Positions 1 through 64,000 of a DNA stretch of 64,000 bases are shown in pieces. The position numbers and the translations under genes are program-made. Source of the stretch: Microbacterium sp. (GTDB taxonomy: Bacteria; Actinomycetota; Actinomycetes; Actinomycetales; Microbacteriaceae); contig JAFKIL010000002.1 of NCBI GenBank assembly GCA_017306415.1, positions 310,001 to 374,000 on the forward strand. Direction: 5' to 3'. The notes below the pieces were generated by a model. It made no database searches. It was not told where the DNA came from and worked only from the letters and a program-made list of their open reading frames with translations. Numbering within the stretch: position 1 is the first letter of the stretch; each line of letters starts with the position of its first letter.

Positions 1-615
1 CGCCTTGGCGGTGTGGGCGTCGTCGACGACGCCGGAGAGGCCGTCGGAGCACAGCAGCCACCGGTCGCCCGGCTGCGTCGGCATGATGAAGGTGTCGAGC
101 TCGGGATCGGCATCCATGTCGCCGAGGACGCGCATGAGGACCGATCGGCGCGGGTGGTAGCGGGCCTCCTCCGGCGTGATCCGCCCGGAGTCCACCAGGC
201 GCTGGACGAACGTGTGGTCGGTCGTGATCTGGGTGAGGGCGTCGTCGCGGTAGAGGTAGATGCGCGAATCCCCGATATGGGCGATGACGGCGTAGTCGTC
301 GACCATGACGATCGCGCTCACCGTCGTGCCCATGCCGGCGAGCTCCGGACGGACCTTGACCGTGTCGATCAGGTCGCCCGCGGCATCCGCGATCGTCTGG
401 CGCAGCTCGCGCTCCGCCTCGGACGTCGACGCGAACGGCTGGTCGAGCGCTTCGATGCGGGCGATCGCGAGGCTCGACGCGACGTCGCCGCCCGCGTGCC
501 CGCCCATTCCGTCGGCGACGACGAACAGATTCGACCCGGCATAGCCCGAATCCTGGTTGTTGGCGCGCACCTTGCCGGTGTGCGAGAGCGCGGCGCTCGA
601 CCCTTGGAAGACCAT
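1..615 (-). CDS. pstP: PP2C-family Ser/Thr phosphatase PstP, N-terminal part
   Basis: Dephosphorylates proteins phosphorylated by the PknA/PknB-type kinases of the actinobacterial cell-wall and division network. The 205 residues in the window carry the PP2C metal-binding motifs in order: NNQDSG near residue 20, VVADGMGGHAGG near 32-43, HIGDSR near 115, and LLCSDGLSG near the cut end. The gene runs off the left edge, so the rest of the catalytic domain and any membrane anchor are not seen. The ATG at 615 lies 13 nt after the fhaB stop, in the same direction, so fhaA-fhaB-pstP reads as one operon as in mycobacteria. The symbol rests on that order and the motifs. Confidence 0.92.
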   Translation of the reverse strand, partial: MVFQGSSAALSHTGKVRANNQDSGYAGSNLFVVADGMGGHAGGDVASSLAIARIEALDQPFASTSEAERELRQTIADAAGDLIDTVKVRPELAGMGTTVSAIVMVDDYAVIAHIGDSRIYLYRDDALTQITTDHTFVQRLVDSGRITPEEARYHPRRSVLMRVLGDMDADPELDTFIMPTQPGDRWLLCSDGLSGVVDDAHTAKA

Positions 616-628
616 CGTCCTCTGGTGC

Positions 629-1162
629 CTACGTCCGCAACTCGAACGTCGTGGCGCCGACCTTGATCGGCGCGCCGACGCGCACCGGCGTGGGGGCGGA
701 GACGCGCGTGCCGTCGTGCCAGGTGCCGTTCGTCGAGTCGAGGTCCTGGATCATCCACTGATCGCCCCACAGCACGAGACGGGCGTGGTGGCTCGAGGTG
801 TAGTCGTCACGGATCACCAGCCCGGACTCGCTCGACCGGCCGATGGTGAGCGGCTCGCTGCCCAGCGGCAGCTCCAATCCGGCCTTCGGGCCGCTCGTGA
901 TGACGATGCGGGACACGCGGTCGGTCGTGGCGGGGCCGCCGGATGACGCGGGGGCCGACGGCTTCGCCGCGGCCACGGGGGCCGTGGCGGCGGTCGCGGA
1001 TGCGACGATCGGCGCGGGCGCCGCCGCGGGCGCGGGCTCCGGCATCCGCCGCACCCGCACGCCGAACAGGTCGGCCCGGAGCGAGTAGACGACGGCGAAC
1101 ACGAAGAACCACATCAGGACGAGGAACCCGATGCGTAGGAGGAGCAGAGTGAGTTCGCTCAC
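629..1162 (-). CDS. fhaB: FHA-domain membrane protein FhaB
   Basis: 177 residues. One N-terminal transmembrane helix (about residues 7-28) is followed by an Ala/Pro-rich linker (about 40-78) and a C-terminal forkhead-associated domain (about 82-177) with the phosphothreonine-binding pattern IGRSSES, SSHHARL and DSTNGT. FHA proteins dock onto phosphorylated kinases. In mycobacteria FhaB (FipA) links PknA/PknB signalling to the division machinery. Its start overlaps the fhaA stop by 4 nt (ATGA), implying translational coupling. Length and layout match FhaB. Confidence 0.9.
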   Translation of the reverse strand: MSELTLLLLRIGFLVLMWFFVFAVVYSLRADLFGVRVRRMPEPAPAAAPAPIVASATAATAPVAAAKPSAPASSGGPATTDRVSRIVITSGPKAGLELPLGSEPLTIGRSSESGLVIRDDYTSSHHARLVLWGDQWMIQDLDSTNGTWHDGTRVSAPTPVRVGAPIKVGATTFELRT

Positions 1163-1893
1163 GAGTCGTCTCTCCTGACGTCGAAGACGCGCGTCGCGTC
1201 GGCGGCGGAGGTCTTCGGGACAGGCGGAGCCGCCTGCGGCACGACCCGGAAGACGATGTCGGTCCGGCCGATCGTGACCGTCGAGTCCGGCGCGAGCGCC
1301 GCCTCGGTCACCGGCCGGCCGTTGAGCTTGGTCCCGTTCGTGGACTTCAGGTCGCGCACCATGGCGCGCTCACCGTCCCACAGGATCTCGACGTGCCGGC
1401 GGCTGGTGCCCGAGTCCGCCACGGTGATGTCGGCGTCGCTGCCCCGCCCGATCACGGTGCGGGCCTTGGTGAGGGGATGACGCCGGCCCTCGACGTCGAG
1501 CACGCCGCGCCACGCGACGCGACCCTCGACGGTCTGCGAGTCGACGCCGAGTGTGCCCGTCGCGAGCTGGTCGTCGCGACGGAGCGTGACCGACACGGGA
1601 CCCGCGAACGCGTAGTGCTGGGCCGTCGCGTGCTTCTGCACCAGCGAGAGGAGCTCGTCGATCAGCGTCGGCCCGATCGCGCTCATCTTCTCGTCGTCGG
1701 ACGGCGAGAGCCGCACGGTGAACGTGTTCGGGGCGAGGATGCGGTCGCGCGAGACGACCGCCGCCTTCTTGTCGAGCTCGCTGCGCAGCGCGGAGGCGAT
1801 CTCCACCGGCTGGATGCCACTGCGGAAGGTCCGAGCGAACGCGCCGTTCACCGCGCGCTCGAGACCTTTCTCGAAGCTGTCAAGTAGTCCCAC
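1159..1893 (-). CDS. fhaA: FHA-domain protein FhaA (DUF3662 N-terminal domain)
   Basis: 244 residues from a GTG at 1893, preceded by GGAGGA 6-7 nt upstream. Reading further upstream would run through the tRNA gene, so the longer frame is not used. The N-terminal 120 residues (starting MGLLDSFEKGLERAV) match the FhaA/DUF3662 domain. The C-terminal 90 residues are an FHA domain with IGRGSDAD, TSRRHVEI and KSTNGT. In mycobacteria FhaA binds phosphorylated MurJ (MviN) and restrains peptidoglycan synthesis. First gene of the fhaA-fhaB-pstP operon. A -10 hexamer TAGCAT (plus-strand 1926-1931) lies about 35 nt upstream. Confidence 0.92.
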   Translation of the reverse strand: MGLLDSFEKGLERAVNGAFARTFRSGIQPVEIASALRSELDKKAAVVSRDRILAPNTFTVRLSPSDDEKMSAIGPTLIDELLSLVQKHATAQHYAFAGPVSVTLRRDDQLATGTLGVDSQTVEGRVAWRGVLDVEGRRHPLTKARTVIGRGSDADITVADSGTSRRHVEILWDGERAMVRDLKSTNGTKLNGRPVTEAALAPDSTVTIGRTDIVFRVVPQAAPPVPKTSAADATRVFDVRRDDS

Positions 1894-2009
1894 GCGACTC
1901 CTCCGGCAGGCAGACCAGTGCGTACATGCTAATTGCACCGGCTGTGCGGACCGTGAATTCGTCCTCTGGGGGGCGTCGGGGCGGGTTCGGGCGCCGCCGG
2001 GGCGCGTGA

Positions 2010-2015
2010 TATCCT
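2010..2015 (+). promoter_or_regulatory. Candidate -10 box for tRNA-Leu
   Basis: TATCCT ends 30 nt before the mature tRNA 5' end. A poor -35 (TTCGGG, 1986-1991) sits 18 bp upstream. Placement is right for a tRNA promoter with a short 5' leader. Match to consensus is moderate. Confidence 0.45.
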
Positions 2016-2045
2016 CGGGAGGTTGAGTCGGGGAGACCCGATCTC

Positions 2046-2129
2046 GCGCGAGTGGCGGAATAGGCAGACGCGCTGGCTTCAGGTGCCAGTGCCCGAAAGG
2101 GCGTGGGGGTTCAACTCCCCCCTCGCGCA
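2046..2129 (+). tRNA. tRNA-Leu (anticodon CAG)
   Basis: 84 nt without an encoded CCA. The acceptor arms GCGCGAG (2046-2052) and CTCGCGC (2122-2128) pair fully, with discriminator A at 2129. The anticodon stem CTGGC/GCCAG (2073-2077/2085-2089) encloses the loop TTCAGGT, giving CAG at 2080-2082. A long class-II variable arm (CCCGAAAGGG) and a T-arm with GTTCAAC are present. It decodes CUG, a main leucine codon in this GC-rich genome. Confidence 0.96.
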
Positions 2130-2172
2130 CAGCGAGTCGTTCTCCGGAACGGCCACGTGCGATTCGAACCGA

Positions 2173-2212
2173 AACCGGTGGGAGACCCGATCTCCCGCCG
2201 GTTCATCGTTTT
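2173..2212. terminator. Hairpin terminator after tRNA-Leu
   Basis: A 13-bp stem (2173-2185 with 2191-2203, one T-G pair) has a CCCGA loop and is followed by CATCGTTTT. It lies 43 nt past the tRNA and just beyond the stop of the convergent MarR gene, so it may serve both strands. Confidence 0.7.
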
Positions 2213-2231
2213 CGCTCCGATCGGTCGACGG

Positions 2232-2732
2232 CTACACGGTCCGGCGGCGGCGGGGTGCAGCGGATCGTGGAGGGGCCGCGCGCAAGTGGTCGCGTACGCG
2301 TCCCAGCACATCCTCCAGACTCTCGATGTCCGCGGCGGTGAGCGGCTCGAGCAGCATCTGGTCGAGAACGGCGACGTGGCCGGGGAAGACGCCGGCGAGC
2401 ACGCGGCGGCCCTCGTCGGTGATCGTCACGACGACACTGCGTTCGTCGTCTGGCGCGGGCGCGCGCGTGATCAGTCCGCGCTGCTCGAGCGTCTGCGCCT
2501 GGTAGGTGAGGCCGCTGCGGCTGTAGACGACGCCATCCGCCAGATCGGTCATGCGCTGGCTGCCCTGATCCGAGTCGCCCAGCCGCGCCAGAAGCTGGAA
2601 CTGGACATAGCTGAGGTCCCCCGCGTCGCGCAGCTGCTGCTCGACCGCGTGGCGCAGGAGACTGCTCACCTCGATCAGCGCGAAGTATGCGCCGAGCTCC
2701 GTGGGACTGAGCGAACGCGGGGAATCAGGCAC
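2232..2732 (-). CDS. MarR-family transcriptional regulator
   Basis: 166 residues with a winged helix-turn-helix across about residues 35-105. Visible family motifs include MTDLADGVVYSRSGLTYQ (recognition helix) and the wing sequence DERSVVVTITDEGR. MarR proteins are dimeric repressors released by ligand or oxidation. The gene is divergent from a quinone-reductase-like gene, and the intergenic space carries two copies of an 18-bp inverted repeat, so it probably represses that gene and itself. The GTG start at 2732 follows a TACTCT hexamer (plus-strand 2738-2743) by only 5 nt, so the mRNA may be leaderless. Confidence 0.88.
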   Translation of the reverse strand: MPDSPRSLSPTELGAYFALIEVSSLLRHAVEQQLRDAGDLSYVQFQLLARLGDSDQGSQRMTDLADGVVYSRSGLTYQAQTLEQRGLITRAPAPDDERSVVVTITDEGRRVLAGVFPGHVAVLDQMLLEPLTAADIESLEDVLGRVRDHLRAAPPRSAAPRRRRTV

Positions 2733-2767
2733 ATCTCAGAGTATCGCGTGGTTCGAACTCGAACTAC

Positions 2768-2822
2768 TTGCTTCGAATGTGAAGCAGTGATACGGTCTTT
2801 CCATTGCTTCACATTCGAAGCA
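2768..2822 (+). promoter_or_regulatory. Promoter between two MarR-type operators
   Basis: TGCTTCGAATGTGAAGCA (2769-2786) is repeated as its exact reverse complement at 2805-2822, centres 36 bp apart. Each copy is itself an inverted repeat (TGCTTC-6-GAAGCA). A -35 TTGCTT (2768-2773) and -10 TACGGT (2791-2796), 17 bp apart, drive the oxidoreductase gene. One operator covers the -35 and spacer, the other the start-site region. This is a repression layout, inferred from sequence. Confidence 0.75.
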
Positions 2823-2851
2823 AACAAGCTCGATCCAGGGAGAAGATCGTC

Positions 2852-3781
2852 ATGAAGGCCGTACGTTTCCACGAGTTCGGCGGACCAGAGGTCCTGCGGT
2901 TCGAAGACGCCGAGCGTCCCGTCGCCGGCACAGGACAGGTGCTGATCCGCGTCGCCGGTTCCGCGTTCAACCCCGCCGACGGCGGCATCCGCAGCGGCAC
3001 GCTGCCGTTCCCGGTGACGCTGCCGCACGTACCCGGCTACGACGTCTCGGGCATCGTCGAAGTCCTCGGCGACGGTGTGGACACCTTCGACGTGGGTGAC
3101 GCGGTGATCGGATTCCTGCCCATGGGGGCCGACGGCTCCGCCGCGGAGTACGTCGTCGCTCCCGCCGACGTGCTCGTCCCGGCGCCCGCCAGCATCGAGC
3201 TCGTCGACGCGGCCGCGCTGCCCTCGGTCGCCCTCACCGCGTGGCAGGCGCTGTTCGACCTCGGCGGTCTCACGGCCGGTCAACGGATCCTGATCGTCGG
3301 TGCCGGCGGCGCCGTCGGCGGGTACGCGATCCAGCTCGCCGCGCGCGCCCGCGCTCACGTCATCGCGACCGCGAGCCCCAGGAGCGTGGACGCGGTCACG
3401 CGCGCGGGTGCCGACGAGGTCGTCGACCACAGCACGACGAGTGTCCGGGATGCCGTGGACGAGCCCGTGGACCTGCTGCTGAATCTCGCTCCGATCAGCC
3501 CGGCGGAGTTCGAGGCCCTCGTCCCGCTGGTGCGTGATGGCGGCATCGTGGTCTCCACCACTGCGTGGATGGCGACGCCGGGTGACGACGCCCGTGGAGT
3601 CCGTACGGCGGGTGTCCTCGTCGAGCCGAAGACCGACGAGCTGGCTCAGCTCGTGGCCCTCGTGGACCGTGGCGAGATCGTTGTGGACGTCGCCCAGCGG
3701 GTCCCGCTCAGCACACTGCCCACCATCCATGCGGAGGCCGCCGCCGGCGAGATCCACGGGAAGGTCGTCGCCCTCCCCTGA
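2852..3781 (+). CDS. NADP-dependent zinc-free alcohol dehydrogenase/quinone reductase-like protein
   Basis: 309 residues, a medium-chain dehydrogenase/reductase of the quinone-oxidoreductase type. An N-terminal GroES-like fold begins MKAVRFHEFGGPEVLRF. The Rossmann nucleotide motif VGAGGAVGG is at about residues 149-157. The zinc-ligand cysteines of alcohol dehydrogenases are absent. It probably reduces quinones or enones with NADPH. The ATG at 2852 has GGGAGA upstream; the in-frame ATG at 2804 lies inside an operator and is rejected. It is divergent from, and probably repressed by, the MarR gene, which fits an electrophile or redox response. Confidence 0.88.
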   Translation: MKAVRFHEFGGPEVLRFEDAERPVAGTGQVLIRVAGSAFNPADGGIRSGTLPFPVTLPHVPGYDVSGIVEVLGDGVDTFDVGDAVIGFLPMGADGSAAEYVVAPADVLVPAPASIELVDAAALPSVALTAWQALFDLGGLTAGQRILIVGAGGAVGGYAIQLAARARAHVIATASPRSVDAVTRAGADEVVDHSTTSVRDAVDEPVDLLLNLAPISPAEFEALVPLVRDGGIVVSTTAWMATPGDDARGVRTAGVLVEPKTDELAQLVALVDRGEIVVDVAQRVPLSTLPTIHAEAAAGEIHGKVVALP

Positions 3782-3906
3782 TCCACCGCGAGGTCATCCC
3801 CGGGTGTCGCGGAACTCGGACGGCGTGAACGGGAGGAGCCCCGGTGTCCCGGGACTCCTCCTTCACAACCGGCGTCATGGTCGGACTGGTTCCGCATCTC
3901 TTCAGC

Positions 3907-4089
3907 ATGGCGACGATCACCTACGGCGATGAGGACATCGTGGTTCCCGAGGGCGTGGACCTCGATGAACTTCGCAGCGCGCTCAGGAAGGCCGAACGCG
4001 GCGTCGGCCCATCCTGGGTCCGACTCCCCTGGCTCCAGGAACACTATCTTCTGGTGACCCCCCACCTTCCCGCGTGGCTGCGGGATTGA
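3907..4089 (+). CDS. Small hypothetical protein
   Basis: 60 residues from the ATG at 3907 (an in-frame start at 3844 would add 21). The sequence is acidic then basic (ATITYGDEDIVVPEGVDLD, then ALRKAERG) and has no membrane segment. I recognise no family. It stops 4 nt before the stop of the convergent DUF2156 gene. Codon use looks like its neighbours, with strong G/C at third positions. The ORF could still be chance. Confidence 0.45.
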   Translation: MATITYGDEDIVVPEGVDLDELRSALRKAERGVGPSWVRLPWLQEHYLLVTPHLPAWLRD

Positions 4090-4093
4090 CCCG

Positions 4094-6214
4094 CTAACCC
4101 GGCCGGCGCACCATGTCCAGCCCGGCGCTGGCGAACTGCCGGAGCGTCGCGTTGGGGAGGAAAGCGCGGGTGAGGCCCGCGGCGATGCGGGTGAGGTCCG
4201 TCTCGTCGCGGTAGAGGAGGTACATCGTCTCGTAGCGAGGGTGGAACTTCTCCTTGAAGCGGTGCAGCGACTGGAAGCCGTAGACCGGCTCGAGGGCGTC
4301 GGCGAGCTTCTCGCTGAGGTCGGCGATCATCCCGGCGTTCGGGGGATACTCGTGCGCGAGCGGCGCGCCGGACAGCGACATGATCTCGGCGCCGGCGTCG
4401 CGGAACGCCACCGCCGACATGCCGATGAGGTACTCCATGACGGGGCCGAAGCCGCCGTCGCGGCGGCGCATGAGGTCGAGCGTCCAGCCGCGCACCACCC
4501 CGCCCTCCCCGTACACCGGGAGCCAGGAGAGGAAGCCGTCCACGTCGCCCTGCGGCGAGATGGCGAGGGCGAGCCGCACCTCGGGGTCCTCCGCCTCCAC
4601 GAGCGTCCCGAGCGTGAACCCCATCTCGGGCAGGCCCTTGTCCCCCACCCACATCTCCGAGATCGCGCGCAGCTGCTGCTGGATGCCCCACGGCTCGTCG
4701 TTGAGCCGCGTCATCCGGAACGTCATCTCCTCGCGCCCCGCCCGGTTGAGCGACGTCCGCACGGAGTTCCACCGCTTGCCGGTGAACTCCAGCCCCGGAA
4801 GGTCGACGATGGTGTCGTCGGCGACGACCAGGCTGCTCCATCCGGCCGGCACCGCCGCCTTCGTCGCCTCGCTCGCGCTGAAGAAGCACGGCACGAGCCC
4901 GGCGTGCTCGGCCATCGTGATGAACTCCCTCACCGACTGGGCCCTGCCCTCCTCGGGCCCGAGCGGATCGGCGAGAGCGAGCGCGACGCCCATCCGCCGC
5001 TGATAGGTGACGAGGCCGGTCGAGGTGCGCGCGTAGATGTTGCCCTCCCACGTCGTCATCCACGACAGGGTGCCGCCACCGTCGGCGCGGAGGACGTCCC
5101 GGGCCTCGGCAAGATCCGGGATGGGCTGCAGCCCGAGGGTGCCCTTTCGGCGCCAGCGGAACGCGTGCCGCACCCACAGCAGGTAGATGAGCATCGCCAC
5201 CCACAGGCCCGAGGTCGCGAGGGACAGGGAGGGGTCGCCGTTGATCGCGTCGCCGACGTCGTTCCATCCGAGCAGCGCGATCGCGAGCACCACGACCGCG
5301 CCGGACAGCACGTTGAAGGACGCGAGCACGATGCTGACCACCCACGCCCAACGACGCGCGCGGCGCAGGCCGTCCGCGACGAGCAGGATGACGATGATGT
5401 CGATCGCGATGTCGCCGAAGGACCCGGACGCCGGCGTGGTGGGCCCGAAGAGCCCGTTGGTCGGCAGCAGGAGCACGATGATCTCGATCGCGCCGAGCGT
5501 GAGCATCGATGCGAACGCGATCAGTCGCTGCTCGCGGACGGTCGCGCGCTGGATGCGCAGCGTGCGGTCGACGAAGAGGATGAGCAGCACGCCCAGCATG
5601 TGCTCGAGCTCGGCGATCGCGCCCCAGAACAGCAGCGCCACGAAGACGAAGGCGAGCAGCGCGAGCCACGCGCGGACCCGCCAGGGCGAGCGGAAGAGTC
5701 CCACCGCGGCCGCCATGCACGCGAACGCGCCGCCGCTCCAGCCGACGTCGAGCAGCTGCGCCTGCGCGATCGCCCAGGGTGAGCCCGTGAACGACAGCGC
5801 CCACAGGAGCATCGCCGAGGCGAGGACCGCGAAGAGCTGCCCGATCCAGAAGTAGGCCATCGCCACACGCCAGCCGCGACGGTACTCGAGCCACACGAGA
5901 CCCCAGAGCGCGATGAGGTTCGCGATGTAGACGGGCGGTGCGCTGCTCACGAACGAGCCCGTGACGAGCGTCCACCACCGGCCGTCCGTGAAGGCGGGGA
6001 GACCGTAGGCGAGTACGTCCCACGCCGGACTCTTCGCGAACGGCGTCCAGAGCGCCTGGGTGGCCACTCCGAACACGAGGATGACCGCGACGAGGATGAG
6101 GGTCGAAGGGATGCGCCGCACGACGCCGAGAAGCCGGCGCGGCCAGGGCCGCGGGCCCGGGGTGGTGGTGCGGGTGTCCTGCGAGCTGGCGGTGTCCTGC
6201 GTCATGTCGCTCAC
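4094..6214 (-). CDS. DUF2156 membrane protein with rhomboid-like N-terminus (MprF/LPG-synthase-like)
   Basis: 706 residues. The first half holds about eight hydrophobic segments (about residues 35-340), some resembling a rhomboid fold but without a Ser-His dyad I can place. The second half (about 375-690) is a DUF2156 domain, the double-GNAT fold of MprF-type aminoacyl-phosphatidylglycerol synthases, with segments such as GKRWNSVRTSLNRA, DLMRRRDG and YGFQSLHRFKEKF. In MprF this domain moves an amino acid from aminoacyl-tRNA to a membrane lipid. Here the acceptor is unknown. The start overlaps the upstream GNAT gene by 4 nt. Confidence 0.82.
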   Translation of the reverse strand: MSDMTQDTASSQDTRTTTPGPRPWPRRLLGVVRRIPSTLILVAVILVFGVATQALWTPFAKSPAWDVLAYGLPAFTDGRWWTLVTGSFVSSAPPVYIANLIALWGLVWLEYRRGWRVAMAYFWIGQLFAVLASAMLLWALSFTGSPWAIAQAQLLDVGWSGGAFACMAAAVGLFRSPWRVRAWLALLAFVFVALLFWGAIAELEHMLGVLLILFVDRTLRIQRATVREQRLIAFASMLTLGAIEIIVLLLPTNGLFGPTTPASGSFGDIAIDIIVILLVADGLRRARRWAWVVSIVLASFNVLSGAVVVLAIALLGWNDVGDAINGDPSLSLATSGLWVAMLIYLLWVRHAFRWRRKGTLGLQPIPDLAEARDVLRADGGGTLSWMTTWEGNIYARTSTGLVTYQRRMGVALALADPLGPEEGRAQSVREFITMAEHAGLVPCFFSASEATKAAVPAGWSSLVVADDTIVDLPGLEFTGKRWNSVRTSLNRAGREEMTFRMTRLNDEPWGIQQQLRAISEMWVGDKGLPEMGFTLGTLVEAEDPEVRLALAISPQGDVDGFLSWLPVYGEGGVVRGWTLDLMRRRDGGFGPVMEYLIGMSAVAFRDAGAEIMSLSGAPLAHEYPPNAGMIADLSEKLADALEPVYGFQSLHRFKEKFHPRYETMYLLYRDETDLTRIAAGLTRAFLPNATLRQFASAGLDMVRRPG

Positions 6215-6696
6215 TCCAGAGTGGGGACGAGGGCGAGGACGATCTCCTCGACCTCCCTTCCGAGGCCCGGCGCGAACGCGTCATCGCGGGAGACCTCGGT
6301 GAAGCCCGCCTTGGCGAGCACGGCACGGGAGGGGGCGTTGTGTGCAGCCACCCGTGCGAACAGCGGGCGGACGGGCTCGCGGGACATGAGCAGGCGGAGC
6401 GCCGCCGTCGCCACCCCGCGACCCTGCGCGTGGCGGGCGATCCAGTAGGTGACCTCGCGGTCGCCGTCGATGGTGAACGCCGCGGCCGTCCCGGCGAAGC
6501 CGCCGTTCTCGGTCACGACGAACAGGGCGACATCAACGGCGGCGCGCTGGCGCGCGATCCACGCGTCGAACGCGGCGCGGTCGTCCGGATCCTGCGCCGT
6601 GAAGGCTGCCAGCGCGACCGATTCGGGGTCGCGCATCATCTCGAAGACGGCGTCGAGGTCGTCGTCGTGGAGGTCGCGAAGCTCGATGTGGCCCAC
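6211..6696 (-). CDS. GNAT-family N-acetyltransferase (RimJ/RimL-like)
   Basis: 161 residues spanning one GNAT domain. The acetyl-CoA pyrophosphate loop appears as RHAQGRGVATAAL near residues 90-103, and AHNAPSRAVLAKAGF near 118-132 is the typical RimJ/L beta6-alpha4 segment. It probably acetylates a small molecule or a protein N-terminus; the substrate is unknown. The GTG at 6696 lies 6 nt after a TACCGT hexamer (plus-strand 6703-6708), so it looks leaderless. It is cotranscribed with the DUF2156 gene. Confidence 0.86.
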   Translation of the reverse strand: MGHIELRDLHDDDLDAVFEMMRDPESVALAAFTAQDPDDRAAFDAWIARQRAAVDVALFVVTENGGFAGTAAAFTIDGDREVTYWIARHAQGRGVATAALRLLMSREPVRPLFARVAAHNAPSRAVLAKAGFTEVSRDDAFAPGLGREVEEIVLALVPTLE

Positions 6697-6756
6697 GGGT
6701 CCACGGTATCGAGGACCGCCGCCCCTGCCTATGATTGCCGGTCGATTCGGACCGGC

Positions 6757-7401
6757 TCAGTCGATCCCGTGCTGCGCGCGGAGGATGGCCTCGGCGGTCT
6801 GGCCGTCGCGGGCGGCGAGCGCCGCACGCATCCGGACGTAGCCGTCCGTGCGGTCCGCGGGGTCGTTGTTGAGCGGGCGCCAGCCGGTGAGATTGCGCCG
6901 CAGCGCCAGGTCGGCCTCCCGGAGGACGGTGATGAAGACCGAGTTGCCGGTGGCGCGGATGAGGGACTGGAACATGAGCGCCGTGCAGTACAGCATCTTC
7001 ATCGGCTCGTCGGCCTCGGACGCCGCGATGAGCGCGTCCGCCCGCTCGAGGATGCCGGCGAGCTCCTCTTCGGAGCACCGGGGCAGCGCCATCCGCATCG
7101 CGTTCGCCATCACGTAGGCGACGAACTCGTGCGTGTCTGCCAGCGCCTTGCTGTCGGGCTCCGACACGCGCGTCCAGCGGCCGGCGGCGACCTCGACGAG
7201 ACCGTTGCGCTCGAGGCGCTGGAGCGCCTCCCGCACCGGTGTGCGCGACACCCCGAGACGGCCGGCCAGTTCGGTGTCGCGCAGGCGCTCGCCGGGCCGC
7301 AGGCGCCCGTCGAGGATGGCCTGGCCGAGCACGCTGTAGACCTCGTCGCCGAGGACGGCGCCGCGCGGATCGAGGGGCGCGAAGTCAGGTTCGCTGGACA
7401 T
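6757..7401 (-). CDS. GntR-family (FCD domain) transcriptional regulator
   Basis: 214 residues from ATG 7401. The N-terminal winged helix includes LRDTELAGRLGVSRTPVREALQRLE (about residues 40-65). The C-terminal all-helical FCD domain (about 80-205) normally binds small organic acids. A TACACT hexamer lies 10 nt upstream of this ATG. An in-frame GTG at 7428 would lie upstream of that hexamer and is less likely. No metabolic gene is adjacent, so the regulated pathway cannot be inferred. Confidence 0.83.
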   Translation of the reverse strand: MSSEPDFAPLDPRGAVLGDEVYSVLGQAILDGRLRPGERLRDTELAGRLGVSRTPVREALQRLERNGLVEVAAGRWTRVSEPDSKALADTHEFVAYVMANAMRMALPRCSEEELAGILERADALIAASEADEPMKMLYCTALMFQSLIRATGNSVFITVLREADLALRRNLTGWRPLNNDPADRTDGYVRMRAALAARDGQTAEAILRAQHGID

Positions 7402-7486
7402 GGGTGCGACCAGTGTATGTCGGCCCACCTGAGGGACCCATGAGCGGACGCGGCCAGCCCTCGGCGACAGTCAGTACAGTGGAGCC

Positions 7487-7562
7487 GTCACGCTTTGCGT
7501 GACCTATCCGGGGGGATCCGTCGACGCCCGGGCCGTTCAGGCGCAGGCCCGGCCCGGGCGTC
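7487..7562. other. Two consecutive perfect hairpins in the gap before the cold-shock gene
   Basis: The 307-nt gap 7402-7708 contains GTCACGC-TTT-GCGTGAC (7487-7503), then a 12-bp perfect stem GACGCCCGGGCC/GGCCCGGGCGTC (7523-7534/7551-7562) with a 16-nt loop. TACAGT at 7475-7480 could be a -10 for a roughly 80-nt plus-strand RNA ending in the second hairpin, but no U-run follows. It might be a small RNA or just a terminator. The rest of the gap holds the csp leader and a TACGGT hexamer at 7654-7659. Confidence 0.4.
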
Positions 7563-7708
7563 GTATGGGCATCGCGGCACGGCGGCGGTGACCGGACTGC
7601 AACGTTTGTGTCACCATCGGACGACGGGGAATCACAGGTCCGTCGCGGTTCGTTACGGTGGTATGCAATCCGGCGCACAGTGTGCTGGAACGCAGAGAAC
7701 GGCAATTC

Positions 7709-7915
7709 ATGAGCACGCAGGGCACCGTCAAGTGGTTCAACTCGGAGAAGGGGTTCGGTTTCATCGCGCCTGACGACGGCGGGGCCGACGTCTTCGCGCA
7801 CTACACCGCGATCGTGGCCAACGGGTACCGCTCCCTGGAGGAGAACCAGCGCGTCGAGTTCGACGTCGCGCAGGGTCCCAAGGGCCTCCAGGCCGAGAAC
7901 ATCCGCCCGGTCTGA
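7709..7915 (+). CDS. Cold-shock protein (CspA family)
   Basis: 68 residues, a single OB-fold nucleic-acid chaperone. RNP1 KGFGFI is at 14-19 and RNP2 DVFAHY at 28-33. The start [15 protein letters not shown] is typical of the family, so the in-frame ATG at 7658 is rejected. It binds single-stranded RNA/DNA and melts mRNA structure in the cytoplasm. Single gene with its own terminator. The leader is only about 45 nt from the TACGGT -10 candidate, too short for an E. coli-type cspA thermosensor. Confidence 0.95.
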
Positions 7916-7928
7916 TCCCGGCGGAGAC

Positions 7929-7958
7929 GCCCCGTCGCCACACCGCGGCGGGGCTTTT
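7929..7958 (+). terminator. Rho-independent terminator of the cold-shock gene
   Basis: Stem GCCCCGTCGC (7929-7938) pairs with GCGGCGGGGC (7945-7954), one mismatch, and is followed by TTTT. It starts 14 nt past the stop codon. Confidence 0.85.
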
Positions 7959-7978
7959 GGCATGCCCGGACGCCGGAG

Positions 7979-9241
7979 CTACTCGCGCGTCATCCGCGCG
8001 TAGGCGGCGAGGGCCTGCGCATCCTCCGCATGGCGCATCGCGCGACGCGCGGCGTCGAGCGCCTCGACCGGATCCGCGGCCTGCCGGGCTGCGGCGAGTT
8101 CGTCCTGCGCGGCGGCGAGGCGGACACGAGGGGACGCGCCCGGTGAGCCGCTGACCACCGTCTCCGCATGGGCGATGGCGTTGCGCGCCGCGGCGAGGGT
8201 GCCGGGGAGGGCCGTGCGGGCACCCCGCAGCCGCTGCTGCGCCGTCCGGGCGTCGCCGAGGGCGAGGTCGAGGCGGTCGCGCAGGCGTGCGATGCGATCG
8301 ACCGCGGCGGTGGGGCGGCGGCCGGCGTCGGGCTGGAGCGCGTCGAGCGCCGACGTCACCTCCCGGATCGCTGTTCCCAGCCGCTCGGCATCGACCGGCT
8401 CCAGACCCTCACGCGTGACCATCGCCTGCCGGACGGCGGCGCGCGCCGCGTCGAACTCCCCCGTCAGCGCCTGCGCGGCCTGGCTGATGAGGCGATGCGC
8501 CTCCTCCAGACGCTGGGCCTCGGACTGACCGGAGCGGATGCGGCGCTCCGCCATCGCCAGATCCGCGAGGGCCGAGCGCGACGGGTCGGCGGCATCTGCG
8601 CCCGCGCGGTCGAGAAGCGCCTCCGCCTCCGCGGCGTCGGCCAGCGCGGTGCGGGCGGCGGTCGCGGCATCCGCCCATTCGGAGTCGTCGAAGCGGTCGG
8701 CGAGCTCGCGCACGAGCGCCTGCGGATCGCCCATCGACTCGCGCAGGACCGCGAGGCGGCGGCGGGCGGCGTCGACCTGGGTCGCCGCGGACACGTTCTC
8801 GTCCGTCCACTGCCGGTGGTCGGCGCGGGCGCCCGCGATGATGCCGAGGGCCCGATCGACGCGGGCGCGGATCAGGCGGGCGCGACGCTCGGTCTCGGAC
8901 GGCGCCAGCGTCTCGTCGGAGATCGCCTGGAACTCCTCGAACGCCTGATCGCGCACATGCTGGGCGGTGCGTCGCGCGCGCCGCAGCGACGGGGGTGCGT
9001 CGCCGCCGTAGAGGGCGCCCGAGAGCGACACCTCGAGGTCGAGCTCACCCACCTCGTCGTCGAGACGGACGAGGGCCGAGCCCGCGTCCGCCCGCGCCGC
9101 CTCCGCGCGGGCCCGTGCGCGCGGGGAGCGGCGCGCCGCCCTGATCGCCCACGCGATGGCCGCGATCGCGATCGCCGCGACGCCGAAGACCACGACGACC
9201 GGGACGAGCCAGCCGAGGACGGCGCCGAGGAGCGGGTCCAC
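7979..9241 (-). CDS. Membrane-anchored coiled-coil protein of unknown function
   Basis: 420 residues. One N-terminal membrane helix (about residues 8-34) is followed by a basic stop-transfer patch, then about 380 residues of Ala/Arg/Glu-rich helix with no globular motif I recognise. The composition suggests long alpha-helical hairpins or coiled coil in the cytoplasm. Preceded by GAGG and lying 1 nt after the HAD gene stop, so it is the second gene of that operon. It could be a scaffold or cell-envelope organiser, but nothing in the sequence decides this. Confidence 0.75.
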   Translation of the reverse strand: MDPLLGAVLGWLVPVVVVFGVAAIAIAAIAWAIRAARRSPRARARAEAARADAGSALVRLDDEVGELDLEVSLSGALYGGDAPPSLRRARRTAQHVRDQAFEEFQAISDETLAPSETERRARLIRARVDRALGIIAGARADHRQWTDENVSAATQVDAARRRLAVLRESMGDPQALVRELADRFDDSEWADAATAARTALADAAEAEALLDRAGADAADPSRSALADLAMAERRIRSGQSEAQRLEEAHRLISQAAQALTGEFDAARAAVRQAMVTREGLEPVDAERLGTAIREVTSALDALQPDAGRRPTAAVDRIARLRDRLDLALGDARTAQQRLRGARTALPGTLAAARNAIAHAETVVSGSPGASPRVRLAAAQDELAAARQAADPVEALDAARRAMRHAEDAQALAAYARMTRE

Positions 9242-9242
9242 C

Positions 9243-9929
9243 TCAGCCGCCGGTCGCCTCGGGGACGAGGAGCAGATCGCGCAGCTGGCCGGCGTCGTGC
9301 ACGACGGCCTGGGCCCCCTCGGACTCGTGCGGCCAGCTGAACCCCCACGTGACGAAGATCACCGGAACGCCCCGTTCCGCCCCGCCCTCGACGTCGTGGC
9401 TGCGATCTCCGATGAGCACCGGCCGGGAGGTGTCGACGCCGGCGACCTCGAGCCGGCGCAGCGCCTCCGCGACGATGTCGGCCTTGCGGGCCAGCGTCCG
9501 CTCGTCGGGGGTGCCGCCGACCATCGCGGTGAAGTCCGGCGCCAGGTCGAAGTGGCGCATGAGGGCGACGACCTGCACCTCCGGCTTGGAGCTGGCCGTG
9601 GCCTGGGGGATGCCGGCCGCGGCGACCTCGGCGATGACGTCCGCGATGCCAGGGAAGAGGCGCACACCGGTGGTGTACCCGTCGGCCTTGCCGAGGGCGC
9701 GGTAGAACGTCACGGCCTCCGTCGCCTGCGCGGGCGTCATGCCGAGGTTCACCTGGAACGAATCGAACATCGGAGGTCCGATCCAATGCGCCAGCTCGTC
9801 GCGCCGGGGAGCCGGATGCCCGAAGTGCTCGAGGGTCAGCGCGAGCCGGCGGAGGATGCCGTCCGACGCGTCGACGATCGTGCCGTCGACGTCCCAGAGA
9901 ACGCAGGTCCAGGGAGAGCGGTGCGGCAT
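9243..9929 (-). CDS. HAD-superfamily hydrolase (phosphoglycolate phosphatase-like)
   Basis: 228 residues. Motif I is DVDGT with catalytic D13 and D15, motif II is the ATASSK segment, and motif IV is GDRSHDVEGG near 173-182. The cap between motifs I and II is the helical C1 type of Gph and beta-phosphoglucomutase relatives. It is a cytoplasmic Mg-dependent phosphatase of a small phosphorylated metabolite; the substrate is not fixed by sequence. The ATG lies 6 nt after TAGGCT (plus-strand 9936-9941), so it is probably leaderless. First gene of a two-gene operon. Confidence 0.88.
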   Translation of the reverse strand: MPHRSPWTCVLWDVDGTIVDASDGILRRLALTLEHFGHPAPRRDELAHWIGPPMFDSFQVNLGMTPAQATEAVTFYRALGKADGYTTGVRLFPGIADVIAEVAAAGIPQATASSKPEVQVVALMRHFDLAPDFTAMVGGTPDERTLARKADIVAEALRRLEVAGVDTSRPVLIGDRSHDVEGGAERGVPVIFVTWGFSWPHESEGAQAVVHDAGQLRDLLLVPEATGG

Positions 9930-9974
9930 GCGTCCAGCCTACGGGGCGGGGCGTGTGCCGCCCGCCGGGGGTCC

Positions 9975-10670
9975 TCAGAACAGCCGCGGAGCACCGGATT
10001 CGATGCCCTTCATCCCCTCGTAGTCGAGCGTCACGCAGCGGATGCCGCGATCGGCGGCGAGCACGCGGGCCTGGGGCTTGATCTCCTGCGCGGCGAAGAC
10101 ACCGGTGATGGGTGTCAGGTGCGGATCGCGTCCGAGGAGCTCGAGGTACCGCGTCAGCTGTTCGACGCCGTCGATGTCGCCCCGCCGCTTCACCTCCACG
10201 GCGATCGTGCCGCCCGCGGCATCCCGCAGCAGGAGGTCCACCGGACCGATCGCGGTCGGATACTCGCGGCGCACGAGCGTGAGCCCATCCCCGATGACGT
10301 CGACCTGCTCGGCGAGGAGGCGCTGGAGGTCGGCCTCTACCCCGTCCTTCTGCAGCCCGGGGTCGACGCCGAGCTCGTGCGACGAGTCGTGCACGATCTC
10401 GTAGATGCGCACGAGCAGCGCATCGCCGCTCTTCGCGTGCGTGACCCGCCACTGCTCGACGACGCCGGCGCTCGCCGACTCCTCGTCGGGGACCTCGACG
10501 GTCAGCGTGCAGGGCGGGCTCATCCAGTTGAGCGGCTTGTAGGAGCCCCCGTCCGAGTGGACGAGGAGGCTGCCGTCGCCCTTGTGCACGAGGAGGCGGG
10601 TGGCGAGGGGGAGGTGCGCGTTGAGCCGACCGGAGTAGTCGACGGAGCAGCGGGCGATCACGAGGCGCAC
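9975..10670 (-). CDS. nucS: Mismatch-specific endonuclease NucS (EndoMS)
   Basis: 231 residues, full length. It cuts both strands at mismatches such as G-T and G-G and supplies mismatch repair in actinobacteria, which lack MutS/MutL. The N-terminal half is the DNA-binding/dimer domain. The C-terminal PD-(D/E)XK nuclease core shows D145 (GPVDLL), E159 and K161 (AVEVKRR). The C-terminal tail may contact the beta clamp, as known for the family. The GTG at 10670 follows TAGGCT (plus-strand 10677-10682) by 6 nt, so it is likely leaderless. Stands alone. Confidence 0.95.
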
Positions 10671-10842
10671 CCGACGAGCCTAGTCGCCCGCGGAATCGGC
10701 GAGACGCGGGGGGTGAGCGCGTTCTCCGGCAGCGCCCACGCGGTCATCGCCGCGGTGCACCCGGTGATCGCGGCGGCCGCGGCGTGTGCGCTCCGGAGCA
10801 CCTGAGGAGGCCGGAGGGGCCGGAAACGGCTCGGCCCGGGCT

Positions 10843-12090
10843 TCAGTGGCGGTCGGCGCGGTCGGCGCGGCCGGCGCCGACCGTGGACCCGGCGGCGGGC
10901 CGCGCGGCGGGGGAGGCGAGCCCGGACGCGACGATCAGCACGACGAGGATGTACAGCGTGTTGAGGAGCCCGATGTGCTCGCTGACGAACCCGAGCACGG
11001 GCGGCCCGGCCAGGAAGGCGACGTAGCCGATCGTCGCGGCGGCGCTGACGCGTGCGGCCGCCTTCGCGGGGTCGTCCGCCGCGGCCGACATCCCGAGCGG
11101 GAAGCCGAGCGAGACGCCCATGCCCCACAGCGCGGCGCCGACGAACACCAGAGGGATGTTCGGGGCGAGGATGAACAGGAGCAGGCCGACGGTCGCGGTG
11201 ATGGCCAGCACGCGCAGGGTCGCGACGCGGCCGAATCGGTCGACGAGCGGTCCGCCGAACACCCGCACGACGGTCATGCTCACGGAGAACACCGCGAGGG
11301 CCGCCGCGCCGAGCGCCTCGGCCGCGCCGTGTCCGTCGACGACGCCGAGCGCGAGCCAGTCGTTCGCCCCGCCCTCGGCGAACGCCATGCCGAGCATGAT
11401 GACGCCGAGCGCGTAGGTGCGCGGCTCCTTCCACGCCGACAGGGCGAGGTGGAGCCGGTCGCGCCAGCCCGCCTTCTCCTGCGGCGTCTCGGAGTCCATC
11501 GTGGCCTCGCGGGCGGGGACGTTTGCGATGCTGGCGAAGGCGACGACCACGATCACGACCGCGATGACGGACAGATGGATGAGGGGGCTCAACCCCAGCG
11601 AGATGGCGACGACGCCGAGCCCGGCGCCGATCACGGTGCCGAAGCTGAAGAAGGCGTGGAAGAGCGGAAGGATCGTGCGCCCCGTCTGCTTCTCGATGGC
11701 GGCGCCCTCGACGTTCATCATGACGTCCAGCGCTCCGTTGCCGAATCCCCACATCGCCAGCCCGAGCGTCACCACGCCCCACGAGCGGGCGACGTCGGCG
11801 CCGATGCCGATGACGGCCACGCCGACGGCGAAGACCAGCATGGAGACGAGCATCGCCCGGCGGGCACCCCACCGGGCGAGGACGACCGAGCTGAGCGAGA
11901 GGCCGACGATCGAGGCGATGCCGCCCACGAGCAGCATGAGCCCCAGGTCGGAGCGGTTGACGCCGAGCAGGTCCTTGATGGCGGGGACGCGCGCCGCCCA
12001 CGTCGCGATGCTGAGCCCGCTGGCGAGGAAGATCGCGAACACCGCGGTGCGCCAGCGCACGAGTTGGGAACGAGTGAGGGCGGCGTCCAT
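10843..12090 (-). CDS. Major facilitator superfamily transporter
   Basis: 415 residues with about 12 membrane helices and the MFS loop motif near residues 60-75 (VVLARWGARRAML). It resembles sugar or drug exporters of the YbjJ/Fsr-like group; the substrate is unknown. The ATG at 12090 lies 6 nt after a TACGAT -10 (plus-strand 12097-12102), so it is probably leaderless. It is divergent from a LacI-type repressor, with a palindromic operator abutting its -10, so control by that repressor is likely. Confidence 0.88.
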   Translation of the reverse strand: MDAALTRSQLVRWRTAVFAIFLASGLSIATWAARVPAIKDLLGVNRSDLGLMLLVGGIASIVGLSLSSVVLARWGARRAMLVSMLVFAVGVAVIGIGADVARSWGVVTLGLAMWGFGNGALDVMMNVEGAAIEKQTGRTILPLFHAFFSFGTVIGAGLGVVAISLGLSPLIHLSVIAVVIVVVAFASIANVPAREATMDSETPQEKAGWRDRLHLALSAWKEPRTYALGVIMLGMAFAEGGANDWLALGVVDGHGAAEALGAAALAVFSVSMTVVRVFGGPLVDRFGRVATLRVLAITATVGLLLFILAPNIPLVFVGAALWGMGVSLGFPLGMSAAADDPAKAAARVSAAATIGYVAFLAGPPVLGFVSEHIGLLNTLYILVVLIVASGLASPAARPAAGSTVGAGRADRADRH

Positions 12091-12102
12091 CGGGCCATCG
12101 TA

Positions 12103-12116
12103 TCGAATCGATTCGA
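12103..12116. promoter_or_regulatory. Perfect palindromic operator of the LacI-type regulator
   Basis: TCGAATCGATTCGA is a 14-bp perfect palindrome with the central CG typical of LacI-family operators. It directly abuts the MFS -10 box and lies 20 nt before the lacI -10 (TACGAT, 12136-12141), so one bound dimer could block both divergent genes. Confidence 0.8.
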
Positions 12117-12149
12117 CCGCCGCGACCGGCCCGGGTACGATCGGGAGCG

Positions 12150-13196
12150 ATGAGCACGCGCAGAGCCACGATCGCCGACGTCGCCCGCGAGGCGGGGGTC
12201 GCGGCATCCACTGCATCCGTCGTCTTCAGCGGCAAGACGGCGGTCTCCGAGGCGACCCGCCGGCGCGTGCTCGACGCGGCCGCCTCGCTCGGCTACACCG
12301 GGCCCGACCCGCGGGCCGCGTCGCTCCGGCGTGGGCGCAGCGGCATCGTCGGCGTCGTCTTCGAGGAGCACCTCGGCGTCGCCTTCCTCGACCCGGTGAA
12401 CACCCTCATGATGGACGGCCTCGCCGACGGCGTCGCGCCGATCGGGGCAGGGCTCCTGCTCCTCCGCGACGACAACCAGGGACGCGAGCCCACCCTCACC
12501 TCCGCGCCGCTCGACGCCGCGGTGCTGGTGGGCTGCAGCGGGAGGCTCCGCGAGTCGCTCGCGACGGTGCGCGGCCGCGGCATCCCGGTCGTCGTGATCG
12601 AGGGGGATGCGGGCGAGGGCGTGCCCCGCATCGAGCTCGACAATCGCGAGGCGCAGCGGCAGATGGCCAGTCACCTCCGGTCCCTCGGCCACGAGCGGGT
12701 GGTCGCGCTGACGCTCCCGCGGGACGCGCGGCGCCTCCCCGGCTGGTACGCCGAGGAGGACGAGCTCGGCATAGATGTCACGCGCGACCGGCTCGCCGGC
12801 TTCCGCGACGTGTTCCCGGAAGCGCCGGCGTACGCCGCCGGCGCGAGCTCGATCGACGACGGTCTCGCCGCGGGCCGGATCGTGTTCGCCGATCCCGAGC
12901 GCCGCCCGACGGCGGTCGTGGCGCAGAGCGACCTGCTGGCAGCGGGGGCGATCCGGGCGGCGGAGGAGGCCGGGCTGCGCGTCCCGGCCGACGTCAGCGT
13001 CACCGGCTTCGACGGCATCTCTGTCGACGGACTCGCGCCCTACACGCTCACGACCATGGTCCAGCCCGCCGCCGACAAGGGTCGGGCCGCGGGCGAGGCC
13101 GTCGCCGCCATGATCGCCGGCCGGGATGCGGCATCCATCCGCTTCACCTGCCGCTTCCGCGAGGGGAACACCGCCGGTCCGGCTCCCGTCGCCTGA
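12150..13196 (+). CDS. LacI-family transcriptional regulator
   Basis: 348 residues. The N-terminal DNA-binding domain includes ATIADVAREAGVAASTASVV (about 6-25) and the hinge helix. The periplasmic-binding-protein-like effector domain covers about 65-340, with the usual TAVVAQSDLLAAGA and VSVTGFDG segments. It senses an unknown sugar-like ligand and probably represses the divergent MFS gene and itself. The ATG lies 8 nt after TACGAT, so the mRNA is almost leaderless. Confidence 0.92.
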   Translation: MSTRRATIADVAREAGVAASTASVVFSGKTAVSEATRRRVLDAAASLGYTGPDPRAASLRRGRSGIVGVVFEEHLGVAFLDPVNTLMMDGLADGVAPIGAGLLLLRDDNQGREPTLTSAPLDAAVLVGCSGRLRESLATVRGRGIPVVVIEGDAGEGVPRIELDNREAQRQMASHLRSLGHERVVALTLPRDARRLPGWYAEEDELGIDVTRDRLAGFRDVFPEAPAYAAGASSIDDGLAAGRIVFADPERRPTAVVAQSDLLAAGAIRAAEEAGLRVPADVSVTGFDGISVDGLAPYTLTTMVQPAADKGRAAGEAVAAMIAGRDAASIRFTCRFREGNTAGPAPVA

Positions 13197-13508
13197 CGAG
13201 CTCGCGCGGCGGGCTCGGGCGGGTGGGACCGGCTGGGCCGGGGCGTGTCGCGGGCGCGACGGGCTCGGGCGCGCTTGGTGTCAAAACGCGGACGGAAGCG
13301 GTGACGCGCCGGGTGCGGGCGAGGTCGGGGCGGCGTGTCGGGGAGTGCGTCCGCGTTTTCGAGCGGGGGAAAGCGGCGCGGGGGGCGGGGAAGCGGCCGA
13401 GCTGGCGCGGGGCAGACCGCGGGTCGCCGCCGGTAGACTGGGCGGACACCCCGATGGCCCGAGTCGCATCGCCCCCGAGATCGACCGACGACCCCGAGGA
13501 GGCCGCAC
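13197..13508. other. Gap between lacI and mrpA with a long-range inverted repeat
   Basis: 312 nt without a gene. AAAACGCGGACG (13283-13294) has its exact reverse complement at 13348-13359, 53 nt apart. Poly-A before and poly-T after make it a possible bidirectional terminator, although the loop is long. TAGACT at 13434-13439 is a -10 candidate for the mrp operon, about 70 nt before its start. Confidence 0.45.
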
Positions 13509-16433
13509 GTGCTGGTCCTCCTTGCCGCGTTCGCGATCCTCCCGCTCGCCCTGCCGTGGCTCGTCGGACGCCTCGGTGCACGCGCGTTCACGATCGCGGC
13601 CGTGCTGCCGATCGTCGCGTTCGTGCACGCCGCGCTGCAGACCCCGGCGGTGCTGTCCGGGCGGATTCCGTTCGAGACATACGACTGGATCCCGGGACTC
13701 GGCATCCATCTGTCGATGCGGATGGACACGCTCGGATGGGTGATGGCGCTCATCGTGACGGGGGTCGGCGCCCTGGTGATGCTCTACTGCCGCTGGTACT
13801 TCGACGGCCACACCGAGGGACTCGGCCAGTTCTCGGCGGTGCTCCTGGGGTTCGCCGGGGCGATGTACGGTCTCGTGCTCACCGACGACATCGTCGTGCT
13901 GCTGATGTTCTGGGAGATCACCAGCGTCCTGTCCTACCTGCTCATCGGCTACTACCACCGCCGCGGGGCGAGCCGCCGCGCCGCACTGCAGGCGCTGCTC
14001 GTCACGAGCCTCGGCGGTCTCGTCATGCTGATCGGCATCGTGCTCCTCGTGGTCGCGGCCGGCACGACGAGCCTCAGCGGCATCCTCGCCCACGCCCCCA
14101 CCGGGACGGTGGCGGACATCGCCATCGTGCTCGTGCTCGTCGGTGCGCTGAGCAAGTCCGCGATCTTCCCGTTCCACTTCTGGCTCCCCGGCGCCATGGC
14201 CGCGCCGACCCCCGTGAGCGCGTACCTGCACGCCGCCGCCATGGTCAAGGCGGGCATCTACCTCATCGCCCGGCTCGCCCCGGTGTTCGCCGTCGCCCCG
14301 CCGTGGCGGCCGGTGCTGATCGCGCTCGGCGTCTTCACGATGCTGCTCGGCGGCATCCAGGCGCTGCGCGAGACCGACCTGAAGCGCATCCTCGCGTTCG
14401 GCACGGTGAGCCAGCTCGGCCTGCTCACCGTGGTGCTCGGATACGGGACGAGGGATGCCGCGCTCGCCGGGCTCGCCCTCCTGCTCGGGCACGCGCTGTT
14501 CAAGTCGAGCCTGTTCCTCGTGGTCGGCGTGATCGACCGGCAGCTCTCCACCCGTGACATCACCGAGCTGAGCGGGGTGGGTCGTCAGGCGCCGACCCTC
14601 GCGACGTTCTCGATCATCGCGATCTGCTCGATGGTGGGTGTCATCCCGACGATCGGCTTCGTGGCGAAGGAGGGCGCGATCGCCGCGCTCCTCCACGAGT
14701 CCCAGGGCGGCTCCGTGTGGGGCCTGGTGGCGCTGCTGGGCGTCGCGCTCGGCTCCGTGCTCACGGCCGCGTACGGCGTCCGCTTCGTGTGGGGCGCGTT
14801 CTGGACCAAGCGGGATGCGGCCGGCGATCGCATGCCCGTGACGGCATGGCCGGATCCGCCCGTCGGTTTCCTCGCCGCCCCGATCGTGCTCGCCGGGCTC
14901 ACGCTCGTGTCCGGATTCGCGGCCCCGCTCCTCGACACGGCCTTCGCGGGCTACGCGGACGCCGCCCCCGCCGCGACCCCGGGGGTCCACGCGCCCGAGC
15001 ATGCGGCGCACCTCGCGCTGTGGCACGGATTCGAGCCGGCGCTCTGGATCTCGCTGGCGACCATCGCCGGGGGCGCCCTCGTGTTCTGGGCGGCGCTCGC
15101 GGGCGGATGGGCGGGGCGCCGCCGCATCCTGCCGTTCACGGCCGGCGACGTCTACAACGGCGCGCTGCGGGGCATCGCGCGCGTCTCGGTCCTCACGACA
15201 GGCCTGACCCAGCGAGGGTCGCTGCCCGTCTACGTCGGCACGATCTTCGTCGTGTTCGTCGCGGCCGAGGGCACCGTGCTGCTCGCCAGCCCGCAATGGC
15301 GCACGGCTCTGGATGCCTGGCAGACGCCCGCGCAGCTGTTCGCCGCGCCCGTGATGATCGTCGCGGCGCTCGTGGCGGTGCGCGCGCGCAAGCGCTACAC
15401 GGGTGTCGTGCTCGTCTCGGTGACGGGGCTCGGGATGGTGCTCCTGTTCGCCACGAGCGGCGCGCCGGACCTCGCGCTCACCCAGGTGCTCGTCGAGACG
15501 GTGACCCTCATCGCCTTCGCGCTCGTGCTCCGGCGCATCCCCGCCCGCCTCGGCGACCACAACGCGTCGGTCTGGCCCGTCGCGCGGGCAGTGCTCGGCG
15601 CCGCGGTCGGCGTCACGATGGCCGCCGTCGCGATCGTCGCGACGGGCGCGCGCACGGCCACGCCGATCTCGGAGCGCTTCCCCCAGCTCGCGTACGAGCT
15701 CGGCCACGGCAGGAACGTCGTCAACGTGGCGCTCGTCGACCTGCGCGGCTGGGACACGATGGGCGAGCTCTCCGTGCTCATCCTCGCGGCGACGGGCGTG
15801 GCATCCCTCGTCTTCGTCACCCACCGTGCCGACACCCTCTCGACGTTCACCACGCAGCTGCCGAACATGCGCGCGCGCCGGCCGCTCGTGGAGACCGACC
15901 GCGGCCTCCGGTCGCAGTCCGCTGACACCGGCGGGCACCGCGCGTGGCTCGTCGGGGGGCAGCGGGTCCGCCCCGAGAACCGGTCGATCATGCTCGAGGT
16001 CATCGTGCGGATCCTCTTCCACACGATCATCGTCGTGTCGCTCTACCTGCTGTTCGCCGGGCACAATCTCCCCGGCGGCGGGTTCGCGGGCGGGCTCGTC
16101 GCGGGCATGGCGCTCGTGATGCGCTACATCGCAGGCGGACGCTACGAGCTGGGCGCGGCCGCGCCGACCGATGCCGGACGGTTCCTCGGGATCGGGATGT
16201 CGCTGGCCGTGGCGTGCGCGGTCGTGCCGGTGCTCTTCGGCGCCGCGCCGCTCACGAGCGCCTTCTTCGAGATCCAGCTCCCCGTGCTCGGCCACGTGGA
16301 GTTCGTCACCTCGACGATCTTCGACATCGGCGTGTACCTCGTGGTCATCGGGCTCGTGCTCGACGTGCTGCGCAGCCTCGGCGCGGAGGTCGACCGCCAG
16401 GCGCAGGAGACCCGGGAGCGGGTGAGCGCCTGA
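13509..16433 (+). CDS. mrpA: Na+(K+)/H+ antiporter subunit A, MrpA-MrpB fusion
   Basis: 974 residues from a GTG with GAGGAGG 6 nt upstream. The first ~500 residues are a proton-pumping NADH-dehydrogenase-like module (about 14 helices), related to complex I NuoL. Residues ~590-790 are the MrpA C-terminal part. From about residue 830 a complete MrpB/MnhB domain follows, with LLFAGHNLPGGGFAGGL. The fusion replaces a separate mrpB, common in actinobacteria. It exchanges cytoplasmic Na+ for external H+ as part of the hetero-oligomeric Mrp complex. First gene of six, joined by 4-nt or 1-nt overlaps. Confidence 0.95.
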   Translation: MLVLLAAFAILPLALPWLVGRLGARAFTIAAVLPIVAFVHAALQTPAVLSGRIPFETYDWIPGLGIHLSMRMDTLGWVMALIVTGVGALVMLYCRWYFDGHTEGLGQFSAVLLGFAGAMYGLVLTDDIVVLLMFWEITSVLSYLLIGYYHRRGASRRAALQALLVTSLGGLVMLIGIVLLVVAAGTTSLSGILAHAPTGTVADIAIVLVLVGALSKSAIFPFHFWLPGAMAAPTPVSAYLHAAAMVKAGIYLIARLAPVFAVAPPWRPVLIALGVFTMLLGGIQALRETDLKRILAFGTVSQLGLLTVVLGYGTRDAALAGLALLLGHALFKSSLFLVVGVIDRQLSTRDITELSGVGRQAPTLATFSIIAICSMVGVIPTIGFVAKEGAIAALLHESQGGSVWGLVALLGVALGSVLTAAYGVRFVWGAFWTKRDAAGDRMPVTAWPDPPVGFLAAPIVLAGLTLVSGFAAPLLDTAFAGYADAAPAATPGVHAPEHAAHLALWHGFEPALWISLATIAGGALVFWAALAGGWAGRRRILPFTAGDVYNGALRGIARVSVLTTGLTQRGSLPVYVGTIFVVFVAAEGTVLLASPQWRTALDAWQTPAQLFAAPVMIVAALVAVRARKRYTGVVLVSVTGLGMVLLFATSGAPDLALTQVLVETVTLIAFALVLRRIPARLGDHNASVWPVARAVLGAAVGVTMAAVAIVATGARTATPISERFPQLAYELGHGRNVVNVALVDLRGWDTMGELSVLILAATGVASLVFVTHRADTLSTFTTQLPNMRARRPLVETDRGLRSQSADTGGHRAWLVGGQRVRPENRSIMLEVIVRILFHTIIVVSLYLLFAGHNLPGGGFAGGLVAGMALVMRYIAGGRYELGAAAPTDAGRFLGIGMSLAVACAVVPVLFGAAPLTSAFFEIQLPVLGHVEFVTSTIFDIGVYLVVIGLVLDVLRSLGAEVDRQAQETRERVSA

Positions 16434-16963
16434 TGGACGTCAGCGGCATCCTCATCGTGATCATGGCCGTGCTCTTCGCGTGCGGGGTCTACGCCATGCT
16501 CGAGCGCAGCCTCACGCGCGTGCTCATCGGGTTCCTCCTCCTCGGCAACGCGGCCAACCTCCTGCTGCTCATCGTCATGGGCCGGCCGGGGCTCGCTCCG
16601 TTCTTCGGCACGTCGGACAAGGACCGGATGTCCGACCCGCTGCCGCAGGCGCTCACCCTCACCGCCATCGTGATCACCTTCGCCGTCTCGGCGTTCCTGC
16701 TCGCCCTCATCTACCGGTCCTGGCAGCTCGGGCAGGCCGACACCGTCGAGGACGACGAGACCGACCTCGCCGTGCGCGGCCGCGGCGCCGCGCGCGAGGA
16801 GGACCTCGACGACGAGGTCGAGCTCGAGAACGCGGACGACGCCGTCACCACCGACTTCCCCGACGTGGACACCTCGCCGATCGTCGTGCTCCACCACCGC
16901 GACGTCGCCGGCATCCGCGACGACGCCCCGACCGACGGCCCGGACGAGGGTGGCGGCCGATGA
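16433..16963 (+). CDS. mrpC: Na+/H+ antiporter subunit C
   Basis: 176 residues. Three membrane helices (about 4-24, 29-50, 78-100) match MrpC/NuoK. An acidic, low-complexity cytoplasmic tail of about 70 residues (DEVELENADDAV and similar) is longer than in Bacillus MrpC (about 113 residues). The ATG overlaps the mrpA stop by 1 nt (TGATG). Confidence 0.93.
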   Translation: MDVSGILIVIMAVLFACGVYAMLERSLTRVLIGFLLLGNAANLLLLIVMGRPGLAPFFGTSDKDRMSDPLPQALTLTAIVITFAVSAFLLALIYRSWQLGQADTVEDDETDLAVRGRGAAREEDLDDEVELENADDAVTTDFPDVDTSPIVVLHHRDVAGIRDDAPTDGPDEGGGR

Positions 16964-18519
16964 ACGCGCTCGTTCCCCTGATGGTGACCCTGCCGCTCGT
17001 CGGCGCCGCCATCGCGCTCATCGCGGGGCGCCACCGTCGCACCCAGGTGCTCGTGTCGATCGTGACCCTGAGCCTCGTCCTCATCATCGCGGCCGTGCTC
17101 CTGGTCGCCGTCGACACAGGGTCGCCGATCGCGGTGTCCGTGGGCGGATGGCCCGTGCCGTTCGGGATCGTGCTCTACGTCGACCGGCTGTCGGCGCTGC
17201 TGGTGGTCGTCTCCAGCATCGTGCTCCTCGCCGTCCTGCTCTTCTCCGTCGGACAGGGCGCCGCGGACGGCGACGACGACACACCGGTGTCGATCTTCCA
17301 TCCCTCGTACCTGATCCTGGCGGCCGGCATCTTCAACGCCTTCATCGCCGGCGACCTGTTCAACCTCTACGTCGGCTTCGAGATCCTGCTCGTGGCCTCG
17401 TACGTGCTGATCACGCTCGGCAGCACCGAATCGCGCATCCGCACCGGCATCGTCTACATCGTCGTGTCGCTGGTGTCGTCGATCCTCTTCCTCGCCGCGA
17501 TCGCGATGATCTACGGCGCGCTCGGCACCGTGAACATGGTCCAGATCTCCGAGCGGATGACCGAGCTGCCGCAGGAGACGCAGCTGGTGCTGCACCTCAT
17601 GCTGCTGGTCGCGTTCAGCATCAAGGCCGCCGTCTTCCCGCTGTCGTTCTGGCTCCCCGACTCCTACCCGACCGCCCCCGCGCCGGTGACGGCGGTGTTC
17701 GCGGGACTGCTGACCAAGGTCGGCGTGTATGCGCTGATCCGCACCGAGACGGAACTGTTCCGCGACAACGACGTCAACACGCTGCTCATGATCGTCGCAC
17801 TCGCCACCATGGTCGTCGGTGTGCTCGGCGCGCTCGCGCAGGCCGAGCTGAAACGCATCCTGTCGTTCACCCTGGTCAGCCACATCGGCTACATGGTGTT
17901 CGGCCTCGCCATCGCGACGCCCGCGGCGATCGGCGCGACCGTGTACTACACGGTCCACCACATCATCGTGCAGACGACGCTGTTCCTGTCCGTCGGTCTC
18001 ATCGAACGGAGGGCGGGCTCGACCTCCATCCTCCGGGTGAAGGGGCTGATGCGCGCCGCCCCCGTGCTGGCGGTGCTGTACTTCATCCCCGCCATCAACC
18101 TGGGCGGACTGCCCCCGTTCTCCGGGTTCATCGGCAAGTTCGCGCTGTTCGACGCGGGTGCGCAGTCCGGGACGCCGCTGGCGATGGTGGTGATCGTGGG
18201 CGGGATCGTGACCTCCCTCCTCACGCTCTACGCCCTCATGCGCGCCTGGAACCTCGCCTTCTGGCGGGAGAAGGACGACCACACCGAGACCGAGACGCTC
18301 GAGCGGATCGCCTACCTCGGCGACGCGCCGGCCGCCGGCGTGCAGACCGAGCGCCGCGTCATCCCGCGCATCATGACGGCGACGACCGCGGGCATGGTCG
18401 TCGTGACGATCGCGCTGACGGTCTTCGCGGGGCCGCTGTACGACGTGTGCGCGCGGATCGGCGAGTCGCTGCTGCAGCCCGTGCACCTCTCCCAGCTGCA
18501 AGAGGAGGCGGGACGATGA
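16960..18519 (+). CDS. mrpD: Na+/H+ antiporter subunit D
   Basis: 519 residues, about 14 helices, the second NuoM/N-like proton-translocating module of the complex. Key polar residues of the family lie in FNLYVGFEILLVASYV (about 128-143, buried Glu) and the AELKRILSFTLVSHIGYM segment with the conserved Lys (about 295-312). Overlaps mrpC by 4 nt. Confidence 0.95.
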   Translation: MNALVPLMVTLPLVGAAIALIAGRHRRTQVLVSIVTLSLVLIIAAVLLVAVDTGSPIAVSVGGWPVPFGIVLYVDRLSALLVVVSSIVLLAVLLFSVGQGAADGDDDTPVSIFHPSYLILAAGIFNAFIAGDLFNLYVGFEILLVASYVLITLGSTESRIRTGIVYIVVSLVSSILFLAAIAMIYGALGTVNMVQISERMTELPQETQLVLHLMLLVAFSIKAAVFPLSFWLPDSYPTAPAPVTAVFAGLLTKVGVYALIRTETELFRDNDVNTLLMIVALATMVVGVLGALAQAELKRILSFTLVSHIGYMVFGLAIATPAAIGATVYYTVHHIIVQTTLFLSVGLIERRAGSTSILRVKGLMRAAPVLAVLYFIPAINLGGLPPFSGFIGKFALFDAGAQSGTPLAMVVIVGGIVTSLLTLYALMRAWNLAFWREKDDHTETETLERIAYLGDAPAAGVQTERRVIPRIMTATTAGMVVVTIALTVFAGPLYDVCARIGESLLQPVHLSQLQEEAGR

Positions 18520-19100
18520 CGCCGCACGCCAGGAACCTCCTCGTCCGGGTGTGGCGCCAGATCCCCTTCTTCACCTGGCTGATCGCGCTGTGGATGCTGC
18601 TGTGGGGCCAGTTCACGGTGCTCGCGTTCCTCTCCGGCCTCGTGATGGCGATCGTCGTCACGCGCGTCTTCCGCTTGCCGCCGGTCGAGCTGTCGGGGCG
18701 GATCAACCTGTGGTGGGGACTCCTCTTCGTCGGCGAGTTCGTGGCCGCGCTCGTGCGGGGCTCGCTCACGGTGGCGTGGCAGGTGCTGGACTTCCGCCGG
18801 CAGCCGGGCGCCGCGATCGTCGCGGTGCGGCTGCGGACCGATGACGACCTCATCATGACCCACACCGCGGTGACGGCATCCCTCATCCCCGGGTCGCTCA
18901 TCGTGGAGGTCGACCGCGACCGCCGCGTGCTCTACCTGCACGTGATCGGCATCCGGTCGGACGCCGACCTGGAGCGCCAGCGCGAGAGCGTGCTGCACTG
19001 GGAGCAGCGCATCGTGCGCGCGGTCGGATCGAGCGCGCAGGTGCGCCAGATCGAGCGCGGCGAGGCGGTCCCTGACCGCGAGCGGGGAGGTGCGCGATGA
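18516..19100 (+). CDS. mrpE: Na+/H+ antiporter subunit E
   Basis: 194 residues. Two N-terminal membrane helices (about 15-52) and a soluble domain with the family segment HTAVTASLIPGSLIVEVD (about 114-131). MrpE is needed for complex assembly. Overlaps mrpD and mrpF by 4 nt each. Confidence 0.93.
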   Translation: MTPHARNLLVRVWRQIPFFTWLIALWMLLWGQFTVLAFLSGLVMAIVVTRVFRLPPVELSGRINLWWGLLFVGEFVAALVRGSLTVAWQVLDFRRQPGAAIVAVRLRTDDDLIMTHTAVTASLIPGSLIVEVDRDRRVLYLHVIGIRSDADLERQRESVLHWEQRIVRAVGSSAQVRQIERGEAVPDRERGGAR

Positions 19101-19366
19101 CGTGGCTGATCGGCGTGATCTATGTGGTCTTCGCGGCGGCCGCGCTCATCACGCTGTGGCGGATCATCCGGGGACCGTCGATCCTCGACCGGGCCGTGGC
19201 ATCCGATGTGCTGCTCACCGAGGTGATGTGCGTCCTCGGCGCCGACATGGCGATCAACCACCACACCCGCACCCTGCCGGTGCTGCTGGTGATCGCGGCC
19301 GTCGGCGTCTTCGGCTCGATCGCCATCGCGCGGTTCGTGGCCAGGAAGGACAACGCAGACCGATGA
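19097..19366 (+). CDS. mrpF: Na+/H+ antiporter subunit F
   Basis: 89 residues, three membrane helices, with the MrpF core RIIRGPSILDRAVASDVL (about 19-36), which includes the conserved Asp. Overlaps mrpE and mrpG by 4 nt. Confidence 0.93.
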   Translation: MTWLIGVIYVVFAAAALITLWRIIRGPSILDRAVASDVLLTEVMCVLGADMAINHHTRTLPVLLVIAAVGVFGSIAIARFVARKDNADR

Positions 19367-19719
19367 ACGGACTGGATGTCGCCGCCCTCGTGCTGATCCT
19401 CATCGGCGCGCTGCTGTGCCTCACCGCCGCGATCGGGGTGGTGCGGTTCAAGGACGTGCCGACGCGGCTCCACGCCGCGACCAAGCCCCAGGTGCTCGGG
19501 CTGATCCTGATCTGCCTCGCCATCGCGCTGTCGCTGCGGTCGTGGCCCGTCGTGGCCTTCCTGGTGCCGGTCGTGCTGATCCAGCTCGCGACCGCGCCGC
19601 TGTCCGCCCACATGGTGGGGCGGCAGGCGTACCGCAATCGGACGATCGACGAGAAGAGCCTCTACGTCGACGAACGGGCACAGGCGCGCGAGCGCGAGCG
19701 TCGGCGGGACGAGGGCTGA
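19363..19719 (+). CDS. mrpG: Na+/H+ antiporter subunit G
   Basis: 118 residues, three membrane helices with the family motif FKDVPTRLHAATKPQVLG (about 29-46), then a charged tail. Last gene of the mrp operon; it ends 10 nt before the convergent lytic transglycosylase gene, with no clear terminator between them. Confidence 0.94.
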   Translation: MNGLDVAALVLILIGALLCLTAAIGVVRFKDVPTRLHAATKPQVLGLILICLAIALSLRSWPVVAFLVPVVLIQLATAPLSAHMVGRQAYRNRTIDEKSLYVDERAQARERERRRDEG

Positions 19720-19729
19720 GGACGGTCGG

Positions 19730-20626
19730 TCAGTACCAGTTCATCGCCTGCGAATGACCCCAGGCCGCGCACGGCGAGCCGTAGGCGCGCTTGATGTAGT
19801 CGAGGCCCCAGGCGATCTGGGTGGCCGCGTTGGTCTGCCAATCCGCGCCCGCGCTCGCCATCTTCGAGCCGGGGAGGGCCTGAGGGATGCCCGTGGCACC
19901 GCTCGGGTTGTAGGCCCGGTAGTTCCAGCCCGACTCCTTCTGCCAGAGCGACGCGAGGCAGGAGAACTGCCCGTCGCCCCATCCGTACCGGGTGGCCGCC
20001 ATGCTGCGCGCGGTCGCGCGGGCCCCGTCCGGAGTGTTCGTGCTTGCGAGCTGGATCGCGGCGGCGCGTGCCGCGGCGCGGGCGGCCTCGGCCTTGCGCG
20101 CCTGCTCGGCGTCGTACTCCGCGAGCTTCTGCGCCACGTTCGCGGTCGTGGTGCGCAGCTGGCTCGTGAAGGCGGCGACGGTGAGCGACGGCAGTTGGTG
20201 CGAGTCGTCCAGCTGCGCGATCTGGATCGCGAGGTCGGTGGTGTCCACCTTCCCGTGCGCGAGCACGCTGGTGCTGCGGGCGATTCCGACGAACAGCGAT
20301 GCGTCCTGGTCGACCGGACGCGGCGACTGGACGACGATGCCCGCCGGCTGGGCCGCCGCGGATGCGGAGGCGGCGCCGAGCGGGACCCCGACGGCCGCGA
20401 CGGTCAGCAGTGCGGCGGCGACCGGGAGGGCGGCCCGCGTGGCGCGTCGCGCGGATCGTCTCCTGGCGCGGCGCGTGGCGGGGGGCGTCGGGGACGGGGT
20501 GCGGGCGGACGGGCTGCGGTCGGTCGGGTGGTGGCGGGTCGGGGTGCTCGGGGTGTCCGGCGTCCCGTGGCGGGGGGATGCGTGGCGGTGGGCGGGCGTC
20601 TGGGGGTGGGTGGTGCGAAGGCGCAC
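19730..20626 (-). CDS. Secreted lytic transglycosylase-like protein (SLT domain)
   Basis: 298 residues if translation starts at the GTG at 20626, which has GGAG 5 nt upstream; the frame is open to 20698. A long basic Pro/Thr/His-rich stretch precedes a signal-type helix (LPVAAALLTVAAVGVPLGAA) ending in ASASAAA. The middle is helical and Ala-rich. The C-terminal 90 residues are an SLT-type muramidase domain with catalytic Glu in WQKESGWN, then NPSGATGIPQ and IKRAYGSPCAAW. It cleaves peptidoglycan glycan strands outside the membrane. The start is uncertain because the N-terminal stretch is unusually long. Confidence 0.8.
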   Translation of the reverse strand: MRLRTTHPQTPAHRHASPRHGTPDTPSTPTRHHPTDRSPSARTPSPTPPATRRARRRSARRATRAALPVAAALLTVAAVGVPLGAASASAAAQPAGIVVQSPRPVDQDASLFVGIARSTSVLAHGKVDTTDLAIQIAQLDDSHQLPSLTVAAFTSQLRTTTANVAQKLAEYDAEQARKAEAARAAARAAAIQLASTNTPDGARATARSMAATRYGWGDGQFSCLASLWQKESGWNYRAYNPSGATGIPQALPGSKMASAGADWQTNAATQIAWGLDYIKRAYGSPCAAWGHSQAMNWY

Positions 20627-21027
20627 GAGGCTCCGATGGTCGGACGTCCCCGCGACTCCGCCCGACCGCTTCGGGCGCGGCGGGCGGCGGTGCCGCACTC
20701 GGGATGCGACGCCAGCGCGGGCTGGTCGCCTCGGTGCGCGGGGCCGGGCATCGTCGATGCCCCGCCGTTCGGGGTGCGCGGGGCGGCGCGGATCGCACGC
20801 CGTACCGAGGCATCCGCCGCACGGCTCGGAGTCGCGCGACGGACCCGGGCCACGATAGGGGCCGTTTCTGGACGGTTCATCCGAGGTGCCTGTCCGTTCT
20901 ATGCACGTGGATGGGTGGTGGGGGCGCGGTCGGTTTCGGTGGTGCCGGGATTCGGGGATGGCCTAGGTTGTCCACAATAGGGGAACAAATATACGAATGT
21001 ATCGTGACACGTCGGTAGAATGAAGGT
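20627..21027. other. Gap upstream of the DUF222-HNH gene with a locally AT-rich promoter region
   Basis: About 400 nt. Most is GC-rich without visible genes on either strand. The last 60 nt are strikingly AT-richer than the surroundings. They hold TTGTCC-16-TATACG (20968-20973, 20990-20995) and a second hexamer TAGAAT (21016-21021) 6 nt before the ATG. ATACGAATGTAT (20991-21002) is an imperfect palindrome and may bind a regulator. Confidence 0.45.
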
Positions 21028-22416
21028 ATGAGCGATCTTCTTGCCGGTCTCGACGAGGCGGTCGCCGAGCTGCGGACCGCATGGCTCGGCGACGGTGGCG
21101 TCCCGCCCGCGGTGGGAGAACTGGGGCGGGATCGCCTGATGCGCGTCGTGCAGGTGCTCGGGGTGCTCGGCAGTCGGCTGGACGCGGTCCGGGCGCAGGT
21201 GGCGGCCGAGGTCGCGCGTGAGTCGCGGGTCGAATTGGGCGCGGACTCTCTGGCGAAACAGCAGGGCTTCCGCAACCCGACGACCCTCATCGCTGCGACG
21301 ACCGGGACGTCGGTCGGCGACGCCGCGCGACTGGTGCAGGTGGGCGAGGCCACGGTGCCGCGCCTGACCTTCAGTGGCGAGGCCGCGCCGCCGCGGCATC
21401 CGCACGTGGCACGCGCCATCGCCGACGGGGTCATGCCGGCTCAGGCTGCCGCGGCCATCATCGCGCTGCTCGATCGGGTGGCGCTGCGCGCGGGGCGGGA
21501 TGAGGTCGACCGAGCGGAGCGGGCGCTCTGCGCCCAGGCCGACGGTCTCACGCTCGACCAGCTCGCCAAGGTGATCCGGCGGGCCGAGGCGCACCTCGAT
21601 CCCGATGGTGTCGAGCCTCGCGAGCAGGAGCTGCGCGCGAACAGAGGCGTACGAATCTTCGAAAGAGACGGCATGTTCCACCTCTCCGCCGTCCTCGATC
21701 CAGAGACGGCGGCTCCGGTGAAGACCGCCATCGGTGCGCTCGTGAGCGCCGACTTCCGTGCGGGGCGGGCGTCCGCGGCAACCGGGCAAGGCGGCGAAGG
21801 CGGGGAAGGCGGGGACGCGGATCAGCCGCACCGGTCGGTACCGCAGCGGCAGGCCGACGCGCTCGCGGTTCTCGCGGCACACTATCTCGGGTGCGCCGAG
21901 ACCGATGAGCCGCTCGCCGGTGCCACCGTGATCGTGCGGGTTCGTCGAGAAGACCTCGAGTCGGGCGACGGCTACGGGCTCGTCGACGGGATCGAGCAGC
22001 CGGTCTCGATCGGGACGGTGCGGCGGATGGCGGCGGGCGGCGGTGTGCTTCCTTGGGTCTTCGGTGGCGAGAGCGAGATCCTCGACTGGGGCCGCGAGAA
22101 GCGGCTGTTCACGAAGGCCCAGAAACTGGCCCTGATCGAACGCGACGGCGGATGTGCGATGTGCGGATGCGATCCGGGCCGAGCACGTGTGCACCATATG
22201 CGCTGGTGGCACCGCGACCGCGGGAGAACCGACCTCGAGAACGGCGTGCTGCTCTGCGACAGCTGCCATCACCGCATCCATGAGAACGGATGGGAAATCT
22301 GCGTCGACGGTGCCGGGGTGACCGGGCGCGTGTGGTTCATCCCGCCGTCGCATGTCGACGCCGCTCGACGACCACGGCTCGGTGGGCGCGCGCGCTTCGA
22401 CTACCTCGCGGGGTAG
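21028..22416 (+). CDS. DUF222 and HNH endonuclease domain protein (13E12-like)
   Basis: 462 residues. The N-terminal DUF222 helical domain (about 30-320) is followed by a C-terminal HNH domain. The latter shows CAMCGC near 375, HHMRWWHRDRGRTDLENGVL (the H and N of HNH) and CDSCHHRIHENGW (zinc ligands and last H). The family is multicopy in many actinobacteria and related to the mycobacterial 13E12 repeats. Its role is unproven, but nuclease and mobile-element links are suspected. The ATG lies 6 nt after TAGAAT, so it is probably leaderless. A Gly/Glu-rich spacer (QGGEGGEGGD) sits near residue 255. Confidence 0.88.
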   Translation: MSDLLAGLDEAVAELRTAWLGDGGVPPAVGELGRDRLMRVVQVLGVLGSRLDAVRAQVAAEVARESRVELGADSLAKQQGFRNPTTLIAATTGTSVGDAARLVQVGEATVPRLTFSGEAAPPRHPHVARAIADGVMPAQAAAAIIALLDRVALRAGRDEVDRAERALCAQADGLTLDQLAKVIRRAEAHLDPDGVEPREQELRANRGVRIFERDGMFHLSAVLDPETAAPVKTAIGALVSADFRAGRASAATGQGGEGGEGGDADQPHRSVPQRQADALAVLAAHYLGCAETDEPLAGATVIVRVRREDLESGDGYGLVDGIEQPVSIGTVRRMAAGGGVLPWVFGGESEILDWGREKRLFTKAQKLALIERDGGCAMCGCDPGRARVHHMRWWHRDRGRTDLENGVLLCDSCHHRIHENGWEICVDGAGVTGRVWFIPPSHVDAARRPRLGGRARFDYLAG

Positions 22417-22435
22417 GTCGAAGAGGCGTGAGCGG

Positions 22436-22560
22436 CGGGGTCGACGTGGGTGGGTGGGTCGGCGTGGGCGGTGGGGTCGACGTGGGTGAGCGGGGGTGGA
22501 CGGGTCGGCGTGGGCGGCGGGGTCGAGGTTCGACTGGGTGGGCGGGTTGGCGGGGCCGGG
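22436..22560 (+). repeat. Degenerate G-rich repeats between two genes
   Basis: A phrase like GGGTCGGCGTGGGCGG followed by GGGGTCGA recurs (about 22458-22490 and 22505-22545), with shorter GTGGGTGGGTGGG runs. It is not coding in a convincing frame. It could have expanded by slippage or form G-quadruplexes. Confidence 0.5.
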
Positions 22561-22622
22561 TCCGGAGGAGGCGTTGACGGCGGGGCGTGCCGGGGGACCC
22601 GTATCGGGAGCACAATGGGGAC

Positions 22623-23642
22623 ATGCTGGGCGACGCAGAGGTCGCGGAGCTGACCGCGTTGCGGCGGCGGGCGTACTCCGCCGACGCCGACATCGCGCGC
22701 GACCCTGCCGCCTTGGCGCGGCTCGACGAGCTGGAACGTGCGGTGCTCCCCCTCCCGCCGCGGCCGACGGAGGGCGGTTCCCGTGCCCGAGGTGCCGGGT
22801 CGGATGGCGGGCAGGTCGGTGCCGTCGCGGAGAGCACCGGGGGGATCGACGGCGCCGGGTGGGTCGACGGCGCCGGGTGGGTCGACGGTGCCGGGTGGGT
22901 CGACGGTGCCGGGAGGGTAGCACTGCCGGGCGATATGGGGGCGGGGGGCTTCCGCCCTGACCGCGGGTCGGGTGAACGTGATGGGGCGGCCCGGGCGGGC
23001 GTCGGAGCCGGGGTCCCGTCGCAGGACGCCCGCACGGGGAGCCATCGGAGCGAGATGCCGCCCACCGCAGGGGATGACCCGGAGTCCGCGCGCCCACCGG
23101 GCAGGGCGCCGGATCCGTTCGCCGTCCCCGATCCCGCCGCGGTCGAGGCATCCCTTCCGATGCGTGTCATCCGACGGACGTGGCCGGCGCGCGCCGTCGT
23201 CGTCGCCGCCGTGCCTGCGGCCGTGGCGCTGCTCGCATTCGGGTTCGTGTTCGGTGGCGGCACGGCGTCCCCCGCGGCAGCGCCGACCCCAAGCCCGACC
23301 CACACGAGCGTGCCGCCGCGTCCGGGCTTCGCCGACAGCTACGCCTGGGCGCGGAGCGTGCGCACCTGGGACGTCGAGTCGCTCCGAGTGCTCGCCATGA
23401 TCGACGGCACCCGGATCTGGGCGGGAACGGTCGGCAGCGGCGCCGCGACCTGTGTCGCGATCGACGACCAGCGGACCGACCCGGTCGTCTGCCGCGTGAC
23501 CACCGACGTCTCCCGCGACGGCATCGTGGTCGACGCGCCACGAGCGCGCGACGACAACACGCCGGCCGTCCTGTACGTCGTCAACCCCTACGGGGAACCC
23601 ACCGTCACGATGGAGCGCATCATCACGGACCGCACGGACTGA
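22623..23642 (+). CDS. Hypothetical single-pass membrane protein with tandem hexapeptide repeats
   Basis: 339 residues from ATG 22623. The N-terminal part (about 1-185) is cytoplasmic, charged and then low-complexity, with four copies of a DGAGWV-type hexapeptide near residues 75-98. A membrane helix follows at about 188-215 (RAVVVAAVPAAVALLAFGFVF). After a Pro/Thr-rich stalk, an extracytoplasmic domain of about 105 residues contains two cysteines. I do not recognise the domain. It follows the DUF222-HNH gene by 206 nt of repeats. Confidence 0.7.
   Translation: MLGDAEVAELTALRRRAYSADADIARDPAALARLDELERAVLPLPPRPTEGGSRARGAGSDGGQVGAVAESTGGIDGAGWVDGAGWVDGAGWVDGAGRVALPGDMGAGGFRPDRGSGERDGAARAGVGAGVPSQDARTGSHRSEMPPTAGDDPESARPPGRAPDPFAVPDPAAVEASLPMRVIRRTWPARAVVVAAVPAAVALLAFGFVFGGGTASPAAAPTPSPTHTSVPPRPGFADSYAWARSVRTWDVESLRVLAMIDGTRIWAGTVGSGAATCVAIDDQRTDPVVCRVTTDVSRDGIVVDAPRARDDNTPAVLYVVNPYGEPTVTMERIITDRTD
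22845..22916 (+). repeat. Four 18-bp tandem repeats inside a CDS
   Basis: GTCGACGGCGCCGGGTGG is repeated four times head to tail with 1-2 changes per unit. The reading frame is kept (6 codons per unit), so copy-number change would not break the protein. Confidence 0.9.
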
Positions 23643-23660
23643 TTCGGCGCGGCAGCCGCG

Positions 23661-24212
23661 TCAGCGGATGCCGCGGACCGCCGCCAGCGCCTGCTCCAGG
23701 GCCGCGGAATAGTCCTCGGAATCCCCACGGATCCAGCGCTGGAAACCGTGATGGAACACAGAGCCCGCGGCATCCGCCGCCACCGCCGCAGTGAGCTCGT
23801 CCGTCCCGCGAGCGCGCAGCGCCGTCGCGATCCCGTCCCGCAGCGACGCCAGCTTCAGCAGCTCGCGCTCGCGCAGGCTCGCGTTGGCGTCGATCGCCGC
23901 CGCACGCCGCCGCGAGAAGTCGCGGTCGACGAGGAACTCGCGCGTCGCCCGAACCCCCGCGATCGCGGCATCGAACGCCGACGCGTCCACCGGAGCATCC
24001 GCGATCGTCTGCACGACCAACTGCTCGAGCAGCGCCGACCCCTCGAAGAGGACCTCCCGCTTGTCGGCGAAGTACCGGAAGAACGTGCGCTCGGTGACCC
24101 CCGCCCTCGCCGCGATCTCGGCGACCGTCGTCTCGTCGAACCCACGCTCGACGTAGAGATCGAGCGCGGCCATCACGAGCCTCTCCCGTGCCCCCGACTG
24201 CCAGCGTCCCAT
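23661..24212 (-). CDS. TetR-family transcriptional regulator
   Basis: 183 residues. The N-terminal HTH includes TTVAEIAARAGVTERTFFRYFADK (about 28-51). The C-terminal ligand domain is of the group seen beside SDR/epimerase genes. It is divergent from an NAD-dependent epimerase-like gene, and the gap holds a 20-bp inverted operator pair. The ATG lies 6 nt after TAGGAT (plus-strand 24219-24224), so it is probably leaderless. Expected to repress itself and the divergent gene. Confidence 0.9.
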   Translation of the reverse strand: MGRWQSGARERLVMAALDLYVERGFDETTVAEIAARAGVTERTFFRYFADKREVLFEGSALLEQLVVQTIADAPVDASAFDAAIAGVRATREFLVDRDFSRRRAAAIDANASLRERELLKLASLRDGIATALRARGTDELTAAVAADAAGSVFHHGFQRWIRGDSEDYSAALEQALAAVRGIR

Positions 24213-24225
24213 GAGACGATCCTAG

Positions 24226-24277
24226 TGATGACAGTCCATGACATCGGGGTATAGCATGATGTCAGTCACTGTCATCA
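24226..24277. promoter_or_regulatory. Operator pair and promoter for the TetR/epimerase genes
   Basis: TGATGACAGTCCATGACATC (24226-24245) and, inverted, GATGTCAGTCACTGTCATCA (24258-24277) match at 17 of 20 positions. A plus-strand promoter ATGACA (24228-24233), 18 bp, TAGCAT (24252-24257) lies between and under them. The first arm also lies next to the tetR -10 (24219-24224), so one bound complex could block both directions. Confidence 0.72.
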
Positions 24278-24291
24278 ACGGAAGGTGCACC

Positions 24292-25182
24292 ATGCACGTC
24301 TTCATCACGGGAGCCACCGGCTGGATCGGATCCGCCGTCGCGGCCGAACTCATCGACGCGGGTCACGACGTCACCGGCCTCGCGCGCTCCGACGCGAACG
24401 TCGAGAAACTCGAGGCCGCGGGCATCCGACCCCACCGCGGTGATCTGCACGACCTCGAGAGCCTGCGGGCCGGAGCCACCGGAGCCGACGTCGTGATCCA
24501 CTTCGGCAACCTCCACGATTTCTCGAACATGGCGGAGTCGGGTCGCGTCGAGCGCGCCGCCGTCGAGACCTTCGGCGACGTGCTGGCGGGATCCGGCGGC
24601 ACGCTCGTCGTCGCGTCGGGCATGGCCGGCACGGGCAGCGGCATCCTCACCGAGACGGATGCCTCGCCCCACGTCGGCCCGGACTCGATGCGCGGTGGCA
24701 GCGAGCACCTCGCCCTGAGCTTCGCCGACCGCGGCGTCCGTCCGATCGCCGCACGATTCGCGCCCACCGTGCACGGCGTCGGCGACCACGGGTTCATCGC
24801 GCACATCGCCGGGATCGCGCGCGAGAAGGGCGTCTCCGCCTACGTCGGGGACGGCGCCAACCGCTGGCCCGCCGTGCATCGCCTGGATGCGGCACACCTC
24901 GTGCGTCTCGCGATCGACGACGCCGCTCCCGGCACGGTCGTGCACGCCGTGGCCGAGGGCGGCGTGCCGACGCGCGACATCGCGACGGCGATCGGCGCGG
25001 CGCTGGGCGTGCCCGCGGTGTCCATCGCGCCCGAGGACGCGGCGGCGCACTTCGGCTGGATCGGGATGTTCTTCGCCATGGACCTTCCGGCGTCGAGCGA
25101 GTTCACCCGCGAGCGGTTCGGGTGGAACCCGACCCATCCGACGCTGCTCGAAGACATCGCCGCGGGCGCGTACACCGTCTGA
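24292..25182 (+). CDS. NAD(P)-dependent epimerase/dehydratase-family (extended SDR-like) protein
   Basis: 296 residues. The N-terminal Rossmann motif GATGWIGSAV is at about 6-15. The usual YxxxK active-site pair is not evident; the region reads DSMRGGSEHLA, so activity may differ from classical epimerases. The ATG at 24292 has GGAAGGTG 6-8 nt upstream; the in-frame ATG at 24238 lies upstream of the promoter and is rejected. Regulated by the divergent TetR gene. The substrate is unknown. Confidence 0.85.
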   Translation: MHVFITGATGWIGSAVAAELIDAGHDVTGLARSDANVEKLEAAGIRPHRGDLHDLESLRAGATGADVVIHFGNLHDFSNMAESGRVERAAVETFGDVLAGSGGTLVVASGMAGTGSGILTETDASPHVGPDSMRGGSEHLALSFADRGVRPIAARFAPTVHGVGDHGFIAHIAGIAREKGVSAYVGDGANRWPAVHRLDAAHLVRLAIDDAAPGTVVHAVAEGGVPTRDIATAIGAALGVPAVSIAPEDAAAHFGWIGMFFAMDLPASSEFTRERFGWNPTHPTLLEDIAAGAYTV

Positions 25183-25216
25183 CGCGGCCGACGAGGGCGG
25201 ACCCTCCGCGCCCCGC

Positions 25217-27118
25217 TCAGCCGATGAGACTCGGCTGAAGGTCGCGGAGGGTGCGCCGGTGCGTCATGCGGGTGACCCCGAGCGCCGCCAGTGCGAGCCC
25301 GCCGACGAGCCACGCGGCCAGCACGAGCAGGTCGACGCCGGCCCGGCCGAGGTCGCCGCCGTACATGAGCTGCCGCATGGCATCGACGACGTACCCCATC
25401 GGCAGCACGTGATGGAGCGCGGCGAGCGGGGCGGGAAGGGTCTGCCAGGGGAACGTGCCGCCCGCCGTGACGAGCTGCAGCACCATCAGCACGAGGCCGA
25501 GGAACTGCCCGACCGAGCCGAGCCAGACGTTCAGCGCGAGGATGATCGCCGCGTAGGTGAAGGATGCCGCGACCATGACCCCGAGGGTTCCGAGCGGGTT
25601 CGCGAAGCCGAAGCCGAGCGCGAGCGCGAGGACGCCGAACAGTCCCACCATCTGGACGCCGCCGAGCACCGCCGGCGTCAGCCAGCCCGCCGCCGTCACC
25701 CGCAGGGGCGTGCGCAGCGCCGTCACCGCCCGCCGCGAGATCGGCTTGACGATGAGGAACAGCGCATAGATGCCGATCCAGCCGGCGAGAGCGGCGAAGA
25801 ACGGGGCCAGGCCGGCGCCGTAGTCGCCCGCGGCGGCCACCTTGCTCGACTCGACCGCGACCGGATCGGAGATCGTCTTCGCCTGCGCGTCGCGCAGCGC
25901 CGCGCTCGAGTCCGGGATCTGCGCGACCCCGTCGGCGAGCCCGTCGCGAAGTTCGGCCGCACCCGACCGCAGCGTTGCGAGTCCGGACGCGAGGGATGCC
26001 GCGCCGCCGCTCACCTGCGACGCGCCGGAGGCCGCGGCATCCGCACCCGACGCGACCTGCGCCGCGCCCGAGGACAGCTGCGACGCCCCGGCCGAGACCC
26101 GGGCCGCGCCCGCGGCCACCTGCGCGGAGCCGGTCGCGAGCCGATCGACCTGACCCACGGCGGACTGCACCGTGGTGTTGCCGTCGCGCAGCTTGTCGGC
26201 GAGCGGGTCCAGCTGCGCCAGCACGTCGGCGATCTGGGTCGGCGTGAGCCCCTGCGCGGCGAGGGTGTCCGCGATGTCCTGACGGACCGCGGGCAGCGCG
26301 TCGGTCGCCGCCTGCACGGCGGTCCCGGCCCGATCGGCATACCCGGCGAGCCGACGGTTGCCCGCCGCCACCTGGTCCGCACCGGAGGCGAGCTGCTGTG
26401 CGCCGGGCACGAGCTGCGCGGCGCCGGATGCCACGCGGTGGGCGCCCGACGCGAGGCTCGCGGTGCCGTCCGCGAGGGAGGCGGCACCCGCGGCGAGCGT
26501 CCCGGCGCCGGACGCGGCGGTGGCGGCACCGTCCGTGAGCTGCGCCGCGCCGTCGGTGGCCGTGACGAGCTTGCCGCGGATGTCGGAGATCGCCGTGAGC
26601 AGGCGGCCGGCCGCCTCCCGTCCGACGAGCTCCGCCACGGAGCGCCGGATCTTCTCCACGGCCTGATCGCCGATGGTGGAGGCGAGGTAGTTGTTCGCGT
26701 CGTTCGTCTCGAGCGCGATGCGCGCCTGGTGCGGATCGTCGCCCGCTGCGCTCGCAAGGGAGGCGGAGAAGTCCGCGGGGAGCGTGACGGTGAAGTCCAC
26801 GTCGCCCGCCTGCAGCGCCGCCTCGGCGCCCTTGGCGGTCATGCGCCGCCAGTCGAACGCCTTGCCCTCGAGGAGTTCGTCGGCCACGCGATCGCCGTAG
26901 TTCGTAGCCGCGGAGTCGTCGGATGCGGCGACCCCCTCGTCGTCCACGACGAGCGCGACGGGCACCTCGCTGAACTTGCCATAGGGGTCCTGGTTCGCCC
27001 ACAGGTAGAGGCCGCCGTAGAGGATCGGCACCAGCACGAGTGCGATCAGGGCGATGACGGACATGCGGGTCGCGGTCAGGCGCCGCAGCTCGGCGGCGAT
27101 CATGGCGGGGATCTTCAT
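25217..27118 (-). CDS. YhgE/Pip-family ABC-2-type membrane protein
   Basis: 633 residues. One membrane helix (about 18-40) is followed by a long extracytoplasmic region whose middle (about 190-410) is built of GA-rich pseudo-repeats (ASGAxxLAxGA). Five C-terminal helices (about 445-620) form an ABC-2-like permease. This is the layout of YhgE/Pip (phage infection protein) and relatives of type VII/ESX-associated and antibiotic efflux proteins. The paired upstream gene encodes an ABC-ATPase-like protein whose nucleotide motifs are lost. Overlaps that gene by 4 nt. Confidence 0.87.
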   Translation of the reverse strand: MKIPAMIAAELRRLTATRMSVIALIALVLVPILYGGLYLWANQDPYGKFSEVPVALVVDDEGVAASDDSAATNYGDRVADELLEGKAFDWRRMTAKGAEAALQAGDVDFTVTLPADFSASLASAAGDDPHQARIALETNDANNYLASTIGDQAVEKIRRSVAELVGREAAGRLLTAISDIRGKLVTATDGAAQLTDGAATAASGAGTLAAGAASLADGTASLASGAHRVASGAAQLVPGAQQLASGADQVAAGNRRLAGYADRAGTAVQAATDALPAVRQDIADTLAAQGLTPTQIADVLAQLDPLADKLRDGNTTVQSAVGQVDRLATGSAQVAAGAARVSAGASQLSSGAAQVASGADAAASGASQVSGGAASLASGLATLRSGAAELRDGLADGVAQIPDSSAALRDAQAKTISDPVAVESSKVAAAGDYGAGLAPFFAALAGWIGIYALFLIVKPISRRAVTALRTPLRVTAAGWLTPAVLGGVQMVGLFGVLALALGFGFANPLGTLGVMVAASFTYAAIILALNVWLGSVGQFLGLVLMVLQLVTAGGTFPWQTLPAPLAALHHVLPMGYVVDAMRQLMYGGDLGRAGVDLLVLAAWLVGGLALAALGVTRMTHRRTLRDLQPSLIG

Positions 27119-28050
27119 CGGTCGCCCTCCGGCTCGTCACGGTCGTCGGGTTCGGGGGTGGGGTCCGGGTCGGCGGACTCGGGAATGGGGTCGTGCTCGC
27201 CGGAGCGGGCGGGTGCGGGGTCGGTAGTGGGGGCGGGTGCAGGCTCGGGTGCAGGCTCGGCGGCGGATGCCGGTGCGGATCCGTCCCGCGCTGCGGGGTC
27301 CGCGGCGACATCACCCGCAGTTGCGGTTGCGGGCTCGGCCTCGGAGTCGTCGACGAGGTCGGAATCGAGGGCGGCGGGCGTCTCGCCCCCCGACCCCGCG
27401 ACGAGATCGTCGAGCTCCTCAGCCGCGGTGCCGGTGCCGGCCGCGGCATCCGCCCGCGGCGCCCGTCCCTCCAGCACGATCGCGGCCGCCTCGCCCGCGA
27501 CGACGAGCATCGCGAAGCCGCGGTCGGCGAACGACTCGGCGAGCTCCCACCACTCGGCGGGGTGCCCGCCGTGGCGGTCGGGCGAGACCAGCACCATGCC
27601 CTCGACGCCCGGGCGCAGCGCCGTCAGCCCCAGCAGGAGTGCGACGCGCTCGCGGGGTGAGACGTCGGCGACGGGCGTGCGGGCGATCGCGCCGAAGCCC
27701 TCCGCCTCCAGCCACCGGCGTGCGGAGACCGGGTTCGACGGGCGACCCGCGAACATCAGCTCCTCGGCGACCATCCCCGCGACCGTCACGTTCGGGGCGG
27801 GATCGCACACGTCGGGCGCGTCCACGAGCGCGACGGCGCGACGGAGGGTCGCGGCATCCGCTCGCCCGTCGATCGTGACGGTGCCGGCATCGGGCGCCAT
27901 CCGTCCCGACGCGATGAGGCCGAGCACGGTGGGTCGTTGCTCGGTCTCGGCGAGGGCGAGGCGGGCCTCGCCGGAGGCGTAGGCGAGCGAGGTCGGGGGG
28001 AGCGCCTCGTCGCGGCGACCCTTCGCGACGTCGGTCAGTCGGATGCGCAT
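27115..28050 (-). CDS. ABC-ATPase-like protein with degenerate nucleotide-binding motifs
   Basis: 311 residues. The first ~200 follow the order of an ABC ATPase domain, including the MAPDAGTVTIDGR stretch after the P-loop. But Walker A reads AETEQRPTV (Gly and Lys lost, K replaced by P), the signature reads VSPRERV, and Walker B reads MVLVSPDR without the DE pair. The last ~100 residues are a Pro/Ala/Asp/Glu-rich tail. Probably a non-hydrolysing partner or regulator of the YhgE/Pip protein. It lies between that gene and a TetR gene with overlaps (TGATG, ATGA), so the three form one operon. Confidence 0.75.
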   Translation of the reverse strand: MRIRLTDVAKGRRDEALPPTSLAYASGEARLALAETEQRPTVLGLIASGRMAPDAGTVTIDGRADAATLRRAVALVDAPDVCDPAPNVTVAGMVAEELMFAGRPSNPVSARRWLEAEGFGAIARTPVADVSPRERVALLLGLTALRPGVEGMVLVSPDRHGGHPAEWWELAESFADRGFAMLVVAGEAAAIVLEGRAPRADAAAGTGTAAEELDDLVAGSGGETPAALDSDLVDDSEAEPATATAGDVAADPAARDGSAPASAAEPAPEPAPAPTTDPAPARSGEHDPIPESADPDPTPEPDDRDEPEGDR

Positions 28051-28676
28051 CAGAGGATCGCCTCCAGCTCGGGATGGGCGTCGATGAGGGCGGCGGCCTC
28101 GCGCCACGAGAGTCCGGCGATCCCGAGCACGGCGCGGACGGCGATGGCCGGAGCGGCGGCGGACGAGGCATCCATGCGGGTGACGACGGTGCGAGCGGTC
28201 TCTTCGACCAGGCGCGCGAGCGTCGGCGCCGCGACGTCGGTGCGCAGCTCGCCCGCGTCCTGGCCGAGGCGGACGATCTCCATCACGCGCCGACGCAGCG
28301 GCGCGAGGGCCGCAGCGGTCTCGGCGACGTGGGTCTCGTCCAGGGCGATCGCGGCGGCCACCTGCACGTGAGCCGCCTCGCGCCACAGGCGCGCCGTCAA
28401 CCGGGCGAGGGCGAGACGCGCATCCGGCTCGCGGATGTCGAGCGCGATGTCGTTGAACCGCTGCGCTCCGGCCGCGATGACCTCGCGGATCAGCGCGTCC
28501 CGGTCCTCGAAGTGCCCGTAGAGCGCGCGCCGGGACAACCCGGCGCTGCGGGCGATCGTGTCGATCGACGCGTGCGGGTCGTGGGCGATCGTCGCGGTCG
28601 CCGCGGCCAGGATGCCGGCGCGGTTCTCGACGGCGTCGCGGCGCGGTCGACGGGAGACGGATGCGGTGGAGGTCAC
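28050..28676 (-). CDS. TetR-family transcriptional regulator
   Basis: 208 residues. HTH includes SIDTIARSAGLSRRALYGHFEDRD (about 37-60). First gene of the operon with the ABC-like and YhgE/Pip genes. The GTG at 28676 lies 6 nt after the TATCCT -10 of a strong promoter covered by an inverted repeat, so it is very probably leaderless and autorepressed. The ligand is unknown; such repressors often sense the substrate of the exporter they control. Confidence 0.9.
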   Translation of the reverse strand: MTSTASVSRRPRRDAVENRAGILAAATATIAHDPHASIDTIARSAGLSRRALYGHFEDRDALIREVIAAGAQRFNDIALDIREPDARLALARLTARLWREAAHVQVAAAIALDETHVAETAAALAPLRRRVMEIVRLGQDAGELRTDVAAPTLARLVEETARTVVTRMDASSAAAPAIAVRAVLGIAGLSWREAAALIDAHPELEAIL

Positions 28677-28682
28677 CCGTCG

Positions 28683-28714
28683 AGGATACTAACCTGCACA
28701 GTCATGTGCAAGTT
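28683..28714 (-). promoter_or_regulatory. Promoter and operator of the TetR-YhgE operon
   Basis: On the minus strand TTGCAC (plus 28706-28711), 17 bp, TATCCT (plus 28683-28688). An inverted repeat AACCTGCACA (28691-28700) / TGTGCAAGTT (28705-28714), 9 of 10 matching with a 4-bp centre, covers the -35 and spacer. Classic autorepression layout. Confidence 0.82.
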
Positions 28715-28736
28715 ATGGGATCACGCGACGAGGGGA

Positions 28737-30221
<1,485 letters not shown>

Positions 30222-30974
30222 TCAGGAGTCGACGGCCCCCGCCGAGTGCGCCTCCGACGCCATCCGACGCCCCCGGACGACGCGGAAGCGTCCGGCCCAG
30301 ATCACGAGCAGTCCGACGCCGACGATCGCGATCGCGATGCCGACGATGTAGGCGGCGACGGCGAGGTAGCCGCCCGACTGATGCGGATCGAGGAACGGAT
30401 ACGGGTACCAGTAGGGCTTGCCGGTCGCGGGGGAGACGACCAGCGGCGCCCGCACGAGGGTGTAGACGGCCCACACGATCGGGTAGATCACGATGATCCA
30501 GGCGGTCGACCACGGCAGCGCCCGTCGGCGTGGCGCGAACAGCACGTCGGCGAGCAGGAAGAGCGGGATGACGACGTGCAGGACCTCGTTCGACCAGGGG
30601 ACGGTGGCGCCCACGGAAAGCTGGATGCCGCGCAGCAGCGTGTTGTAGACGATGCCCGTCACGATCATGTAGGTCGACACGCACACCAGGAGGATGGCGA
30701 ACCACCGCGGCTCGACCGCGGCATCCCTGCCCTTCGTCCACGCCCAGATCGCGCCGATGAGGAGGGTGACGGCAGCGGCGAGATTCGACTCGATCGTGAA
30801 GAAGCTGAAGAAGTTCGCCACCACCGTGCCGACGTGATGGCCGTACTCGGTCTTCGAGGCGACGGAGATCCCGACGGTGCGCACCAGCTGTGCGATGATC
30901 GCCGCGAGCGCCAGCGCCGCCGCCACGGCCCGGAGTCCGTCCCACACCCGTGTCCACGTCTCCGTGCGCGCCAT
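30222..30974 (-). CDS. Pr6Pr-family six-helix membrane protein
   Basis: 250 residues with about six membrane helices. Segments such as FFSFFTIESNL and KPYWYPYPFLDPHQSGGY mark the Pr6Pr family, distantly related to FAR-17a/AIG1 hydrolases. Function in bacteria is unknown. The ATG lies 6 nt after TAGGGT (plus 30981-30986), so it is probably leaderless. Its -35 region touches the left copy of the 28-bp repeat that bounds the bacteriocin island. Confidence 0.85.
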   Translation of the reverse strand: MARTETWTRVWDGLRAVAAALALAAIIAQLVRTVGISVASKTEYGHHVGTVVANFFSFFTIESNLAAAVTLLIGAIWAWTKGRDAAVEPRWFAILLVCVSTYMIVTGIVYNTLLRGIQLSVGATVPWSNEVLHVVIPLFLLADVLFAPRRRALPWSTAWIIVIYPIVWAVYTLVRAPLVVSPATGKPYWYPYPFLDPHQSGGYLAVAAYIVGIAIAIVGVGLLVIWAGRFRVVRGRRMASEAHSAGAVDS

Positions 30975-31006
30975 GCGCTCACCCTAGCGGCGCCAGGTGC
31001 ATCGCC

Positions 31007-31034
31007 GGGGCGCTTCGCCGGGTGTCGGACACCG
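31007..31034 (+). repeat. Left 28-bp direct repeat of the bacteriocin island
   Basis: The core GCTTCGCCGGGTGTCGGAC (31012-31030) is identical to the copy at 35048-35066. Over 28 nt the match is 26/28, same orientation, 4036 bp apart. Lies in the promoter region of the Pr6Pr gene. Confidence 0.85.
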
Positions 31035-31081
31035 CGACGGATCCCTCGGATGCGCGCGCACGGCTCGGGGCAGCCGATGGG

Positions 31082-32152
31082 TCAGCGGTCTCTGAAGTAG
31101 CGGAAGAGCTGGCGTTCGCTCGTGCGGAGCAAGGCGAGCAGACCGCCGAGGAACGGTCCCACGACGGCGGCGAACCCCACGCGCGCGCCGAGGATCCATC
31201 CGGTCGTTCCGTCGATCGGCGGACCCACGGCCAGCAGGACCGTCACGGTCGTCGCCGTCAGGACGGCGGCGGGGACGGTCCACGCCACCGTCTCGACGGC
31301 CAGCATCGCGCCGAGCGCGCCCTTGCCGACTCCCGCATGCAGGGCGGAGGCCAGTTCGAGTCGCCGGATGCGGACGGACACGAACCCGATGCCCGCCGCG
31401 AGTGCGAGCGCGAGGAGAGCGGCGAACCGCGTCAGGCGATCGTGGAACCGCTGAGCGCCGTCGAAAGCGGCGCCGAGAGTGGAGTTCAGCTGGCCCAGCT
31501 GCGGAGGGTCATCGCTCGGCCCATCCGGGAGGAGGACGGTCCTCATCACGAGCGCGGTCGTCTTCGACTGCGGCCAGATGTCGGCCCAGCACGCATCGAA
31601 CGCTCCCGCCGGCGTCACCGGCGCGAGGACCGCATAGCCGTAGCCGGGGTCGCGACCGTCGCTCGGATACTCGTATACGCCCGTGATGGGTATCCCGCCC
31701 TGGGGCGTGTGCAGCCGTCCGCCGGAGCGGACGCCGAGCAGGTCGGCGGCCTCCCGCGACAGGACGACTCCCTCGGCCGATCCGTGGTCGGCGCGAAGGA
31801 GCTGGAGCACGCCGCCGGTGATGTCCGTCACCGGCAGGGGCGAGGAGGGGAGCTCGATCGCCGTCAGTGGCGATGTACGGGGTCGCAGGGCTCCGGCGGC
31901 TCGGACCCCGGGCAGCGCGTCGAGGGCGTCGCAGGCGACTCCGCTGATCCGGCCTGGAGCGGTGAGGGTGACGACGGAGGCCGCGGACGAGACGTAGGTG
32001 CGAGCGGCGGCTGAGATCTGCTGGACGGAGATCACCTCGAGCGCTGCCAGGCCCGCGGACAGGACGGAGAGGAGCACGGTGAGCAGAGCGGCCCGGGAGG
32101 TGCCGGTCAGGAGGTTGCGCCACGCCTCCTGGAGGAGAGGGCGGAGGGTCAT
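31082..32152 (-). CDS. ABC transporter permease of the bacteriocin island (MacB/FtsX type)
   Basis: 356 residues. An N-terminal helix (about 20-42), an extracytoplasmic domain (about 45-230), then three helices (about 245-270, 285-315, 325-345): the four-helix FtsX/MacB topology of mechanotransmission ABC proteins. The ATG overlaps the ATPase stop by 4 nt. Last gene of the bacteriocin operon. It probably exports the bacteriocin or protects against it, as in MacB- and BceB-like systems. Confidence 0.85.
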   Translation of the reverse strand: MTLRPLLQEAWRNLLTGTSRAALLTVLLSVLSAGLAALEVISVQQISAAARTYVSSAASVVTLTAPGRISGVACDALDALPGVRAAGALRPRTSPLTAIELPSSPLPVTDITGGVLQLLRADHGSAEGVVLSREAADLLGVRSGGRLHTPQGGIPITGVYEYPSDGRDPGYGYAVLAPVTPAGAFDACWADIWPQSKTTALVMRTVLLPDGPSDDPPQLGQLNSTLGAAFDGAQRFHDRLTRFAALLALALAAGIGFVSVRIRRLELASALHAGVGKGALGAMLAVETVAWTVPAAVLTATTVTVLLAVGPPIDGTTGWILGARVGFAAVVGPFLGGLLALLRTSERQLFRYFRDR

Positions 32153-32784
32153 GATCGCGCCCGCCCCGCGTACGGGCCCGATCCCTGGAAGTCTCGGAGG
32201 TCGAGACGATCCGTACAGGCCTCCTGCGTCGCCACGTCGTGGGTGGCGACGACCACGATCGTCTCCGCGGCGCGCAGTGCGGAGATGCCGCGCGTGACCT
32301 CGCGCGCTGTCTGGATGTCGAGCTGCGCGGTGGGCTCGTCGAGGAGGAGCAGGGCCGGCTGGCAGGCGATGCCGCGAGCCAGCATGAGCCGTTGCGCCTC
32401 CCCTCCGGACAGGGCGCGGAAGGGACGGTCCGACACGTGCGTCAGCCCGAACCGGGCGAGTAACCGCAGCGCCTCCCGCTCGGCCTCTCGCCGACCGGCC
32501 CCTGCCGCGAGCAGCGGGAGTGCGACGTGATCGACGGCGCTGCGACCGGCCACGCCGATCGGGTTCTGGAACACCCAGCTCACCTTGCCCGCGCCGACGC
32601 GCGTGATCCGGCCCTCTGCGGGGAGCAGCCAGCCGGAGAGCAGATTCAGGAGCGTGCTCTTCCCCGAGCCGGACGGTCCGGTGAGGGCGTACACCCGCCC
32701 GGGTTCGAGGACGACATCCAGAGCGCGGAAGAGCCAGGGGCCATCCGCGAACCGGTGACCGACGCCCGCGAAGATCACCCGCAC
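32149..32784 (-). CDS. ABC transporter ATP-binding protein of the bacteriocin island
   Basis: 211 residues with intact motifs: Walker A GPSGSGKST (about 36-44), signature LSGGEAQRL (about 122-130), Walker B LLLLDEP, and H-loop ATHD. Belongs to the MacB/LolD group, matching the FtsX-like permease. The GTG at 32784 overlaps the 3' end of the adaptor gene by 10 nt. Confidence 0.92.
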   Translation of the reverse strand: MRVIFAGVGHRFADGPWLFRALDVVLEPGRVYALTGPSGSGKSTLLNLLSGWLLPAEGRITRVGAGKVSWVFQNPIGVAGRSAVDHVALPLLAAGAGRREAEREALRLLARFGLTHVSDRPFRALSGGEAQRLMLARGIACQPALLLLDEPTAQLDIQTAREVTRGISALRAAETIVVVATHDVATQEACTDRLDLRDFQGSGPYAGRARS

Positions 32785-33809
32785 GATCCGGCATCCTTCG
32801 GTGCGATCTCCACGGCGGTGGGCACGGTGCCTCCGCCAGGGAATGTGACGAAGCTCACGCCGAGCTCGGAGCCGACCACCGTCACCCGGTGGGGAGTGCC
32901 GCCCGCGAGCACGCAGGCTGTCGAACCCTCGACGGCGTACAGGGCGGCGGGCGGGACACTCGAGACGCGCACGGGCCGTGCGAGCGCGAGGTCCGCCGTG
33001 AACGTCGTCGCCGAGTTCCGCCGCGCCTCGCGGTAGAGCGGTGACGCAGCGATCTTCGCCAATGCGTCCGCGTCGACGATCCTGCCGTCGGCCCCCACGG
33101 GCACGCGCTGATCACCGAGGACGAGGACGCGCGCACCGCCCGGGCCGCCGGTCGGCAGGGCGACCGAGGCGGAGATCGGGCCGGCGGCGACCTCGGCGAC
33201 GTCGCCTCCGGCCTCGACCTGCGCTCCCGTCGCAGTCGAGCACTCCGTCACGGTCGTCTCGGCGCGGGGCAGCCACAGGAAGCGGCTCGCGGGAACGCTG
33301 CTCTCGTACGGCCGCTGCCCGGCCGGACGGGAGAGCAGCTGGTCGACGGCGGCCAGCGTCCTCGCTCCGACGATTCCGTCGACGACGACCGGGTGGCCCA
33401 GCCGGTTCAGCTCCTCCTGCACCGCGGCGACGTCGTCGCCCTTGTCGCCCCTGACGAGGTCGCGCCACAGCGGGACCCGTGTCGAGAGGTTCACGACGGA
33501 CTGCCCGTCCACCCGGAGGTTCGACTCGCCCGAGACGAAGGGCTCGTCCGGTGAGCAGCGGAACGCCGTGACGCGGCCACCGGTGGGTGCCGACAGTCTC
33601 GTGTCGACTCCGAGCCGCACGACGACCTCCGCCGAACGGAGGTCGGAGAACGACTGTTCCGTGAGCGGAACCGCCCGCACCGTCGGCGCGGCGCCGAGCG
33701 ATCGCGGTGTCGCGTCCGCCTCGAGGAGGACACCGCCGATCACGCCGATCCCGGCTACGGCGGCGAGTGTCACGGCCGAGAGGGCGAGCGCCGGACGACT
33801 GAGCTTCAC
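32775..33809 (-). CDS. Peptidoglycan-binding, HlyD/adaptor-like membrane protein of the bacteriocin island
   Basis: 344 residues. One N-terminal membrane helix (about 7-29). Residues ~118-165 form a peptidoglycan-binding domain of the PG_binding_1 type (DDVAAVQEELNRLGHPVVVDG). Flanking beta-rich segments resemble the barrel-sandwich hybrid of membrane-fusion adaptors such as HlyD. In a Gram-positive it would bridge the permease and the cell wall. The ABC operon order (adaptor, ATPase, permease) is that of MacAB-like systems. It follows the lipoprotein gene by 45 nt. Confidence 0.83.
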   Translation of the reverse strand: MKLSRPALALSAVTLAAVAGIGVIGGVLLEADATPRSLGAAPTVRAVPLTEQSFSDLRSAEVVVRLGVDTRLSAPTGGRVTAFRCSPDEPFVSGESNLRVDGQSVVNLSTRVPLWRDLVRGDKGDDVAAVQEELNRLGHPVVVDGIVGARTLAAVDQLLSRPAGQRPYESSVPASRFLWLPRAETTVTECSTATGAQVEAGGDVAEVAAGPISASVALPTGGPGGARVLVLGDQRVPVGADGRIVDADALAKIAASPLYREARRNSATTFTADLALARPVRVSSVPPAALYAVEGSTACVLAGGTPHRVTVVGSELGVSFVTFPGGGTVPTAVEIAPKDAGSCG

Positions 33810-33854
33810 GCGCGGCCCCCCGACTCGCGACCCTCGGCTTCGCCGGCAGCCACG

Positions 33855-34403
33855 CTACTTCTTCTCGAAGTGCAGCGGGTCGGCGTCGCACTCGTCGAAG
33901 AGCGGCGAGGCACTGATCCGCGCCATGTCCACGCCGCTGTCGTACATCTCCGCCGTGTAGCTCGACTCGACGAGGTGCACGCGCTGCAGACAGTCGACCA
34001 TGATCTTCCCCTCGTCGAGATGCGACGGATTCCTCCGCATCGCATCGCGCAGCGTGATCGTCCGGATGCCGTTGCCGGCGTTGCAGGCCTGGACGGCGTC
34101 GCGGTCGATCGGTGTCGAGCGGCTGGTCGCGTACGTGAGTGTTCCTTCGGCATCGAACGACGCCTTCAGCCCCAGTCCGTCCAGGCACCGCAGGATGGCC
34201 GCTTGCAGTTCGCTGTACTCGGCATCGGTGATGCGGCCGTCGCTGAGCACCTTGCGCTCCAGGTCGGACGACGCCTGAGCCGACGTCGCCGAGATGTCGG
34301 CTGCCCACGATTTCTCACTGTCGCTCGACGCGTGGCCCGCGCCGCAGCCGCTCAGGACGAGGGCTGCGGCGCAGACCAGCGCGAGCAGGGAGGCCCGGCG
34401 CAT
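33855..34403 (-). CDS. Lipoprotein of the bacteriocin island
   Basis: 182 residues. A signal peptide ends in the lipobox LSGC, with Cys at residue 20. The mature part is soluble, with conserved-looking cysteines near residues 73, 106, 137 and 171. I recognise no family. Its ATG directly follows the bacteriocin stop (TGAATG), so translation is probably coupled. A surface lipoprotein beside a bacteriocin could be the immunity factor or a processing helper; this is inference. Confidence 0.8.
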   Translation of the reverse strand: MRRASLLALVCAAALVLSGCGAGHASSDSEKSWAADISATSAQASSDLERKVLSDGRITDAEYSELQAAILRCLDGLGLKASFDAEGTLTYATSRSTPIDRDAVQACNAGNGIRTITLRDAMRRNPSHLDEGKIMVDCLQRVHLVESSYTAEMYDSGVDMARISASPLFDECDADPLHFEKK

Positions 34404-34772
34404 TCAGTACGTGTTCCAGTACGCGGTGTTGAAGGCAGGCGAGGCGGGCACCGATGCCTTGGCCCAGACGTTCTTCGCCTTCACGACCTGCTTGCACGTC
34501 ACGAAGATCGCCCCGTCGCACGCGGTCGCGCTGTGGTACTTCGTCGGGTGGTGATAGTTCGACCACGAGTTTCCGAACGGGAACCCGTCCCGCCCGTACT
34601 GCCACAGCCCACCGCCCACCTTCTTGGTCGTCGTCGGCACCATCCGGCTGTCCACGGCGGACGACGGCGTGGTGCTCGCGCTCGCGGCAGCGGCGGGAGC
34701 GAGAACCAGCGCACCGAGCGCCAGACCTCCGATCACCCAGGCGACTCGCCGGTGCTTCTTCTTCTCGTACAT
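34404..34772 (-). CDS. Lactococcin-972-family bacteriocin precursor
   Basis: 122 residues from the ATG at 34772 (GAGAGG 7 nt upstream). A Sec signal peptide ([16 protein letters not shown], hydrophobic core to about residue 30) ends near ASAS. The mature part has the lactococcin 972 hallmarks in order: GGGLWQYG (53-60), [12 protein letters not shown] (71-82), VWAKA (102-106), and an aromatic C-terminus AYWNTY. Lactococcin 972 binds lipid II and blocks septum formation. Unlike lactococcin 972, this one has two cysteines (C85, C93). First gene of a five-gene operon with lipoprotein, adaptor, ATPase and permease. Confidence 0.93.
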
Positions 34773-34789
34773 GTTTCGACCTCTCTCTT

Positions 34790-34818
34790 GTGCACACATG
34801 CATGGGTGCACGGTGCAT
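34790..34818. promoter_or_regulatory. Repeated GTGCAC motifs in the bacteriocin 5' leader
   Basis: GTGCAC occurs at 34790-34795 and 34806-34811, with ATGCAT between (34798-34803) and a related GTGCAT at 34813-34818. All are palindromic or nearly so. They sit between a possible -10 TAGCCT (plus 34826-34831) and the bacteriocin SD, where a repressor or RNA fold could act. Confidence 0.45.
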
Positions 34819-34871
34819 TCATGAGAGGCTAGTTGGGGTCGGCACACCGTCGGGACCGGAGGAGAGAATCT

Positions 34872-35021
34872 GTGGATATCGTCGGACTGATCTTCACCGC
34901 ACTCGTCCTCGGGTGCCTCGGTCTGGGGGCCCTGTTCGGGTACCTGCTTCTCACGTCCCGACGAGCGTCTCGCCGCGCGACCGAGCGATGGGAGCGGTCA
35001 GGAACCGACCGGACGGACTGA
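34872..35021 (+). CDS. 49-residue membrane peptide, divergent from the bacteriocin gene
   Basis: GTG start with a strong GGAGGAG 8 nt upstream. One helix (about residues 4-26, [20 protein letters not shown]) is followed by a basic tail ([14 protein letters not shown]). No family recognised. It lies inside the 28-bp repeats, so it belongs to the island by position. Small membrane peptides are a common form of bacteriocin immunity, but nothing in the sequence proves that role. Confidence 0.65.
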
Positions 35022-35042
35022 CTCGTCTCCTCGGCGTCGCCA

Positions 35043-35070
35043 GGGGTGCTTCGCCGGGTGTCGGACGCCG
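35043..35070 (+). repeat. Right 28-bp direct repeat of the bacteriocin island
   Basis: Second copy of the island-bounding repeat (26/28 with 31007-31034). It ends 5 nt before the purA -10 TAGGAT (35076-35081), so it occupies the purA -35 region. Confidence 0.85.
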
Positions 35071-35116
35071 ACCGATAGGATGGGGTGTACCGTCGGCCCG
35101 TACCGAGGAGCTCCCC

Positions 35117-36403
35117 ATGCCAGGAATCGTCATCGTCGGAGTGCAGTGGGGAGACGAGGGCAAGGGCAAGGCCACCGACCTCCTGGGTGAGCGCACCGAC
35201 TGGGTCGTCAAGTTCAACGGCGGCAACAACGCGGGCCACACCGTCGTCATCGGCGACGAGAAGTACGCCCTGCACCTCCTGCCCAGCGGCATCCTCAGTC
35301 CGGGGGTCACTCCCGTCATCGGCAACGGCGTCGTCGTCGACCTCGAGGTGCTGTTCGCCGAGCTCGAGGCGCTCGCCGCGCGCGGCGTCGACACCTCGCG
35401 GCTGCGCGTGAGTGCGAACGCGCACATCATCACGCAGTACCACCGGACCCTCGACAAGGTCACCGAGCGCTTCCTCGGCAAGCGCCAGATCGGCACGACC
35501 GGTCGCGGCATCGGCCCGGCCTACGCCGACAAGATCAACCGCGTGGGCATCCGCGCGCAGGACCTCTTCGACGAGAACATCCTGCGCCAGAAGGTCGAGG
35601 GCGCCCTCGACCAGAAGAACCACCTGCTGGTCAAGGTGTTCAACCGCCGTGCGATCTCATGCGACGAGATCGTCGACGACCTGCTGTCGTACGCCGAGCG
35701 GCTGCGGCCGATGGTGGCCGACACCGGCCTGATGCTCAACGAGGCGCTCGACGCCGGCGACGTCGTCGTCTTCGAGGGCGGCCAGGCGACGATGCTCGAC
35801 GTCGACCACGGCACCTATCCGTTCGTGACGTCCTCCTCCGCCACCGCGGGCGGTGCGGCCACGGGGTCGGGCGTCGGCCCGAACCGCCTCGATCGCATCG
35901 TCGGCATCGTGAAGGCCTACACGACCCGGGTCGGCTCCGGACCCTTCCCGACGGAGCTCCACGACGAGCAGGGCGAGTGGCTGCGCTCGCGCGGCTTCGA
36001 GTTCGGCACCACGACGGGCCGCCCGCGACGGGTGGGCTGGTACGACGCGCCCATCACGCGCTACGCCACGCGGATCAACGGGATCACCGATCTCGTCCTC
36101 ACCAAGCTCGACATCCTGACAGGACTCGACGAGATCCCGGTGTGCGTGGCCTACGACGTCGACGGGGTGCGTTTCGACGAAGTGCCCGTCAACCAGTCGG
36201 ACTTCCACCACGCGCGGCCGGTCCTCGAGTATCTCCCCGGCTGGAAGGACGACATCTCCGGTGCCCGCACGTTCGACGAGCTCCCGCTCGAGGCGCAGGA
36301 CTACGTGCTCGCCCTCGAGGCGATGAGCGGCACGCGCATCTCGGTGATCGGCGTCGGGGCCGCGCGCGACGCGGTCATCGTGCGCCACGACCTCGTCGAC
36401 TGA
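35117..36403 (+). CDS. purA: Adenylosuccinate synthetase
   Basis: 428 residues, full length. Makes adenylosuccinate from IMP and aspartate using GTP, the first committed step to AMP. The P-loop-like WGDEGKGK (11-18) has catalytic D13, and NAGHT places catalytic H41; [12 protein letters not shown] follows. The ATG has GAGGAG 6 nt upstream and a leader of about 30 nt from TAGGAT. The next gene overlaps the stop by 1 nt. Confidence 0.98.
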
Positions 36404-37599
36404 TGCGGTTCTGGACGGGCGGGTACACCGCCGACATGGAGGGCGCTGCCGCGGGCATCGGCACGCTGCTCGCGGGCGAGGCCGGTGATCCTCTCGCCGG
36501 CGGACCGCTCCGGTTCGGCGGCGACGTCGTGCGCGTCGAGGGCTCGCCCGCGTGGATCGCGGCGCATCCCGTCCGCGACGTCCTGTACGCGGCGCTGGAG
36601 GGCGCCGGGGCCGTGCAGGCGTTCGCGCAGACCGGTGAGGCGCGCTTCGTCCCGCTCGGAGCTCCGGTCCCGGTCGGCGACCTCGCGTGCCACGTGGCGG
36701 TCGCGCCCGACGGCGGCTCGCTCATCGCGTCGTGCTGGGGCGACGGCCATGTCGTGCACGTGACGCTGGACGCCGCCGGCGCGCCGTCCTCCGCTGTGAC
36801 GGCCGTCGCGGCCACCGACCCGTACGGCGACGCGTCCGCGGGAGCCGCGCCCCTCCCCGCGCTCGGTGCCGCGGCGGCCGCGCTGCGCGAGGCGGCGGGC
36901 GCCGAGTTCGCCCACCTCGTGCCCGACCACGACCGCGAGACCGCGCCGACGCCCGACGCCGGGTCCGCGGCATCCAGCCCCGGGGGCGAGGCTGCCGAGC
37001 CGCGGGTCTCGCGCGCGCACCAGGCCGCGTACCTGCCGGACGGCGTCGTCGCGACGACCGACATGGGCCTCGACCTCGTGCGGTTCTGGCGTGCCGGATC
37101 CGCGGGGCTGCGACCGCTGCAGGAGGTCGTGCTCCCCCGCGGCAGCGGGCCGCGCCATCTGCGCCGGCATCCGAGCGGCCACCTGTATGTCATCACCGAG
37201 CTGTCGCACGAGGTCTTCGTGCTCGCGCCCGATGCCGCCGGGTCGTGGACCGTCGTCGGCGGCGCGCCGCTCAGCGCGGACGTCCGCCCGGACGACACCG
37301 CTGCCGAGCTCGCGCTCTCCCGCGATGGAGGGTTCCTCTACGGGGGGATCCGAGGCTCGAACACGATCGCCACGCTCCGCGTCCGGGGCGACGGGTCGAT
37401 CCTCGAGCCGGTCGCCCTCGTCGAGGCGGGGGTCGATTGGCCGCGGTACCACGTCGTCGCTCGCGACACCCTCCTCGTTGCCGGGGAGCGCTCGAACGAC
37501 GTCGCGTCGCTCACCCTCGACGAGCGCACCGGCGTCCCGCGCGGCATCCGGCACCGCACCGAGGTGCCGTCGCCGACCTGTCTGCTTCCCGCCCGCTGA
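36403..37599 (+). CDS. Lactonase/6-phosphogluconolactonase-like beta-propeller protein
   Basis: 398 residues with repeated blade-like segments (for example HPVRDVLYAALEGAG, HPSGHLYVITELSHEVFVL, SRDGGFLYGGIRGSNTIA) of the seven-bladed lactonase family (PF10282 type). An Ala/Pro-rich insert lies near residues 150-205. Could hydrolyse 6-phosphogluconolactone or another lactone; catalytic residues of this family are not well fixed. The ATG overlaps the purA stop by 1 nt (TGATG), so it is translated from the purA mRNA. Confidence 0.85.
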   Translation: MRFWTGGYTADMEGAAAGIGTLLAGEAGDPLAGGPLRFGGDVVRVEGSPAWIAAHPVRDVLYAALEGAGAVQAFAQTGEARFVPLGAPVPVGDLACHVAVAPDGGSLIASCWGDGHVVHVTLDAAGAPSSAVTAVAATDPYGDASAGAAPLPALGAAAAALREAAGAEFAHLVPDHDRETAPTPDAGSAASSPGGEAAEPRVSRAHQAAYLPDGVVATTDMGLDLVRFWRAGSAGLRPLQEVVLPRGSGPRHLRRHPSGHLYVITELSHEVFVLAPDAAGSWTVVGGAPLSADVRPDDTAAELALSRDGGFLYGGIRGSNTIATLRVRGDGSILEPVALVEAGVDWPRYHVVARDTLLVAGERSNDVASLTLDERTGVPRGIRHRTEVPSPTCLLPAR

Positions 37600-37602
37600 C
37601 CG

Positions 37603-37622
37603 GCGGCGCGCAGCCGCGCCGC
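37603..37622. terminator. GC hairpin between convergent genes
   Basis: Perfect 8-bp stem GCGGCGCG/CGCGCCGC with a CAGC loop, between the lactonase stop and the stop of the convergent AI-2E transporter gene. No U-run, so termination is uncertain. Confidence 0.45.
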
Positions 37623-38806
37623 TAGACCTTGGCGTCCTGGCGCGGGATCACGACCTGCTTGATGATCAGCAGGATCGACGCCGTCACCGGGATGGCGACG
37701 AGGGCGCCGAGCAGGCCCAGCAGCGTCCCGCCGACGAGTGCGCCGATGACGACGAGCGAGCCCGGTACCGAGATCGTGCGGTTCATCACGCGGGGCGTCA
37801 GTACGTACGCCTCGAGCTGCATGTAGATCAGGTACACCACCGCGAAGATGAGGGCGCTGAGCGGGCTCGTGAACAGCGCGATGACCGAGCCGACGATCCA
37901 GAAGAGGACCGAGCCCACGAGGGGGATCAGCGTCAGGCAGAAGGCCGTGACGGCGAGCAGCAACGGGAACGGCAGCCCGAGGAAGAGATAGAGGAGGAAC
38001 GTGACGATCGAGTTGCAGAACGCCAGGATCACCATGCCGCCGAGGTAGCCGCCGATCGAGTCGGTGATCTGCTCCGTGATCGAGGAGATGCGCTCGCGGC
38101 TGCGGGCGGGGGCGAGACGCGTGAACGACACCTTCATCGTGGGCAGCGAGGCGAGGAAGTACAGGCTCAGGACGAGGACGATGATGAGCCCCGAGATCGT
38201 CGTGCCGATCGTCACGCCCACCTGGACGACGCCGCCGCCGATCGCGGCGATGTTGCCGGGGTCGGTGAGGAACGTGCGGATCTGGTTGACGATCGTGCCG
38301 ACCTGGTCGCCGAAGTTGTCCTGCAGCCACGCGTAGACGTCGGATGCCTGGAAGCTCGAGATCAGGTGCGGGATGTCCCGCACGAACTGGGTGATCTGCC
38401 GGATGACGGTGGGGATGATCAGCCACAGCACCCCGACCAGCACGAGCGCGAAGGCGGCGTAGACCGTCACGATCCCCCATGCGCGGGTCACGTGATGGCG
38501 CTCGAGCAGCCGCACCAGCGGGTCGAGGCCGAGCGCGGCGAACAGGGCGAAGACGACGTAGATGATGACCGTCGAGAGGTTCGAGAACGCCAGGCCGAGG
38601 AGGAGCGCGACGAGCCCGCCCAGCGTGAGGGAGAAGCCGACCGCGAACGGGTTGTTCAGGCTCGCCCAGAAGGTGCGCGAGGGCGGCGCCTCGCCCGCGC
38701 GCAGCGCGACGGCATCCTCCTCCCGGGTCGCGGCCGGGATGTCCGCCGCCGGGACCTGCGCGCCCGCGGGGGGAAGGGGTGCCGGGGTCTCGGTGCCGTC
38801 GCTCAT
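37622..38806 (-). CDS. AI-2E family transporter (DUF20, PerM-like)
   Basis: 394 residues. A ~45-residue hydrophilic N-terminus precedes about eight membrane helices. The family pattern includes LTLIPLVGSVLFWIVGSVIAL and LIYMQLEAYVLTPRVMNRTISV near the C-terminus. Members export signals, Na+/H+ or other solutes; the name AI-2E does not fix the substrate. The ATG at 38806 lies 6 nt after TAGAGT (plus 38813-38818), so it is chosen over the in-frame GTG 6 nt upstream. Confidence 0.87.
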   Translation of the reverse strand: MSDGTETPAPLPPAGAQVPAADIPAATREEDAVALRAGEAPPSRTFWASLNNPFAVGFSLTLGGLVALLLGLAFSNLSTVIIYVVFALFAALGLDPLVRLLERHHVTRAWGIVTVYAAFALVLVGVLWLIIPTVIRQITQFVRDIPHLISSFQASDVYAWLQDNFGDQVGTIVNQIRTFLTDPGNIAAIGGGVVQVGVTIGTTISGLIIVLVLSLYFLASLPTMKVSFTRLAPARSRERISSITEQITDSIGGYLGGMVILAFCNSIVTFLLYLFLGLPFPLLLAVTAFCLTLIPLVGSVLFWIVGSVIALFTSPLSALIFAVVYLIYMQLEAYVLTPRVMNRTISVPGSLVVIGALVGGTLLGLLGALVAIPVTASILLIIKQVVIPRQDAKV

Positions 38807-38904
38807 GGACACACTCTAGAGCCAGGGCCACCGCGCGCACGGGCTCCGCGCCCGCGGGCGAGGCGGCGTGCCGCGATAGTGTCGAGAGCGCGAAGGAGGA
38901 CGCC

Positions 38905-39228
38905 ATGACCGATGCCCCCGCCCCAGTTCCGAACCCCGTCGACCCGGCCGAGACCCTGCAGCGCCTGCGGGGCAGCATCGACAACATCGACGCGTCGCTC
39001 ATCTACCTGCTCGCCGAGCGGTTCAAGTGCACGAAACAGGTCGGGGAGCTCAAGGCCGCGCACGGCATGCCCGCGTCGGACCCCGCACGCGAAGAGCAGC
39101 AGGTCGAGCGGCTCCGCCGGCTGGCGACCGAGGCCGACCTCGATCCGGAGTTCGCGCAGAAGTGGTTCACGTTCGTCGTCGCCGAGGTGATCCGCCACCA
39201 CACCGAGGCCGCCGCCGACGTGCGATGA
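38905..39228 (+). CDS. Chorismate mutase (AroQ type)
   Basis: 107 residues. Converts chorismate to prephenate for Phe/Tyr synthesis. All-helical AroQ fold with LRGSIDNIDASLIYLLAERFK (helix 1, active-site Arg) and the KQVGELKAAHGMPASDPAREEQ segment carrying the conserved Lys, Asp and Arg. The ATG has GAAGGAGGA upstream and a TAGTGT -10 candidate at 38877-38882. Divergent from the AI-2E gene. A stand-alone monofunctional enzyme. Confidence 0.9.
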   Translation: MTDAPAPVPNPVDPAETLQRLRGSIDNIDASLIYLLAERFKCTKQVGELKAAHGMPASDPAREEQQVERLRRLATEADLDPEFAQKWFTFVVAEVIRHHTEAAADVR

Positions 39229-39286
39229 CCCGCTCTCCACAGCGTGCTCTTCCGCGGAGCGGTCCGCGCTCCGTACGATGCGGAGC

Positions 39287-40372
39287 ATGCCCCGCGAACT
39301 GACCATCGGCACGCTGATCGAATCCGAGGACGCCGCACCGGCCCAAGTGCTCGCCGCGAAGCTCAACCGGCACACGTTCTGGTGCGGACAGAGCGGATCC
39401 GGCAAGACGTACGCGCTCGGCGTCCTGCTCGAGCAGGTGCTGCTGCACACGCGGCTGCCGCTCGTGATCCTGGACCCGAACTCGGACTTCGCCCGGCTCG
39501 GCGAGGTGCGCGACGACGCACCCGCGGACGTGGCCGCCGCGCTGCGCGACCGCGACATCCGGGTCTTCCGCTCCGGCGACCCGGACCGGCCGCTGCGCGC
39601 GCGCCTGCTCGGGATGCCGCTGCGCTCGCGTGCCGCGATCCTCGGCATCGATCCGGTCGTCGACGCCGAGCTCTACAACGAGATGCTGCACCTGGAGGCC
39701 GAGCTGGGCGGCATCGAGCAGGGGCGGCTGATCGGATACCTGCGCGCGCAGGACTCCGAGCTGCGTCAGCGACTCGCGACGCGGCTGGAGAACCTGGGGA
39801 TGGCGGAGTGGGCGCTGTGGGCGTGGGGGGAGCGGGACGTCACGCAGGACATCGATGAGGGGCCCGATGCGACCATCGTGGACCTCGGGAGGTTCGACAC
39901 CCAGGCCGAGTTCCGCGCCGCCGCGCTCGCGGTGCTCGATCACCTGTGGGCCCACCGCGAGGAGCGCCGGCCGCGCCTCATCGTGATCGACGAGGCGCAC
40001 AACCTGTGCAGCCCCGAGCCCGCGGACGCGGTCCAGGCGCTGCTCACCGAGCGCATCGTGCAGATCGCCGCGGAGGGCCGCAAGTTCGGGCTGTGGCTGC
40101 TGCTCTCGACCCAGCGGCCTTCGAAGGTACACCCCAACGCCCTGTCGCAGTGCGACAACCTCGCGCTCATGCGGATGAGCTCGCTGCGCGACCTCGACGA
40201 GCTCGCGGACGTGTTCGGGTACGCCCCGGAGTCTCTCGTGCAGCGTTCGCCCGCGTTCGCGCAGGGGCAGGCCCTGTTCGCCGGCGGTTTCGTCGATCAG
40301 CCGGGCCTGGTCCAGATGGGGTCGCGCCTCACGCAGGAGGGCGGGATCGACGTCCCGGTCCCGCTGCGCTGA
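39287..40372 (+). CDS. HerA/DUF87-type ATP-binding protein
   Basis: 361 residues. Walker A GQSGSGKT is at about 34-41 and Walker B LIVIDEAHN near 229-237, with the arginine-finger region around LLSTQRPSKVHPNALSQCDN typical of HerA/FtsK-like hexameric motors. HerA normally acts with the nuclease NurA in DNA-end resection, or with Sir2 or nucleases in phage defence, but no such partner is adjacent here. The ATG at 39287 lies 7 nt after TACGAT, so it is preferred to the ATG at 39278, which overlaps that hexamer. Confidence 0.85.
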   Translation: MPRELTIGTLIESEDAAPAQVLAAKLNRHTFWCGQSGSGKTYALGVLLEQVLLHTRLPLVILDPNSDFARLGEVRDDAPADVAAALRDRDIRVFRSGDPDRPLRARLLGMPLRSRAAILGIDPVVDAELYNEMLHLEAELGGIEQGRLIGYLRAQDSELRQRLATRLENLGMAEWALWAWGERDVTQDIDEGPDATIVDLGRFDTQAEFRAAALAVLDHLWAHREERRPRLIVIDEAHNLCSPEPADAVQALLTERIVQIAAEGRKFGLWLLLSTQRPSKVHPNALSQCDNLALMRMSSLRDLDELADVFGYAPESLVQRSPAFAQGQALFAGGFVDQPGLVQMGSRLTQEGGIDVPVPLR

Positions 40373-40384
40373 TCAGGGCCGCGA

Positions 40385-41071
40385 TCAGGGCACGAGCCGG
40401 CGCATCGTCCCGTAGGAGATCACCGACAGGACGGCCGTCAGGACGAGGCCCCACAGCGCGAACGAGATCGCGCTCTGCGTGGTGAGCCATGCCCCGACCG
40501 CGCCCCACGCGTCGACGCGGCCGATGAGCCAGATCGCCCCGACCAGGAGAAGTCCGAGGGCGACGAGGACGATCGTCAGCCCGATCGCACCGAACCGCTT
40601 GAAGATCGTCGCCCCCCAGAACCCGAAGACGAAGAACAGCATCGCCACCATGAAGAAGAACAGCGCGGCACCTGCCGGGCCTGCGGCCCAGATCCAGTCG
40701 ATGTAGAAGAAGTAGCCGTTCATCCCCCAGCCGTGGGTGGCGAGCTCGAGCGCGCCGCCGGCCACGAAGACCGCGGCGAGGATCGCCGAGGTGAGGGCAG
40801 CGGTCGTGAGCGTGCCGATGAAGAAGGCGCGCCGGGTGACGCTCATCGCCTGCGAGAACGGGAACGTGAGCGTGAGCGCTTGGATGCCGACGGCGAAGAA
40901 GTACCACAGGGGCGCCTGGGAGCCGCCACTGTACTTCGTCCCGCCGTAGGGGATCATCGACCAGATCAGGAGGGACAGCACGAAGCTGCCGCCGAGGATG
41001 ATGAGCGGGATCCAGATGTACGTCATCCGGTTCACCAGCTGCATGCGGACGACGTTGAGTGTGCGGTTCAT
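40385..41071 (-). CDS. ABC transporter permease (ABC-2 type)
   Basis: 228 residues with six membrane helices. The start MNRTLNVVRMQLVNR is typical of membrane subunits paired with YtrA-regulated ATPases. Its ATG overlaps the ATPase stop by 4 nt. Third gene of a GntR-ATPase-permease operon. Possible role: export of an envelope-active antibiotic, or a sensor of one, as in ytr operons of Bacillus. Confidence 0.85.
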   Translation of the reverse strand: MNRTLNVVRMQLVNRMTYIWIPLIILGGSFVLSLLIWSMIPYGGTKYSGGSQAPLWYFFAVGIQALTLTFPFSQAMSVTRRAFFIGTLTTAALTSAILAAVFVAGGALELATHGWGMNGYFFYIDWIWAAGPAGAALFFFMVAMLFFVFGFWGATIFKRFGAIGLTIVLVALGLLLVGAIWLIGRVDAWGAVGAWLTTQSAISFALWGLVLTAVLSVISYGTMRRLVP

Positions 41072-41967
41072 CGCGCTGCCCCTTCGGTGCGTGCCGTGTC
41101 GGTGTGCTGGGTGGTGCGGACGATCAGCTGCTGGAGCGAGACCGGTGCGACCTCGAGCCCTGCCTCGCCGAGCCGGCGCCGGTCGTCCGGGCTGAGCGTC
41201 CCGATGACCGTGACCGACGACACGTGACCCAGGCTCTCGCGATGGATGACCTCGCGGCCCGCGACGAACGCGTCCACCGCGGCGGTGTCGCCGACGATCG
41301 TGGCGGCGCGGTCGCGCACGGCATCCGTCTCCTCGTCCATGATGATGCGGCCGTGGTCGATGACGAGGACCCGCTCGATGAGGTTCGCGACCTCGTCGAT
41401 CAGGTGGCTGGAGAGGATGACCGTGCGCGGATGCGCGGTGTAGTCCTCGACGAGCCGGTCGTAGAACAGCTGTCGCGCGACGGCGTCGAGGCCGAGGTAC
41501 GGCTCGTCGAAGAAGGTGATCTCGGCGCGCGAGGCGAGTCCGATGATCACGCCGACCGCCGACAGCTGGCCGCGCGAGAGCTTCTTGATCCGGGTGCGCA
41601 TCGGCAGCTCGAACTCGGCGACGAGCCGGTCGCACAGCTCCTGGCTCCAGTTCGGGAAGAAGAGCCGGGCGGTGGCGAAGGCGTGGGGGGGCTTGGCGTC
41701 GTCCGGATACTTCTGGCTCTCGCGCACGAAGCACACGCGGCTCAGCACCCGCCCGTTCTCGTACGGGTCCTCGCCGAAGACGCGGACGTCGCCGGAGGTG
41801 GCGAAGTTCTGCGCGGTGAGGATGGACATGACGCTCGTCTTGCCGGCGCCATTGCGGCCGAGCAGGCCGTAGATCACGTCCTTCTCGATGGCGAACGTGA
41901 TGTCGTCGACCGCGATCGTGTCGCGGTAGCGCTTGGTGAGGTGCTCCACCTCGATGACGGAGGTCAT
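41068..41967 (-). CDS. ABC transporter ATP-binding protein
   Basis: 299 residues. Walker A GRNGAGKTS (about 38-46), signature LSRGQLSAV (about 134-142), Walker B EITFFDEP with the catalytic Glu, and H-loop SSHL. C-terminal ~80 residues form an extra domain after the ATPase core. Overlaps both neighbours by 4 nt. Confidence 0.93.
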   Translation of the reverse strand: MTSVIEVEHLTKRYRDTIAVDDITFAIEKDVIYGLLGRNGAGKTSVMSILTAQNFATSGDVRVFGEDPYENGRVLSRVCFVRESQKYPDDAKPPHAFATARLFFPNWSQELCDRLVAEFELPMRTRIKKLSRGQLSAVGVIIGLASRAEITFFDEPYLGLDAVARQLFYDRLVEDYTAHPRTVILSSHLIDEVANLIERVLVIDHGRIIMDEETDAVRDRAATIVGDTAAVDAFVAGREVIHRESLGHVSSVTVIGTLSPDDRRRLGEAGLEVAPVSLQQLIVRTTQHTDTARTEGAAR

Positions 41968-42353
41968 CGTGCCGGTCCTTCCGTGTCGGTGTGCGATGCG
42001 GTCATGCGCTCGCGGATGAGTTGGCCGAGGTCGTCGGCGCCGAGGCCGAGCTTCCGCGCCTCGTCGAGGAGCGGCTCGACGAAGCGGTCGGCGAAGACGG
42101 TGCGGCGCTCGGCCAGCAGGAGGTCGCGGGCGCCCGGCGACACGAACATGCCGATGCCCCGACGCTTGTGGATCACGCCCTTGTCGACGAGCATGTTCAC
42201 CCCTTTCGCCGCCGTCGCGGGATTGATGCGGTAGAAGGCCGCGAGCTCGTTCGTGGACGGCGCCTGCGCCTCTTCGGCGAGGCTGCCGTCGATGATCGAG
42301 TCCTCCACGCTCTCTGCGATCTGCAGGAAGAGCGGCCTGCCTTCTTCGATCAC
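41964..42353 (-). CDS. GntR-family regulator, YtrA type
   Basis: 129 residues. A winged helix (APSTNELAAFYRINPATAAKGVNML, about 30-54) and a short C-terminal helical tail instead of a large ligand domain, which defines the YtrA subfamily. It starts at a GTG (42353) with GGAGG upstream. First gene of the ABC operon it probably represses, through the perfect palindrome 23 nt upstream. Confidence 0.92.
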   Translation of the reverse strand: MIEEGRPLFLQIAESVEDSIIDGSLAEEAQAPSTNELAAFYRINPATAAKGVNMLVDKGVIHKRRGIGMFVSPGARDLLLAERRTVFADRFVEPLLDEARKLGLGADDLGQLIRERMTASHTDTEGPAR

Positions 42354-42375
42354 TCCGCCTCCGGTCCCTTGGTTA

Positions 42376-42393
42376 GTTACTTGACTAAGTAAC
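42376..42393. promoter_or_regulatory. Operator of the YtrA-type regulator
   Basis: GTTACTTGACTAAGTAAC: perfect 7-bp arms around GACT, flanked by GGTTA and CC. AT-rich in a GC-rich region. The position before the GntR-ABC operon fits autorepression. Confidence 0.82.
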
Positions 42394-42543
42394 CACAGAA
42401 GTCCTGCGTGCGCAACCCCGATCTCCCCGCCGCGCAACGCAAGGTGTCGTGACGCGAGCCTCGGACATCGGTCGCGAATGGCCGGATGGACCGCCCCGGG
42501 CACCCGGAATGACGCCCTCTTGCGACCGAAACAGGTGGCTGGA

Positions 42544-43443
42544 TCAGACGATGGGGGGCTTGGGGGAGCGCGCCGGGACCGGCCATGGCGAGGGCGGAGC
42601 CGCCGGGGATGCCGGAGCCGCCGGGGATGCCGGGGGCGCGGAGGCGGGGGGCGTGAGCGGGGGGCGGTCCGCGGCATCCTGCCCCACAGGGATGTCCTGG
42701 GCGGCGGTCGCCGGGAGCTCGAGGGCGACCTTCGTCTCGAGGACCTCGATCGCACCGTCCGAGAGGGAGATGAGGCCGTCGAGCTCCTCCCGCACGCGGC
42801 GGTACGCGAGCTGACGCTCGGCGGGCGTGGCGGCCTGGTCGATCGCCACGGTGAGGAGCTGCTTCGCGGTGTCGAGGCGCTTGCGCTCCCCGTCGGTGAA
42901 GGTCGAGTCCTTCAGCCGCCGGGCATCCCGCTCCGCCACGTCGAATGCGACCTCGTAGTCCGTGACCGCGTTGCGGTACTCGGCGAGGTGGTCCTTCGTG
43001 AGCCGTGCCTTGGCCGACGCGGGGCGAAGGCCGTCGGCGACCTTCTTCGCGCGCAGGAACGCGGCGGTGAGGGGCTGGCGTCCGTCGCTCATCGCGGGGA
43101 ACGCGATCAGCTTCGCGACGTCGAGCTCGTAGTCGAGCCACCGCTTGGTGACGGCATCCTGCGCCGCGAACAGCCGGGTGAGCTGCGCCTCCTGCGACTC
43201 GTCAGGGTCGACGGCGGCGGACGGGGCGGGGGCGGCGGATGCCGGGACCGCGGCCGGCGCGACGCCCTTGCCGCGCGCCGCGGCCTGCGCCGCCTTGATC
43301 TCGGCCTTCGCGTGCAGGATCTCCAGCCGCCGGGCGTGACGGCCGCGCGCGCCGCGCTCCCAGGCGCGGGCGACGCCGCCCATCACTCCGAGGAAGGGGA
43401 AGATGAGCCACCAGTAGCTGCCGATGAAGTTCCAGGGCTCCAC
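42544..43443 (-). CDS. Membrane-anchored coiled-coil hypothetical protein
   Basis: 299 residues from the GTG at 43443, 6 nt after TAGCAT (plus 43450-43455); an ATG 3 nt upstream is the alternative. An N-terminal helix (about 5-25), then Arg/Lys-rich and Ala-rich helices to about residue 245, then a Pro/Ala-rich tail. Similar in layout to the 420-residue protein at 7979-9241 but not obviously homologous. No family recognised. Confidence 0.7.
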   Translation of the reverse strand: MEPWNFIGSYWWLIFPFLGVMGGVARAWERGARGRHARRLEILHAKAEIKAAQAAARGKGVAPAAVPASAAPAPSAAVDPDESQEAQLTRLFAAQDAVTKRWLDYELDVAKLIAFPAMSDGRQPLTAAFLRAKKVADGLRPASAKARLTKDHLAEYRNAVTDYEVAFDVAERDARRLKDSTFTDGERKRLDTAKQLLTVAIDQAATPAERQLAYRRVREELDGLISLSDGAIEVLETKVALELPATAAQDIPVGQDAADRPPLTPPASAPPASPAAPASPAAPPSPWPVPARSPKPPIV

Positions 43444-43523
43444 CATGTCATGCTAACCGCCCGCGGGAAGCGGCATCCCGGACGAATGTCACGCGGCCGG
43501 GCCGCGGAGCGTGCCCGTGAGGG

Positions 43524-43658
43524 TCAGCCGACGAGGAGGGCGATGACCGTGGCGCCGCCGCCGACGAGGATGAGCGCGACGATCACGACCCATGCGATCA
43601 CCTTGATACGGCGCTGACGCGCGTCCGTGAAGGTGCTGTACTCCTCGTCCTCCGCCAT
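43524..43658 (-). CDS. 44-residue membrane peptide
   Basis: An acidic N-terminus (MAEDEEYSTFTDARQRR) is followed by one helix (KVIAWVVIVALILVGGGATV). The ATG lies 7 nt after TAGACT (plus 43666-43671), so it is probably leaderless. Lies just after purL on the same strand. Function unknown; too short for most gene callers. Confidence 0.7.
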   Translation of the reverse strand: MAEDEEYSTFTDARQRRIKVIAWVVIVALILVGGGATVIALLVG

Positions 43659-43668
43659 GACGACCAGT

Positions 43669-46008
43669 CTAGGCCGAGGGTTCGGACACCGTTGCGCCGA
43701 ACGCGCCCGGGAGGGTCGAGGTCGACAGCCCGCGCAGCTCCGAGAGCGGCACCGTGAACAGCCCCTGCACCTCCAGCGCCGCCTCCTCGCCGTCGGCGGC
43801 ATCCGTCACGCCGATCCGCAGCACCGGGTAGCCCCGGCCGTCGCACAGCCCGCGGAACTTGACGTCCTCCTCACGGGGGACGGTGACCAGCACGCGGCCG
43901 GTCGACTCGGAGAAGAGGGCGGCCGCGGCATCCACGCCGTCGCGCTCGCGCAGCTCGTCGAGCCACACCCGCGCACCGACTCCGAAGCGGAGCACGCCCT
44001 CGGTGAGCGACTGCGCGAGCCCGCCCTCCGAGAGGTCGTGCGCGCTCGAGATGAGCGACTGATCGGATGCCGCACGCAGCAGCTCGGCGAGCCGGCGCTC
44101 GGCGCCGAGGTCGACGGCCGGCGGACGACCGCCGAGGTGGCCGTGGATCGTCGCCGCCCACGCGGAGCCGCTCAACTCGGTCGACGTCACGCCGAGCAGA
44201 TACAGGTTCTCGCCCGCGTCCTGCCACCCCGACGGGATGCGGCGGGCGACGTCATCGATGATGCCCATGACCCCGACGACCGGCGTGGGGTGGATCGGCA
44301 CGTCGCCGGTCTGGTTGTAGAAGCTGACGTTGCCCCCCGTGACCGGGATGCCCAGCTCGAGGCATCCGTCGGCGAGGCCGTCGACCGCCTGCGAGAACTG
44401 CCACATGACCTCGGGGTTCTCGGGGCTGCCGAAGTTGAGGCAGTCGGTGACCGCGGCGGGCGTCGCGCCCGTGACGGCGACGTTGCGATACGCCTCCGCC
44501 AGTGCGAGCTTCGCGCCCTCGTACGGGTCGAGCTGGCAGTAGCGGCCGTTCGCGTCCGTGGCGATCGCGAAGCCCAGCCCGGACTGCTCGTCGACGCGGA
44601 TCATGCCCGCGTCGTCCGGGAACGACAGGGCGGTGTTGCCCATCACGTAGTAGTCGTACTGGTTGGTGATCCACGACGTGTCGGCGAGGTTGGGGCTGGA
44701 CACGAGCCGTGTGAACTGATCGCGGAGGGTCTCGGCGTCGACCGGGCGGGGAAGAGCCGCCGCCGAGTCGTCACGCAGAGCGTCGAGCCACGCGGGATAG
44801 GCGACCGGGCGCTCGTAGACAGGACCGTCGACGGCCACCGTGGACGGGTCGACGTTGACGATCTCCTCGCCGTGCCAGAAGATCTGCAGGCGTCCGTCGC
44901 CGGTGACCTCGCCCAGCACGCTCGTCTCGACGTCCCATTTCTCCACGACCGCGAGGAAGGCATCGAGCTTCTCAGGGGCGACGATGGCCATCATCCGCTC
45001 CTGGCTCTCGCTCATGAGGATCTCCTCCGGCGTGAGCGTGGAGTCGCGCAGCAGCACGTTCTCGAGATCGACGCGCATCCCCGATCCGCCGTTGGCCGCC
45101 AGCTCGCTCGTGGCGCATGAGATGCCCGCGGCGCCGAGGTCCTGGATGGCCTCGACGAGGTCGTCGCGGTAGAGCTCGAGGCAGCACTCGATGAGCACCT
45201 TCTCGGCGAACGGGTCGCCGACCTGGACGGCCGGGCGCTTGGTCGGACCGCCCGCGCTGAAGGTGTCGGACGCCAGGATCGACGCCCCGCCGATGCCGTC
45301 GCCGCCGGTGCGGGCCCCGAACAGGACCACCTTGTTGCCCGCGCCGGACGCGTTCGCGAGCTTCAGGTCCTCGTGGCGGAGGACGCCCACGGCGAGCGCG
45401 TTCACGAGCGGGTTGCCCTGGTAGACGGCATCGAAGACCGTCTCGCCGCCGATGTTGGGGAGGCCGAGGCAGTTGCCGTAGAACGAGATGCCGCTGACGA
45501 CGCCGTGCACGACCCGTGCCGTGTCGGGGTCGTCGATGGCCCCGAACCGCAGCTGGTCCATGACGGCCACCGGGCGCGCGCCCATCGAGATGATGTCGCG
45601 GACGATGCCGCCGACGCCGGTCGCGGCGCCCTGGAACGGCTCGATGTAGCTCGGGTGGTTGTGCGACTCGACCTTGAAGGTGACGGCCCAGCCTTCGCCG
45701 ATGTCGACGACGCCGGCGTTCTGGCCCATGCCGACCATGAGCCGCGTCCTCATCTCGTCGGTGACTCTGTCGCCGAAACGGCGCAGGTAGATCTTGCTGG
45801 ACTTGTAGGAGCAGTGCTCGCTCCACATCACCGAGTACATCGCGAGCTCGGCGCTGGTCGGGCGACGACCGAGGATCTCGCGGATGCGGTCGTACTCGTC
45901 GGGCTTGAGGCCGAGGGCCGCGTACGGCTGCTCGCGCTCCGGGGTGGCGGCGGCGTGGGCGACGGTATCGGATGCCGTGGCCGGGGTCTGCTGAGCGGGG
46001 AGGGTCAC
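43669..46008 (-). CDS. purL: Phosphoribosylformylglycinamidine synthase subunit PurL
   Basis: 779 residues from GTG 46008 (GGAG upstream; a TAGACT -10 candidate at plus 46058-46063). ATP-dependent amidation of FGAR in purine synthesis. Small-subunit type: works with PurS and PurQ, which are not in the window. Visible motifs: [10 protein letters not shown] near 67, the ATP site [29 protein letters not shown], and the second half ATP-grasp-like AIRS domain [15 protein letters not shown]. The longer frame upstream (to 46884) is not coding. Confidence 0.96.
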
Positions 46009-46108
46009 GCGGCTGAGCTCCAGGTTCGTGCCGAAGGGGGCCGAGGCGGCCGCATCCAGTCTAGTTCGGCTCGTGCCGCGGGCTCGCCGGACTCGGCAGT
46101 CCGGGCCA

Positions 46109-46214
46109 CGGCGTACCGTTCTCAGGAGCGCCGCGGCGTCGCCGGATGCGGAGGGGCGTGTTTCGGCGGGCGGGAGACGTCGCGCAGCCATCTGATCCTG
46201 AGAACGGTACGCCG
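46109..46214. repeat. 106-bp element bounded by 19-bp perfect inverted repeats
   Basis: CGGCGTACCGTTCTCAGGA (46109-46127) has its exact reverse complement at 46196-46214. The 68-bp interior has no ORF. It lies in the purL-dksA gap. MITE-like or a long stem-loop. Confidence 0.8.
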
Positions 46215-46269
46215 CGACGAAGTGCGAAGGCAGGACGGGGCGCAGCGACGCGGGCGTAGGGTCGGGCCC

Positions 46270-46623
46270 ATGACCACGACGGACCCGGCCGAGCGGCTGC
46301 GCGAGCGCGCGCGGGACCTCGACGGGCTGCTCGCACGCCTCGACGGCGACGAGCGCGACGTGCTCGCCGACCGATCGGACGGCACGGCCGACGACGAGCA
46401 CGACCCCGAGGGCTCGACGCTGTCCGGCGAGTGGCAGCGCATCGACGCGCTGCGCCGGGCGGCGATCGCCGAGCGGGAGGAGATCGCGCTCGCGCTCGCC
46501 CGGGTGGCCGACGGAACCTATGGCATCTGCATCCGATGTGGCCGGCCTATCCCGGCCGCTCGGCTCGAGGCCCGCCCGATGGCGACGATGTGCGTCGCGT
46601 GCGCGGCGGTCGCCGGCGGCTGA
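46270..46623 (+). CDS. DksA/TraR-type C4 zinc-finger protein
   Basis: 117 residues. A helical N-terminal part and a C-terminal zinc finger C-x2-C-x17-C-x2-C (CIRC ... CVAC), the DksA/YteA pattern. DksA-like proteins enter the RNA polymerase secondary channel; in actinobacteria this role is unproven. The ATG lies 7 nt after TAGGGT (46257-46262), so it is probably leaderless. Confidence 0.88.
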
Positions 46624-46644
46624 GGCATCCGTCCCGACGGCCGG

Positions 46645-46700
46645 TTGCGCACGATCTTGTGCGTGCGCAACCGCCTGCGAGCGCACAACATCGTGCGCAA
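46645..46700. other. Long hairpin between dksA-like and arsR-like genes
   Basis: TTGCGCACGATCTTGTGCG (46645-46663) pairs with 46682-46700, 18 of 19, with an 18-nt loop that repeats TGCGCAACC. It could end the dksA-like transcript or be an inverted-repeat protein site. No U-run follows. Confidence 0.6.
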
Positions 46701-46706
46701 ACGTGA

Positions 46707-46729
46707 GGTGGGGGGTGGGGGGTGGGGGG
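46707..46729 (+). other. G-tract with three G6 runs
   Basis: GG-T-G6-T-G6-T-G6 (single T spacers) is a strong candidate for a G-quadruplex. It lies 15 nt upstream of the -35 of the arsR-like gene. Confidence 0.7.
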
Positions 46730-46743
46730 ATCGACGACGGGGG

Positions 46744-46790
46744 TTGACAAGGGCGAGGGCGAGACGTAACGTACAACCAAATGGTTGTAC
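46744..46790 (+). promoter_or_regulatory. Promoter and operator of the ArsR-SRPBCC operon
   Basis: TTGACA (46744-46749), 17 bp, TAACGT (46767-46772). GTACAACCAAATGGTTGTAC (46771-46790), perfect 8-bp arms, covers the start site and the start codon at 46781. A repressor bound here would block initiation. Confidence 0.88.
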
Positions 46791-47173
46791 GAATGGATGC
46801 CGGCGATGAGCTCACGGACGCGCAGACGGATCGCGTGTTCCACGCGCTGTCCGTCGCCACGCGGCGTGACATCCTGCGCCGCACGATCGAACGGGAGCAG
46901 TCCGTGTCGGCGCTCGCCGCGGCCTACGACATGTCGTTCGCCGCGGTGCAGAAGCACGTCGCGGTGCTCGAGGCCGCGGAGCTCGTCGTCAAGCGGGCGG
47001 AGGGCCGTGAGCGGCTCGTCCGGGCGGATCCGGCGATGATCGCCCGGGCCCGTGCCCTGCTCGCGCGCTACGAGGAGCTGTGGCGCGCCCGCATCGGCCG
47101 CCTCGACGAGCTGCTCGCCGAGACCGGCCCCGCGCGTCCCACCGAAGACCCCGACACGAGAGAAGGACATTGA
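46781..47173 (+). CDS. ArsR-family transcriptional regulator
   Basis: 130 residues. HTH region [18 protein letters not shown] ... [20 protein letters not shown] (about 20-60). No metal-binding cysteine motif (ELCVCDL) is present, so it belongs to the group paired with SRPBCC/AHSA1 proteins rather than metal sensors. The ATG at 46781 lies 8 nt after the -10 TAACGT and inside the operator; the alternative ATG at 46793 gives a 12-nt leader without SD. Followed after 1 nt by the SRPBCC gene. Confidence 0.9.
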
Positions 47174-47174
47174 C

Positions 47175-48152
47175 ATGCCTGTCACCTCCGTCCACACGGA
47201 CCCCGAGAACCTGACCATGACCCTCGTCGCCGACTTCCCGGCGCCGGCCGACCGCCTGTGGTCGGCGTTCACCGACCCGCGTCAGCTCGAGCGCTTCTGG
47301 GGTCCTCCCGGCTGGCCCGCGACCTTCACGCAGTTCGACCTCGCCGTCGGGAGCCACGCGAAGTACCGGATGACGGGCCCGCACGGCGAGCGCGCGAACG
47401 GTACGTGGGAGTTCCTCACGATCGACGCCCCACGCGGGTACTCGGTGATCGACTCCTTCGCCGACGAGGAAGGAGCGGTGCTGACCGACATGCCCTCCAT
47501 GCGGATGGTGCTCGAGTTCGAGTCCACCCCCGAGGGCTCGCGCCTGGTGACCACCTCCCACTTCGAGTCGGCCGAAGCACTCGAGAAGGTCGTGGCGATG
47601 GGCGTCGTCGAGGGGTCGACGATGGCGATGAACCAGCTCGACCGCGTGCTCGAGGGTCTCCGCGCCTACGCCGAGGGCAAGGGCACGCGCACCGAGATCC
47701 TCGACGACACGCACGTCCGGATCACGCGGCTGATCGAGGGCTCGCGCGACCTGGTGTGGCGCGCCCACACCGAGCCGGAGCTCATGAAGCGGTGGCTCCT
47801 CGGCCCGGACGGATGGCGCATGACGGTGTGCGAGATCGACCCCGTCGTCGGCGGCACCTACCGCTACGCGTGGGCGCCCGAGGACGGCACCGAGGGGCAG
47901 GCCTTCGGCTTCGACGGCGAGACCCTCCTCGCGGAGGCGCCGTCGCGGAGCGTCACCACCGAGCACATGACGGGGACCGACTTCCCGTCCACGCTCAACG
48001 ACCTGAACCTCTACGAGGAGGACGGCGCGACGCTCATCACGCTCGTCATCGAGTACCCCGATCAGCAGACCCGCGACATGGTGCTCGCGACCGGGATGAC
48101 GGACGGGATGGAGGCGAGCTATGCCCGCCTGGAGGGCGTGCTCGTCTCCTGA
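47175..48152 (+). CDS. Double SRPBCC (AHSA1-like) domain protein
   Basis: 325 residues made of two tandem SRPBCC domains, about 8-160 and 178-320. Each has the AHSA1-type entrance (FPAPADRLWSAFTDPRQLERFWGPPG and RLIEGSRDLVWRAHTEPELMKRWLLGPDG). The fold binds hydrophobic ligands; the ligand is unknown. Most relatives are single-domain, so this is a fusion or duplication. SD GAAGGA. Cotranscribed with the ArsR gene that probably controls it. Confidence 0.9.
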   Translation: MPVTSVHTDPENLTMTLVADFPAPADRLWSAFTDPRQLERFWGPPGWPATFTQFDLAVGSHAKYRMTGPHGERANGTWEFLTIDAPRGYSVIDSFADEEGAVLTDMPSMRMVLEFESTPEGSRLVTTSHFESAEALEKVVAMGVVEGSTMAMNQLDRVLEGLRAYAEGKGTRTEILDDTHVRITRLIEGSRDLVWRAHTEPELMKRWLLGPDGWRMTVCEIDPVVGGTYRYAWAPEDGTEGQAFGFDGETLLAEAPSRSVTTEHMTGTDFPSTLNDLNLYEEDGATLITLVIEYPDQQTRDMVLATGMTDGMEASYARLEGVLVS

Positions 48153-48235
48153 CGCCCTCGGCGCCGGTCATGCCGGGATCGCGGCGCTCCGCCCGGCGTG
48201 ACCGGACTGCGGCGGCGCGGGCCTACCCTGGCGGC

Positions 48236-48631
48236 ATGACCGGACTCACGCCCTACCTGTCGTTCGACGGCGACGCACGGGCCGCGCTCGAGTTCTATCG
48301 CGACGTGTTCGGCGGCGAGGTCATCCTGAGCACCTATGCGGAGTTCGGCCGAGAGGACGTCGCGCCGGATCGGATCGCGCACGGGATGCTCCGCGGTCCG
48401 GTCGAGCTCTTCGCCTCCGATGCCGCGCCCGGAGAGGCGACCCTGCGGATCGAGGGCGTCCTGTTCGCGCTGCTCGGCACCGCCGATCCGCCGACCCTGG
48501 AGCGCTGGTTCGCCGCGCTCGCGGCATCCGGGTCGGACGTCGACCCGCTGCAGCTGCGACCGTGGGGCGACCACGACGGGCAGGTGACCGACCGGTTCGG
48601 GCTGCGCTGGCTCATCGGCTACGAGCACTGA
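48236..48631 (+). CDS. VOC/PhnB-like glyoxalase-fold protein
   Basis: 131 residues. PhnB/DUF1428-type VOC fold: TPYLSFDGDARAALEFYRDVFGGEV at the start and a C-terminal DRFGLRWLIGYE. The HxxE/D metal ligands of true glyoxalases are not clear. The ATG lies 6 nt after TACCCT (48224-48229), so it is probably leaderless. Function unknown. Confidence 0.87.
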   Translation: MTGLTPYLSFDGDARAALEFYRDVFGGEVILSTYAEFGREDVAPDRIAHGMLRGPVELFASDAAPGEATLRIEGVLFALLGTADPPTLERWFAALAASGSDVDPLQLRPWGDHDGQVTDRFGLRWLIGYEH

Positions 48632-48683
48632 TCCCGAGGGGGGAACCGGCGACCCGGACGACGTGCTCGACTAGCGTTGGTGC

Positions 48684-49460
48684 ATGACGACGAGTCCTCC
48701 GCATCCCGATCCCGCCCTCCGTCTCACGGGCCTCGTCAAGCGCTTCGGCGACAAGGAGGCCGTCGCCGACCTCCACCTCACCGTCCCGACCGGTTCGTTC
48801 TACGGCCTCGTCGGGCCGAACGGCGCCGGGAAGACGACGACCCTGTCGATGGCGACAGGGCTCCTGCGCCCGGATGCGGGGACCGCCGAGATCTCCGGGG
48901 TCGACGTGTGGCGCGACCCGGTGCGGGCGAAGGCCATGGTGGGCGTGCTCTCCGACGGCGTTCGGCTGTTCGATCGGCTCACCGGGGCGCAGCTCATCAC
49001 CTACACCGGGATGATGTTCGGGCTCGCCCGCGCGGACCTCGCGCAGCGCACGGCGGACCTCCTGCAGCTCATGGACCTGACGGCATCCGCCGGCGTCCCC
49101 GTCGTCGACTACTCCGCCGGCATGACGAAGAAGATCGGGCTCGCGTGCGCGCTCGTCCACGCGCCGCGTCTCCTGGTGCTCGACGAGCCCTTCGAGTCGG
49201 TCGATCCGGTCTCCGCGGCCAACATCGAGGACGTGCTGCGCGGCTATGCGGCGAGCGGTGGCACCGTCATCGTCTCGAGCCACTCGATGGACCTCGTGCA
49301 GCGGATGTGCGACCACGTCGCGATCATCGCCGCCGGCCGCGTCATCACCGCCGGCACCGTCGACGAGGTCCGCGGGGACGCGACGCTGCAGGACCGGTTC
49401 CTCCAGCTCGTCGGCGGTCGCCACCTCACGGAGGGTCCGGCATGGTTGCGACAGTCCTGA
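48684..49460 (+). CDS. ABC transporter ATP-binding protein
   Basis: 258 residues. Walker A GPNGAGKTT (about 49-57), signature YSAGMTKKI (about 146-154), Walker B LLVLDEP, and H-loop SSHSM. The ATG lies 6 nt after TAGCGT (48672-48677), so it is probably leaderless. The permease gene starts 19 nt before its stop. ABC-2 type exporter pair, substrate unknown. Confidence 0.93.
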   Translation: MTTSPPHPDPALRLTGLVKRFGDKEAVADLHLTVPTGSFYGLVGPNGAGKTTTLSMATGLLRPDAGTAEISGVDVWRDPVRAKAMVGVLSDGVRLFDRLTGAQLITYTGMMFGLARADLAQRTADLLQLMDLTASAGVPVVDYSAGMTKKIGLACALVHAPRLLVLDEPFESVDPVSAANIEDVLRGYAASGGTVIVSSHSMDLVQRMCDHVAIIAAGRVITAGTVDEVRGDATLQDRFLQLVGGRHLTEGPAWLRQS

Positions 49461-51025
49461 GGATCCGCTTCGCGATCCTCGGCAACGTCCTCGCGTCGAG
49501 CGCGTGGCAGGTCGTCGCGTACGTCGTGGGCGGGCTCGGCACGCTGTGGCTCGTCGGCGTCGCCGGCGTCGGGCTGTTCTTCGCCGGTGCGGCGGGCGCG
49601 GAGGTCGCGCGAGCCGCGATCGCGGCCGGCGGCGCCGTCCTGACCGTCGGCTGGGTGATCGCGCCGCTCGTCGCGGCGGGCGTCGACACCACGATCGATG
49701 CGGGCCGTCTCGCGCCGTTCCCGATGAGCACCCGGCAGATCATGACGGCGCTGACCGCGGTGGGGGTCGCCGGCGTGCCGGGCATCGCCACGTGCCTCGT
49801 CGCCCTCGCCACGTTCGCGGCGTGGTGGCGCTGGCCCCTCGCGGCGCTCGCAGCGGTCGTGTGCATCCCCCTGGGCGTCCTCACGTGCGTGGTCGCGTCG
49901 CGCCTGGTCGCCGCCTTCGCGTCCGCCGGACGCGGGCGCCGCGTCGGAGAGGCCGTCGGGATCGTCGTGTTCGGCGCGGTCATGCTGGCGGGCCCGATCA
50001 TCGCGGGGGTCGCGAATCTGCTCACCTCGTCCGGGGACGGGCTCGCCGCGCGGTGGGGCACCGTCATCGCGGCGGCATCCTGGACGCCCGTCGGTGCGGC
50101 GTGGGGGGTTCCGGGCGACGTCGCGACGGGGCATCCGCTCACCGCGCTCGCCAAGCTCGTCATCGCGGCCGCGACGCTCGCGCTGCTGTGGCTGCTGTGG
50201 CGCCGGCGCATCACGGTCGCCCCGATCGCCACCGTCCGGCCCGCCGCCCGCGCGCGAACCAGCCGGCTCGGCTGGTTCGGGCGCCTCCCCACCGGCGCCC
50301 TGGGAGCGACCTGGGCGCGGGCCCTCACCTACTGGCTGCGCGATCCGCGCTATCAGCGGCAGCTGCTCATCGTGCCGCTGCTCCCCATTCTGATCGCCTT
50401 CGCCGGTCAGGGCGGCCTGGATGCCACGCCCTTCGTCCTCTCCAGCGTGCTGGTCGCGCTCATCCTCGGCTTCGTGCCCTACGCGGACGTGTCGTACGAC
50501 GGCACGGCGTTCTCGGGCGTGGTCGCCGCCGGGATCCGCGGGCGGGCCGACCGCGCCGGGCGCCTCCTCGCCGCCGGGACGGTCGCGGTGCCGCTGGTCC
50601 TCGCGGTGGCGATCGTGACCGTCGGCGTGGCGGGGCGATGGGCGCTCCTCCCCGCCGTCGCGGGGGCGGCGGTCGGCGTGCTGTTCGTCGCGTACGGGGT
50701 GTCCGCGGTGAGCTCGGCGCTGATCGTGGTGCCGGTCCCGGCATCCGGCGACAACCCGTTCAAGCGCGTGCCCGGGACGACGTTCACCGCGGGGATCGCC
50801 GTCTTCGGCGTGCTGATCGGCACCGCGGTGCTCGCCGCCCCCGCGGGGATCGCCACGGCGCTGGTCCTCTTCGGCGGCGCCACATCGCTGACGTGGGTCG
50901 CTCTCGCGATCGGCGTGGGCTACGGCCTGGCGATCGCGATCGCCGGCGTGTTCGCGGGCGGTGCCGTGTTCGACCGCAACGCCCCCGCGCTGCTCGCCCG
51001 CCTGCGTGCGCTGAACGGCATCTGA
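49442..51025 (+). CDS. ABC transporter permease (large ABC-2-like)
   Basis: 527 residues with about 12 hydrophobic segments, in keeping with two fused six-helix halves. No binding-protein or periplasmic domain. Pairs with the preceding ATPase (19-nt overlap). Similar to YbhN-less ABC exporters of actinobacteria annotated only as permease. Confidence 0.85.
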   Translation: MVATVLRIRFAILGNVLASSAWQVVAYVVGGLGTLWLVGVAGVGLFFAGAAGAEVARAAIAAGGAVLTVGWVIAPLVAAGVDTTIDAGRLAPFPMSTRQIMTALTAVGVAGVPGIATCLVALATFAAWWRWPLAALAAVVCIPLGVLTCVVASRLVAAFASAGRGRRVGEAVGIVVFGAVMLAGPIIAGVANLLTSSGDGLAARWGTVIAAASWTPVGAAWGVPGDVATGHPLTALAKLVIAAATLALLWLLWRRRITVAPIATVRPAARARTSRLGWFGRLPTGALGATWARALTYWLRDPRYQRQLLIVPLLPILIAFAGQGGLDATPFVLSSVLVALILGFVPYADVSYDGTAFSGVVAAGIRGRADRAGRLLAAGTVAVPLVLAVAIVTVGVAGRWALLPAVAGAAVGVLFVAYGVSAVSSALIVVPVPASGDNPFKRVPGTTFTAGIAVFGVLIGTAVLAAPAGIATALVLFGGATSLTWVALAIGVGYGLAIAIAGVFAGGAVFDRNAPALLARLRALNGI

Positions 51026-51041
51026 CGCGCGCGGCGGGGGA

Positions 51042-51728
51042 TCAGGATGCCGCGGGGTCGAGCACGAGCCGATAGCCCATGCCCGACTCGGTGAGCAGGT
51101 GCCGCGGGTGCGCCGGGTCCGGCTCGAGCTTCTTCCGCAGCTGCGACATGTACAGCCGGAGGTAGCCGGAGTCGGTGACCTGGTCGCTGCCCCAGATGTC
51201 CTTCAGGAGCGTCTGGCGGGTGACGAGGGCGCCCGGGTTGCGGGCGAGGAACTCCAGCATCCGCCACTCGGTGGGGGTGAGGTGGATGCGGGTGCCGCCG
51301 CGCGTCGCCGCCTTCGCCGCCAGGTCGACGGTGACGTCGCCGAACGTGACGACGGGGTCGCCGCCCGCGGGTCCGATGCGCCGGCTCAGCGCGCGGAGGC
51401 GCGCGAGGAGCTCGTCCACCTGGAAGGGCTTCGTGACGTAGTCGTCGGCGCCGGCGTCGAGCGCCTCGACCTTGTCGGCGGAGCCGGTGCGTCCGGACAC
51501 CACGACGATCGGAGCGGTCGTCCAGCCGCGCAGCGCCTGGATGACCTCCACGCCGTTCAGGTGCGGCATGCCGAGGTCGAGGAGCAGGAGGTCGGGGTGG
51601 GTCTGCGCCGCGAGGGTCACCGCCGCGGCCCCGTCGGCGGCGGCGACCACGTCGTACCCGTGCGCGCTCAGCGTGATGCGCAGCGCGCGCACGAGCTGCG
51701 GGTCGTCGTCGGCGATGAGGATCCTCAT
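51042..51728 (-). CDS. kdpE: Response regulator KdpE
   Basis: 228 residues. The receiver domain has DDD (8-10), phospho-acceptor Asp in LLLLDLGMPHL (about residue 51), Thr/Ser and K of VTKPF (about 101). The OmpR-type winged helix at the C-terminus includes TPTEWRMLEFLARNPGALVTR. Activates kdpFABC when K+ is limiting. The start overlaps the kdpD stop by 4 nt. Confidence 0.95.
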   Translation of the reverse strand: MRILIADDDPQLVRALRITLSAHGYDVVAAADGAAAVTLAAQTHPDLLLLDLGMPHLNGVEVIQALRGWTTAPIVVVSGRTGSADKVEALDAGADDYVTKPFQVDELLARLRALSRRIGPAGGDPVVTFGDVTVDLAAKAATRGGTRIHLTPTEWRMLEFLARNPGALVTRQTLLKDIWGSDQVTDSGYLRLYMSQLRKKLEPDPAHPRHLLTESGMGYRLVLDPAAS

Positions 51729-54295
51729 GCGCCCCTCCTTCCGGCCGCGCCGCCCCGCGCGTCGGTCGCGTCGCCCGCACCGGCCGCGGCGCCACCGGCG
51801 TGCGAGAGCGGCAGGGAGACGACCATCGTCAACCCGCCGCCCGGGGTGTCCTCCGGTGTCAGCGTGCCGCCCATGCCCTCGGCGAACCCGCGGGAGAGCG
51901 CCAGCCCGAGCCCGAGCCCGGTCGTGTTGTCGGTATCGCCGAGCCGCTGGAACGGCGCGAAGATCTCGCCTTGGCGCTCCGGCGAGACCCCGCGTCCGTG
52001 GTCGACGACCCGGATCTCGGCGACGTCGCCCAGGCGGCTGGTCGCCACCCGCACCCGGTGCTCGGGTGGGCTGTGCCGGTGCGCGTTGGCGAGCAGGTTC
52101 ACGATCACGCGCTGCAGCAGCACGCGGTCGGCGCGGAGCGCGGGGAGCTCCGGGTCGAGGGCCAGCTCGACCTCGGCGGGGCCGAGGGCCAGCTCCTCGA
52201 CCGCCGCGGCGACGACGTCCGCGGCATCCACCGGCGAGAGCGAGACGGCGAGCACGCCCGCCTGCACGCGGCTCACGTCGAGCAGGTCGGTGACGAGCGT
52301 CGACAGCTGACCGAGGCTCTCGTCGGCGGTGGCGAGGAGCTCGGCGCGGTCGGCGGCCGACAGCGACGGGCCGGATGCGCGCAGCCCCCCGATCGCCGCG
52401 ACGGCGGCGGCGAGCGGGCGCCGCAGGTCGTGGCTCACCGCCGACAGGAGCGCGCTGCGCACCTGGTCGGTCTCGGCGAGGGCGTCGACCTCGCGCGCGG
52501 TCTCGGCCAGGTCGGTGTGCTCCATCGCCGCGCTCAGCTGGGCGACGATCGCGTCGAGCACGCGGCGCTCCGAAGCATCCAGGTCTCCGCCGGGGATGCC
52601 GTGGAGCTCGAGGTCCGCGCGCGGCCCGGGATCGCCCACCGGCACCCGGAGCGGCGCCGCGTCGGGCACCGGCTCGCCGTCGGTCGCGACCACGGTGCCG
52701 TCGCGGTCGACGAGCCGTACGCCGGTGAGCCGGAACGCCTCGCGCGTCCGTCCGACGAGCGCCGTGACCGCGCTCTCGCCCCGGACGACGCTGCCGGCGA
52801 CCGTCGCGAGGAGCTCCGACTCCGCTGCCGCCCGCTGGGCGGCACGCGTGCGCCGGGCGGCCTGGTCGACGATCCAGCTCACGAGGATCGCGATGATGAC
52901 GTAGAGCACGAGCGACAGCGCGTGCGCGGGGTCGGCGATCGTCACGGTGAACAGCGGCTGCACGAACAGGAAGTCGAGCGTGACGCCCGAGAGGACGGCC
53001 GCGAACAGCGCCGGCCAGATGCCCCCGATGAGCGCGACGATCACGACGAGGAGCTGGTACGCGAGGACGTCGGCGGTGATGGCGGTCTCGCCGCTCACGG
53101 CGAAGAGCAGCCACGACAGCAGCGGGCCGCCGACGATCGCCACCACGAAGCCGAGGACGCGCCGCTTGACGCTGAGCGCCCCACCGCGCAGGCGCGGGAG
53201 GGCGAGGCGGTCGCCCGCCGCCGCGTGCGTGACGATGTGGACGTCGATGTCTCCGGACTCGCGGATGACGGTGGCGCCGATGCCCGGCCCCGTCAGCGCG
53301 GCGGAGAGCCGCCCGCGCCGACTCACGCCGATGACGAGCTGCGTCGCGTTGACCGACCGGGCGAACTCGACGAGCGCGCGCGGGACGTCGTCGCCCACGA
53401 CCTGGTGGTACGTGCCCCCGAGCGACTCGACGAGCGCGCGCTGCCGGGCGAGCGCGCCGGGGGCCGCGGAGCGGAGGCCGTCCTGGCTCGACACGTGCAC
53501 GGCGAGCAGTTCGCCGCCGGCCGATCGCGCGGCGATGCGGGCACCCCGTCGCAGCAGCGTCTCGCCCTCGGCCCCGCCGGTGAGCGCGACGACGACCCGC
53601 TCCCTGGTCTGCCAGGTGTTCCGGATGCCGTGCTGCGCGCGGTACGTGTTCAACGCGCTGTCGACCTCATCGGCCAGCCACAGCAGGGCGAGCTCGCGCA
53701 GGGCCGTCAGGTTGCCGAGCCGGAAGTAGTTGCCGAGCGCCGCGTCGATGCGCTCGGCGGGGTAGACGAAGCCGCCCGAGAGCCGATCGCGCAGCGCCTG
53801 CGGCGCCAGATCGACGACCTCGATCTGCTCGGCGGCGCGGACGACGGCATCCGGCACCGTCTCCTGCTGCGCGATCCCGGTGATCTGCTGGACGACGTCG
53901 TTGAGGGACTCGATGTGCTGCACGTTGACGGTGGAGATGACATCGATCCCGGCATCCAGGATCGCCTCGACGTCCTGCCAGCGCTTCTCGTTCGCCGAGC
54001 CGGGCACGTTCGTGTGGGCGAGCTCGTCGACGAGGGCGACGGCGGGATGCCGCGCGACGACCGCGTCGAGGTCCATCTCGTCGAGCTGCACGCCGCGGTA
54101 CGTGATCTCGCGGCGCGGGAGGATCTCGAGCCCCTGGATCATCGCGGCGGTCGCGGCGCGGCCGTGCGTCTCGACCACCGCGACCACGACGTCCTTGCCT
54201 TCGGCGGCGAGGCGGCCGCCCTCCTCGAGCATCGTGTACGTCTTGCCCACGCCGGGGGCGGCGCCCAGCAGCACGCGCAGCCGTCCCCGTGCCAT
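51725..54295 (-). CDS. kdpD: Sensor histidine kinase KdpD
   Basis: 856 residues with the KdpD order: N-terminal KdpD domain with Walker A GAAPGVGKT (11-19) and DELAHTNVPGS; a USP-like domain (about 230-350); four membrane helices (about 375-475); a GAF-like region; a HisKA domain with the phosphorylated His in SAVSHDLRRPL (about residue 622); and an HATPase with GLGLGLALSRG. Senses K+ limitation and turgor; in some bacteria it also binds c-di-AMP through the USP domain. Follows kdpC by 3 nt. Confidence 0.96.
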   Translation of the reverse strand: MARGRLRVLLGAAPGVGKTYTMLEEGGRLAAEGKDVVVAVVETHGRAATAAMIQGLEILPRREITYRGVQLDEMDLDAVVARHPAVALVDELAHTNVPGSANEKRWQDVEAILDAGIDVISTVNVQHIESLNDVVQQITGIAQQETVPDAVVRAAEQIEVVDLAPQALRDRLSGGFVYPAERIDAALGNYFRLGNLTALRELALLWLADEVDSALNTYRAQHGIRNTWQTRERVVVALTGGAEGETLLRRGARIAARSAGGELLAVHVSSQDGLRSAAPGALARQRALVESLGGTYHQVVGDDVPRALVEFARSVNATQLVIGVSRRGRLSAALTGPGIGATVIRESGDIDVHIVTHAAAGDRLALPRLRGGALSVKRRVLGFVVAIVGGPLLSWLLFAVSGETAITADVLAYQLLVVIVALIGGIWPALFAAVLSGVTLDFLFVQPLFTVTIADPAHALSLVLYVIIAILVSWIVDQAARRTRAAQRAAAESELLATVAGSVVRGESAVTALVGRTREAFRLTGVRLVDRDGTVVATDGEPVPDAAPLRVPVGDPGPRADLELHGIPGGDLDASERRVLDAIVAQLSAAMEHTDLAETAREVDALAETDQVRSALLSAVSHDLRRPLAAAVAAIGGLRASGPSLSAADRAELLATADESLGQLSTLVTDLLDVSRVQAGVLAVSLSPVDAADVVAAAVEELALGPAEVELALDPELPALRADRVLLQRVIVNLLANAHRHSPPEHRVRVATSRLGDVAEIRVVDHGRGVSPERQGEIFAPFQRLGDTDNTTGLGLGLALSRGFAEGMGGTLTPEDTPGGGLTMVVSLPLSHAGGAAAGAGDATDARGGAAGRRGA

Positions 54296-54298
54296 CCG

Positions 54299-54913
54299 TC
54301 AGTCCTCCAGCCCCTGCAGCGCCTGGTTGAGTTCTAGCACGTTCACGCGGGGCTCGCCGAGGAAGCCGAGGTCGCGGGACTGGATGTGCGCCTCGACGAG
54401 CGCGCGCACGGTCGCCGCCGGGAGGTCGCGCGCCGCGGCGACCCGGTCGACCTGCAGCAGCGCGTAGGCCGGGCTGATGTGCGGGTCGAGGCCCGACGCC
54501 GACGCGGTCACCGCGTCGGCGGGGACCTCGTCCGGCGAGACGCCGTTGAAGGCGGCGATCTGCGCGCGGCGCTCGGTGATGGCGGTGATCAGGTCCTTGT
54601 TCTCGGGGCCGAGGTTCGATCCGCCGGACGACGTGCCGTCGTAGCCGGTCTTCCCCGCCGCCGACGGCCGCGGCTGGAACCACTGCGGCAGGGGGTTGCC
54701 CTTCGCATCGGCGAACGACTGGCCGATCAATGCGCTCCCGACGGGCTGGTCGTGGCCGTCGCGCACGAGCGAGCCGTTCGCCTGCCACGGGAGGGCGAGC
54801 TGCCCGATCCCGGTGACGACGACGGTGTAAACCACGCCGAGCAGGAGCGTGAACACGAGCATCGCGCGCAGGGCGACCCCTGTCGTGCGCAGGGTGGTGC
54901 GTGCATCGGACAT
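54299..54913 (-). CDS. kdpC: K+-transporting ATPase subunit C
   Basis: 204 residues. One N-terminal helix (about 15-37) and a soluble extracytoplasmic-anchored domain with family segments such as GSALIGQSF, NPLPQWFQPRPSA and SASGLDPHISP. Stabilises the KdpFABC complex. Lies 23 nt after kdpB. Confidence 0.95.
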   Translation of the reverse strand: MSDARTTLRTTGVALRAMLVFTLLLGVVYTVVVTGIGQLALPWQANGSLVRDGHDQPVGSALIGQSFADAKGNPLPQWFQPRPSAAGKTGYDGTSSGGSNLGPENKDLITAITERRAQIAAFNGVSPDEVPADAVTASASGLDPHISPAYALLQVDRVAAARDLPAATVRALVEAHIQSRDLGFLGEPRVNVLELNQALQGLED

Positions 54914-54936
54914 CGGAGTTTCTCCTCAGGTGGGTG

Positions 54937-57102
54937 TCAGAAGCCGGGGATGAGGCTCACGACGAGGTCGATGAGCTTGATGCCGACGAACGGCGCGATG
55001 ATGCCGCCGAGGCCGTAGACGAGCAGGTTGCGGCTCAGGATCGTCGACGCGGACGCCGGGCGGTACTTCACGCCGCGCAGGGACAGCGGGATGAGAGCGA
55101 TGATCACGAGGGCGTTGAACACGATCGCGCTCGTCACCGCCGACGCGGGCGAGTGCAGCTGCATGAGGTTGAGCGCGGCGAGACCGGGGAAGACGCCCAT
55201 GAACATCGCGGGGATGATCGCGAAGTACTTCGCGACGTCGTTGGCGAGCGAGAACGTCGTCAGCGCACCGCGCGTGATCAGCAGCTGCTTGCCGATGCGA
55301 ACGATGTCGATGAGCTTCGTCGGATCCGAGTCGAGGTCGACCATGTTGCCGGCCTCCTTCGCGGCGGAGGTCCCGGTGTTCATCGCGACGCCGACGTCGG
55401 CCTGCGCGAGGGCGGGCGCGTCGTTGGTGCCGTCACCGGTCATCGCGACGAGGTTGCCGCCCTCCTGCTCCCGCTTGATGAGCGCCAGCTTGTCCTCCGG
55501 CGTCGCCTCCGCGAGGAAGTCGTCCACACCGGCCTCCTTCGCGATCGCCCTCGCGGTCAGCGGGTTGTCGCCGGTGATCATGACGGTGCGGATGCCCATG
55601 CTGCGCAGCTCCGCGAACCGATCGCGCAGGCCGTCCTTGACGATGTCCTTCAGGTGCACGACGCCGAGCACGCGCCCGCGGCCCGCGGCATCCTTCGACG
55701 CCACGACCAGGGGTGTCCCGCCGCTCTCCGCGATCGCGTTCGTCTCGTGCGCGAGCCGTGTGCGCGTGTCGTCGTCCACACCGCCGTCGACGGACAGCCA
55801 CGCGACGACCGCGGATCCGGCGCCCTTGCGGATGAGGCCGCCGTCGGCGAGATCCAGCCCGCTCATCCGGGTCTGCGCCGTGAAGGGGACCACGACCGCA
55901 CCCGCGGGCTGCGCGACCCGCACGCCCCGGATCGCGGCCAGCTCGACGATCGACACGCCCTCGGGCGTCGGGTCGGCGAGGGAGGAGAGCGCGGCGGCCC
56001 GCGCCAGCTCCTCCTCGTCGACGCCGGCCATCGCGACGAACGCGGAGGCCCGCCGGTTGCCGTACGTGATGGTGCCGGTCTTGTCGAGGAGGAGGGTCGT
56101 GACATCCCCCGCGGCTTCGACGGCGCGGCCGGACATCGCGAGCACGTTGCGCTGCACCAGCCGGTCCATGCCGGCGATGCCGATCGCCGACAGGAGCGCG
56201 CCGATGGTGGTCGGGATGAGGCACACCAGCAGCGCGATCAGCACGGGGATGCTCGCGGGCGCGGCGGCATACGACGCGATCGGGTTGAGGGTGAGCACGA
56301 CGATGACGAAGACGATGGTCAGGCTCGCGAGGAGGATGTTGAGAGCGATCTCGTTCGGGGTCTTCTGGCGACTGGCCCCCTCGACGAGCGCGATCATCCG
56401 GTCCACGAACGTCTCGCCCGGCTTCGAGGTGATCCGCACCACGATGCGGTCGGAGAGCACGCGCGTGCCGCCCGTGACCGCGCTGCGGTCGCCGCCGGAC
56501 TCGCGCACGACGGGGGCGGACTCGCCGGTGATCGCCGACTCGTCGACGGTCGCGATGCCCTGCACGATGTCGCCGTCACCGGGGATGAGCTCTCCCGCCG
56601 TCACGACGACGACGTCGCCGAGCACGAGCTCGGACGAGGCCACCGCGACGAGCTCCGCCCGCTCCGCGCCGGGGTCGCCGGCCTCGTCATAGCCCTGGAC
56701 GCGCTGGGCGATCGTGCTCGTGCGGGTCTTGCGCAGCGTCGCCGCCTGCGCCTTGCCGCGGCCCTCTGCGACCGACTCCGCGAGGTTCGCGAAGAGCACC
56801 GTGAGCCACAGCCACACCGCGATCGTCCACGTGAAGCCGCCGGGGACGCGGGTGCCGCCGGAGGTGCCGGCTCCGCCGAGGAACGGCTCCGCGATCGCGA
56901 TGACGGTCGTGAGGGCTGCCCCGACCCACACGAGGAACATCACGGGGTTGCGCCACAGCTGGGTGGGGTCGAGCTTTCGCAGGGCACCGGGCAGCGCCTG
57001 CACCAGCTGCGCCCAGCCGAACGCGCGCGAGCTGCGCGGAGCCGGCGGGGTGACGGAGCCCTGCACGGGATGCGGGGCGTCGGGGATCGTCGTCGTGGAC
57101 AT
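54937..57102 (-). CDS. kdpB: K+-transporting ATPase subunit B (P-type ATPase)
   Basis: 721 residues. Catalytic subunit: phosphorylated Asp in DKTGT (about residue 338), the TGES motif (about 190), KGAGSA in the nucleotide domain, and the hinge [11 protein letters not shown]. Membrane segments match KdpB. The ATG at 57102 follows the kdpA stop by 5 nt. Confidence 0.97.
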
Positions 57103-57107
57103 GCGTG

Positions 57108-58793
57108 TCACAGACCTTCTGCGAGGGGTCCCAGCGAGAGGACCGGGAAGTAGGTGAGGGCGGTGATGACGACCGCCACCACCGTGAGGAGCCCGACGAA
57201 CTGCGGGCGGTGGGTCGGGAGCGTGCCCATGGTCGACGGCACGCGCTCCTGCGCGGCGAGCGAGCCCGCGAGGCCCAGCACGAGGACCATCGGCACGAAG
57301 CGCCCGAGGAGCATGGCGACGCCCAGCGCGGTGTTGAGCCACGGGGTGTTCGCGGTCAGGCCGGCGAAGGCGGAGCCGTTGTTGTTCGCCGCCGACGTGA
57401 AGGCGTACAGCACCTCGCTCATCCCGTGCACGCCGGGGTTGAGGATCGAGGTCTTCTCGATGTCGGACCGCACGCCGGGGATGGCGAAGCTGAGCGCCGT
57501 GCCCAGCAGCACGAGGGCCGGGGTCGCGAGGATGTAGAGGCTCGCGAGCTTGATCTCGCGCGGCCCGACCTTCTTCCCGAGGTACTCGGGTGTGCGTCCG
57601 ACGAGGAGGCCGCCGACGAACACGGCGATGACCGCGAGCACCAGCATCCCGTACAGGCCGGACCCGGTGCCGCCCGGCGCCACCTCGCCCAGCATCATGT
57701 TGATCATGGGCATCATGCCGCCGAGCGCGGTGTACGAGTCGTGCATCGAGTTGACCGCGCCGGTCGACGTGAGCGTCGTGGATGTCGCGAACAGCGTCGA
57801 GCCCAGGATGCCGAAGCGCTGCTCCTTGCCCTCCATCGCGCCGCCGGCCAGCTGCGTCGCCGTGCCGTGGCCCGCGACCTCGAGCCACGAGAGCGCGGTC
57901 AGCGACACGACGTAGATGATGCCCATGACCGCGACGATGGCGTAGCCCTGGCGGTTGTCGCCCACCATCCGCCCGAACGTCCGCGGAAGGGCGAAGGGGA
58001 TCGCGAGGAGCAGGAAGATCTCGCCGACGCTCGTCCACGGCGCAGGGTTCTCGAACGGGTGGGCCGAGTTGGCGTTGAAGAAGCCGCCGCCGTTCGTGCC
58101 GAGCTCCTTGATGGCCTCCTGCGAGGCGACCGGGCCGCCCGGAATCGACTGCGTCGCCCCCGACAGCGTGTGCACGTCGACGAAGCCGTTGAAGTTCTGC
58201 ACGACCCCGCCCGCGATGAGCGCGATCGCCAGCACGATCGAGAGGGGGAGAAGGAGTCGGATGATCGTCCGCACGAGGTCGACCCAGAAGTTGCCGATCG
58301 TGGCCGAGCCGCGGCGGGCGAAGGCGCGCACAAGGGTGATCGCGACCGCGATCCCGACCGCGGCCGAGACGAAGTTCTGCACCGCGAGTCCGGCCAGCTG
58401 GACCGTGTAGCCGAGTGTCGCCTCGGGCGAGTACGACTGCCAGTTGGTGTTCGTCACGAACGACACGGCGGTGTTGAACGACAGCCCCTCCGGTACGGCG
58501 GGAAGGCCGAGCGAGTAGGGCAGGACGGCCTGGAAGCGCTGCAGGGCGTAGACGAACAGCACGCCGACGAGCGAGAACGCGAGCACCGCGCGGGCGTAGG
58601 ACTGCCAGGTCTGCTCGCTGCCGGCGTCGACGCCGATGACGCGGAAGATCCCGCGCTCGATGCGCCAGTCCCGCGTCGAGGTGTAGATGCGTGCCATCCC
58701 GTCGCCGAGCGGCCGGTAGGCGAGCACGAGGAGGAGCACCACGGTCGCGATCTGCAGCACGCCGAGCCAGATCGTCGCCGACGTGACGCCCAT
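57108..58793 (-). CDS. kdpA: K+-transporting ATPase subunit A
   Basis: 561 residues. Channel-like subunit, homologous to KtrB/TrkH, with four M-P-M repeats whose filter loops include [32 protein letters not shown], and [15 protein letters not shown]. Selects and takes up K+ before delivery to KdpB. The start overlaps the kdpF stop by 1 nt (TGATG). Confidence 0.97.
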
Positions 58794-58882
58794 CAGAACC
58801 GCTCCGGCTTCACGAGGGCGACGACGAGGTAGACGACGGCGGCGATGGCGAGCGCCGCGGCGATGAGGGAGAAGACGATCAC
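58793..58882 (-). CDS. kdpF: K+-transporting ATPase subunit F
   Basis: 29 residues: [20 protein letters not shown], then VALVKPERF. The single helix ending in a KPERF-type tail is the KdpF signature. It wedges between KdpA and KdpB helices. GTG start. Overlaps a 27-residue ORF by 4 nt upstream and kdpA by 1 nt downstream. Confidence 0.93.
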
Positions 58883-58962
58883 AGTCGCTCCACCCCCTTC
58901 ACCACGAGCGCCACCAGCGCGAACAGCGCGAGCGTCGCGAGGACGTAGACGAGATCGAGCAC
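58879..58962 (-). CDS. 27-residue membrane peptide in front of kdpF
   Basis: [20 protein letters not shown], then VKGVERL. GTG start with GGGAG 5 nt upstream and a 4-nt overlap (GTGA) with kdpF, so it is translated as part of the operon. One helix plus a short basic end. Not a standard Kdp subunit; it could be an extra small subunit or a translation-coupling leader peptide. Confidence 0.7.
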
Positions 58963-59023
58963 GGGGACTCCCAGGGCGGCCCGGCGAGGCCGGATCGGTG
59001 ACCGCGCGGCTGCTGTGGCGCGG

Positions 59024-59043
59024 GTGCCCCGCGTTCGGGGCAC
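59024..59043. promoter_or_regulatory. Perfect hairpin in the kdp leader
   Basis: GTGCCCCGCGTTCGGGGCAC: 8-bp arms, CGTT loop, 62 nt upstream of the first kdp-operon ORF. Could be a leader fold or a protein site. Confidence 0.55.
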
Positions 59044-59084
59044 GGCATCCGATGCAACACCTCTGCGCGGTCCGCAGCCGGCGT

Positions 59085-59134
59085 CCTCACGGAATCCCTA
59101 CGGCTTCCGAACGCCCCCTTACGCCCTCCCTACG
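59085..59134 (-). promoter_or_regulatory. Five in-phase CGTNNGG repeats, candidate KdpE binding array
   Basis: On the minus strand CGTAGGG, CGTAAGG, CGTTCGG, CGTAGGG and CGTGAGG start at 11, 10, 11, 11-bp steps (plus coordinates 59128-59134, 59117-59123, 59107-59113, 59096-59102, 59085-59091). Direct repeats at helical spacing are how OmpR/PhoB-type regulators bind. The position upstream of kdp suggests KdpE. Inference. Confidence 0.68.
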
Positions 59135-59154
59135 CCCGCCGACCCGCGACGCCC

Positions 59155-59183
59155 GTCCCCGTCCCCGTCCCCGTCCCCGTCCC
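59155..59183 (+). repeat. GTCCCC hexanucleotide tandem repeat
   Basis: Four perfect GTCCCC units and a partial fifth. A slippage-prone simple repeat next to the KdpE-like array. Confidence 0.85.
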
Positions 59184-59314
59184 GCGAATGTAGGACGTGC
59201 TGTCGAGTGGACGGCCTTTTCGCGTCAACAGGGCGTGCATTCGACAGGAAGTCGTGCACTCGGCGGGGGCTGGGGCGGGGGCTGGGCGCGAACGACGGGG
59301 ACCGCGGGCGCGGG

Positions 59315-61080
<1,766 letters not shown>

Positions 61081-61234
61081 CTACGCGTGCCGCCCGGGGT
61101 TCAGGCGATGCGGCGGGATGCGGCCGATGCCGCGGCGAAGGTGTCACGTCGTGCCGCGTCCGGGCGGTCGACACGACATGTCGCGCCACTTTCGCGCGCA
61201 CACGCGTGCGCGCGCACCCGTCCCGTGCCCGGCC

Positions 61235-63379
61235 TCAGCCCTTCGGCGCGGGCTCCGGGACCGGCGCGGCATCCTCGGTGGGCGCCCCCTGGGGGCGCGT
61301 CACCCGGACGTGCGTCTTCGAGGGGTCCACCCCGTAGCGGCGGTCCGGCGAGTACGGCCGGCCGGCGCGCTCCTGACCCGGCAGCGGGCGGGAACGGCGC
61401 CCATAGACGAGCTCCGACGAGTCGAGCAGCCACGGCACCAGGGTGATCGTCACCCCGTGCACGAGCATGAGCTGCTGGGCGATCCGTCGTGCGCGGCGGT
61501 TGTGCAGGATCGTCTCCCACCAGTGGCCGACGATGTACTGCGGCAGGTAGACCGTGATGACCGCGGAGCCGTGCTTCTCGCGGTAGTGGTTGATGAACTC
61601 GATCAGGGGGCCTGCGTAGGTGCGGAAGGGCGACTCGATGCTGACGAGGGGGATCGGCATCCGATGCTCCTCCCAGTCCTTGCGGACGGCGTCCGAGTCC
61701 TCCTTCGTCACCGCGACGTGCACGGCCATCGTCTTGTCGTGCTTGGCGGCGAGCGCGTAGTCGACTGCCTTCGCGACCGGCTTCTGCAGGCGGTTGACCA
61801 GGACGATGGCGACGTCGCCGCTCGCACCGAAGTGGACGGAGTCGTCCATCTGGATCTCGTGCTCGACGTCGCGGTAATAGCGGTAGACGCCCATCATGAG
61901 CGTCGCCAGGATCGGGATCGCGAGGAAGACCAGCCACGCGCCGTGGGTGAACTTCGTGATGGTCACGATGATCAGCACGGCGACGGTCATGGTCGCGCCC
62001 AGGCTGTTGATCACGAGGCCCTTGCGGTAGCCGAAGGCCTCGGTGCGCGCGGACTTCTGGCTCCGCGCCTCGGGCGGCAGCTCACGGATGCCGCGGAGCC
62101 CTCGGATCCAGTGCCGGATCATGCCGATCTGCCCCAGCGAGAACGAGACGAACACCCCGATGATGTAGAGCTGGATGAGGTTCGTCAGGTTCGCCTGATA
62201 GATCACGAGCACCGCGATGGCGATGACGCCGAGGATGATCATGCCGTTCGAGTAGACGAGGCGGTCGCCGCGGGTGTTGAGCGCCTTCGGCGCGTAGCCG
62301 TCGCGCGCGAGCACCGAGCCCAGCAGCGGGAACCCGTTGAACGCGGTGTTGGCGGCGAGGAGCAGGACGCACGCGGTCGCCGCCTGGATGATGAAGAACG
62401 GGATCGAGTTCATCCCGAACGTCGCCGCCGCGATCTGCGCCATGAGGCTCGGCTGGGGGGTGGTCTTGCACGCGAAGCCGACCAGGTCGCACGGGTTCTC
62501 GGCGTAGTGGACGCCCGAGACGAGGCCGAGGGTCACGAGACCCGCGAACAGGACCGCGGCGATCGTGCCCATCGCGGCGAGTGTCGCCTGGGCGTTCTTC
62601 ACCTTGGGGCGGCGGAACGCCTGCACGCCGTTGGAGACCGCCTCCACACCGGTGAGGGCGGAGCAGCCGCTCGAGAACGCCCGCAGGATCAAGAGGATGA
62701 CCGCCGCCTGAGTGATGCTGTCGGCGTGCACCGCGTACTGCGCGCTGGAGGCGACCGGCGGGCTCCCCGCGGCGATGCGGATGAGCCCCACGAGCACCAT
62801 CAGCCCGACGGAGCCGATGAAGATGTACGTCGGCAGCGCGAAGGCGCGCGACGCCTCGCGGACGCCCCGCAGGTTCACGATGACGATCAGTACGACGAAC
62901 CCGACCGCGAGCTCGACCCGCCAGGTGTTGAGGACGGGCAGCGCCGAGATGATGTTGTCCACGCCCGACGCGACCGACACCGCGACGGTCAGCACGTAGT
63001 CCACGAGCAGGGCGGATGCCACGATCACCCCGGGTACCTCGCCGAGGTTGGTGCGCGCGACCTCGTAGTCGCCGCCCCCCGAGGGGTACGCCTTGATGAG
63101 CTGCCGGTACGACAGCACCACCACGATGAGCAGCAGGATGACCGCTGCCGCGATCCACGGGCTGAAGAAGAGGAACGCCGTCCCGCCGAGGAGCAGGATC
63201 ATGAGGAGCTCCTGCGGCGCGTACGCCACCGACGACAGTGCGTCGGAGGCGAAGATCGGCAGCGCCATGCGCTTGGGCAGCAGATGCTCATCCGCGTTCT
63301 GGGACGCCAGGGGGTCGCCGATCAGGATTCGCTTCGCGATCGGGGTCTCCGGCGCCGGTTCACGGCTCTCGGTTGTCAC
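61235..63379 (-). CDS. KimA-like APC-superfamily transporter (probable K+ importer)
   Basis: 714 residues from the GTG at 63379, 8 nt after TAGTGT (plus 63388-63393); an in-frame GTG at 63391 overlaps that hexamer. Twelve helices follow, then a ~200-residue cytoplasmic USP-like tail. Segments FASDALSSVAYAPQELL, AYPSGGGDYEVARTNLGE and ALLVDYVLTVAVSVASG match Bacillus KimA (YdaO), a K+/H+ symporter, better than amino-acid carriers. Its position next to kdp agrees. Substrate is inferred. Confidence 0.82.
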   Translation of the reverse strand: MTTESREPAPETPIAKRILIGDPLASQNADEHLLPKRMALPIFASDALSSVAYAPQELLMILLLGGTAFLFFSPWIAAAVILLLIVVVLSYRQLIKAYPSGGGDYEVARTNLGEVPGVIVASALLVDYVLTVAVSVASGVDNIISALPVLNTWRVELAVGFVVLIVIVNLRGVREASRAFALPTYIFIGSVGLMVLVGLIRIAAGSPPVASSAQYAVHADSITQAAVILLILRAFSSGCSALTGVEAVSNGVQAFRRPKVKNAQATLAAMGTIAAVLFAGLVTLGLVSGVHYAENPCDLVGFACKTTPQPSLMAQIAAATFGMNSIPFFIIQAATACVLLLAANTAFNGFPLLGSVLARDGYAPKALNTRGDRLVYSNGMIILGVIAIAVLVIYQANLTNLIQLYIIGVFVSFSLGQIGMIRHWIRGLRGIRELPPEARSQKSARTEAFGYRKGLVINSLGATMTVAVLIIVTITKFTHGAWLVFLAIPILATLMMGVYRYYRDVEHEIQMDDSVHFGASGDVAIVLVNRLQKPVAKAVDYALAAKHDKTMAVHVAVTKEDSDAVRKDWEEHRMPIPLVSIESPFRTYAGPLIEFINHYREKHGSAVITVYLPQYIVGHWWETILHNRRARRIAQQLMLVHGVTITLVPWLLDSSELVYGRRSRPLPGQERAGRPYSPDRRYGVDPSKTHVRVTRPQGAPTEDAAPVPEPAPKG

Positions 63380-63490
63380 GGCGGGCGACACTACGCCGTT
63401 CCCGGGCGCGATGCAACGCGACGCGGCGTCCGTTATCAGCGCGTTCCCCGCCGCGTCGGCCGCGGGGCAGCCGGCGGCACCGGCCGGGGA

Positions 63491-64000
63491 TCAGTCGAGG
63501 AATTCGCGCGCGGCGACGACGAGCGCGTCCACGCCGCGCTCGAGCGTCGGGTGGATGACCGGCGCGAAGAACGGCGAATGGTTCGTCGGGATGTCGCGCT
63601 CCAGTGTTCCCGCCGCCTTCGCCGCGGCGAAGGCCTCGGGGTCGACGCCGCCCCAGAACCAGAAGACGAGCGGCACTCCACTCTCGCGGGCGAACCACGA
63701 CACGTCCTCGGACCCCGTGAACATGCCGGGGTCGACGACCGAGCCCTCGCCGAACGCGCGCTCGAAGGCCGCGACGGCGCGGGCCGTGGCATCCGGGTCG
63801 TTGATCGTCGGCGGCAGTGTGTGGTCCGTGACGATCGTGGGGGGCACCTCGGCTCCGGATGCGACGGCCTCGGCGTGCACGATCCGCTCGACGGCGGCCA
63901 GCACGCGGTCGCGCATCTCGTCGTCCGGGTAGCGCAGGCTGAGTTCGAGCTTCGCCTCGGCCGGGATGATGTTGTTCTTCAGCCCCGCGTGGATGGAGCC
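63491..64000 (-). CDS. M20-family metallopeptidase/amidohydrolase, C-terminal part
   Basis: The last 170 residues; the gene runs past the right edge. Segments GSIHAGLKNNIIPAEAKLELSLRYPD (dimerisation domain), FTGSEDVSWFARESGVPLVFWFWGG (metal-site Glu-Asp region) and HSPFFAPVIHPTLERGVDALV (metal-ligand His) mark M20D N-acyl-amino-acid amidohydrolases. Substrate unknown. Confidence 0.9.
   Translation of the reverse strand, partial: GSIHAGLKNNIIPAEAKLELSLRYPDDEMRDRVLAAVERIVHAEAVASGAEVPPTIVTDHTLPPTINDPDATARAVAAFERAFGEGSVVDPGMFTGSEDVSWFARESGVPLVFWFWGGVDPEAFAAAKAAGTLERDIPTNHSPFFAPVIHPTLERGVDALVVAAREFLD

What the first reader, a model, noticed from the sequence alone, without database searches (positions are those of the whole stretch)
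31007..35070. Lactococcin-972-type bacteriocin island with its own ABC exporter, adaptor and lipoprotein
Seen: a secreted peptide with the lactococcin 972 motif order ([25 protein letters not shown], aromatic end) heads a five-gene operon (lipoprotein, peptidoglycan-binding adaptor, MacB-type ATPase and permease) and is divergent from a 49-residue membrane peptide. Known: lactococcin 972 binds lipid II, and its locus encodes an immunity protein and ABC proteins. Inference: a complete actinobacterial bacteriocin/immunity module. The set of partners differs from the lactococcal locus (no large DUF1430-type membrane protein), so the export and immunity parts may be new.
Basis: partly seen in the sequence, partly recalled or inferred. 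Interest (0 to 1): 0.85.

Follow-up and report, generated by a model that had tools for sequence, protein, structure and literature searches.

The report
Bacteriocin island with paired immunity module
A Microbacterium-like bacterium carries a small inserted gene set for a secreted peptide of the lactococcin 972 bacteriocin family, with a lipoprotein and a three-part pump that most likely protect the maker, and relatives of that protective set stand beside many different unstudied secreted peptides in actinobacteria.

Summary
Observation confirmed. P0001 (34404-34772, -) is a Sec-signal lactococcin 972 peptide (Pfam 54.7 bits, cut-off 22), followed closely by a lipoprotein, an adaptor with a peptidoglycan-binding domain, an ABC ATPase and a FtsX/MacB-like permease. 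The set is an insertion: a 28-base direct repeat (26/28), its 19-base core found only twice in the genome, bounds 4,036 bases; without them the flanking genes would be 107 bases apart, as in 11 of 17 relatives (76-144).

The interpretation needs correcting. The peptide has its own Sec signal, so the ABC proteins more likely give immunity than export. The five-gene order stands at 10 of 11 lactococcin 972 places in the genus (366 genomes searched). The partner genes are not tied to lactococcin 972: of 80 related actinobacterial loci, 70 keep lipoprotein-adaptor-ATPase-permease in order, but 18 have lactococcin 972; many others have unannotated small secreted peptides just before the lipoprotein (23 of 71 lipoprotein genes, controls 1 of 284). 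The lipoprotein belongs to no named family; its confident model matches no PDB fold.

Best reading: a payload-swapping bacteriocin module with two-layer immunity. No activity has been shown.

The parts
34404..34772 (-). Lactococcin 972 family bacteriocin precursor (P0001, 122 aa); Sec-like signal about residues 1-32; PF09683 match 53-119; C-x7-C pair inside the domain
33855..34403 (-). Lipoprotein (P0002, 182 aa), lipid-anchor Cys20 plus four invariant Cys (73, 107, 138, 172); likely cognate immunity protein
32775..33809 (-). Membrane-anchored adaptor (P0003, 344 aa) with a peptidoglycan-binding domain at about 119-173 and a weak lipoyl-like match behind it (181-222)
32149..32784 (-). ABC ATPase (P0004); best NCBIfam matches include FtsE and LolD, all below cut-off
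31082..32152 (-). ABC permease (P0005, 356 aa), member of an unnamed family distantly related to FtsX/MacB
31007..31034 (.). Left copy of the 28-base direct repeat bounding the insertion
35043..35070 (.). Right copy of the direct repeat, in the upstream region of the gene that starts at 35117
31035..35070 (.). Inserted segment, 4,036 bases (one repeat copy counted with it)
34872..35021 (+). Divergent open frame of 49 residues (P0006), hydrophobic N-terminus; no relatives found, gene status doubtful

Best explanation
An inserted bacteriocin cassette. The first gene makes a lactococcin 972 family peptide that leaves the cell by the Sec route and, like lactococcin 972, probably binds lipid II of near relatives and blocks septum or wall synthesis (inferred from the family). 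The other four genes protect the producer in two layers: a lipid-anchored surface protein, matched to the peptide, that intercepts it or shields its target, and a MacB/YknZ-like ABC permease with its ATPase and a wall-binding, MacA/YknX-like adaptor that removes the peptide from the membrane or from lipid II. The four-gene protection set is an actinobacterial chassis found with several kinds of small secreted peptide; lactococcin 972 is one of its payloads. Shown: family membership, gene order, insertion, conservation of the set, other secreted peptides at the same position. Inferred: killing, lipid II as target, the immunity roles, the pump's direction.
For: Family: (profile A1 finds 2LGN, lactococcin 972, E 6.4e-10). 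Insertion. Conserved set: five genes in order at 10 of 11 places in 10 of 366 genomes (one has its permease cut by a contig end); permease at E below 1e-50 in 9 of 10 lactococcin 972 genomes and in 18 of the other 356 (the profile was built from the former). Chassis: 70 of 80 loci keep lipoprotein-adaptor-ATPase-permease in order, 18 of 80 have lactococcin 972. Other payloads: a short Sec-like ORF with ATG and ribosome site ends just before 23 of 71 lipoprotein genes in loci without lactococcin 972, against 1 of 284 control genes of the same loci; with any start codon, 11 of 20 further genus loci. Lipoprotein tied to payload: G301 has bacteriocin and lipoprotein without the pump; L119 has two peptide-lipoprotein pairs on the strand opposite the pump; on 150-column bootstraps the label 'lactococcin 972' changes a median of 5 times on lipoprotein trees against 8, 9 and 8 for adaptor, ATPase and permease. 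Protection without weapon: some sets have no peptide in sight, and L086 has only a lactococcin 972 fragment.
Against: No activity, expression or binding data exist for these loci. By the strict scan 48 of 71 lipoprotein genes without lactococcin 972 have no peptide; some of these have one that the scan missed (L153, L154), others seem to have none. With any start codon and no ribosome site required, the scan finds an ORF at 47 of 90 lipoprotein genes but also at 47 of 284 controls, so only the strict figures carry weight. On full-length trees the lipoprotein's lead is small (changes for lipoprotein, adaptor, ATPase, permease: 5, 5, 7, 6; 4, 5, 8, 8). G301 shows that a carrier may do without the pump. 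The pump could instead take part in release or folding of the peptide.
Confidence: 0.7

Rival explanations
1. The ABC set is a dedicated exporter or maturation machine for the peptide: adaptor and pump carry the peptide through the wall, and the lipoprotein is a chaperone.
For: MacAB-type pumps can export peptides (recalled); the adaptor's peptidoglycan-binding domain would suit passage through the wall; the bacteriocin gene comes first at each of the 11 genus places.
Against: P0001 and the other payloads have Sec-like signals of their own (for the other payloads the scan required one); G301 has bacteriocin and lipoprotein without the pump; some sets seem to have no peptide, which only protection would favour.
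Confidence: 0.15
2. The set is a general envelope-stress or antimicrobial-peptide resistance system, and most of the peptides are not bacteriocins but signals or structural secreted proteins; the lactococcin 972 link is one use among others.
For: The other payloads match no NCBIfam model and hardly any Pfam model; no killing has been shown.
Against: PF09683 includes bacteriocins with shown activity (lactococcin 972, streptococcin B; PMC4055356, PMC11796350, passages); the small peptide just before the lipoprotein is far above control (23 of 71 against 1 of 284); rare, scattered occurrence (10 of 366 genomes) and insertion at the window site suit a weapon-immunity set.
Confidence: 0.12
3. The flanking direct repeat is chance and the set is ancestral at this place, lost in relatives.
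For: G+C of the segment (0.709) is that of the window (0.717); none of 8 other genus loci has an exact repeat at its ends above control; 6 of 17 relatives have 212-1232 bases between the flanking genes.
Against: The repeat's core is found only at the two ends in the genome; taking out 4,036 bases leaves 107, within the 76-144 of 11 of 17 relatives; none of the nine stretches with the genus's other lactococcin 972 places matches the window's flanks.
Confidence: 0.08

Closest known systems
Lactococcin 972 operon of Lactococcus lactis plasmid pBL1 (lcn972-orf2-orf3) and pneumococcal scbABC
   Same: Secreted PF09683-type peptide first, protection/ABC genes behind it; strains that keep the partner genes without the peptide are known for scb (PMC11796350, passages; PMC4055356, passages).
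   Different: Here no DUF1430 protein; instead a lipoprotein, a peptidoglycan-binding adaptor and another permease family; the ATPase scores far below the TIGR03608 cut-off (103.7 against 254.85).
Lactococcin 972-related cluster of Brevibacterium aurantiacum and relatives
   Same: Actinobacterial; bacteriocin gene in an operon with genes for two transmembrane proteins and an ABC ATPase, on a genomic island (PMC5719810, passages).
   Different: The passage names no lipoprotein or wall-binding adaptor; whether the genes are of the same families was not tested here.
YknWXYZ of Bacillus (protection against the SDP toxin)
   Same: Adaptor, separate ATPase and MacB-like permease that protect against a peptide toxin of the same species (PMC4887032, abstract and passages).
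   Different: No lipoprotein there; no YknW counterpart seen here; the adaptor here carries a peptidoglycan-binding domain; the permease family has no PDB sequence match.
Nisin immunity NisI plus NisFEG
   Same: Lipoprotein plus ABC transporter against a lipid II binder (recalled; the pair appears in a reference title of PMC4055356).
   Different: No sequence comparison with NisI was made; P0002 matches no named family and its model no PDB fold.

Membership tests
Lactococcin 972 bacteriocins (PF09683 / TIGR01653) | Match to the curated models above cut-off | tested here: met
   54.7 bits, cut-off 22; 39.9, cut-off 32.1
Lactococcin 972 bacteriocins (PF09683 / TIGR01653) | N-terminal Sec signal and short mature chain | tested here: met
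   translation read by eye; 122 aa precursor; no signal-peptide program was run
Lactococcin 972 bacteriocins (PF09683 / TIGR01653) | Sequence relation to a solved family member | tested here: met
   profile A1 (11 sequences, P0001 first) finds 2LGN (E 6.4e-10) and 9HKJ (E 1.7e-5)
Lactococcin 972 bacteriocins (PF09683 / TIGR01653) | Kills relatives, binds lipid II | not testable with these tools
   needs the peptide
Classical lactococcin 972 operon | DUF1430-type partner and TIGR03608 ATPase | tested here: not met
   no DUF1430 match in the genome; control L. lactis matches; ATPase 103.7 against cut-off 254.85; no family for the permease
MacAB/YknXYZ-type ABC systems | Permease of the MacB/FtsX kind | tested here: inconclusive
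   one FtsX match (2.5e-5) and one MacB_PCD match (0.0013) among 9 family members, none for P0005; no PDB sequence match; no model of the permease was made
MacAB/YknXYZ-type ABC systems | Adaptor with lipoyl and hairpin parts | tested here: inconclusive
   weak lipoyl match at 181-222 (E 0.02), peptidoglycan-binding matches at 119-173 (E 0.006 to 0.016); PG_binding_3 just above its cut-off (24.9 against 24.6), PG_binding_1 below
Mobile genomic island | Bounded insertion with empty site in relatives | tested here: met
Mobile genomic island | Own integrase or transposase | tested here: not met
   the segment holds the five genes and the P0006 frame, none of them a recombinase

The most novel reading that the evidence does not exclude
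Actinobacteria share a modular bacteriocin system that I found no description of: a conserved protection chassis (an unnamed lipoprotein family with four invariant Cys beside its anchor and possibly a new fold, a wall-binding adaptor, a MacB-like ABC pair) behind an exchangeable small Sec-secreted peptide. Lactococcin 972 is only one payload; at least six other groups of unannotated peptides (in Bifidobacterium, Nocardiopsis, Actinoplanes, Cellulomonas, Cellulosimicrobium, Microbacterium and others) would be undiscovered bacteriocins, each with a matched lipoprotein.
Probability: 0.6. Interest if true: 0.78.

Novelty: new variant of a known kind. Interest (0 to 1): 0.62.

Why it matters
Which gene gives immunity to lactococcin 972-type peptides is said to be unverified in any such locus (PMC11796350, passages), though the lactococcal cluster as a whole raises the MIC of Lcn972 (12.5 AU/mL without it, 800-1600 for the plasmids seen in the table; PMC4055356). 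This locus offers a compact set in which single deletions would tell, and the lipoprotein is a ready probe for peptides that no family model recognises, including in bifidobacteria.

Tried and rejected
Search of 99 genomes of the genus for the repeat's core (up to 2 mismatches): outside the window's genome 31 places, each with two mismatches, against 46 for the reversed control, so it is not a widespread attachment site (my sums). Exact repeats at the ends of 8 other genus loci: none above control. Lactococcin 972 across the phylum: 4 of 396 sampled genomes, the window's included, so it is rare. Profile comparison of 26 other peptides with lactococcin 972 aligned only the signal peptides; single-sequence comparison gave weak links to lactococcin 972 peptides (best E 1e-4; L140-L125 at 2e-4 reaches into the mature part), so neither common descent nor its absence is shown. 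The model of one other payload (L162) is all-beta but of low confidence (pLDDT 66.5); its PDB search gave nothing below E 0.04, and 2LGN is not among the 50 rows listed. Lipoprotein fold: best PDB match E 1.3, TM 0.24. Plasmids: P0001 finds one Enterococcus record (41.7% over 66%), P0003 and P0005 none. Antiphage library: matches only for the ATPase, which I take as generic. RNA families for a leader-like motif in relatives: none at gathering threshold in 5 loci, nothing credible below it in one. One strict peptide call (L163) looks like a wrong-frame ORF; it is inside the 34 of 90 and 23 of 71 and outside the 22 listed. By my pattern 18 of 92 lipoprotein genes had no lipobox start, several of which show an obvious one by eye; rows of the 65-member alignment taken from the 80 loci were chosen among those with a lipobox, so the constancy of the anchor Cys is partly by choice, that of the other four is not.
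Full report
WHAT IS THERE. On the minus strand between 34772 and 31082 lie five genes: a 122-residue precursor (P0001), a lipoprotein (P0002), a membrane-anchored protein with a peptidoglycan-binding domain (P0003), an ABC ATPase (P0004) and a permease (P0005). The first two adjoin without a base between them, the next gap is 45 bases, and the last three overlap by 10 and 4 bases, so one transcript is likely though not shown; the simple scan finds no terminator-like site inside. P0001 passes the curated cut-offs of Pfam PF09683 (54.7 against 22 bits) and NCBIfam TIGR01653 (39.9 against 32.1). It is the only such match found in the 3.76 Mb genome. A profile of 11 genus members finds lactococcin 972 itself among solved structures (2LGN, E 6.4e-10) and a second family structure, 9HKJ (E 1.7e-5). 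The genus is Microbacterium by inference: contigs of several genus genomes have the lengths of named Microbacterium records.

THE INSERTION. With up to two mismatches its 19-base core is found exactly twice in the genome, the reversed control not at all. The gene on the right (start 35117; I call it purA from recall) was searched in relatives; in 19 of the 29 loci compared, similarity to the window begins at 35056-35074, in or next to the right repeat copy, and in the other 10 at 35114-35115. In 17 of these 29 the left neighbour (a membrane protein that I would call Pr6Pr-like from recall) was found upstream and divergent; in 11 of the 17 the two starts lie 76-144 bases apart, in the other six 212-1232. 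Here they lie 4143 bases apart, 107 without 4,036 bases. So the set was most likely inserted upstream of that gene, with a copy of the site on each side. It holds no recombinase. The segment's G+C (0.709) is that of the window (0.717), so the source was probably a similar genome. None of eight other genus loci has an exact repeat at its ends above control, against 19 bases here and a control maximum of 16; how it was inserted is unknown.

CONSERVATION IN THE GENUS. PF09683 is found at 11 places in 10 of 366 genomes. tblastn with the window's proteins, read together with the PF09683 places, shows bacteriocin, lipoprotein, adaptor, ATPase and permease in this order at 10 of the 11 places, counting the window and one place whose permease is cut by a contig end; G301 has only bacteriocin and lipoprotein. 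Identities to the window are 25-44% for the bacteriocin, 23-33% for the lipoprotein, 29-37% for the adaptor, 47-62% for the ATPase and 32-44% for the permease. By eye the places have different neighbours, except that L048 and L049 share theirs. The permease profile is found at E below 1e-50 in 27 of 366 genomes: 9 of the 10 with lactococcin 972 and 18 of the other 356 (the profile was built from the former). The lipoprotein profile is found in 55 of 366 at E up to 1e-6, among them all 10. In the window's own genome the lipoprotein has no second copy.

THE CHASSIS CARRIES OTHER PEPTIDES. A scan of the GTDB genome collection with one pattern from the permease alignment gave 87 confirmed loci, of which the best 80 were kept; the 80 titles listed are actinobacterial. 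With profiles from the genus, 70 of 80 loci have lipoprotein, adaptor, ATPase and permease in order on one strand; the other ten lack the lipoprotein at that place (L109 also the ATPase by my threshold), and five of them have it elsewhere in the locus (L109, L118, L119, L148, L151). Lactococcin 972 is present in 18 of 80 (17 by script, L095 added by hand). Six of the 80 are places of the genus seen before (L099, L127, L129, L133, L160, L161). I then looked for short open frames with a Sec-like signal just before each lipoprotein gene. With ATG and a ribosome site required, 34 of 90 lipoprotein genes have one, against 1 of 284 other genes of the same loci; without these two requirements the figures are 47 of 90 and 47 of 284. 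In loci without lactococcin 972 the strict numbers are 23 of 71 against 1 of 284 (Fisher p 6e-17). These precursors have 95-144 residues (L163 left out). By links of E up to 1e-5 they form six groups of two or more: L121, L124, L134 (Bifidobacterium) with L148 (Pseudoclavibacter); L090, L097, L106, L111, L131, L162, each with two Cys in the stretch aligned (one search shows five of them); L102, L103 (Nocardiopsis), L136, L140 (Actinoplanes); L117, L142, L145, L157 (Bifidobacterium and kin); the two of L119; L152 with L161. Links between groups and to lactococcin 972 are weak (1e-4 or worse) and partly lie in the signal. Of 26 such peptides (including L090, L102, L103 from the weak scan and one found by hand in L044) none matches an NCBIfam model at E 0.01, and three Pfam families match one member each, best E 0.00018. 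I fetched 20 more genus stretches with the permease or lipoprotein but no lactococcin 972 at that place (L227 is the same place as L161): 18 of 20 keep the order, L225 has its lipoproteins on the other strand and L236 only a permease remnant; 11 of 20 have a candidate peptide with a ribosome site, 8 of them with ATG, in three clear groups plus a single one. Ten of these 11 were given to NCBIfam and match nothing. The scan is crude and misses real ones (L153, L154). Other sets seem to have no peptide, for example some of Schaalia and Bifidobacterium (ten loci viewed by eye), and L086 has only a lactococcin 972 fragment on the other strand. In a sample of the window's family, 38 of 299 genomes match the permease at E up to 0.001.

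THE LIPOPROTEIN. In 65 members the anchor Cys and four further Cys do not vary (the anchor partly by the way rows were chosen). No Pfam model names it, and one of 65 members has a weak hit to an entry-exclusion lipoprotein of NCBIfam. The AlphaFold2 model of P0002 is confident (mean pLDDT 89.7), mostly helical with one small hairpin; the best PDB match has E 1.3. I read it as the cognate immunity protein for three reasons. It is there with the bacteriocin where the pump is absent (G301). It is multiplied beside peptides: G160 has a second copy next to another secreted Cys-containing peptide, L119 has two peptide-lipoprotein pairs opposite to the pump, and 11 of 80 loci have more than one lipoprotein, though not each with a peptide. 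And with all genes cut to 150 columns its trees separate lactococcin 972 loci from others better than those of the other genes (median 5 changes against 8, 9 and 8 in 40 bootstraps; 68 loci, 17 with lactococcin 972; shuffled labels about 15 on the full trees). On full-length trees the lead is small: 5, 5, 7, 6 for lipoprotein, adaptor, ATPase, permease, 8.

THE PUMP. The permease family is unnamed; among 9 members there is one match to FtsX (2.5e-5) and one to MacB_PCD (0.0013), and no PDB sequence matches. The adaptor has a peptidoglycan-binding domain followed by a weak lipoyl-like match, as if that domain sat where MacA-type adaptors have their hairpin (inference). Because the peptides have Sec-like signals and lactococcin 972-like peptides are thought to leave by Sec (PMC11796350, passages), I take the pump as protection, as YknWXYZ protects Bacillus against SDP (PMC4887032, abstract and passages). 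Its direction is inferred.

WHAT IS KNOWN. The lactococcal operon has two partner genes, orf2 and orf3, called immunity genes (PMC4055356, passages), and for streptococcin B the partner functions are said to be unverified in any such locus (PMC11796350). In Brevibacterium an operon with two membrane proteins and an ATPase was reported (PMC5719810, passages), and in Propionibacterium acnes one clade lost only the lactococcin 972-domain gene of an island (PMC4746626, passage), which parallels the sets without peptide seen here. My nine paper searches listed nothing that by title or start of abstract describes the four-gene set with other peptides; the library is open-access only, and I saw passages of seven papers, so this is weak evidence of novelty. 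Overall: the bacteriocin is a new member of a known family; its protection set is an undescribed variant as far as I could see; the wider payload-swapping system is the bold reading.

Noticed in passing
L044 9824-10129 and 9180-9752 (G160): Beside the lactococcin 972 set, on the other strand, another secreted Cys-containing peptide with a second lipoprotein copy; the same genome has seven lipoprotein matches in all.
   Followed up: partly
L066, L067, L069, L073, L074, L076, L077, L080, just before the purA-like start: A conserved leader-like stretch with CAGCTCAnCnGCCGGTGCAAACCCGGCG precedes this gene in part of the genus (by eye); no Rfam family reaches its threshold in the 5 loci scanned, nor credibly in one scanned loosely. 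The window has another sequence there.
   Followed up: partly
L048 and L049 (G216, G335): Both lactococcin 972 sets lie beside what looks by recall like a cell-division and wall cluster (FHA, phosphatase, FtsW/RodA, penicillin-binding protein genes).
   Followed up: no
window 34404-34772; L044, L045 (same place as L160), L085, L094, L095, L112, L137, L149: Some actinobacterial lactococcin 972 peptides have a close Cys pair (C-x4 to x8-C; x7 in the window) after the H-x-A/S-T-A stretch, perhaps a disulfide-closed loop.
   Followed up: no
MT837291.1 3937-5010 (hit H2): A 7.2 kb 'Bacteriophage sp.' record from human faeces encodes a full-length relative of the permease (32.4%); it may be a bacterial fragment or a phage-borne set.
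   Followed up: no
G196:C1:191703-192436 (L236): A lipoprotein with a strong match (1.4e-54) beside a 46-residue remnant of the permease: probably a decaying set.
   Followed up: no
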